Shown here in pieces: positions 1 through 32,806 of a stretch of 32,806 nt of DNA (positions within the stretch are counted from its first letter, which is position 1; each line of letters starts with the position of its first letter). The translations under genes were made by a program, and so were the position numbers. Under the pieces are notes generated by a model, which made no database searches, was not told the origin of the DNA, and saw nothing but the letters and a program-made list of their open reading frames with translations. The stretch comes from Lachnospiraceae bacterium (GTDB taxonomy: Bacteria > Bacillota > Clostridia > Lachnospirales > Lachnospiraceae). The DNA is taken from assembly GCA_017467805.1 (NCBI GenBank), contig JAFUKJ010000121.1, positions 1-32,806 on the forward strand, given 5' to 3'.

Positions 1-1307
1 CTGATGTTGAGAACTTTACGAATATGCTTTATAAGAAGACTCGACTTGAAGATACCTTTGGTGTAAATATGATTGCCATTTCTGATGGCAGACCAGAGAC
101 ATTAGGATTAAAGAGTATTATCGCTAAGAATGTTGCATTCCAGTTTGAGGTTGCAACTCGTAAGTATAATACCTTATTACAGAAGGAGCTTGAGAAGCGT
201 GAGATTCAGGAAGGCTTGATTCGTGCCTGCAATGTTATCGATTTGATTATCGAGATTCTGCGTGGTTCTAAGGATAGAAGTATGGCAAAGGCTTGTCTGA
301 CAGAGGGTAAGATTGATGGTATCCAGTTCCGTTCCAAAGAGTCTAAGATTATGGCGCAGCAGCTTAACTTCACGGAGAAGCAGGCAAATGCTATCTTAGA
401 GATGCGTTTGTATAAGCTGATTGGTCTTGAGCTTGCAGCTCTGATGAAGGAGCATAAGGAGACCACTGCGAATATCTATCGTTATGAGGATATTTTGGAG
501 AGACGTGATTCCATGGCTCAGGTTATTATGAATGATCTTGACCAGATTAAGAAGGAGTACTCTAGAAAACGTCGTACGCAGATTGAGAATGCAGAAGTAG
601 CAGTATATGAAGAGAAGAAGATGGAAGAGATGGACGTTATGTTCCTTATGGATAGATTCGGCTACTGTAAGACAGTAGAGATGTCTGTTTATGAGCGAAA
701 TAAGGACGCTGTTCATAATGAGTTCAAGTATATTGTGAAGTGCAAGAACACGGGAAGAATCTGCCTATTTACAAATCAAGGCCAATTACATACAATTAAA
801 GTAGCGGATGCTCCGTTTGGAAGATTCCGTGATAAGGGTATGCCTATTGATAATATTAGTAATTATGAGTCGGCAAAGGAAGATATTGTACTCGTTGCCA
901 GCCAGTCAGAGTTAAATCTTTATCGCTTGATATTTGTTACAAAGCAGGCTATGTGTAAGGTAGTCAGCGGAGGCGAGTTTGATGTTGCAAAGCGTACTGT
1001 GGCGGCGACAAAGCTTGGTGATGGTGATGAGGTAGTCAGCGTTGCTGTGCTGAATGAGCAGACTGGTATTGTTTTACAGTCTAAGGAAGGACTTTTCCTT
1101 CGATTTGCAATTGATGAGATTCCAGAGAAGAAGAAGGCTGCGGTTGGTGTTCGCGGTATGAAGCTTGGCGACAAGGATTTTGTAGAGAATGTTTACTATA
1201 CACAGAATAGTGTAGAGCAGGTTGTGAAATATAAGAGTAGAAATGTTGAACTGAATAAGCTTAAGCTTGGAAAGCGTGACAGTAAAGGAACTAAGCTTAG
1301 GACTTAA
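1..1307 (+). CDS. parC: Type IIA DNA topoisomerase subunit A, ParC/GyrA-like (5' truncated by window edge)
   Basis: The 3' part of a gene that begins before the window; the first whole codon is at position 3 and about 435 residues are visible. The reading frame covers the end of the breakage-reunion domain and coiled coil (QQLNFTEKQANAILEMRLY is the typical end-of-tower segment of GyrA/ParC) and then C-terminal beta-propeller blades, including LQSKEGLFLRF and GVRGMKLGDKD. I see no canonical GyrA box (QRRGGxG), which favours the topoisomerase IV type (ParC) over gyrase; RFRDKGMP sits roughly where a degenerate box would be. The protein would pair with a ParE/GyrB-like subunit, presumably upstream, to decatenate or relax DNA. 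It is followed closely by rsmD. The ParC versus second-GyrA assignment is inference. Confidence 0.85.
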   Translation, partial: DVENFTNMLYKKTRLEDTFGVNMIAISDGRPETLGLKSIIAKNVAFQFEVATRKYNTLLQKELEKREIQEGLIRACNVIDLIIEILRGSKDRSMAKACLTEGKIDGIQFRSKESKIMAQQLNFTEKQANAILEMRLYKLIGLELAALMKEHKETTANIYRYEDILERRDSMAQVIMNDLDQIKKEYSRKRRTQIENAEVAVYEEKKMEEMDVMFLMDRFGYCKTVEMSVYERNKDAVHNEFKYIVKCKNTGRICLFTNQGQLHTIKVADAPFGRFRDKGMPIDNISNYESAKEDIVLVASQSELNLYRLIFVTKQAMCKVVSGGEFDVAKRTVAATKLGDGDEVVSVAVLNEQTGIVLQSKEGLFLRFAIDEIPEKKKAAVGVRGMKLGDKDFVENVYYTQNSVEQVVKYKSRNVELNKLKLGKRDSKGTKLRT

Positions 1308-1328
1308 AGCTTGACAAAGAGGTGTGAT

Positions 1329-1880
1329 ATGTTAAGAGTTATAGCAGGTACGGCACGCAGCTTAAGGTTGAAGACTCCTGAGGGGATGGGAACCCGTCCT
1401 ACAACGGATCGAGTGAAAGAAACCTTATTTAATATGCTGATGCCATATATACCAGGTGGTGTTTTTGTTGATTTGTTTTCGGGAAGCGGTGCGATAGGTA
1501 TCGAGGCAATCAGCCGCGGTGCAAAGAAGGCTTATTTTGTTGAGAATGCGCAAAAGCCTGCAACGTGTATTGTCGAGAATCTTGCCCATACCAAGTTTAC
1601 AGAACAGGCAGTAGTGTTGAAACAGGATGTCTTTTCGGCGCTTCGTGGCAGCATTCGTGAAGAGGTGGATGTTATATTCATGGATCCGCCATATGATCAG
1701 CAGTATGAGAAGACTGCATTGGAAATATTAAGTACATCTGACTATGTAACTGAGGATACTTTGATTGTTGTAGAAGCATCTCTTACAACGGAGTTTGATT
1801 ACCTTTCTGGATTAGGCTTTGACGTTATGAAGGAAAAGTGTTATAAAACGAATAAACATGTATTTATAAAAAGGAGTTAA
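1329..1880 (+). CDS. rsmD: 16S rRNA (guanine(966)-N2)-methyltransferase RsmD
   Basis: 183 residues from the ATG at 1329, which has GAGG 6 nt upstream; the frame is open upstream to a TTG at 1311 but MLRVIAGTARS is the usual RsmD N-terminus. It shows the Rossmann-fold SAM-binding motif DLFSGSGAIGIEAISRGA (about residues 49-66) and the catalytic motif IV DPPYDQ. RsmD methylates G966 of 16S rRNA in the assembled 30S subunit using S-adenosylmethionine. It sits between a topoisomerase gene and coaD; rsmD-coaD adjacency is a well-known arrangement in Firmicutes (ylbH-ylbI in Bacillus). Length is normal for the family and nothing appears damaged. Confidence 0.95.
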   Translation: MLRVIAGTARSLRLKTPEGMGTRPTTDRVKETLFNMLMPYIPGGVFVDLFSGSGAIGIEAISRGAKKAYFVENAQKPATCIVENLAHTKFTEQAVVLKQDVFSALRGSIREEVDVIFMDPPYDQQYEKTALEILSTSDYVTEDTLIVVEASLTTEFDYLSGLGFDVMKEKCYKTNKHVFIKRS

Positions 1881-1889
1881 TTTAATATC

Positions 1890-2393
1890 ATGAAATCAGC
1901 AGTTTATCCTGGTAGCTTTGACCCGATTACTTTGGGACATTTGGATGTAATCAAAAGAGCATCTCAGATGTTTGATGAGCTGACAGTTAGTGTGTTGGAT
2001 AATAAGGCTAAGAATGCGTTGTTTTCTGTAGAGGAACGTGTTAGTATATTAAAGGAAGTTACAAAGGATATGCCTAATGTAAAGGTAGATTCTTTTAATG
2101 GACTATTGATAGATTATGCGCGAGAAAAGGATATTCATATTTCTGTTCGAGGCTTGAGAGCAATAACGGACTTCGAATATGAATTACAGATTGCCCAGAC
2201 CAATCGTAAGCTCTCTAATGAGAAGCTGGATACAGTATTTCTTACTACCAGCTTAGAGTATGCGTATTTGAGTTCTTCGGGTGTTAAGGAGATTGCATCC
2301 TTTGGAGGGGATATTTCTCAGTGTGTACCTGAGTATGTGGCGAAGCTTGTTTACGATAAGTTTAAACAGGCAGAATTACAAGTTAACGAATGA
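1890..2393 (+). CDS. coaD: Phosphopantetheine adenylyltransferase
   Basis: 167 residues, the usual length. CoaD catalyses the penultimate step of coenzyme A synthesis, joining ATP and 4'-phosphopantetheine to give dephospho-CoA. The nucleotidyltransferase motif [10 protein letters not shown] is at residues 8-17, the substrate-binding [12 protein letters not shown] segment in the middle and SSSGVKEIA towards the C-terminus, in place of the common SSxxVKE. The start is preceded by AAAAAGGAG (end of rsmD). It lies 9 nt after rsmD and its stop overlaps the beginning of the next open frame, so it is probably co-transcribed with both neighbours. Confidence 0.97.
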
Positions 2394-2407
2394 AGGAGTA
2401 TAAAGGG

Positions 2408-3004
2408 ATGAGTAGTAGAATTATACAGTTAATTGACGAGATAGAAGAATATATTGACAACTGTAAGTTTAAGGCATTTTCATCTAATCAGATTCTTGTG
2501 AATAAGGATGAGATTGATGAGCTGTTAAGAGAGCTTCGCATGAAGACACCTGTTGAGATTGAGAATTATAAGAGAATGCTTGCGAATAAAGAAGCTATTT
2601 TAAATGATGCAAAGCAGAAGGCAGAGGAGCTGATTAATGCAGCAACTGTTCAGACAAATCAGTTGATTAGTGAACATCAGATTATGCAGCAGGCTTATGC
2701 CCGTGCCAATGAGATTGTAGAGATGGCAACTAAGCAGGCACAGGAGATTTTGGATAGTGCAACAATCGAAGCAAATTCAGTGAAAACAGCCGCAATGCAG
2801 TACACAGATGACATTCTGGCTAATCTTGAGAATGTTATTAAGCATTCCATTGATGTTACTACCAATGATTATAATAACATGATGGCTTCATTGACACAGA
2901 TTGATGGTATTGTATCTGCGAATCGTGCTGAGTTGAATCCGCCACAGGAGGTAGAGGACGAGGTTCAGGAGCAGGGAACAGATAACGGTCCTGATGTTAT
3001 ATAA
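2408..3004 (+). CDS. Coiled-coil protein, ATP synthase subunit B / DivIVA-like, unknown function
   Basis: 198 residues from the ATG at 2408, chosen because AAGGAG lies 9 nt upstream; an upstream ATG at 2390 overlaps the coaD stop but has no SD of its own. The central part (about residues 55-130) is a long charged helix rich in Ala, Glu, Lys and Gln, typical of a coiled coil and superficially like V-type ATPase subunit H/E or F0 subunit b. There is no membrane segment and no catalytic motif. The C-terminus is acidic (EVEDEVQEQGTDNGPD). Genes of this type are, from memory, commonly next to coaD in Lachnospiraceae, but I know of no assigned function. A DivIVA/septum-related role is only a guess. 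A terminator follows immediately. Confidence 0.75.
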   Translation: MSSRIIQLIDEIEEYIDNCKFKAFSSNQILVNKDEIDELLRELRMKTPVEIENYKRMLANKEAILNDAKQKAEELINAATVQTNQLISEHQIMQQAYARANEIVEMATKQAQEILDSATIEANSVKTAAMQYTDDILANLENVIKHSIDVTTNDYNNMMASLTQIDGIVSANRAELNPPQEVEDEVQEQGTDNGPDVI

Positions 3005-3012
3005 TGTGCTTC

Positions 3013-3048
3013 AAACCCACAGAGTTACTGTGGGTTTTCGTTCTTTTT
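3013..3048 (+). terminator. Intrinsic terminator after the topoisomerase-rsmD-coaD operon
   Basis: A perfect 10-bp stem, AAACCCACAG (3013-3022) with CTGTGGGTTT (3028-3037), closes a 5-nt loop and is followed by a T-rich tract to 3048. It lies between convergent genes and may also stop transcription from the minus-strand YlbJ-like gene, although the U-tract on that strand is poor. Confidence 0.9.
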
Positions 3049-3898
3049 ACAAATTTGTTATGACAAAGTAGTAAAGAGTAGAGATTGCAGTTACGATGCA
3101 GTGGTTTTGGATATAGAGTTTGAAGGATAGCTTTTCACGAAGGATAAAGCCTGCTGCCTGAATAAAGCAGGAGATGCTGCTAAAGCTCAAAGCCAGCATA
3201 ATCCAAAAGATTTTTTGCTCGTTTGGAAGTTCGGTCAGATAGATGTCCTGGATACCGCTATTAATTTCGATGATGCTTCCAAGGATTGCTTTTGTAGAAG
3301 CATCGAATGGTAAAGGGACCAGGAATGCCCTTAGGGAATTTACAAATGTAACATACCCGCCTAAAAGGATGATGGATTGCGTATTATCAACACAGGCTGT
3401 ACGAATTGCATGTATTACACGCATGGGTGGCTGCTGTTTGGACTGGATGCTATCATTACTTTTTGGTGCATGGATACGGAATAACAGGATTCCGTAGAGC
3501 AATGGGATAATATACAGTCCGCTAATATACGGAAGTATGGAAGGTACTTCACAAACGGATAATATGGGTGTTATGATGCCGAGGAAGTATGCAGGGCCGA
3601 TGTTATTACAAAAGCCAAGTAGTAGATTGGCTTCCTGTTTATTGATTCTATGATTATGATATAGTTCACAGGTAACCTTGGCACCCATTGGGAATCCACA
3701 CAGAAAGCCCATCAGAATTGCATAAACAGCATTTGTACTGCAATGAAAGATGGGACGAATTAACGGGCTGATAAAAGAGGTTAGAACTTTATCAAGACCG
3801 CAATATATCATGATGGAGCTGAGCATCATAAAGGGAAAGAGTGTTGGTATCATATTTGTGGCCCAGTTAACAAGACCATCATAAGCATAGGAAGACAT
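3047..3898 (-). CDS. ylbJ: YlbJ-like nucleoside-recognition (gate) domain membrane protein
   Basis: 283 residues with six to eight predicted hydrophobic segments. The N-terminus (NWATNMIPTLFPFMMLSS), the conserved MGFLCGFPMGAKVT and the FCNNIGPAYFLG segments match the gate-domain core of YlbJ/SpoVM-class sporulation membrane proteins. In Bacillus ylbJ lies beside ylbH-ylbI (rsmD-coaD), the same context as here, although here it is in opposite orientation. The protein is shorter than the roughly 400 residues of Bacillus YlbJ and lacks an N-terminal membrane segment; the frame is open a short way upstream but holds no ATG, GTG or TTG before a stop. The SD is weak (TTGGAAA). Substrate unknown; a role in spore cortex formation is known for Bacillus YlbJ and is only inferred here. 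Confidence 0.8.
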   Translation of the reverse strand: MSSYAYDGLVNWATNMIPTLFPFMMLSSIMIYCGLDKVLTSFISPLIRPIFHCSTNAVYAILMGFLCGFPMGAKVTCELYHNHRINKQEANLLLGFCNNIGPAYFLGIITPILSVCEVPSILPYISGLYIIPLLYGILLFRIHAPKSNDSIQSKQQPPMRVIHAIRTACVDNTQSIILLGGYVTFVNSLRAFLVPLPFDASTKAILGSIIEINSGIQDIYLTELPNEQKIFWIMLALSFSSISCFIQAAGFILREKLSFKLYIQNHCIVTAISTLYYFVITNL

Positions 3899-3956
3899 AG
3901 TTTGGTTTCCAATACAGGCTATTATCCCTATAAGATATTATAAAGCGAGGATAAAT

Positions 3957-4664
3957 ATGCGTTTGGACAAATATTTGGCTGATTTGCAGGTGGGAACCAG
4001 AAGTCAGGTGAAGGAATATGTGAAGAAAGGACTTGTCAGTGTAAATGGACAGGTCGTGAAAAAAGCGGATATTAAAATAGATGAAGCAACGGACGAGGTA
4101 CGCTATCAGGGAAAAAGCCTGAGTTATCAGAAGTACCGTTATTATATGCTTCATAAGCCGTCAGGAGTTGTTACGGCTACCAAGGATAATATAGATAAGA
4201 CAGTAATTGATTTGCTGCCCAAGGAGTTAACCAAGGATATATTTCCTGTTGGCAGATTGGATAAGGATACAGAAGGATTACTGCTCTTAACAAATGATGG
4301 AGAATTATCTCATAATCTGCTGTCTCCTAAGAAACATGTGGCAAAGACCTACTATGTAGAGTGTGATGGACAGTTAGATAATGTTAAGATAGAGCAATTA
4401 TGTGCAGGAGTGGATATTGGTGATGAAGCTATAACACTGCCTGCCAAGGTTGAGGTTATTACTATTAAAGATGACAACTATGTCATTAAATTAACGATTA
4501 CTGAGGGACGTTTTCATCAGGTAAAGCGTATGATACAGGCAATAGGAGGACAGGTAATCTATTTAAAGCGTCTTTCTATGAGAAGTCTGGTATTGGATGA
4601 GACATTGGAAAAGGGCGATTTTCGTGAGCTTTCAGCAGAGGAAATTGCAGGTTTAAAATCATAG
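3957..4664 (+). CDS. rsuA: rRNA pseudouridine synthase, RsuA/RluB family
   Basis: 235 residues. An N-terminal S4 RNA-binding domain (MRLDKYLADLQVGTRSQVKEY.., about residues 1-60) precedes the catalytic domain with the family signature GRLDKDTEGLLLLTNDG, in which the Asp of RLD is the catalytic nucleophile; EGRFHQVKRM near residue 180 is the conserved substrate-pocket segment of RsuA/RluB/RluE/RluF. It isomerises a specific uridine of 16S or 23S rRNA; which one cannot be told from sequence. The ATG has AGCGAGGA upstream. It diverges from the YlbJ-like gene with only 58 bp between start codons and is followed 44 nt later by the YgiQ-type gene. Confidence 0.9.
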   Translation: MRLDKYLADLQVGTRSQVKEYVKKGLVSVNGQVVKKADIKIDEATDEVRYQGKSLSYQKYRYYMLHKPSGVVTATKDNIDKTVIDLLPKELTKDIFPVGRLDKDTEGLLLLTNDGELSHNLLSPKKHVAKTYYVECDGQLDNVKIEQLCAGVDIGDEAITLPAKVEVITIKDDNYVIKLTITEGRFHQVKRMIQAIGGQVIYLKRLSMRSLVLDETLEKGDFRELSAEEIAGLKS

Positions 4665-4708
4665 TAATTAGTTATTATAAAGTTTTTGAGCAATAAGGAG
4701 AATGAATT

Positions 4709-6694
4709 TTGTCTAAAGAGAATGGATTTTTACCGATTACAAGAGAGGAAATGGAGGAGCTTGGTGTTTCACAGTTAGATTTTGTCTATGTGACAGGTGA
4801 TGCGTATGTGGATCATCCTTCCTTTGGTACGGCGATTATTTCCAGAATATTGCAGGCACATGGATATACGGTGGGTATTATTGCGCAGCCTGACTGGAAG
4901 GATGATAACAGTATCAATGTGTTTGGTGAGCCGCGACTTGGTTTCCTTGTATCGTCAGGTAATATGGATTCCATGGTAAATCATTATTATGTATCTAAGA
5001 GACATCGAGAGTCCGATGCCTATACACCTGGTGGTGAGGCATATAAGAGACCAGACCACGCGGTAGTGGTATATAGTAATCTGATTAGAAGAACCTATAA
5101 GAAAACACCGATTATCATAGGTGGAATTGAAGCAAGTCTTCGTCGTATGGCGCATTATGATTACTGGTCAAATTCTTTCAAGCGTTCCATTTTATTGGAT
5201 AGTCAGGCGGATTTGATTTCATATGGAATGGGTGAGAAGTCCATTGTAGAGATTGCTGACGCATTGAATAGCCAGATTGCAGTACAGGATATTACATTTA
5301 TTCCTGGAACTGTTTATAAGACCAAGGATATCAGTGGTCTGTATAATCATGAGATATTACCAGCCTATGATGAGATGCTGGCAGATAAGTCATTATATGC
5401 TCAAAGCTTTAAGACGCAGTATAATAATACAGACCCATTTAATGGAAAGGTATTAGTAGAGCCATATCCAAATGGAGTCTATGTTGTACAGAATGTGCCA
5501 CAGGAGCCGTTAACCATGCAGGAAATGGATGATGTGTATGCATTGCCATATATGAGAACCTATCATCCGTCCTATGAGGCGGCTGGCGGTGTTCCTGCGA
5601 TTGCGGAGATTAAGTTCTCCCTGATTAGTAACAGAGGCTGCTTTGGCGGTTGTAATTTCTGTGCGCTTACCTTCCATCAGGGACGCACGATACAGGTTAG
5701 AAGTCATGAGTCTATTATAGAAGAAGCAAAGCTTGTGACTCAGGATAAGGATTTCAAGGGATATATTCACGATGTCGGCGGACCGACAGCGAACTTTAGA
5801 ATGCCGTCCTGTCAGAAGCAGATGACAAAGGGCGTATGTAAGAACAGACAGTGTTTATTTCCAAAGCCATGTAAGAATTTACAGGTAGACCATTCAGATT
5901 ATTTACAGCTTCTGCGTAGTCTGCGTGAACTGCCTGGAGTGAAAAAGGTCTTTGTAAGGTCGGGAATCCGATTTGATTATTTAATGGAAGATAAGGATGA
6001 TACCTTTTTTAAGGAGTTGGTGGAGCATCATATCAGTGGTCAGTTAAAGGTGGCACCAGAGCATATCAGCGATACGGTATTATCGTTGCTTGGTAAGCCT
6101 GAGAATGCGGTTTATGAGGCGTTTTGTGCGAAGTATAAGCGATTGAATCAGAAGCTTGGTAAGAATCAGTTTTTAGTTCCATATCTGATGTCGTCGCACC
6201 CTGGCTCTACCTTGAAGGAAGCGATTGAGTTAGCAGAGTACTTACGGGATATTGGATATATGCCTGAGCAGGTACAGGATTTCTATCCGACACCTTCTAC
6301 CATGTCTACGGTAATGTACTATACAGGTATCAATCCTGATACCATGAAGCCTGTGTATGTGTGCAGAAACCCTCATGAGAAGGCAATGCAGAGAGCGTTG
6401 ATACAGTATCGTAATCCTAAGAATTATGATTTGGTTCGTGAGGCATTGGTTACTGCGGGCAGAGAGGATTTAATCGGCTTTGACAAGAAGTGTCTGATTA
6501 AGCCAAGAAAGCTTGCATCGCAGAATGCAGCAGAGGGTTATAAGGGTAAGAAGGCAGGAGATAAATCAGCTTCAAAGTCTGGTAAGAGTGCGAAGCAGAC
6601 GATGAACAAAGGCGGTAAAAATACAGCAATGAATAAGACAACAGAAAAGCCTAAGAAAAAGAAAACAATTCGTAATACACACAAAAAGAAATAA
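4709..6694 (+). CDS. YgiQ-family (UPF0313) radical SAM protein
   Basis: 661 residues starting at TTG 4709, which has AAGGAG exactly 8 nt upstream; no in-frame ATG gives the conserved N-terminus FLPITREEM. An N-terminal B12-binding-like domain ([13 protein letters not shown]..) is followed by the radical SAM core with the 4Fe-4S cluster cysteines C311, C315 and C318 (GCFGGCNFC), and a conserved [11 protein letters not shown] segment. The last about 70 residues are very rich in Lys and low in complexity (KSGKSAKQ.. to HKKK), suggesting nucleic-acid or ribosome contact. The family is widespread and its substrate is not established to my knowledge. It follows rsuA and precedes an SDR gene by 28 bp. 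Confidence 0.92.
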
Positions 6695-6722
6695 CGTATA
6701 ACGGAAAGGTAAGGTTGTTTGT

Positions 6723-7490
6723 ATGAATATTGTAATCATAACAGGTGCGTCTTCGGGAATGGGAACTGAGTTTGCTTTGCAGCTAGATGCTGAATTATCC
6801 TTGAAGAAGGTTGATGAGATATGGTTAATTGCCAGACGTAAGGAAGCGCTGTTAGAGGTGGCTTCTGTAATGGAGCATACCACAAGAGTACTGGATATGG
6901 ATGTGACAAAGCAGGCGGATATGGATAGATTAAAGGCACTTTTGTATAGAGAAAAGCCAGAGGTTCGTATGCTGGTAAACTGTGCGGGATACGGTATGTT
7001 TGGCGATTTTGATGAGCAAAGCGAAGCAGATGTAACGGGTATGGTTGATTTGAACTGTCGTGCTTTGACCCAGATGACACATATGTGCCTTCTGTATATG
7101 AAGCGTAACAGCAGAATTATTCAGCTAGCATCCAGTGCAGCTTTTGTACCACAGAAGTCGTTTGCGGTATATGCTGCAACAAAGTCCTATGTGTTAAGCT
7201 TTTCAAAAGGATTGGCAGAGGATTTGAGAAAGCGTGGCATTTATGTTACGGCGGTATGTCCAGGCCCTGTAGATACGCCATTTTTCGATATTGCAGAAAA
7301 GGGTGGCGGCACCTTGGCGATTAAGAAGCTGGTAATGGCAAAAGCTGAGGACGTTGTTGCGCAGGCAATTTATGATGCTAAGAATAAGAAAAAGGTTTCT
7401 GTATATGGGTTACCGATGCGTGCGGCGCATGTGATTACTAAGGTATTACCGCACGATTTGATATTGGCAGTTATGAGATTGACAAAATAG
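6723..7490 (+). CDS. Short-chain dehydrogenase/reductase (SDR)
   Basis: 255 residues, a classical SDR size. The NAD(P)-binding TGASSGMG is at residues 8-15, NCAGYG near 88-93, the catalytic Ser in LASSAAF and the catalytic YAATK (Tyr and Lys four apart) near residues 157-161, and CPGPVDTPFF after it. Such enzymes reduce or oxidise carbonyl or alcohol groups; the substrate cannot be read from sequence. An aromatic/basic C-terminus (LPHDLILAVMRLTK) could bind membrane. It lies in a same-strand run between the YgiQ gene and a small membrane protein and the spacing of 11 bp to the latter suggests cotranscription. Confidence 0.9.
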   Translation: MNIVIITGASSGMGTEFALQLDAELSLKKVDEIWLIARRKEALLEVASVMEHTTRVLDMDVTKQADMDRLKALLYREKPEVRMLVNCAGYGMFGDFDEQSEADVTGMVDLNCRALTQMTHMCLLYMKRNSRIIQLASSAAFVPQKSFAVYAATKSYVLSFSKGLAEDLRKRGIYVTAVCPGPVDTPFFDIAEKGGGTLAIKKLVMAKAEDVVAQAIYDAKNKKKVSVYGLPMRAAHVITKVLPHDLILAVMRLTK

Positions 7491-7501
7491 AGAGGATTTT
7501 T

Positions 7502-8077
7502 ATGATGGATACACAGAAGAAAAAGCCTGTAAAAGGCGATTTTGGATATATGGAAAGGCAGAGAAAGATTGAGATTATTAAGACCGTGGTATTCTTTGGA
7601 CTTTCTTTAGGTTTGTTGCTGATGGGATATTTGACTACGAAGACAAAGACGAATCTTTTGACTGTGGTTGCAGTATTAGGACTGCTGCCTGCAAGCAAGA
7701 GTCTGGTATCCATGATTATGTATTTGCGTGTACCAAAGTACAATGAAACTGCATGGCAGACTTTTGAGGAGAAAAAAGGCGAGGTTAAAATTTTATATAA
7801 TATGTATCTGACCTCTTACAAGAAGAATTTTCCAATTAATGCATTTGCCATCAGAGGTAATAACTTAATTGGTTATACAGAGTTTGAAGAGTGCGATGTA
7901 GAGGCTTGTCAGACACATATTCAGGACTTGGCAAAGATGAACAGTCTTACAGGTTTGACCATTAAGATTTTTAAGGAACAGAAGAGGTTTGAGGAACGCT
8001 TGGTACAGTTGAATGAGTTAGAGACAGGTACTAAGGAGGCAGATGTAGCTCAGCTTCTTTGCGATATTTCATTATAG
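7502..8077 (+). CDS. Conserved-looking membrane protein of unknown function (two N-terminal TM helices)
   Basis: 191 residues; I do not recognise a named domain. After a basic N-terminus it has two hydrophobic stretches, about residues 26-43 (VVFFGLSLGLLLMGYL) and 52-75 (LLTVVAVLGLLPASKSLVSMIMYL), then a soluble, mixed alpha/beta C-terminal region of about 115 residues without Cys-based or catalytic motifs. Two adjacent ATG codons (7502 and 7505) follow AGAGAGGA. It lies 11 bp after the SDR gene and 32 bp before the RluD-type pseudouridine synthase, so it is probably part of the same transcript. Similar proteins beside RluD-type genes seem common in Lachnospiraceae, from memory only. Confidence 0.7.
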   Translation: MMDTQKKKPVKGDFGYMERQRKIEIIKTVVFFGLSLGLLLMGYLTTKTKTNLLTVVAVLGLLPASKSLVSMIMYLRVPKYNETAWQTFEEKKGEVKILYNMYLTSYKKNFPINAFAIRGNNLIGYTEFEECDVEACQTHIQDLAKMNSLTGLTIKIFKEQKRFEERLVQLNELETGTKEADVAQLLCDISL

Positions 8078-8109
8078 AATGATGACAGAGTTGAAAGGTA
8101 AGATAAGGT

Positions 8110-9165
8110 GTGTTTTTATATCAGATTAATAAGAATGAGGCAAACCAGCGCTTCGATAAGTATTTAAAAAAATTATTAAAGAATGCTCCTGACAGCTTTA
8201 TTTATAAGATGCTTCGTAAGAAAAACATCGTCTTAAACGGCAAGAAATGCGATGGCAAGGAGATGCTTCAGGTCAATGATGAGGTAAAGCTTTTTCTGTC
8301 GGATGAAACCTTTGAAAAGTTCAGTGGTCAAAAGGTTGTTGCCAATGCAGGCTCTGCAAAGACTGAGGCAGTGGTCAGCGGTGGAGTTTCAAAGCAGGAG
8401 CTTACAGGCTATCGCAATGCATATGATGAATTAGGAAATATTTCCATTGTATATGAGAATGAAGATGTGCTGGTTGTAAATAAGCCTGCAGGTGTTCTTT
8501 CGCAGAAGGCAGCGTCTACAGATGTCAGCGTAAATGAGTGGCTGATTGGTTATATGTTGGAAAAGGAACAGATTACTGCAGAGGAGCTTTCGACCTTCAA
8601 GCCTTCTATCTGTAACCGTCTTGACCGCAATACTTCTGGAATGGTAGTTTGCGGGAAGAGTCTTGCTGGTTCGCAGCTTATGAGTCAGATGATTAAGGAA
8701 AAGACCTTGGAAAAGTATTATTCCTGTATCGTTGGTGGAAGTGTAGAGCTTCATACCAGAGTAACGGGCTACTTATATAAGAAGGAAGCTCAGAATCAGG
8801 TTGTAATTTATGCCTCCGAGACGGAGATTCCAAAGTCCCAGAGGAAGGATGCGGTATATATTGATACAGCTTTTGATACAGAACAGCAGGCAAATGGACT
8901 GACAAGGCTGGAGGTACAGCTTTTTACTGGAAAAACGCATCAGATTCGTGCGCATCTGGCATCGTTAGGTCATCCGATTCTTGGAGATACCAAGTATGGA
9001 TTTGAGAAGTTAAATCGTGAGTATCGTAAAAAGGGCGTTACAGCACAGTTGTTACATGCAAAGCGTCTGGTATTTCCAAAGATAGAGGACGAACGCTTTT
9101 GTGAGCTGTCAGAAATGGTTTTGATTTGTGAAGAGCCAAAGATTTTCAAAGAGTTAATGAAGTAA
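8110..9165 (+). CDS. RluA/RluD-family pseudouridine synthase with S4 domain
   Basis: 351 residues starting at GTG 8110 (FLYQINKNEANQRFDKYL follows), with AAAGG about 11 nt upstream. An N-terminal S4 RNA-binding domain covers about residues 1-70; a low-complexity Ala/Val/Ser linker (residues about 76-95) separates it from the catalytic domain. The active-site motif reads NRLDRNTSGMVV; the family consensus is HRLDxxTSG, so His is replaced by Asn but the catalytic Asp is intact. GKTHQIRAHLASLGHPILGD is the second conserved family segment. It modifies uridines in 23S rRNA or possibly tRNA; the target is not determinable here. Followed 56 bp later by recU. Confidence 0.9.
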   Translation: MFLYQINKNEANQRFDKYLKKLLKNAPDSFIYKMLRKKNIVLNGKKCDGKEMLQVNDEVKLFLSDETFEKFSGQKVVANAGSAKTEAVVSGGVSKQELTGYRNAYDELGNISIVYENEDVLVVNKPAGVLSQKAASTDVSVNEWLIGYMLEKEQITAEELSTFKPSICNRLDRNTSGMVVCGKSLAGSQLMSQMIKEKTLEKYYSCIVGGSVELHTRVTGYLYKKEAQNQVVIYASETEIPKSQRKDAVYIDTAFDTEQQANGLTRLEVQLFTGKTHQIRAHLASLGHPILGDTKYGFEKLNREYRKKGVTAQLLHAKRLVFPKIEDERFCELSEMVLICEEPKIFKELMK

Positions 9166-9221
9166 TAGAGTGTGTAAAGGGACAGCCTAAGAGATTAATA
9201 CTGGAAAGGAAATACTTACAT

Positions 9222-9755
9222 ATGGCAACATGGAATTCAAGGGGATTGCGAGGTTCCTTACTGGAGGAAATGATTAACAGGACTAATGAAAAATATCGGG
9301 AGTGTAAACTGGCATTGATTCAGAAGGTACCAACACCGATTACACCGATTAATATTGATAAGGAAAGCAGACATATTACATTAGCGTACTTTGACCAGAA
9401 GAGTACGGTAGACTATATTGGTGCCGTGCAGGGAATCCCTGTTTGCTTTGATGCCAAGGAATGCGCAGTTGATACCTTTACCTTGCAGAATATACATCCG
9501 CATCAGGTGGAATTCATGCGGGATTTTGAAAGACAGGACGGCGTTGCTTTCTTTTTAATATATTATACGAAGCGGGATGTGATGTATTATCTGCCGTTTC
9601 GTGATTTGGCAGTTTTCTGGAGCCGCATGGAAGAGGGCGGACGAAAGAGCTTTCGCTTTGACGAATTAAATCCTAAGTATTTTATTGAGAAGAAGCAGGG
9701 AATTCTTGTTCCGTATCTTGATATGCTTCAAATGGATTTAAGCGAGAGAGAATAA
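9222..9755 (+). CDS. recU: Holliday junction resolvase RecU
   Basis: 177 residues. RGLRGSLLEEMINRTNEKY at the N-terminus and STVDYIGAVQGIPVCFDAKE are RecU hallmarks; D64, D77 and K79 occupy the positions of the D/E/K nuclease metal site (the Bacillus enzyme has Asp, Glu, Lys with the same 13 and 2 residue spacing, so one Glu is Asp here). RecU cleaves four-way DNA junctions during recombination and chromosome segregation in Gram-positives. The ATG has AAAGGAAA upstream. It ends 26 bp before the promoter of the histidine operon and no clear terminator separates them. In other Firmicutes recU lies next to ponA, which is not the case here. Confidence 0.9.
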   Translation: MATWNSRGLRGSLLEEMINRTNEKYRECKLALIQKVPTPITPINIDKESRHITLAYFDQKSTVDYIGAVQGIPVCFDAKECAVDTFTLQNIHPHQVEFMRDFERQDGVAFFLIYYTKRDVMYYLPFRDLAVFWSRMEEGGRKSFRFDELNPKYFIEKKQGILVPYLDMLQMDLSERE

Positions 9756-9780
9756 GTATCGTATTCCGATTGTTAAAAGG

Positions 9781-9809
9781 TTGACATGGTTAAGGAAAAT
9801 GTGTATACT
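9781..9809 (+). promoter_or_regulatory. Sigma-A promoter of the histidine operon
   Basis: TTGACA (9781-9786), a 17-bp spacer and TATACT (9804-9809) make a near-perfect vegetative promoter. Transcription would begin near 9816 and give a leader of about 95 nt before the hisZ ATG. Confidence 0.88.
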
Positions 9810-9832
9810 ATATTTTATCATGATAACAAATT

Positions 9833-9863
9833 AGCACGTTACTACGCTAAAGCATGACGCGCT
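9833..9863 (+). promoter_or_regulatory. Hairpin in the his leader, possible attenuating or stabilising element
   Basis: AGCACGTTA (9833-9841) can pair with TGACGCGCT (9855-9863) with one A/C mismatch and one G-U pair, leaving a 13-nt loop. It is followed by no T-run, so it is not a terminator. The leader is too short for a T-box and has no run of His codons; function is unclear. Confidence 0.35.
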
Positions 9864-9911
9864 TAAGGCAGAATAGATTTAGATAAGAATATAATTTGAG
9901 GAGTGACATAT

Positions 9912-11096
9912 ATGGAATTTATGGGAAAACGTTTGGTACATACACCAGAAGGTGTGCGCGATATCTATGGCGCAGAGTATGCCAATAAGTTAAATATTCA
10001 GAATCTTTTTCACGAGAAGCTTAGAAGCTATGGATATCAGGATATCCAGACACCAACCTTTGAGTTTTTTGATGTTTTCAGTCGTGAGATTGGAACAACA
10101 GCGTCTAAGGAGTTATATAAGTTCTTTGATAAGGAGGGTAATACACTGGTATTGAGACCTGATTTTACACCTTCTATCGCTAGAAGTGCTGCCAAGTACT
10201 TTATGGATGAGACGATTCCTTTACGTTTTTGCTATTTGGGAAATAATTTTATTAATACAGATAATTTACAGGGAAAGCTTAAGGAAACTACACAGATGGG
10301 CGCTGAGCTGATTGGAGATTCGTCTCCTGAGGCGGATGCAGAGATGATTTCTATGCTTGTAGAGGCACTTTTGAATACAGGTTTAAAGGAGTTTCAGGTA
10401 TCTATCGGTCAGGCAGAGTATTTTAAGGGCTTATGTGCGCAGGCAGGACTTGATACAGATACTGAGCTTGCACTTCGTGAGTTGATTTCTAATCGCAATT
10501 ACTTTGGTGCAGAGGAGTTTTTGGCAGGCAGAAATATTTCTGATGAGGATATTAAGGCTCTTTTATCTGTTACAGAACTGTTTGGTTCCTATGAGATACT
10601 TGATGAAGCTTTAAAATTCGCAAGAAATGAGCGTTCTGTGAAAGCAATTGAGCGTTTGCAGAAGGTGTATGAGGTGTTAAAGCTTTATGGAGTTGAGAAG
10701 TACATATCCTTTGATTTGGCAATGGTAAGTAAGTATAACTATTATACAGGCGTTATTTTTAATGCGTATACATATGGCACAGGAAGTGCGATTGCAAAGG
10801 GCGGCCGCTATGATAATTTATTAGAGAAGTTTGGTAAGCCATCGCCAGCAACAGGCTTTGTTGTGATTATTGATGATTTGGTTGCAGCATTAACAAGTCA
10901 GAAGCTTTGCCCTGAGGTAGAGAATAAGAATTTATTACTTGTATATAGCTGCGATGCCGAAAAGGCAATTAGCGAGGCTAAAAAGTATCGTAATGAAGGC
11001 TATTCGACTGTAATGATGAAGCAGGAGAAGTCTAAGGAAGCATATGAGCAGTTTGCAAAGGCAAATCATTTTGCAAAGCTGATTTATGTGGATTAA
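9912..11096 (+). CDS. hisZ: ATP phosphoribosyltransferase regulatory subunit HisZ
   Basis: 394 residues from the ATG at 9912, which has GAGGAG 8 nt upstream; a GTG at 9903 overlaps that SD and is unlikely. The protein is a histidyl-tRNA-synthetase paralog: TPEGVRDIYG at the N-terminus, a class II core with LRPDFTPSIAR (motif 2 region), and GGRYDNLLEKFGKPSPATGF near the C-terminal core. HisZ has no aminoacylation role; it binds short-form HisG and gives it histidine feedback control. The following gene is indeed the short HisG, confirming the pair. First gene of the his operon; hisG follows after 44 bp. Confidence 0.94.
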   Translation: MEFMGKRLVHTPEGVRDIYGAEYANKLNIQNLFHEKLRSYGYQDIQTPTFEFFDVFSREIGTTASKELYKFFDKEGNTLVLRPDFTPSIARSAAKYFMDETIPLRFCYLGNNFINTDNLQGKLKETTQMGAELIGDSSPEADAEMISMLVEALLNTGLKEFQVSIGQAEYFKGLCAQAGLDTDTELALRELISNRNYFGAEEFLAGRNISDEDIKALLSVTELFGSYEILDEALKFARNERSVKAIERLQKVYEVLKLYGVEKYISFDLAMVSKYNYYTGVIFNAYTYGTGSAIAKGGRYDNLLEKFGKPSPATGFVVIIDDLVAALTSQKLCPEVENKNLLLVYSCDAEKAISEAKKYRNEGYSTVMMKQEKSKEAYEQFAKANHFAKLIYVD

Positions 11097-11140
11097 TCGG
11101 AACTAATCGTTATATTGGTTTTGGGAAAGGTGATTAGAAA

Positions 11141-11788
11141 ATGAGCGAAGATATGAGATATCTGACCTTTGCCCTTGGTAAAGGCAGACTTGCGTATAAA
11201 ACATTAGATTTATTAGAGAAGATTGGTATTACCTGTGAGGAGATGAAGGATAAGGATTCCAGAAAGCTTATCTTTGTGAATGAGGAGTTAAAGCTTAAGT
11301 TCTTCCTTGCAAAGGCTTCCGATGTACCTACTTACGTTGAGTATGGTGCGGCGGATTTTGGTGTAGTAGGTAAGGATACTATTTTAGAAGAGAATCGTAA
11401 GGTATACGAGGTTATGGATCTTGGCTTTGGAAAGTGCCGTATGTGTGTGTGTGGTCCTGCATCAGCGAAGGAGCTTTTACAGCATCATGCGATGATTCGT
11501 GTAGCTAGTAAGTATCCTAATATTGCCAAGGATTATTTCTATAATAAGAAGCATCAGACAGTAGATATTATCAAACTTCATGGTTCTGTAGAGTTAGGAC
11601 CGATTGTAGGTTTGAGCGATGTTATCGTAGATATCGTAGAGACTGGTTCTACACTTCGTGAGAACGGCTTGGAGGTATTAGAGGAGATTTGCCCATTATC
11701 AGCCAGAATGATTGTGAATCAGGTAAGCATGAAGATGGAAGCAGATAGAATTAAGGAAATACTTCAGGCGTTGAAGGCACAATTATAG
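11141..11788 (+). CDS. hisG: ATP phosphoribosyltransferase catalytic subunit HisG (short form)
   Basis: 215 residues, the short-form length, lacking the C-terminal regulatory domain and therefore needing HisZ. Starts LTFALGKGRLAYKTLDLLEKIG; EYGAADFGVVGKDTILEE and the PRPP-binding IVDIVETGSTLRENGL motif are typical. The enzyme condenses ATP and PRPP to N1-(5-phosphoribosyl)-ATP, the first committed step of histidine synthesis. The ATG has AAAGGTGA 8 nt upstream. Operon position: second, between hisZ and hisD. Confidence 0.96.
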   Translation: MSEDMRYLTFALGKGRLAYKTLDLLEKIGITCEEMKDKDSRKLIFVNEELKLKFFLAKASDVPTYVEYGAADFGVVGKDTILEENRKVYEVMDLGFGKCRMCVCGPASAKELLQHHAMIRVASKYPNIAKDYFYNKKHQTVDIIKLHGSVELGPIVGLSDVIVDIVETGSTLRENGLEVLEEICPLSARMIVNQVSMKMEADRIKEILQALKAQL

Positions 11789-11822
11789 TTAAGCATTTGA
11801 AATAGAAAGGTATGGTTAATAT

Positions 11823-13115
11823 ATGAGAATCGTAACTCTTACAAATGAGACAAAGAAGAATCTGTTAGAGGATTTGTTAAAGAGAAGTACAAATGATTAC
11901 GGCGAGTATGAGAAAATCGTTGCAGATATCATTGAGAATGTAAAGTCAAGAAAAGAAGAGGCTATTTTTGAGTATTCTTTGAAGTTTGATAAGTGTGTAA
12001 TGACAAAGGATACCTTTATGGTAACACCTGAAGAGATTCAGGAGGCATATACACAGATTGATGAGAATTTTATCCGTGTTATGAAGGATTCTGCTGCCAA
12101 TATCAGAGCGTATCATGAGAAGCAGAAGAGAAACAGCTGGTTTGATGCCAAGGAAGACGGCACTATCTTAGGTCAGAAGATTACACCAATGCAGACTGTA
12201 GGTGTATATGTACCAGGCGGAAAGGCTGCTTACCCTTCTACCACATTAATGAATGTAGTACCTGCAAAGGTAGCAGGCGTTCCTAATATCGTAATGACAA
12301 CTCCTGCAGGTGCAGATGGTAAGGTAAATCCTGCTACATTGGTAGCTGCTGATATTGCAGGTGTTGACAAGATTTTCAAGGTTGGCGGCGCACAGGCGAT
12401 TGCAGCATTGGCATATGGAACAGAGATGATTCCTAAGGTAGATAAGATTGTAGGACCTGGTAATATCTTCGTTGCATTGGCAAAGCGTGCTGTATACGGA
12501 CATGTTAGTATTGACTCTATTGCAGGACCTTCTGAGATTTTAGTTTTAGCAGACGAGACTGCTACACCTAAGTATGTTGCTGCTGATTTATTATCACAGG
12601 CAGAGCATGATGAGCTTGCGTCTGCTATTTTAGTTACAACAAGCCGTGAGCTTGCAGAGGCAGTTTCTAAGGAAGTAGATGTATTCTTAAGCAAATTAAG
12701 TCGTACAGAGATTATGCAGAAGTCATTAGATAACTATGGATATATTTTAATTGCTCCTGATATGGAGACTGCAATTGAAGCGACAAATGAGATTGCTTCT
12801 GAGCACTTAGAGATTTTGACTAAGAATCCGTTTGATACGATGACAAAGATTAAGAATGCAGGTGCTATCTTCCTTGGTGAGTATTCATCAGAGCCACTTG
12901 GTGATTACTATGCTGGACCAAATCATGTATTACCGACCAATGGAACTGCAAAGTTCTTCTCACCTTTGAATGTTGACGATTATGTGAAGAAATCAAGCAT
13001 TATCAGCTACTCAAGAGAGGCATTGGAGAAGGTACATAAGGATATTGAGCTTTTCGCTGAGAAGGAAGGCTTAACAGCACACGCAAATTCAATCAGAGTC
13101 AGATTTGAAGATTAA
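11823..13115 (+). CDS. hisD: Histidinol dehydrogenase HisD
   Basis: 430 residues, normal for the family. GVYVPGGKAAYPSTTLMN, the NAD-binding PKVDKIVGPGNIFVALAKR, SIAGPSEILV, and DLLSQAEHDELA segments are intact, as are the zinc-site residues expected in these motifs (Gln/His of SQAEHD). It oxidises L-histidinol to histidine in two NAD-dependent steps, the end of the pathway. GAAAGG lies 12 nt before the ATG; a four-codon frame at 11812-11826 ends across the start, but its own SD spacing is too short to be used. Third gene of the his operon. Confidence 0.97.
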   Translation: MRIVTLTNETKKNLLEDLLKRSTNDYGEYEKIVADIIENVKSRKEEAIFEYSLKFDKCVMTKDTFMVTPEEIQEAYTQIDENFIRVMKDSAANIRAYHEKQKRNSWFDAKEDGTILGQKITPMQTVGVYVPGGKAAYPSTTLMNVVPAKVAGVPNIVMTTPAGADGKVNPATLVAADIAGVDKIFKVGGAQAIAALAYGTEMIPKVDKIVGPGNIFVALAKRAVYGHVSIDSIAGPSEILVLADETATPKYVAADLLSQAEHDELASAILVTTSRELAEAVSKEVDVFLSKLSRTEIMQKSLDNYGYILIAPDMETAIEATNEIASEHLEILTKNPFDTMTKIKNAGAIFLGEYSSEPLGDYYAGPNHVLPTNGTAKFFSPLNVDDYVKKSSIISYSREALEKVHKDIELFAEKEGLTAHANSIRVRFED

Positions 13116-13141
13116 TTACGAAATATTTGTGGAGGTGGAAT

Positions 13142-13729
13142 ATGAGTAGAAGTGCAAGTGTAAACAGAGTTACTAAGGAAACAGACATTCAGATGTGTTT
13201 GAATTTGGACGGAGACGGAGCTTCCAATATCAGTACAGGAATCGGATTCTTTGACCATATGTTAGAGGGCTTTGCAAAGCATGGTTTCTTTAACTTAGAT
13301 GTTGCAATTAAGGGCGATTTGAAGGTGGATGGACATCATACAGTAGAGGATGCAGGTATTGTTCTTGGTAATGCTATTCGTGAGGCGGCAGGCGATAAGA
13401 AGGGTATTAAGCGTTATGGTTACTTTATTCTTCCAATGGACGATGCTTTGGCTCTTTGCGCAGTAGATTTGTGCGGACGTCCATATTTACAGTTTGACTG
13501 TAATTTTCCTGATGCAATGTGCGGTGAGCTGGATACTTCTCTTGTGAAGGAGTTCTTCTATGCGGTTTCTTATAGCGCAGGCATGAATATTCATATTAAG
13601 ATGTTAAGCGGTGATAACAGTCACCACATGATAGAAGCAATTTTCAAGGCATTTGCGAAGGCTTTGGATGATGCCACCTCTTATGATAATAGAATTCAGG
13701 ATGTATTATCTACCAAGGGTAGCCTGTAG
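13142..13729 (+). CDS. hisB: Imidazoleglycerol-phosphate dehydratase HisB (monofunctional)
   Basis: 195 residues from the ATG at 13142, supported by GGAGGTGG 3-10 nt upstream; a TTG at 13127 precedes the SD and is rejected. [27 protein letters not shown] and [20 protein letters not shown] carry the His/Glu ligands of the two catalytic Mn sites. It dehydrates imidazole-glycerol phosphate to imidazole-acetol phosphate. There is no histidinol-phosphatase domain. Starts 26 bp after hisD and is followed by hisIE after 14 bp. Confidence 0.96.
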
Positions 13730-13743
13730 GAAAGGATAAAAGC

Positions 13744-15027
13744 ATGAGTAAGAAATTAATTGATGCATGTATATATTTATATCAGGGTAAGGCTGTCAGA
13801 AGTCTTACAGACCATACTGTAGTAAGCGAGGAACCAGCAGAGCTTGCTTTGTTTTACTGTAATAACAGTGCAGACAGAATTATTGTATTTGACCAGTCTG
13901 TCACAGATGATGAGCATGAGGCTGCACTTGATGTAATTAAGAAGATTGCGCTTGTCAGCGAAGTGCCTGTTATCGGAGCAGGTAATGTAAAGCGTATGGA
14001 AGATATTAAGAAGCTGCTTTATGCGGGGTGTGCAAAGGCGGTTTTGAATTATTCTAAGACATCTAATGTTGAAATTACTGAAGAAGTATCTAAGAAGTTT
14101 GGTAAGGGTAAGATACTTGCGGCATATGCCAATGTATCTGAGCTTGAGACAAATAAGGCATTGCTTGAGGAGTATGTAAGTGAACTGATCTGTATGAACT
14201 CTAACATCATTTCTGATGCATATGCTGTTACAGCACTTCCTTCTACCTGCGTTGCAGAGCGTATGGAAGAGGATGCTTTGGCGACATTGTTAGGCCATGA
14301 GGGAATTGACGGTATCACAGGTAATTTTGTAAATGACCATGCCAAGGATATCTATATTTGGAAACAGGCACTTGCAAAGCAGGGGCTTACTGTTAGTGTT
14401 TGTGAGGCTGCTTATAAATGGAGTGACTTTAAGCTGAATTCAGACGGAATGCTTCCAGTTGTAGTACAGGATTATAGAACAAACGAAGTATTACAGGTAG
14501 CTTATATGAATGAAGAGTCTTATAATAAGACAATTGAGACAGGTAAGATGACTTATTGGAGCAGAAGCCGTAACGAGCTTTGGACAAAGGGTGAGACAAG
14601 TGGTCATTTCCAGTATGTAAAGTCCTTAACTGTAGATTGCGATATGGATACTATGTTAGCAAAGGTTTCACAGGTTGGCGCAGCATGTCACACAGGCAGC
14701 TATTCATGCTTCTTTAATGAGGTATTGAAGAAGGAATATAATGACACAAATCCACTCAAGGTATTTGAGGATGTATATGGTGTTATTATGGATAGAAAGG
14801 TGAATCCAAAGGAAGGCTCTTATACCAATTATCTCTTTGATAAGGGCGTTGATAAGATATTGAAGAAGCTTGGCGAAGAGGCAACAGAGATTGTTATTGC
14901 AGCTAAGAATCCTAATGTAAATGAGATTAAGTATGAAATCTCAGATTTCCTCTATCATATGATGGTTCTTATGGTAGAGAAGGGGGTAACCTGGGAAGAA
15001 ATCATGGTGGAACTGGCAAACAGATAA
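13744..15027 (+). CDS. hisIE: HisIE fused to an N-terminal HisF/HisA-like domain
   Basis: 427 residues, about twice the usual 200-230 of HisIE. From about residue 228 onwards it is a standard bifunctional enzyme: phosphoribosyl-AMP cyclohydrolase ([23 protein letters not shown], then zinc-binding CDMDTML and [13 protein letters not shown]) followed by phosphoribosyl-ATP pyrophosphatase (about residues 335-427; [16 protein letters not shown]). Residues 1 to about 210 resemble the first half of a HisF or HisA TIM barrel ([39 protein letters not shown]), but the position of the HisF catalytic Asp11 is Tyr (CIYL for CLDV). The extra domain is therefore probably not an active synthase; it may be structural or regulatory. 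Last gene of the his operon here; SD AGGAAAGG upstream. Confidence 0.9.
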
Positions 15028-15079
15028 TTGCTGAACACATGATTTGATGCTTTTGTCAGAAACTTCCCAACAATTTCAT

Positions 15080-15109
15080 ATGGCAAAGTGTGAATAAATA
15101 CGATATACT
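15080..15109 (+). promoter_or_regulatory. Putative sigma-A promoter of the GH25 muramidase gene
   Basis: ATGGCA (15080-15085), an 18-bp spacer and TATACT (15104-15109). The -35 matches only 4 of 6, the -10 is good. Start of transcription near 15116 would exclude the upstream in-frame GTG at 15090 and supports the ATG at 15153. Confidence 0.5.
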
Positions 15110-15152
15110 GTATTTGTGGGAAAACTCACGGAAAGGGGAGAACATATCACAA

Positions 15153-16325
15153 ATGACGAGAGGTCGTATTTACAGATGCAAAAAGATGCTTACAAAAGGT
15201 TTATGCATCGCATTGGCATCCTTGATGTTATCGGGAGTGCCTACACTTCATACAAATGCTAACACGATTCAAACAGGTATTGATGTGTCTAAATGGCAGG
15301 GGAAGATTGACTGGAATGCTGTAGCAAAGAGCGGTGTTTCCTTTGCGTTTATCAAGGCAGGCAGCCTGAAGAGTGGAATTGATGATTATTTCTTTGCCAA
15401 TATGTTAGGCGCCAAGGCGGCAGGAATTAAGACAGGTGTTTATATTTATTCCTACGCAACCAATGTTCATGAAGCAGCGATGGAAGCGCAGTTTGTGCTG
15501 AATCTGGTACAGAATCTTGAGGTTTCCTATCCGATTGTCTGGGATGTGGAGGACAAGGTTCAGCAGAGCTTAAGTGCGGACACTCTGGCATTGATGGCAA
15601 ATACCTTCTGTGCTTTGGTTGAAGCAGAAGGATATCATCCAATGGTTTATGCAAATAAATATTGGTTTAACAGCAAAATCGGAAATATACATTATGATAA
15701 ATGGGTAGCACAGTGGGGCAATAAGCTGGATATCCCTGATGCTTCTGTATGGCAGTATAGCAGTACGGGAAGAATCAACGGAATCAGCGGTGATGTAGAT
15801 TTGAACTTTTCTTTAAAGGATTATTCTACTACAATTGTTGATACAGGCTTTGTGTCTCGTAAGGGTGCGATTTATTATTACGAGAATTACAAGATGAAGA
15901 AGGGCTGGCTGGATTTGAACGGTGCCAGATACTTATTTGATGGAACAGGTAAGCTTTATACGGGATGGCTTCCAACAGAGAATGGAACCTTCTATTTTAA
16001 ACCTGATGGAACAATGGCATTAGGTTTAACCTTGGTGGATAATAAGCTGTATTACTTTGATTCCAACGGTCTGATGCTGACAGGCTTACATGAGCTTGCA
16101 GGCTTGAAGTTCTTCTTCGGTGCGGACGGTGTCATGTATACGGGCTTCCTTGATTTTCCAGATGGCAAAAGATACTTTGCTGCGGACGGTCATATGGAAA
16201 CAGGTATGGTGACGATTGGCAACCACATTTATTACTTCGATGCAAATGGTGTTATGCAGACTGGTGTCATTGACATTGGTGGTGTATTATGTACATTTGA
16301 CGAAGAAGGACGATTTATCGGATAA
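15153..16325 (+). CDS. Secreted GH25 muramidase with C-terminal cell-wall-binding repeats
   Basis: 390 residues from ATG 15153 (AAAGGGGAG upstream, 12 nt spacing). A basic N-terminus and hydrophobic core (LTKGLCIALASLMLSGVP) form a signal peptide, probably cleaved near the HTNA region. The GH25 domain spans about residues 40-230: GIDVSKWQ with D44, and VWDVED with D131 and E133 at the active-site strand end; GDVDLN is the usual final strand. From about 240 to the end are roughly seven degenerate aromatic/Gly repeats of the form YYFDxNGxMxTG, like choline-binding or Cpl-7/SH3-type wall anchors. It would hydrolyse the beta-1,4 MurNAc-GlcNAc bond of peptidoglycan at the cell surface or outside. 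A single gene between the his operon and the radical SAM block. Confidence 0.93.
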   Translation: MTRGRIYRCKKMLTKGLCIALASLMLSGVPTLHTNANTIQTGIDVSKWQGKIDWNAVAKSGVSFAFIKAGSLKSGIDDYFFANMLGAKAAGIKTGVYIYSYATNVHEAAMEAQFVLNLVQNLEVSYPIVWDVEDKVQQSLSADTLALMANTFCALVEAEGYHPMVYANKYWFNSKIGNIHYDKWVAQWGNKLDIPDASVWQYSSTGRINGISGDVDLNFSLKDYSTTIVDTGFVSRKGAIYYYENYKMKKGWLDLNGARYLFDGTGKLYTGWLPTENGTFYFKPDGTMALGLTLVDNKLYYFDSNGLMLTGLHELAGLKFFFGADGVMYTGFLDFPDGKRYFAADGHMETGMVTIGNHIYYFDANGVMQTGVIDIGGVLCTFDEEGRFIG

Positions 16326-16344
16326 TTAAACATTGTAAAGACTT

Positions 16345-16384
16345 AACACCTGTGTTATGCTTTTAAGGCTACACAGGTTGTTTT
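16345..16384 (+). terminator. Probable terminator after the GH25 gene
   Basis: CCTGTGT (16349-16355) pairs with ACACAGG (16371-16377) and the flanking AACA/TGTT extends the stem with a one-base bulge; the loop is 15 nt and TTTT follows at 16381-16384. Imperfect but in the right place. Confidence 0.65.
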
Positions 16385-16392
16385 GATGTACA

Positions 16393-16435
16393 CGCAAAAG
16401 CAAGGAAGATATCGCATAAATGTGATGCTTTTGCG
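16393..16435 (+). repeat. Perfect 10-bp inverted repeat upstream of the TIGR03960 gene
   Basis: CGCAAAAGCA (16393-16402) and TGCTTTTGCG (16426-16435) are exact reverse complements separated by 23 bases. No T-run follows, so it is not an ordinary terminator. It starts in the last base of ATGTACAC, a string also found at the start of the 21412 element. It sits 40 bp before the start codon and could be an RNA leader hairpin or an operator. Confidence 0.6.
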
Positions 16436-16475
16436 GCGCAATATAAATTTTATTAAGTAGAAACGGAGAAATTAC

Positions 16476-18371
16476 ATGCGAAATTTAGCGCTAAGTGATG
16501 AGATTTTATTAAAAATTGAAAAGCCTGCACGTTATATTGGTAATGAAGTAAATAGCGTCATGAAGGATAAGGAGCAGGTAGATATTCGTTTTGCCATGTG
16601 CTTTCCTGATGTATATGAGATAGGAATGTCACATCTTGGAATTCAGATTATCTATGATATGTTAAACAGCTTTGAGGATACATGGTGTGAACGAGTGTAT
16701 TCGCCATGGCCTGATTTGGATGCTATTATGAGAGAGCAGAATATCCCTCTCTTCGCTTTGGAGTCACAGGAGCCTTTGAAGGACTTCGATTTCCTTGGTA
16801 TTACGATTCAGTATGAAATGTGCTATACCAATATATTACAGGTCATTGATTTGGCGCAGATTCCGCTTATGGCAAAGGATAGAACTGAGGAGCATCCGAT
16901 TGTTATTGGTGGTGGTCCATGTGCATACAATCCTGAGCCAATCGCAGATTTCTTCGATATTTTCTATATAGGTGAGGGCGAAACCCAGTACCGTAATTTA
17001 CTGGATTTATATAAGGAATGTAAGGCAAAGAATATAAGTCGAACAGAATTTTTAGCTATGGCAGCTAAGATTCCAGGACTTTATGTGCCACAGTTTTATG
17101 AGGTAAGCTATAAGGAGGATGGCACAATTGCGTCATTTACTCCGACTAGAGAGGACATTCCTGCAAAGGTTATGAAGGAAATCGTAAAGGATGTTACGAA
17201 TACCTATTATCCTGAGAAGCCTGTTGTGCCATTTATCAAGTGTACACAGGACAGAGTTGTGCTTGAGATTCAGCGTGGCTGCACCAGAGGCTGTCGTTTT
17301 TGTCAGGCAGGTCAGCTTTACCGTCCTGTTAGAGAGCGTGATGTTGAGATGCTTAAAGAGTACGCAGTTAAGATGCTGGCAAATACTGGTCATGAAGAGA
17401 TTTCGCTGAGTTCTTTGAGTTCAAGTGATTATTCGCAGTTGGAAGAACTGGTAAATTTCCTGATTGATGAATGTAATGAGAAGAAGATTAATATTTCACT
17501 GCCTTCACTTCGTATTGATGCCTTTTCTCTTGATGTTATGGAGAAGGTGCAGGATGTGAAGAAGAGCAGTCTGACCTTTGCACCCGAGGCAGGAAGTCAG
17601 AGATTAAGAAATGTTATTAATAAAGGCTTAACAGAGGAAGTTATTTTAAATGGTTCAAAGCTTGCTTTTGAGGGCGGCTGGACAAGAGTAAAGCTTTACT
17701 TTATGCTTGGTCTTCCAACTGAGACAGAAGAGGATATCAGAGGTATTGCAGAGCTTTCTAATAAGATAGCTGCAACATTCTATGAGACAGTTCCAAAGGA
17801 GAAGAGAAATGGTAAGGTACAGATTGTAGCAAGTACTTCTTTCTTTATTCCAAAGCCATTTACACCATTCCAGTGGGCGCCTCAGTGTACTAAAGAGCAG
17901 TTCTTGGATAAGGCTTATTTAACAAAGCGTTCTATTATGGAGCAGCTTAACCAGAAGAGCATTAAGTATAACTGGCATGAGGCTGACGCAAGTGTTATGG
18001 AGGGTATCCTTGCACGAGGCGACAGAAAGGTTGCAGAGGTTATCTTAAAGGCTTATCAGAAAGGCTGTATTTACGATGCATGGGCTGAGTACTATCAGAA
18101 TGATGTCTGGATGCAGACCTTTGAAGAGTGTGGTATTGATATTGGATTCTATACTACAAGAGAAAGAGATTTGGATGAGATTTTCCCTTGGGATTTCATT
18201 GATTGCGGTGTAACCAAGGAGTTCTTAAAGAGAGAATGGCTACAGGCAACCAAGGAAGAAGTAACAAAGAATTGTTATATAGAGTGTAATGCATGTGGAG
18301 CAGCTCGTTTTGGCTGTGGTGTATGTGTAGAGCCTAGAAAGACAAAGGAAGGTGCAAACAATGAAGCTTAG
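16476..18371 (+). CDS. B12-binding-domain radical SAM protein, TIGR03960 type
   Basis: 631 residues. An N-terminal Rossmann-like B12-binding domain (FAMCFPDVYEIGMSHLGIQI) is followed by the radical SAM core with the cluster cysteines C269, C273, C276 (RGCTRGCRFC) and PEAGSQRLRNVINKG further on. The C-terminus has a second Cys cluster (NCYIECNACGAARFGCGVC), probably a metal site. GGAG lies 7 nt before the ATG. In many bacteria this family is immediately followed by, or fused to, a TIGR03936 protein and an RNase E/G gene, as here; the substrate is not established to my knowledge. Its last 11 nt overlap the start of the next gene, so translational coupling is expected. Confidence 0.92.
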   Translation: MRNLALSDEILLKIEKPARYIGNEVNSVMKDKEQVDIRFAMCFPDVYEIGMSHLGIQIIYDMLNSFEDTWCERVYSPWPDLDAIMREQNIPLFALESQEPLKDFDFLGITIQYEMCYTNILQVIDLAQIPLMAKDRTEEHPIVIGGGPCAYNPEPIADFFDIFYIGEGETQYRNLLDLYKECKAKNISRTEFLAMAAKIPGLYVPQFYEVSYKEDGTIASFTPTREDIPAKVMKEIVKDVTNTYYPEKPVVPFIKCTQDRVVLEIQRGCTRGCRFCQAGQLYRPVRERDVEMLKEYAVKMLANTGHEEISLSSLSSSDYSQLEELVNFLIDECNEKKINISLPSLRIDAFSLDVMEKVQDVKKSSLTFAPEAGSQRLRNVINKGLTEEVILNGSKLAFEGGWTRVKLYFMLGLPTETEEDIRGIAELSNKIAATFYETVPKEKRNGKVQIVASTSFFIPKPFTPFQWAPQCTKEQFLDKAYLTKRSIMEQLNQKSIKYNWHEADASVMEGILARGDRKVAEVILKAYQKGCIYDAWAEYYQNDVWMQTFEECGIDIGFYTTRERDLDEIFPWDFIDCGVTKEFLKREWLQATKEEVTKNCYIECNACGAARFGCGVCVEPRKTKEGANNEA

Positions 18372-19068
18372 AGTTAAATTTTCAAAATATGGTGCCTTAA
18401 GATTTATCGGACACCTTGATGTTATGCGCTTTTTCCAGAAAGCAATCTGACGAGCAGGGATTGATATTGCATATTCAAGTTGCTTTAGACATCATCAGAT
18501 TATGTCCTTTTCCAAGCCTCTTGGTATTGGCTTAGAGAGTAATGGCGAATACATGGATATTGAGGTGAATTCTGTTACAAGTGCTACCGAAATGTTAAAG
18601 CAGTTTAACGAACAGATGGTAGAAGGCATTGAAGTTCTTGAAATCAAGCTTTTGCCTGAAGGTGCAGGAAATGCTATGGCAAGTGTCGCAGCTGCCACCT
18701 ATACAATTCGTTTTAGAGAAGGCTATGAACCAAGCTTTGACTATGCTTCTAAGCTTGATGAATTCTTTGCACAAGACGAGATTGTTGTAACAAAGCAGAC
18801 AAAGAGAAGTGAATCTACCTTCGATATGAAGCCTTCTATTTATGACTGTCATATGGCTGATAATGGTAAGGATATTTCGATTACAGTAGATTGCAGCAGT
18901 GCGGGAAATATTAAGCCAAGCTTGGTAATGAAGGCATTTTATGAGAAAAATGGCGCCCAGCTTAATGAGCTTGCACTTTTAGTAACGCGAGAAGAAACCT
19001 ATACAAATCTTGGTGATGAAGAGAACCGTAAGCTGGTTCCTTTAGGACAGGTTGGAGACGATTTTTAA
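18361..19068 (+). pseudogene. TIGR03936 (DUF2344) radical-SAM-linked protein, interrupted by an in-frame TGA
   Basis: The frame opens at ATG 18361, overlapping the previous gene by 11 nt, with the expected N-terminus (KLRVKFSKYGALRFIGHLDV). Codon 30 (18448-18450) is TGA where the family has Arg in FQKAIRRAG; the next codon is CGA, so one C-to-T change would explain it. Beyond the stop the frame stays open to TAA 19066-19068, a 235-codon total of normal length. Just after it, CFRHHQIMSF stands where G-F-S/N-P-H is usual, so several conserved residues also differ. Options: a recent nonsense mutation, a sequencing or consensus error, or restart at ATG 18502 giving a 188-residue truncated protein. 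An ordinary TGA stop in coaD argues against genome-wide reassignment. Confidence 0.8.
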
Positions 19069-20258
19069 TGACGGATGCAAAGCTTGTAATTACAAGATAT
19101 CAAGAAGGTGTTTTATCCTTTGTTATAAATAATAATCGCATGGAGTCAGTCGCTTTTTCAAGACAGAGTGAGAGAGGAAGCATAGGAGATATCTATGTTG
19201 CAAAGGTTGTTAATGTAGTACCTCATTTGAATGCGGCATTTATTGATTATATGCCAGGGAAAAAGGGATTTTTACCTTTGGATAAATATGTGCCAGTTCT
19301 AACCAATCGTGAATATAACGGCAAGCTGGTCGCAGGAGATGAAGTGCTAGTACAGTTAGAGAAAGAGGCGGTTCGCACTAAGGAGCCTGTTTTTACACTG
19401 AATTTATCCTTAGCAGGGAATTACTGTGTGGTAACAAATGCAGATACCAAGAAAGGCATTTCCAATAAAGTAGCAAAGAAGTGGAAGGATGCGCTTTTTG
19501 AAGCAGTGCCTAAGGACATTCCTTATGGCATTGTGGTACGAACGAATGCAGGCAGACTTGCAGAGGAGAATCAGCTCCAGGCTTTTGCAGATGAATGTAA
19601 GCTTTTGTCTGATGAGATGAAGCAGCTATTGCAGAACAGTCGTCATAGAACCTGCTATAGTTGTGTGCGTAAGGCGGCAAGCGAATATCTGGCACAGGTG
19701 TGTGATAACAGTCATGCGGAATTTTCTGAGATTGTGACAGATGATGAGGACTTATTTGCTGAACTGAAGGCTTATTTGGCTGCAAATATGCCTCAATATC
19801 TTTCTATGCTTCGTTTATATACAGACGTTTCCTATTCGATGCAGAAGCTATATGGTGTTGAGACTAAGCTTGGAGAGCTGTTGGATAAAAGGGTTTGGAT
19901 GAAATCGGGAGCATACCTTGTTATAGAACAGACAGAAGCCATGTATGTGGTGGATGTGAATTCAGGTAAGAATATTTCGGGTAAGGAAAACGAGGAATAT
20001 ATCTATAAGATTAATCTTGAAGCAGCCACGGAGACTATGCGCCAGATACGTTTGAGAAACCTTTCGGGTATTATTATTGTAGACTTTTTGAATATGAAGA
20101 GTCAGGAGAAGCAGGAAGCACTTTTGAGAGAATTGCGAGAACTTGCAGGGCAGGATAAGATTTATACAAATGTTGTAGATATGACTCCATTAGGACTTGT
20201 AGAGATTACCAGAAAGAAAACAAAGCCGATTCTTGCACAGCAGCTTAAGGCATTTTAA
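19068..20258 (+). CDS. rng: RNase E/G family ribonuclease, short form
   Basis: 396 residues; its ATG shares the last A of the TAA of the preceding frame (TAATG). An S1-like domain lies about residues 35-110 (GSIGDIYVAKVVNVVPHLNAAF..). The DNase I-like catalytic region shows AMYVVDVNSGKNISG with D296, and IIIVDFLNM with D339, corresponding to the two Mg-binding Asp residues of RNase E (D303, D346). The protein stops at TRKKTKPILAQQLKAF, before the CPxC zinc link that connects subunits in RNase E/G, so the zinc-link and small domain are missing. It probably acts in rRNA or mRNA 5'-end processing. Fits the TIGR03960/TIGR03936/RNase G conserved context. Confidence 0.9.
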   Translation: MTDAKLVITRYQEGVLSFVINNNRMESVAFSRQSERGSIGDIYVAKVVNVVPHLNAAFIDYMPGKKGFLPLDKYVPVLTNREYNGKLVAGDEVLVQLEKEAVRTKEPVFTLNLSLAGNYCVVTNADTKKGISNKVAKKWKDALFEAVPKDIPYGIVVRTNAGRLAEENQLQAFADECKLLSDEMKQLLQNSRHRTCYSCVRKAASEYLAQVCDNSHAEFSEIVTDDEDLFAELKAYLAANMPQYLSMLRLYTDVSYSMQKLYGVETKLGELLDKRVWMKSGAYLVIEQTEAMYVVDVNSGKNISGKENEEYIYKINLEAATETMRQIRLRNLSGIIIVDFLNMKSQEKQEALLRELRELAGQDKIYTNVVDMTPLGLVEITRKKTKPILAQQLKAF

Positions 20259-20296
20259 GAGGACTTGAAGAATTTTATAAATTTTTACAACAAATG

Positions 20297-20325
20297 TTGA
20301 CAGTTCAAAGATTTGATGATAATAT
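20297..20325 (+). promoter_or_regulatory. Sigma-A promoter of rplU-prp-rpmA
   Basis: TTGACA (20297-20302), a 17-bp spacer and TAATAT (20320-20325). Transcription would start near 20332, giving a leader of about 75 nt ahead of rplU. Confidence 0.85.
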
Positions 20326-20331
20326 TTATGA

Positions 20332-20374
20332 GTATGCCGCATAACGAGGTATAAGTGCGCATTTTTGCGACACC
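20332..20374 (+). promoter_or_regulatory. Putative L21 leader RNA (ribosomal protein autoregulation)
   Basis: Two small helices in the rplU leader: TATG (20333-20336) with CATA (20340-20343), and GTGCGCA (20355-20361) with TGCG A CAC (20366-20373, one A bulge). Rfam has an L21 leader family in Firmicutes; the position right before rplU supports the idea but I could not match its consensus by eye. Confidence 0.5.
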
Positions 20375-20407
20375 AAAGTTAGCGAGTAATTATTTAGGAG
20401 GTGCAAT

Positions 20408-20713
20408 ATGTACGCAATTATTGCAACAGGTGGAAAGCAGTACAAGGTTTCCGAGGGAGATGTAATCAAGGTTGAAAAGCTTGAGAACGAAGTTGGAAGC
20501 ACTGTAACTTTTGACAAAGTTATTGCTGTTAGCAATGATTCTCTTAAGGTTGGCGATGACGTAGCTAAGGCTACTGTAACTGCAACTGTTATGGAGCAGG
20601 GAAGAGGCAAGAAGGTTATCGTTTACAAGTATAAGAGAAAGACAGGCTATCACAAGAAGAACGGTCATAGACAAGCATACACTCAGGTTAAGATTGAAAA
20701 GATCAACGCTTAA
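20408..20713 (+). CDS. rplU: 50S ribosomal protein L21
   Basis: 101 residues. [18 protein letters not shown] at the N-terminus and the C-terminal [16 protein letters not shown].. are diagnostic for bL21. It binds 23S rRNA early in 50S assembly. AGGAGGTG lies 4 nt before the ATG, a very strong SD. First gene of the rplU-prp-rpmA operon. Confidence 0.98.
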
Positions 20714-20729
20714 TTGATGGTTATTGATT

Positions 20730-21059
20730 ATGACTACGATTACAATTTATAAATCTGATAATAATCTATACAAGGGTTTTACATGTAAGGGACACGCAGG
20801 ATTCGCCAATTCTGGTAAGGATATTGTTTGCGCATCTGTATCAGTACTTGTTATCAACACATTGAACTCCATGGATGAACTTGTTCATGAGGAGATGGAT
20901 GTGAAGAGTGATGAGAACACAGGATATATTGAGTGTCGTTTTCCAAAGGAAATCAGCGAGCAGTCAAAGCTTTTGATGGATTCAATGATATTGGGTTTAA
21001 CAGACATTGTAAATTTGTACGGTAAGAAATATTTGAAACTCAGATTTGAGGAGGTGTAA
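20730..21059 (+). CDS. prp: Ribosomal-processing cysteine protease Prp (YsxB family)
   Basis: 109 residues from the ATG at 20730 (a TTG two codons upstream is less likely). Catalytic His22 ([12 protein letters not shown]) and Cys34 (DIVCASVS) are at the positions described for Prp. It cleaves the N-terminal extension of L27 after the LQFF-type motif, a step essential in Firmicutes that retain the extension; the next gene, rpmA, encodes just such an L27. The rpmA SD lies inside the last codons of prp. SD before prp is weak (GATGG). Confidence 0.95.
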
Positions 21060-21063
21060 GACC

Positions 21064-21348
21064 ATGATGAAATTAAACCTTCAGTTTTTTGCTCATAAGA
21101 AGGGAGTAGGTTCTACTAAGAACGGTAGAGATTCCGAGTCTAAGAGATTAGGTGCAAAAAGAGCAGACGGTCAGTTCGTAAAGGCAGGTAACATTTTATA
21201 TAGACAGCGTGGAACAAAGATTCATCCAGGTGTCAATGTAGGACGTGGCGGAGATGATACATTATTCGCATTAGTTGATGGTGTACTCAGATTCGAAAGA
21301 AAGGGAAGAGATAAGAAACAGGCTTCCGTATATCCTGTAGAGAAATAA
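21064..21348 (+). CDS. rpmA: 50S ribosomal protein L27 with cleavable N-terminal extension
   Basis: 94 residues from ATG 21064 (a second ATG is adjacent); GAGGAGGTG at 21048-21056, within prp, gives 7 nt spacing. [20 protein letters not shown] carries the Prp site: cleavage after QFF exposes AHKKG as the mature N-terminus, which reaches towards the peptidyl-transferase centre. The rest ([17 protein letters not shown]) is standard bL27. A terminator follows. Confidence 0.97.
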
Positions 21349-21381
21349 TTAGCAGGGTAATTTGTTTACGAATGTGTTAAG

Positions 21382-21407
21382 GGCTTCAGGGACACCTGAA
21401 GCCTTTT
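21382..21407 (+). terminator. Intrinsic terminator after rpmA
   Basis: A perfect 9-bp stem, GGCTTCAGG (21382-21390) with CCTGAAGCC (21395-21403), a GACA loop and TTTT. Confidence 0.9.
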
Positions 21408-21411
21408 GTAT

Positions 21412-21485
21412 GTACACAAGCGCATAATGAAATGGGTGGCTTTGCCACCTGCGCTTGGTACGACAAGCAAGCTTGAGCTTGCTTG
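21412..21485 (+). repeat. Two-part structured intergenic element between rpmA and obg
   Basis: A long helix: GTAC, a bulged A, CAAGCGCA (21412-21424) pairs with TGCGCTTGGTAC (21450-21461), about 12 bp. Inside, GGTGGC (21435-21440), loop TTT, GCCACC (21444-21449) forms a second helix stacked on the 3' side, leaving a 10-nt 5' bulge. A separate perfect 9-bp hairpin follows: CAAGCAAGC (21464-21472), loop TTGA, GCTTGCTTG (21477-21485). No T-run follows. It fills most of the gap between the rpmA terminator and obg; no known RNA family was recognised. Confidence 0.65.
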
Positions 21486-21523
21486 ATTAGAACTTCAATT
21501 AAGCAGTAGCCATGGAGGGAATT

Positions 21524-22816
21524 ATGTTTGCAGATAGAGCGAAAATATATGTAAGAAGCGGAAAAGGTGGAGACGGTCACGTTTCCTTCAGAAGAGAAAA
21601 ATATGTTCCAAACGGTGGTCCTGATGGGGGCGACGGTGGACATGGCGGAAGTGTAATTTTTGAAGTGGACGAAGGTATGAATACCTTGGTAAATTACCGC
21701 CATGTTAGAAAGTATTGCGCTGAGGACGGCGAGAACGGCGGTAAGAAGAATTGCCGTGGTAAGAACGGAGAAGATATTATCCTTAAGGTTCCAGAGGGAA
21801 CAGTTATTAAGGAGTTCGAGTCAGGTAAGGTTATTGCAGATATGTCATGTGATAATCGCAGATTTGTTATTTTATCAGGCGGTAAGGGTGGAAATGGTAA
21901 TCAGCATTATGCAACATCTACCATGCAGGCACCTAAGTATGCACAGCCTGGTCAGCCAGCCAAGGAACTTGAGTTGTTCCTTGAGTTAAAGGTAATTGCA
22001 GATGTTGGTTTGGTAGGATATCCTAATGTTGGTAAGTCTACTTTATTATCCCGCGTTACAAATGCGAGACCAAAGATTGCAAATTATCACTTTACAACCT
22101 TGAATCCTAACCTTGGTGTCGTTGATTTAGATGGCAAGAAGGGATTTGTTATTGCAGATATCCCAGGATTAATTGAAGGTGCTTCAGAAGGAGTTGGTCT
22201 TGGACATGAGTTCTTAAGACACATTGAGAGAACTAAGGTCCTGATTCATTTGGTGGATGCAGCTTCTACAGAGGGAAGAGACCCTATTGAAGACATCTAT
22301 GCGATTAATAAGGAGTTAGAAGCTTATAATGCAGATATCGTGAACAGACCACAGGTTATTGCTGCGAACAAGATTGATGCCATTTATACAGAAGATGGCG
22401 AAGATCCAGTGGCAAAGCTTCGCAGTGAATTTGAGCCAAAGGGAATCAAGGTATTTCCAATTTCAGCAGTTTCAGGAAAGGGTCTAAATGAGTTGCTCTA
22501 TTGTGTAAGCGACATGCTTGCAGAGATTAATGAAGCACCGACAGTATTTGAGCCTGAGTTTATTCCTGATGTTGATATTGTAACAGGCAATGAGCCATAT
22601 ACAGTTGAATATGATGAAAAGGCAAATGAGTATGTAGTAGAAGGACCTAGAATCGAGAAGATGCTTGGTTATACCAACCTTGAGTCAGAGAGAGGATTTA
22701 AGTTCTTCCAGGATTTCCTTAAGGATAATGGAATTTTGGACGAGCTTGAGGCTCTTGGAATCGAAGAAGGTGCGACTGTTCGTATGTACGGTCTTGCTTT
22801 TAATTACTATAAATAA
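21524..22816 (+). CDS. obg: GTPase Obg (CgtA)
   Basis: 430 residues from ATG 21524 (GGAGG 5 nt upstream; ATG 21512 precedes this SD). Glycine-rich OBG fold (GKGGDGHVSFRREKYVPNGG, GGNGNQHYATSTMQAPKYA), then the G domain with P-loop GYPNVGKST, ADIPGLIEGASEGVGLG and the NKID specificity motif, and a C-terminal OCT domain. Obg binds the 50S subunit and couples GTP state to ribosome assembly and stress responses. It follows rpmA, its classical neighbour, but is separated from it by a terminator and a structured element. Confidence 0.97.
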   Translation: MFADRAKIYVRSGKGGDGHVSFRREKYVPNGGPDGGDGGHGGSVIFEVDEGMNTLVNYRHVRKYCAEDGENGGKKNCRGKNGEDIILKVPEGTVIKEFESGKVIADMSCDNRRFVILSGGKGGNGNQHYATSTMQAPKYAQPGQPAKELELFLELKVIADVGLVGYPNVGKSTLLSRVTNARPKIANYHFTTLNPNLGVVDLDGKKGFVIADIPGLIEGASEGVGLGHEFLRHIERTKVLIHLVDAASTEGRDPIEDIYAINKELEAYNADIVNRPQVIAANKIDAIYTEDGEDPVAKLRSEFEPKGIKVFPISAVSGKGLNELLYCVSDMLAEINEAPTVFEPEFIPDVDIVTGNEPYTVEYDEKANEYVVEGPRIEKMLGYTNLESERGFKFFQDFLKDNGILDELEALGIEEGATVRMYGLAFNYYK

Positions 22817-22861
22817 TAATTTAGATACATCGCCGATACAATTGGCAGAATGAGAGGAAAT

Positions 22862-23152
22862 ATGACAAGCAAACAGAGATCTTATCTTAAGGGATTAGCA
22901 ATGAACATTGACCCTGTATTTCAGATTGGAAAGTCTTCTGTAACACCAGAGAATGTTGAAGCTATTTCAGAGGTATTTAACACTAGAGAGTTAGTAAAGA
23001 TTGCAGTATTGAAGAACTGCATCGATGACCCAAAGGAGATTGCGAATGTAATCGCAGAGCGTACACATTCACAGGTTGTTCAGGTCATTGGTAAGAAGAT
23101 TGTATTATATAAGCCATTTAAGGAGAATCAGAAGATTATTCTTCCAAAGTAA
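22862..23152 (+). CDS. yhbY: CRS1/YhbY-family RNA-binding protein
   Basis: 96 residues from ATG 22862 (GAGAGG just upstream; an in-frame ATG at 22850 is part of the SD region). MTSKQRSYLKGLAMNIDPVFQIGKSSVTPENVEAI and ELVKIAVLKNC are typical of the KH-like CRM domain; the canonical GxxG loop reads GKSS. Known members bind pre-50S particles. Context between obg and nadD matches many Firmicutes. Confidence 0.95.
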   Translation: MTSKQRSYLKGLAMNIDPVFQIGKSSVTPENVEAISEVFNTRELVKIAVLKNCIDDPKEIANVIAERTHSQVVQVIGKKIVLYKPFKENQKIILPK

Positions 23153-23201
23153 GGATAGTATTTTACTTTTGTAATCTGAAGCGGAAAGGCTGGTGTCTTC
23201 T

Positions 23202-23819
23202 ATGAAGGATATATCCGTTATACAAAAGATTGGCATCATGGGTGGGACCTTTAATCCGATTCACAATGGGCATATTCAGCTGGCAAAGTGTGCATATGAA
23301 ACATTGAAGCTGGATAAGGTGTTATTCATGCCAAGTGGCAACTCTTATCTAAAGAAAAATGTCTTGGCAACAGAGCATAGAGTAGCGATGACAAAGGCTG
23401 CGATTGCAGAATATCCCTGTTTTGAATTGTCCTTGGAGGAAGCCAATCGCGAAGGGAATACTTATACCTATGATACTTTACAGCGTTTGACCAGTGCGCA
23501 TCCTGATGCAAAATATTACTTTATCTTAGGGGCGGATTCCCTGCTATATATTGATAAGTGGGTAAAGCCTGAGGTCATTTTCGAATTGTGTACGTTAGTG
23601 TGTGCAGTACGCAATGATAGCGATATGAGTGTATTGCGTCGTAAGGGTGACGAGTTGGAGCAGAAGGGCGCTAAGATTATTTACTTGAATATGGATAAGA
23701 TAGATATATCTTCGACAGCGATTCGTGAAGGTGTAAGACAGGGAAGCGATATCTCTGCCATGGTACCTGAAACGGTGCTTAGATATATAAAGCAGGAGCA
23801 TTTATATGAAGAAGATTAA
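23202..23819 (+). CDS. nadD: Nicotinate-nucleotide adenylyltransferase NadD
   Basis: 205 residues from ATG 23202. The nucleotidyltransferase motif GGTFNPIHNGH is near residues 14-24 and ISSTAIREGVR near the C-terminus. It converts nicotinate mononucleotide and ATP to deamido-NAD. A GTG three codons upstream lies too near the SD (GGAAAGG). The 3' end overlaps yqeK by 14 nt, implying coupled translation, the usual nadD-yqeK-rsfS arrangement of Firmicutes. Confidence 0.96.
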   Translation: MKDISVIQKIGIMGGTFNPIHNGHIQLAKCAYETLKLDKVLFMPSGNSYLKKNVLATEHRVAMTKAAIAEYPCFELSLEEANREGNTYTYDTLQRLTSAHPDAKYYFILGADSLLYIDKWVKPEVIFELCTLVCAVRNDSDMSVLRRKGDELEQKGAKIIYLNMDKIDISSTAIREGVRQGSDISAMVPETVLRYIKQEHLYEED

Positions 23820-24396
23820 AAAGTACCTGAAGAAAGAATTAACCAAGGAAAGATATCATCATACAGAGGGTGTTGCTTATACTGCAGTTGCAATGGCAAT
23901 GCGATATAATCCTGACACTAGCAATTCTGAGTTTGCACAGAAGGCAATGCTTGCAGGAATGCTGCATGATTGTGCTAAGTGCATGGATAATGATGAGAAG
24001 CTTCGTATTTGTGATAAATATAAGATACCTTATTCTGAGATAGAGAAGGAAAATGCATTCCTTTTGCATGGAAAGGTAGGCGCTCATATTGCCAGAAATG
24101 AATTTGAGATAGAGGATGAAGATATCCTTAATGCAATTATCTGGCATACAACAGGAAGACCTGGAATGTCGCTCTTAGAGAAGATTGTCTTTATTGCTGA
24201 TTATATTGAACCATCGAGAAAGCCTCTTCCTGAAATGGATGAGATACGTCAGCTGGCATTTATTGATATTGATGCAGCGTTGGTTAAGATATTAGCAAAT
24301 ACCTTGAATTATCTTGAGAAGAAGAATGAACCATTGGACCCTATGACACAGGAGACATATGATTATTATATTGCTTCCAAAGAGAAGAAAGTATAA
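23806..24396 (+). CDS. yqeK: HD-domain hydrolase YqeK (bis-(5'-nucleosyl)-tetraphosphatase, symmetrical type)
   Basis: 196 residues. Metal-binding H18/H19 (RYHHTEGVA), H54-D55 (MLHDCAKC), a further His in HGKVGAHIA and HTTGRPGMS, and ADYIEPSRKPLPEM carry the HD-family signature. Family members hydrolyse diadenosine tetraphosphate to ADP; this is known for the family and inferred here. Start overlaps nadD and the stop is followed by rsfS after 30 bp. Confidence 0.93.
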   Translation: MKKIKKYLKKELTKERYHHTEGVAYTAVAMAMRYNPDTSNSEFAQKAMLAGMLHDCAKCMDNDEKLRICDKYKIPYSEIEKENAFLLHGKVGAHIARNEFEIEDEDILNAIIWHTTGRPGMSLLEKIVFIADYIEPSRKPLPEMDEIRQLAFIDIDAALVKILANTLNYLEKKNEPLDPMTQETYDYYIASKEKKV

Positions 24397-24426
24397 TCGG
24401 GCATGTAGAGAAAGGCTGGTAGATGT

Positions 24427-24774
24427 ATGAATAGAAAAGAAGTGTTACAGCTTATTATAGATGCATTAGAAGATAAGAAGGCTGAGAATATTCAAATCAT
24501 TGATATTCATGAGGTGTCTTCGGTTGCAGATTGCTTTGTGATTACACATGGTAATAATAAAAGCCAGGTACAGGCTTTGGCTGATAATGTGCTTGAGAAG
24601 CTTGCAAAGGCTGGAATGCATGAAAGACAGACAGAAGGTTATGCGAATGCTAACTGGATACTGTTGGATTATTATGACATTGTTATCCATATCTTTGACA
24701 GAGAGAGTCGTAACTTCTATGACTTAGAGAGAATCTGGAGAGATGGAAAGACAATGAATGTTGAAGAAATGTAG
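24427..24774 (+). CDS. rsfS: Ribosomal silencing factor RsfS
   Basis: 115 residues, family length. ADCFVITHGNNKSQVQALADNV, GYANANWILLDYYDIVIHIF and REFYDLERIW-like FYDLERIWRD are the family core. RsfS binds L14 and blocks joining of the 30S subunit during starvation. Last gene of the obg-yhbY-nadD-yqeK-rsfS run; a strong terminator follows and lexA is convergent. Confidence 0.95.
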   Translation: MNRKEVLQLIIDALEDKKAENIQIIDIHEVSSVADCFVITHGNNKSQVQALADNVLEKLAKAGMHERQTEGYANANWILLDYYDIVIHIFDRESRNFYDLERIWRDGKTMNVEEM

Positions 24775-24789
24775 AATATGTATACAATG

Positions 24790-24823
24790 AAGAGCGTTGA
24801 TTTGTGAAGAATCAACGCTCTTT
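24790..24823 (+). terminator. Intrinsic terminator between rsfS and lexA
   Basis: A 13-bp perfect stem, AAGAGCGTTGATT (24790-24802) with AATCAACGCTCTT (24810-24822), loop TGTGAAG, then TT. It serves rsfS and could also stop the convergent lexA transcript. Confidence 0.9.
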
Positions 24824-24854
24824 GTGTATCCAAAACAAAATATCTGATGCATTA

Positions 24855-25472
24855 TTAATGGAACAAACGAAAGACACCATATACCTTACCTAAGATATCT
24901 ACATCATCAAGAATGATAGGCTCCATTGTGTCGTTCTCAGGCTGTAAGCGGATATGACCATCCTCCTTATAAAAGGTCTTAACAGTAGCAGAGTCGTCAA
25001 CTAAAGCAACTACTGTGTCACCATTTCTAGCAGTATTACATGCCTGAACAAAAATCTGGTCTCCATTAAAGATACCTGCATTAATCATACTGTCGCCCTT
25101 AACCTTAAGTACAAAGGACTCACCTGCTGGAACCATCTCTGTAGGAATAGGGAAGTAACCCTCGATATTCTGCTCTGCAAGAATCGGCTGACCTGCTGCA
25201 ACAGTACCAACAATCGGAATACTAGCCATCTCGTGACGAACCATCTGGAAGCTGTCGTCCATAATCTCAATCGCACGAGGCTTGGTAGGGTCACGTCTGA
25301 TATAACCGTTCTTCTCCAAGGTCTCCAGATGAGAGTGAACGGAAGAGGTAGACTTCAAATTAACTGCTTCACAAATCTCACGAACTGCTGGTGGATAACC
25401 TTTCTTCAAAATCTCTGCCTTAATATATTCTAAAATCTCACTTTGCTTAGCTGTAATCTTGCCATAGCCCAT
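24855..25472 (-). CDS. lexA: SOS repressor LexA
   Basis: 205 residues. N-terminal winged helix (GKITAKQSEILEYIKAEI..; YPPAVREICEAVNLKSTSSV) and the C-terminal autocleavage domain: VAAG with cleavage between A93 and G94, catalytic S128 (GDSM) and K165 (TVKTFYKE). RecA-stimulated self-cleavage relieves repression of the SOS regulon. AAGGAGG lies 8 nt upstream on the minus strand. It is divergent to yneA, as in Bacillus lexA/yneA. Confidence 0.97.
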   Translation of the reverse strand: MGYGKITAKQSEILEYIKAEILKKGYPPAVREICEAVNLKSTSSVHSHLETLEKNGYIRRDPTKPRAIEIMDDSFQMVRHEMASIPIVGTVAAGQPILAEQNIEGYFPIPTEMVPAGESFVLKVKGDSMINAGIFNGDQIFVQACNTARNGDTVVALVDDSATVKTFYKEDGHIRLQPENDTMEPIILDDVDILGKVYGVFRLFH

Positions 25473-25589
25473 ATGTAAAACCTCCTTATAAATCTATAAA
25501 ACTTAGTATCTATACAATGAAACAAACGATCAAATAGTTATCGTCTGTTCGATGCTTAGAAATCTTATGTAATTATAATAACACACGTG

Positions 25590-25618
25590 TTTTGGAAAAG
25601 CAAACATATATTCCAAAA
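25590..25618. repeat. Inverted repeat in the lexA-yneA intergenic region
   Basis: TTTTGGAA (25590-25597) and TTCCAAAA (25611-25618) are exact reverse complements with a 13-bp spacer. Next to it ACACGTGT (25583-25590) is a perfect 8-bp palindrome. They lie just upstream of the region where lexA transcription should begin (TATAAT on the minus strand at 25572-25577). Could be an operator; not the usual LexA sequence. Confidence 0.6.
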
Positions 25619-25635
25619 ATTTGTTCGTTTTCCTA

Positions 25636-25664
25636 TTGACATACAAACGAACGTTCTGTATAAT
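25636..25664 (+). promoter_or_regulatory. Consensus promoter of yneA with a GAACGTTC palindrome in its spacer
   Basis: TTGACA (25636-25641), exactly 17 bp and TATAAT (25659-25664) match the sigma-A consensus in full. The spacer contains CGAACGTTC with the palindrome GAACGTTC (25649-25656), and GTTCG/CGAAC pentamers recur at 25547, 25623, 25681 and 25694 (GTTCGAAC). A repressor bound there would block RNA polymerase, as expected of LexA, but half-site spacing differs from CGAACRNRYGTTYC. Confidence 0.8.
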
Positions 25665-25751
25665 CAAAGCATAAACAAGTGTTCGGAAAGAATGTTCGAA
25701 CGATGTTTGGGTTACGAAGGATGAATGGTTATGAAGGTGAGGGTATCGTTT

Positions 25752-26126
25752 ATGAAAGAAGCTTATTATACAAGAGCAATGGCGAAGAGAGTACAGAGAG
25801 AACGTCAGGTTAGAAGGAATATTTTATTATTAGAATTATCTATTGTTTTAGTATTGGTTTTAGCTTTATCTTTTTGCTTAGGTGGATTTTTCTCTCAGGC
25901 AAGTGACCTTGAGCATAAGATTTCTTATAAGTATTATAAGAGTGTTGAGATTATGCCAGGCGATACCTTATGGGCAATTGCAGAAGAGTATTCTGACACT
26001 GAGAACTACGTAAGCACTGCTGAGTATATAGAAGAGGTTAAGAGGATGAATTCTTTGAAGGGTAATACGATTCAGGCAGGCAGCTATTTAATCGTGCCAT
26101 ATTATTCTACAGAGTTCGTCAAATAG
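25752..26126 (+). CDS. yneA: YneA-like SOS cell-division inhibitor (TM + LysM)
   Basis: 124 residues from ATG 25752, chosen for AAGGTGAGGG 8 nt upstream; in-frame ATGs at 25725 and 25731 have SD AAGG and would add up to nine residues. A basic N-terminus (RAMAKRVQRERQVRRN) leads to one hydrophobic helix (about residues 24-45), then an extracytoplasmic LysM domain (MPGDTLWAIAEEYS.. to SYLIVPYYS). The same architecture and the divergent position from lexA define Bacillus YneA, which stops division after DNA damage. Assignment rests on architecture and context, not on close sequence identity. Strong consensus promoter upstream with LexA-like half sites. Confidence 0.85.
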   Translation: MKEAYYTRAMAKRVQRERQVRRNILLLELSIVLVLVLALSFCLGGFFSQASDLEHKISYKYYKSVEIMPGDTLWAIAEEYSDTENYVSTAEYIEEVKRMNSLKGNTIQAGSYLIVPYYSTEFVK

Positions 26127-26164
26127 TTTTATTCATTATGCCGGTCCAAAATTCCATATAAATT

Positions 26165-26243
26165 ACAAAAGGACTGTTTCCCCTTGCGTGTACGAAAGGA
26201 ATCCCCGTTTCTGAGTAGTACACCCCTTTAACAGTCCTTTTGT
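26165..26243. repeat. 79-bp element: 14-bp perfect inverted repeat enclosing a 51-bp structured loop
   Basis: ACAAAAGGACTGTT (26165-26178) and AACAGTCCTTTTGT (26230-26243) are exact reverse complements. Inside, GTGTAC (26188-26193) pairs with GTACAC (26218-26223) and GAAA (26194-26197) with TTTC (26208-26211), so the whole can fold as a nested hairpin. Its ends are A-rich and U-rich like many Firmicute terminators, so it may terminate yneA, but the loop is far larger than usual. Not an identified RNA family; could also be a small inverted-repeat mobile element. Confidence 0.65.
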
Positions 26244-26322
26244 GCTATTCAATAGGAAATGAGTGGTAGGATTTGGGAGAGTATTGTATAATTATGTTGA
26301 CTGTTATATGGGAGATTGTGTA

Positions 26323-27198
26323 ATGCACTATGTAAATGTAAAGGGAATATTGTCTGCCAAGAACGGCATGAATTTATATCGTGGTTGCTCCCATGGATGT
26401 ATCTATTGTGATTCCAGAAGCAGATGCTACCATATGGAGCATGAATTTGAAGATATTGAAGTAAAGGAAAATGCAATTGAACTGTTGGAGCAAGCGCTTA
26501 AGAGCAAACGTAGGAAATGCATGATAGGTACAGGTTCTATGACTGACCCTTATATTCCGTTGGAGATGCAGCTTGGATATATCAGGAAAGCTTTGGATTT
26601 GATTGATAAATACGGCTTTGGATTTACTGTTATTACAAAGTCCAATAGAATTATGAGAGATATCGATTTGCTACAGAAGATTAATGAGAAGACAAAGTGC
26701 GTAGTGCAGATGACATTAACGACCTATGATGAAGAGTTATGTAAGATAATTGAGCCGAATGTAAGTACCACAAGAGAGCGATTTGAAGTTTTGAAAGCAC
26801 TTAGAGATGCAGGTATACCAACAGTTGTATGGCTTTCACCTATATTACCATTTATTAATGATACTGAAGAGAATATTCGTGGTATTTTGGATATGTGTAT
26901 CGAGGCAAAGGTTTATGGCATTATATGTTTTGCTATGGGATTAACTCTTCGAGAGGGAAACAGAGAATATTTCTATCAGCAGTTAGATAGGATGTTTCCA
27001 GGGATGAAGGAGAGATATATACATTGCTATGGCAATCAGTATGTGATAGATAGTCCTAATAATAGCAATTTAATGAATCTGTTCCATCAAACATGTGGTG
27101 AGAATGGCATTGTTCATAACAATGAGCAGATATTTACATATCTTCATACATTTGAAGAGAAGCAGAAGGCACAGCAGCTTAGCTTGTGGGATATATAA
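26323..27198 (+). CDS. SPL-family (COG1533-like) radical SAM protein
   Basis: 291 residues from ATG 26323 (GGGAG 8 nt upstream; an upstream open frame from 26263 lacks an SD). The radical SAM cluster cysteines are C22, C26, C29 (GCSHGCIYC) near the N-terminus, followed by TGSMTDPYIPLE and FTVITKSNRIMRD, typical of the family of spore-photoproduct-lyase-like enzymes. True SplB repairs the spore thymine dimer; this protein is a shorter relative whose substrate is not known. A possible -10 (TATAAT, 26287-26292) lies 31 bp before the start. It follows the SOS pair, which is suggestive for DNA repair but only by position. Confidence 0.88.
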   Translation: MHYVNVKGILSAKNGMNLYRGCSHGCIYCDSRSRCYHMEHEFEDIEVKENAIELLEQALKSKRRKCMIGTGSMTDPYIPLEMQLGYIRKALDLIDKYGFGFTVITKSNRIMRDIDLLQKINEKTKCVVQMTLTTYDEELCKIIEPNVSTTRERFEVLKALRDAGIPTVVWLSPILPFINDTEENIRGILDMCIEAKVYGIICFAMGLTLREGNREYFYQQLDRMFPGMKERYIHCYGNQYVIDSPNNSNLMNLFHQTCGENGIVHNNEQIFTYLHTFEEKQKAQQLSLWDI

Positions 27199-27240
27199 TC
27201 TTTTTAAGAAATATGTTCAAGTATAGTGGGAGGAACAAGA

Positions 27241-27678
27241 ATGAGATATGGTTCAGTATATTTGGTGGTTAGAGATTTTGATAAATCAGTTTCCTTTTAT
27301 GAAAACCTATTAGATATGAAGGTTAGTGCGACAAATGGAAAGCGTTTTGCTATGTTTCATAATGAAGGGCTCAAGCTTTGTTTGATGAATGGATATTATG
27401 ATATTCAAAATAGAGAGCAGGTTATAACCAAGGGAGAACACTGGCCAATGTATGATGACCTAGATAAGATTGCAGATAGTGAGAATTCTCGCAAAGTATT
27501 TATTAACTTGGGGGTGGAAGACTTGAAAGCAGAATATGAGAGAATTAAACAGTTGGGAATTGCAGTAGAGTTAACACCGATTCGATATATTAATGTTTTC
27601 TCACCATATTGGTACTTTACTTTTATGGATCCAGATGGTAATCCGATAGAGATTACGGGTGGATATACTGAGGGATAG
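27241..27678 (+). CDS. Glyoxalase/bleomycin-resistance (VOC) superfamily protein
   Basis: 145 residues from ATG 27241 with GGGAGGA 6 nt upstream (a frame opening at 27226 has none). MRYGSVYLVVRDFDKSVSFYENLLDMKV is the VOC N-terminal module and FTFMDPDGNPIEI the C-terminal strand with the usual metal-ligand Glu; VFINLGVEDLKAEYERIKQLG links them. Function could be lyase, dioxygenase or antibiotic binding; undeterminable. Followed closely by the Cys-rich unknown gene (9 bp). Confidence 0.85.
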   Translation: MRYGSVYLVVRDFDKSVSFYENLLDMKVSATNGKRFAMFHNEGLKLCLMNGYYDIQNREQVITKGEHWPMYDDLDKIADSENSRKVFINLGVEDLKAEYERIKQLGIAVELTPIRYINVFSPYWYFTFMDPDGNPIEITGGYTEG

Positions 27679-27687
27679 GAAAATACT

Positions 27688-28167
27688 ATGAAGATAGAAG
27701 ATTATATAATTCAAGAATTAACGATAAATGAGCAAGAAATTGCATTAGGTTTTGTTACTTATTTGCAAGTAAATGAAATGGATTTGATTAAGGATAATGG
27801 ATATTGGAAGAACAAAATATATTATCTCGTAAAATATAAAAATGAATGTGTATGTTTTATTGCAATAAAAGACCCCGATGAGATTGATAACCATTGGACT
27901 GTTTGGTCAGCAGATATGGAGACGGACTTTCTTGGAGAATCTATAATAGAACAAGAACTTAAGGAAACTGCATGGAAACATGTAGATTTGTGTGGTGCTT
28001 GTGGTTCATGCGAGGGCGGAAGACGCAAAAGTATATTTGGTAAGACATTTGAAAAAGTTTGTGGATGCACGTTTAGATTTGATAATCCTGATTCGCAAGA
28101 TTTGCTTTTTATGAAAAAGATGGTTGAGTTAAGAAAAAAGGAGATTCAATATAAAGAGACAATTTAA
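27688..28167 (+). CDS. Cys-rich small protein, unknown function
   Basis: 159 residues. A hydrophilic N-terminal region (IIQELTINEQEIALGFVTYL..) leads to a block with five close cysteines: C102, C105, C108 in LCGACGSC and C125, C127 in VCGCTFRFDNPD, suggesting a zinc or metal site. The HVDLCGACGSCEGG..VCGCTFRFDNPD segment recurs, from memory, in small Firmicute proteins of unknown function, some attached to regulators. No signal peptide or membrane segment. The stop is followed by the RhuM remnant. I do not assign a role. Confidence 0.65.
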   Translation: MKIEDYIIQELTINEQEIALGFVTYLQVNEMDLIKDNGYWKNKIYYLVKYKNECVCFIAIKDPDEIDNHWTVWSADMETDFLGESIIEQELKETAWKHVDLCGACGSCEGGRRKSIFGKTFEKVCGCTFRFDNPDSQDLLFMKKMVELRKKEIQYKETI

Positions 28168-28243
28168 ATTACATGGGACTAAGCAAGAAACAGATTGATG
28201 TAGTTGTGATACTAATTTGGAAGAGATACTATGGAGAGAGAAC

Positions 28244-28405
28244 ATGGATAATAATGGAGAAATTTTAATTTATCAAACGGAGGATGGATTAACAAAGATA
28301 GACGTGAAGATACAAGATGAAACTATTTAGTTAACGCAATAGAATGTTTATATGAATAGTATCAGGGATGTTGCAAAAGAAGCTAAGAAGAATGCGAGGA
28401 AGTAG
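28244..28405 (+). pseudogene. Remnant of a RhuM-family (virulence RhuM) gene with two in-frame stops
   Basis: ATG 28244 opens MDNNGEILIYQTEDGLTKI, then ..DETI, TAG (28328-28330), LTQ, TAG (28340-28342). RhuM proteins begin ..YQTEDGxTKIDVxxxDETVWLTQ, so the first TAG sits exactly at the expected Trp (TGG to TAG). The same frame then reads NVYMNSIRDVAKEAKKNARK and stops at 28405, so the rest of the roughly 300-residue RhuM protein is missing. RhuM genes are common in mobile and phage-linked islands; this is a decayed accessory gene. The 28168-28243 stretch upstream shows nothing I can name. Confidence 0.75.
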
Positions 28406-28406
28406 T

Positions 28407-29264
28407 ATGGATTATAGAAATGGGAAAATAGCACAGCAAATATTAGAATTACAAAACGAAGATGGTACATGGGGAAATGAATTTCATTCCTTTGCGATAC
28501 CTACAAATAAGCGTCCTCTAACAACGGAGCAGGCATTGCGCCGCTTAAAATATTTAGGATTCACTATCGAAGATGTACCCATTCGAAAAGCAGTCGATTG
28601 CATGGTGTCCTGTCTGCGTGGTGAAAGAAGGATTGACAATTACTGGGAAAAGACATTAGATTGGGATTTATTTACCAAGCTAATGCTGTCTACATGGGTA
28701 AAAATATTTGAGCCAGATAATGAATTGGCTTTGGATTTTGCGAAGCATTGGGCTAATATTATAGAGAAAGCATTTGCTGGTGGAGAATATAATCACGAGG
28801 TGTACCGAAATGCATATATGGAAGAATTTTATCAAAATGCAAAAGGATCAAGAGAAGTAGATTTTATTTCTTTTTATCAAATGAATCTGTTGCAAGGTCT
28901 TCTGACAAAAGAAGCAGAAGGACGCATGTTAGATTATGTAATAAGCAATCCTGCGGGAATTTATTATATCTATGGGAAACCTATCAATGAGTTGCCAAAG
29001 GATTTCGCATCTGTAGAAACAAGTCGCTATCTTGCTGCCGTTGACATACTGTCAGACTATCCATCTGCCAAGGAAAAGCTTGGCTTTGTAGTAGAATGGC
29101 TGGAAATGAACAAAGACGAAAATGAACAATGGGATTTGGGAACAAAAGCAAAGGATAATGTGTATTTTCCACTTTCTGATTCATGGAGAACAGCTGAGTA
29201 TAGAAAGGCTGATTGTACGGAGAAAATTTCTAAGATTTTAAAAAAGTTGAAATCTAATGACTAA
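28407..29264 (+). CDS. Terpenoid-cyclase-like helical-repeat protein of unknown function
   Basis: 285 residues from ATG 28407 (GAGGA 6 nt upstream). The N-terminus IAQQILELQNEDGTWGNEFHS resembles the QxxDGxWG repeat of squalene/hopene cyclase and prenyltransferase alpha/alpha barrels; a second copy seems to be NENENEQWDLG near the C-terminus (..KDENEQWDLGTKAKDNVYFPL). It has no DXDD catalytic motif and no membrane segment, so an enzymatic terpene role is not supported. The gene starts 2 bp after the RhuM remnant and runs into the DUF4362-like gene. Confidence 0.75.
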   Translation: MDYRNGKIAQQILELQNEDGTWGNEFHSFAIPTNKRPLTTEQALRRLKYLGFTIEDVPIRKAVDCMVSCLRGERRIDNYWEKTLDWDLFTKLMLSTWVKIFEPDNELALDFAKHWANIIEKAFAGGEYNHEVYRNAYMEEFYQNAKGSREVDFISFYQMNLLQGLLTKEAEGRMLDYVISNPAGIYYIYGKPINELPKDFASVETSRYLAAVDILSDYPSAKEKLGFVVEWLEMNKDENEQWDLGTKAKDNVYFPLSDSWRTAEYRKADCTEKISKILKKLKSND

Positions 29265-29291
29265 GCAATGGCTCAAGGGGATGTGTGTAGA

Positions 29292-30341
29292 ATGCATAGA
29301 ATCAGAAGATTAATAGAAAATCCAAAGGCAATTATATCCGTTTGTATATTATTGATATTTCTAGTTGGAATATGTTTTATAGGTAGGAATGTGTCTGAGG
29401 AAGAAAACATTGCTGAAGATAAAGAACAATCAGAGGTAATACAAGCTACAAAATCAGATGGAGAACTTACGATAAAGGAAAAGCTTGCCGCCTTTCCAAA
29501 TGACTCTGCTTCTCTTGCCGAAGAAGATATTATAATTGTTTTACATGGTAAAAAGCTGGATGAATTTTGGAGTTCACAGAATCTAATAAAGATGCTGCGT
29601 GGTTACCCATCAGAAGTTTATTTTGCTCATTTTACGATAGAGGGTGATGCAATTATAACTTATTTACAGTATGATGGCACAGATTATTTTGTTGCAAGAG
29701 ACAGGTCAAGAGATATGTATGTAGACGCAAGTAAGGCTTATGAGGAAAAACGTTATCCATATCTTAAAGATTTTGGATATACCGATTCTAAAGGGAATTC
29801 GTATCGATATCTATTCTTGACGGATACCAATGATATTACTATGGGACAGCTTGAAGAATATTGGGCAACTGGCGGCGTTCCAGAGGAGATTGAGATTTAT
29901 GAAATCACTCATTATATGAGTCAAGAGATGGATGAGAATGCCCCGAAGGCAATTCCAACAACAGTATTTGACAAGGAAGTGAATACTTTTGAAGGTGTTT
30001 CCATGAATATTACATTCTACAAGCCTACATCTGCACATCTTGAGATATTGAACACAACGGATTATGATGTTATATACGGAGATTATTATGATTTGCAGAT
30101 GTTACAGGATGGAGAGTGGTATAGTCTGTCCTATGTAATTGATAATTGGGCATTTACTGCAATTGGATATTATGCTTATAAGAATATTCCGTCTAAATGG
30201 GGTGTTGATTGGACTGGTTTTCATGGAGTGTTAGAACCAGGGCAATATAGAATTGTGAAGCATTTTCATGTATCTAATGATGAAGATACTTATGATCATA
30301 CTGAATACTATATGGCGGCAGAGTTTACGATAGAGAGATAA
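29292..30341 (+). CDS. Membrane-anchored or secreted protein with DUF4362-like and C-terminal Ig-like domain
   Basis: 349 residues from ATG 29292 (AAGGGG about 11 nt upstream; ATG 29268 has no SD). One hydrophobic helix (about residues 12-31, AIISVCILLIFLVGICFIG) without a lipobox Cys at the expected place anchors it. Residues about 60-160 (FPNDSASLAEEDIIIVLHG, FTIEGDAIITYLQYDG) resemble DUF4362; residues about 230-345 (YYDLQMLQDGEWYSLSYVIDNWAFTAIGY.. LEPGQYRIVKHF) look like an Ig-like domain found in Firmicute exported proteins. Both domain names are from memory. Function unknown. Confidence 0.7.
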   Translation: MHRIRRLIENPKAIISVCILLIFLVGICFIGRNVSEEENIAEDKEQSEVIQATKSDGELTIKEKLAAFPNDSASLAEEDIIIVLHGKKLDEFWSSQNLIKMLRGYPSEVYFAHFTIEGDAIITYLQYDGTDYFVARDRSRDMYVDASKAYEEKRYPYLKDFGYTDSKGNSYRYLFLTDTNDITMGQLEEYWATGGVPEEIEIYEITHYMSQEMDENAPKAIPTTVFDKEVNTFEGVSMNITFYKPTSAHLEILNTTDYDVIYGDYYDLQMLQDGEWYSLSYVIDNWAFTAIGYYAYKNIPSKWGVDWTGFHGVLEPGQYRIVKHFHVSNDEDTYDHTEYYMAAEFTIER

Positions 30342-30387
30342 TTATTTTAGTGAGAGCGAAAATTAGGTAAGAGAAGGAGAAACTACT

Positions 30388-30957
30388 ATGCAAAATGTAT
30401 ATAAAATATGTCCACAATTTGAAAATGAAAGATATTTATTAAGATTAATTTCACAGGATGATTGTGCTGATTTACTAAAAGTTTATTCTGATAAGCAATC
30501 TGTTCCTTTCTTCAACAGTGATAACTGCAATGGTGATGATTTCTATTACACGACATTGGAAAGAATGAAGCAGGCAATTGAATTTTGGATTTTTTCTTAT
30601 GAAAATGGATATTTTGTACGTTGGACGATTGTGGATAAAATGGCGAATGAAGCAATTGGAACAATTGAACTATTCCACAGAGATTCGGAGGATTATTTCA
30701 ATAACTGCGGCTTATTACGCCTTGACCTTAGAAGTGATTATGAGAAGGAAAGTGAGATTGAGAATATCCTATCCTTAATTATGGTACCAACCTATGATTT
30801 GTTCTACTGCGATAAAATCGTAACTAAGGCTGTTCCAGAGGCAGAAGAGAGAATTGCGACTTTGAAAAAGTTGAATTTTATATTGCCAAATGAGCATATG
30901 CTTTCAGCTGATGGAACTGTGTTGGAAGATTACTATGTTCTACATAAGCAGAAGTAG
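30388..30957 (+). CDS. GNAT-family N-acetyltransferase
   Basis: 189 residues; GAGAAGGAG gives an ideal SD. FENERYLLRLISQDDCADLLKVYSD and NEAIGTIELFHRDS resemble RimJ/RimL-type GNAT acetyltransferases, with a conserved strand-turn-helix region around DLRSDYEKESEIENILSL where the acetyl-CoA pyrophosphate loop lies, although the Q/RxxGxG motif is not clean. Acceptor unknown. Separate from the previous gene by 46 bp. Confidence 0.8.
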   Translation: MQNVYKICPQFENERYLLRLISQDDCADLLKVYSDKQSVPFFNSDNCNGDDFYYTTLERMKQAIEFWIFSYENGYFVRWTIVDKMANEAIGTIELFHRDSEDYFNNCGLLRLDLRSDYEKESEIENILSLIMVPTYDLFYCDKIVTKAVPEAEERIATLKKLNFILPNEHMLSADGTVLEDYYVLHKQK

Positions 30958-31001
30958 TTGCTCGTAATACAAATGAAATATAAAAGTGAGGTAGTAAGAA
31001 A

Positions 31002-31445
31002 ATGTCACATGGAACTGAATTACAATGCAAAATATATCCATTTAGTACGCTCACACCAGTGAAATATGTCGTAGTGTGTTCGTTATATCAAGGAAAGTAC
31101 ATGCTGAGCCGTCATAAGATGCGTGATACATGGGAAACGCAGGGCGGACATATTGAAGCTGGAGAAACACCTATGGATGCAGCAAGACGAGAACTCTATG
31201 AGGAGAGCGGTGTAACAGATGCAACTATTTATCCTGTGTGTGATTATCTTGGGTATGTTTCAAACGGTTCTGCGAATGGAGCTGTATTTCTTGCCGATGT
31301 ACATGCCTTGGGTGAATTACCCGAGAGCGAGATGGCTGAGATAGGTTTATTTGATACATTTCCTGATAAACTAACATATCCCAATGTTATGCCTCGACTG
31401 TTTGAGTGCGCCAGAGCAGTAGCTGTTGAAAAGGAATTGCTATAG
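31002..31445 (+). CDS. NUDIX hydrolase
   Basis: 147 residues. The Nudix box GGHIEAGETPMDAARRELYEESGV (G5xExxxxxxxREUxEExGU) is complete, with the Glu residues that bind Mg. It would hydrolyse a nucleoside diphosphate linked to another moiety; substrate unknown. AGTGAGG-type SD upstream. Ends with a terminator at 31522-31560. Confidence 0.92.
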   Translation: MSHGTELQCKIYPFSTLTPVKYVVVCSLYQGKYMLSRHKMRDTWETQGGHIEAGETPMDAARRELYEESGVTDATIYPVCDYLGYVSNGSANGAVFLADVHALGELPESEMAEIGLFDTFPDKLTYPNVMPRLFECARAVAVEKELL

Positions 31446-31521
31446 TAATGTTTTATTGTTGGAGAAGGTAGTTTTACATCAGCTAAAGGCAGTTTACCTT
31501 TGAATCTTGAAGTATTAATGG

Positions 31522-31560
31522 GTTAGTAAGATGAAATATTTTACTAACTCTTTTTGTTTT
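31522..31560 (+). terminator. Intrinsic terminator after the NUDIX gene
   Basis: GTTAGTAA (31522-31529) pairs with TTACTAAC (31541-31548) around an 11-nt loop and is followed by TCTTTTTGTTTT. The rest of the 250-bp gap (31446-31695) holds the marR promoter and its operators. Confidence 0.85.
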
Positions 31561-31628
31561 GCATATATATTAAGCATAAAACAATTGTCATATATGAAAA
31601 AGATTTGATTATAAACTAAAATATTCAA

Positions 31629-31657
31629 TTGACTAAAATTAGGTAATATGTTATCTT
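31629..31657 (+). promoter_or_regulatory. Promoter of the MarR-flavodoxin pair
   Basis: TTGACT (31629-31634), 17-bp spacer, TATCTT (31652-31657). One of the two palindromic operator candidates covers the end of the spacer and the -10. Confidence 0.7.
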
Positions 31658-31681
31658 TTTATAAAAGGTAATGTATTACCT
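31641..31681. promoter_or_regulatory. Two palindromic operator candidates for the adjacent MarR regulator
   Basis: A perfect palindrome AGGTAATGTATTACCT (31666-31681) and an imperfect copy AGGTAATATGTTATCT (31641-31656; five of seven half-site bases match). Their starts are 25 bp apart. The first lies over the -10, the second ends just before the SD AAGGAGG. This is the layout of MarR autorepression; binding by this MarR is inferred. Confidence 0.7.
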
Positions 31682-31695
31682 AAAAGGAGGCGTAT

Positions 31696-32169
31696 ATGGA
31701 TTTTAAGGAAGTAATGCAGCACGAGAATGTTGACTTTAGTCATACTGAAACATCTTATTTTCTGCTAGGTTTACTTAGCGCGTTTGATAATCGTTTTCAG
31801 GCTATTGCTGATAAGATGATAGGAGAGATTAGTTGGAAACAGTTTTTTGCAATTATCTGTATTAATCTATGCAAAGAAAGCCCGACGATAAAAGAACTGG
31901 CAGCTATTATGGGAAGTTCTCATCAGAATGTGAAGCAGATTTTATTAAAATTGGAGAAGAAAGGGTTTGTTGATATTGTGATAGACTCAGAGGATAAGCG
32001 GAAGCAGAGAGTTATTCTCACGAAAAGATGTATAGACTTTTGCAATGCCAATGATGAAATGAGTGCTATGGCAGTTAGCACAATGTTTGAGGGAATTTCA
32101 TTGGAGCAGCTTCAGATTACGATTAAAACCATCATGCAGATGGAAGATAATTTAAAGAATTTGCGGTAA
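31696..32169 (+). CDS. MarR-family transcriptional regulator
   Basis: 157 residues; AAGGAGG at 31684-31690 is 5 nt before the ATG. The winged helix is about residues 55-105: SPTIKELAAIMGSSHQNVKQILLKLEKKGFVDIVIDSEDKRKQRVILT, with the Asp-Lys-Arg wing typical of MarR. It probably represses itself and the downstream flavodoxin gene through the two palindromes. MarR plus flavodoxin pairs are common in Firmicutes; the inducer is unknown. Confidence 0.9.
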   Translation: MDFKEVMQHENVDFSHTETSYFLLGLLSAFDNRFQAIADKMIGEISWKQFFAIICINLCKESPTIKELAAIMGSSHQNVKQILLKLEKKGFVDIVIDSEDKRKQRVILTKRCIDFCNANDEMSAMAVSTMFEGISLEQLQITIKTIMQMEDNLKNLR

Positions 32170-32236
32170 AGATATTTGATAAATATGGTAACAATTTACT
32201 TGAAATATGTGTGAAACAGGAAGGAAAGACAAACTT

Positions 32237-32767
32237 ATGAAGATTTTAGTGGCTTATAAGAGTAAAACAATGTTTACAAAGAGATACGCAGAGATGGTTG
32301 CAGAAGAAGTACAGTGTACAGTTATGGATTTCAAAAATGTGACCATTGATATTTTGTCCGATTACGATATTTTCGTTTATGGTGGCGGTCTTTATGCTGG
32401 GATGATTAACGGATTTAAACAGGCAAAAGAAATGTTCGAGCAGAGCAAGGCAAAAGAACTTGTTGTTTTCGCTACTGGTGCAACGCCTAATGAGGCAGGG
32501 AATGATGTAATAGACACAATGTGGAATAACAACTTAACAGCTGAAGAACAGGATCATATAGCACACTTTTATATGCCAAGCGGTTTGAACTATGAAAATA
32601 TGAAAGTGCCTGATAAGCTGATTATGAAAATGATGTCCTTTATGCTGAGTAAGCAGAAGAATAAGAGTGAATACGATGCTAGTTTTGAGCAGGCTATCAA
32701 AAGTTCCTACGATATCTCTTCCAAAGAGTATGCCATGCCACTGATTCAGTATTTATCCAATAAATAA
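32237..32767 (+). CDS. Flavodoxin-domain protein
   Basis: 176 residues from ATG 32237 (AGGAAGGAAAG upstream; an ATG at 32207 lies in-frame but before the SD). MKILVAYKSKTMFTKRYAEMVAEE has the FMN phosphate-binding loop, somewhat unlike classical T-x-T-G-N-T (K-S-K-T-M-F-T). DYDIFVYGGGLYAGMINGFKQAKEMFE is typical of the flavodoxin_5 group. It would carry electrons or reduce a quinone/flavin partner. Separated from marR by 67 bp; probably co-regulated. Confidence 0.85.
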   Translation: MKILVAYKSKTMFTKRYAEMVAEEVQCTVMDFKNVTIDILSDYDIFVYGGGLYAGMINGFKQAKEMFEQSKAKELVVFATGATPNEAGNDVIDTMWNNNLTAEEQDHIAHFYMPSGLNYENMKVPDKLIMKMMSFMLSKQKNKSEYDASFEQAIKSSYDISSKEYAMPLIQYLSNK

Positions 32768-32802
32768 AATGTCTGATATCATTTTGAAGGAGATCAAATC
32801 AC

Positions 32803-32806
32803 ATGA
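32803..32806 (+). CDS. Start of the next gene (truncated by window edge)
   Basis: An ATG at 32803 is preceded by AAGGAG (32787-32792) with 10 nt spacing, 35 bp after the flavodoxin stop. Only one codon is visible, so identity is unknown. Confidence 0.4.

Follow-up and report, generated by a model that had tools for sequence, protein, structure and literature searches.

Proteins of the TIGR03936/DUF2344 family (PF10105) are associated with radical SAM enzymes, and a Pfam paper on the PUA clan pairs DUF2344 with PseudoU_synth_1 (PMC7955657). Coding sequences interrupted through sequencing errors have a precedent in Mycobacterium smegmatis (PMC1852416); there, a homologue was likewise split in the deposited sequence, and resequencing separates error from real mutation. 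Unlike the Mycobacterium smegmatis cases, the one described here concerns several substitutions that form a patch in a draft genome, and it is known from the consensus alone.

The window, i.e., the whole stretch of DNA that was analysed, is a contig of 32,806 bases (C115) from a 2.99 Mb assembly of 121 contigs, with a completeness of 95% and a contamination of 3%. Its relatives were found in the Lachnospiraceae, the nearest being SIG329 (L031), whose TIGR03936 gene was identical to that of the window at 608 of 708 bases. A plasmid origin of the window was rejected, no near match being found among plasmid records. The TIGR03936 gene of the window resembles the rest of its family in being single-copy, in its TIGR03960 neighbour, in its full-length profile match and in its neighbourhood; it differs from them in having an in-frame TGA as codon 30 and in the alteration of four invariant residues.

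The interrupted TIGR03936 gene and its locus

The TIGR03936 frame (18361..19068, plus strand) begins with the ATG at 18361, is broken by the TGA at 18448-18450 (plus strand) and is then open until the TAA at 19066-19068, which agrees with an earlier sequence-only reading of this DNA in which the gene was taken to be full length apart from codon 30. With the TGA read through by the search tool, the frame scored 202.1 bits against the TIGR03936/DUF2344 profile (cut-off 71.9). Only one match was obtained in the assembly at the DNA level, and a second full copy was rejected, the other two genome matches being pseudouridine synthase genes. Both neighbours had also been described as intact, and they were found to be so. 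The TIGR03960 gene for the B12-binding radical SAM partner (16476..18371, plus strand) was full length, scored 1067 bits and overlapped the TIGR03936 start by 11 bases; the RNase E/G family gene (19068..20258, plus strand) was uninterrupted and matched PF10150 across the whole profile, although its 280.3 bits lay under the TIGR00757 cut-off of 325.95. We take the order downstream of the RNase E/G gene to be rplU, Prp protease, rpmA and obgE (rplU, rpmA and obgE were recognised from their translations). Elsewhere in the window, a glyoxalase-family gene (27226-27678) was open, yet its alignment with the nearest relative ran in two frames, and a frameshift is thus present in one of these two sequences.

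Comparison with relatives

The TIGR03936 gene was aligned with that of 109 relative loci, among which some genomes were counted twice, as an unnamed entry and as a named contig; the named loci alone numbered 80. Arginine occupied position 30 in 107 of the 109 loci and cysteine in the other 2 (79 and 1, respectively, in the named set), as the sequence-only reading had expected, while G41, S43, P44 and A51 were invariant in all 109. At positions 30, 41, 43, 44 and 51 the window carried a stop, C, R, H and S, so that the uninterrupted frame with conserved R30, G41, S43, P44 and A51 that characterises the relatives is absent from it. The replacement of the usual motif around codons 41-44 was real in the consensus, with CFRHH standing in place of the invariant G[FY]SPH; the limit that had been set to the altered stretch was too narrow, as alterations reached codons 51-52. 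The whole patch of unusual substitutions covers 18448..18516 (plus strand) and comprises codons 30, 41, 43, 44 and 51 at conserved columns and codon 52 at a variable one.

The alignment with close relatives, which had been proposed as a check, gave the same TGA in none of the 109 loci, and no stop of any kind was seen in the first 85 positions of these loci. When the survey was made across the genus, the gene was above the cut-off in 37 of 39 genomes and a stop was present only in the genome of the window; the two genomes without a gene above the cut-off were 66% and 83% complete. At family level the TIGR03936 cut-off was passed in 350 of 397 genomes, and no stops occurred among the TIGR03936 matches listed for these genomes, a list in which the window's genome had no row of its own. 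The TGA had also been explained by a single C-to-T change from CGA, and this was not established by the comparison: SIG329 has AGA at codon 30 followed by CGT at codon 31, and the earlier base at 18448 can thus not be fixed from relatives.

Both profiles were scored against their cut-offs in the 397 family genomes, whereby 347 genomes had both genes, 45 had neither, 2 had TIGR03960 only and 3 had TIGR03936 only. In the two TIGR03960-only genomes (G105 and G160) the match extended to the edge of its contig, which means that the partner was simply unassembled there; G230, where a fragment of TIGR03960 likewise runs to a contig edge, was scored under neither. Two of the TIGR03936-only genomes, G206 and G227, were 68% and 86% complete. 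In G192 (L243, G192:C81), TIGR03960 was down to a match of 41 positions at the start of the profile, with transposase-like and ParA-like frames next to it (named by eye), and a TIGR03936 match over E 1e-50 was still present. Judged by this sample of 397 genomes, a true loss of TIGR03936 with TIGR03960 left intact would have no parallel.

Shape of the substitution patch

Six conserved columns were altered in the TIGR03936 gene of the window, five of them within 22 codons (30-51), and when six hits were placed at random on the 64 conserved columns, 1015 of 100000 arrangements were equally tight. Among the 80 named relatives, the gene never showed more than two departures of this kind. The departures were scored over ten genes of the locus including TIGR03936, for two of which the rows were too few for scoring; beyond the patch, three isolated ones were left in the window, one each in the TIGR03936 gene, TIGR03960 and the RNase G gene.

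Outside the patch, the polarised non-synonymous changes in the TIGR03936 gene amounted to 4 on the window branch and 8 on that of the nearest relative, and the divergence at third positions showed no step at the patch. On these grounds the gene, judged from its sequence, is not decaying as a whole, and a chimeric joint was rejected. The relaxed selection across the whole gene that marks a pseudogene was thus lacking, although a pseudogene of very recent origin might not yet have it.

Four of the changes in the patch could be polarised (G>T, T>A, C>A and G>T), and all of these were transversions to A or T, while transitions made up 32 of the 46 polarised synonymous changes on the window branch. 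As transversions accounted for 12 of the 25 non-synonymous changes outside the patch on this branch, the all-transversion patch is weak evidence for an error. A mutator lineage of the G:C to T:A type was rejected, there being one G>T and one C>A among the 46 polarised synonymous changes. The idea that the patch had a template at another place in the window or the genome was rejected as well, since only short, chance-like matches were obtained.

Other interrupted genes and quality of the assembly

Two further genes seemingly cut by one in-frame stop were seen in 398 kb sampled from the window's assembly. The DJ-1/PfpI gene (L166:8863-9462, G000:C41) has an in-frame TAA at 9295 and is otherwise open, its first half matching profile positions 1-122 and its second half, weakly (E 0.003), positions 132-164 out of 165. 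The SH3/NlpC-P60 gene (L169:4190-5338, G000:C59) has an apparent in-frame TGA at 4709 and is otherwise open; its halves matched SH3_3 and NLPC_P60, the second half scored as coding with no start codon for 128 codons, and we infer that the two are one gene. In another genome of the family, G108, the TIGR03960 gene (L239:305-2173, G108:C192) contains a TAA and a TAG 12 codons apart with an invariant G between them altered, and is otherwise open. Neither stop falls on a conserved column, three more conservative departures occur within the same 80 codons, and the neighbouring TIGR03936 gene is an open frame.

A coarse scan for cut genes, which yields raw candidates and whose score filter missed the known stop at codon 30, gave 11 candidates in 431 kb of the window's assembly, 14 in 400 kb of G010 and 4 in 337 kb of G011, so that the densities were not clearly different. 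Nine right-hand pieces were checked out of the 18 control candidates from G010 and G011; six had domains uncut at the stop and three had no family. From the 11 candidates in the window's own assembly, seven were checked: the DJ-1/PfpI and SH3/NlpC-P60 genes were judged to be cut, two in L153 had domains uncut at the stop and three had no family match over a cut-off. All 98 of the ABC-transporter matches in the assembly were free of stops and the window contained no N, which indicates that the assembly is not broadly error-ridden.

Explanations for the stop at codon 30

The codon-30 stop together with the odd residues near it is probably a local, base-level assembly error. A short stretch of the draft consensus, of about 70 bases, would carry several wrong bases, perhaps as a result of thin or poor reads, and the TIGR03936 gene would be intact in the living organism. 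This explanation is favoured over a recent loss because the damage is patch-like, because constraint is normal elsewhere in the gene and because the pairing with TIGR03960 is near-strict. The two further genes of the assembly that look cut by one stop and the doubly interrupted TIGR03960 gene of G108 speak for it as well, whereas the stop-free ABC-transporter matches, the lack of N in the window and the similar density of raw candidates in the control genomes speak against it. It is our best reading, with a genuine, very recent inactivation next, and clustered real mutations could look identical to errors.

If the inactivation were genuine, the stop and the clustered substitutions would be real, perhaps produced in one local mutational event, and TIGR03960 would now be without its partner. 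We regard this as a possible though clearly less probable account. The family can do without the pair, as 45 of the 397 genomes have neither member above the cut-off; elsewhere the assembly shows no obvious abundance of errors, and other apparently interrupted genes are present in it. However, intact TIGR03960 without TIGR03936 was met only at contig edges among the 397 genomes, neutral decay is not expected to confine its hits to 22 codons, and no template from which the patch might have been copied was found in the window or the genome. Both assembly error and recent loss had been offered by the sequence-only reading and both remain; the read-through or restart that it named as a third option was found unlikely on the evidence given below.

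It appears improbable that the change is genuine and has become fixed in the species, with TIGR03960 acting alone or with a shortened, restarted partner of 188 amino acids. Still more doubtful is that translation simply restarts at the ATG at 18502 and that the 188-aa product (18502..19068, plus strand) is functional. This ATG is in frame, 17 codons past the stop, and the product by itself scored 130.7 bits against TIGR03936, with the match starting at profile position 47; against this, it would lack residues 1-47 and with them 23 of the 57 columns that are invariant in alignment A2, and no purine-rich run resembling a ribosome-binding site was seen by eye just upstream.

Programmed read-through of the TGA, as selenocysteine or as a reassigned codon, would give a full-length protein and would fit a frame that is open on both sides of the stop, and the altered codons nearby might reflect a downstream RNA element. 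Yet prfB, encoding RF2, was present without stops, and TGA served as an ordinary terminator for 60 of the 396 long open frames sampled from 431 kb of the assembly, as against 6 of 37 frames from the nearest relative, by which a lineage-wide shift away from TGA stops was rejected; within the window alone it ended 1 of 39 genes. No genome match above the cut-off was obtained for selB or for tRNA-Sec, the four best candidates for the latter being Ser, Gly, Trp and Leu tRNAs, and the UCA anticodon was found in none of 28 tRNA matches, a set that was incomplete in having no Ala, Ile, His or Phe tRNA. Neither selenocysteine machinery nor a UCA-anticodon tRNA was thus found, and in a 95% complete assembly such absence is not proof. 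A SECIS-like hairpin was rejected, the RNA after the TGA folding no better than shuffles. With no relative sharing the TGA, read-through is the least credible of the explanations.

Possible role of TIGR03936 and meaning of the finding

The TIGR03936 profile weakly matched two pseudouridine synthase genes of the TruA type (PF01416) in the genome of the window (G000:C4:34669-34917 and C66:8625-8831; L148 and L149), with a similarity that spans only part of the domain, and one of the two genes passed the DUF2344 cut-off. These weak matches hint at a fold and at RNA binding common to TIGR03936 and the TruA-type genes. Taken together with the pairing of DUF2344 and PseudoU_synth_1 given in the Pfam paper (PMC7955657), they suggest that TIGR03936 may be an RNA-binding partner of the radical SAM enzyme. 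Clan and neighbourhood, in turn, would point to a role in RNA modification. A profile search of solved structures gave no match up to E 1.

The main lesson is one of caution: gene loss or recoding should not be concluded from a lone stop when the genome is a draft. The near-strict joint presence and absence of TIGR03960 and TIGR03936 in the 397 genomes, where the two are kept or lost together, supports the view that these two proteins, both uncharacterised, function as a unit. An intact gene would encode a TruA-like partner, of the pseudouridine-synthase clan, of a B12-binding radical SAM enzyme; a real and fixed change would break a pairing to which the family otherwise keeps.
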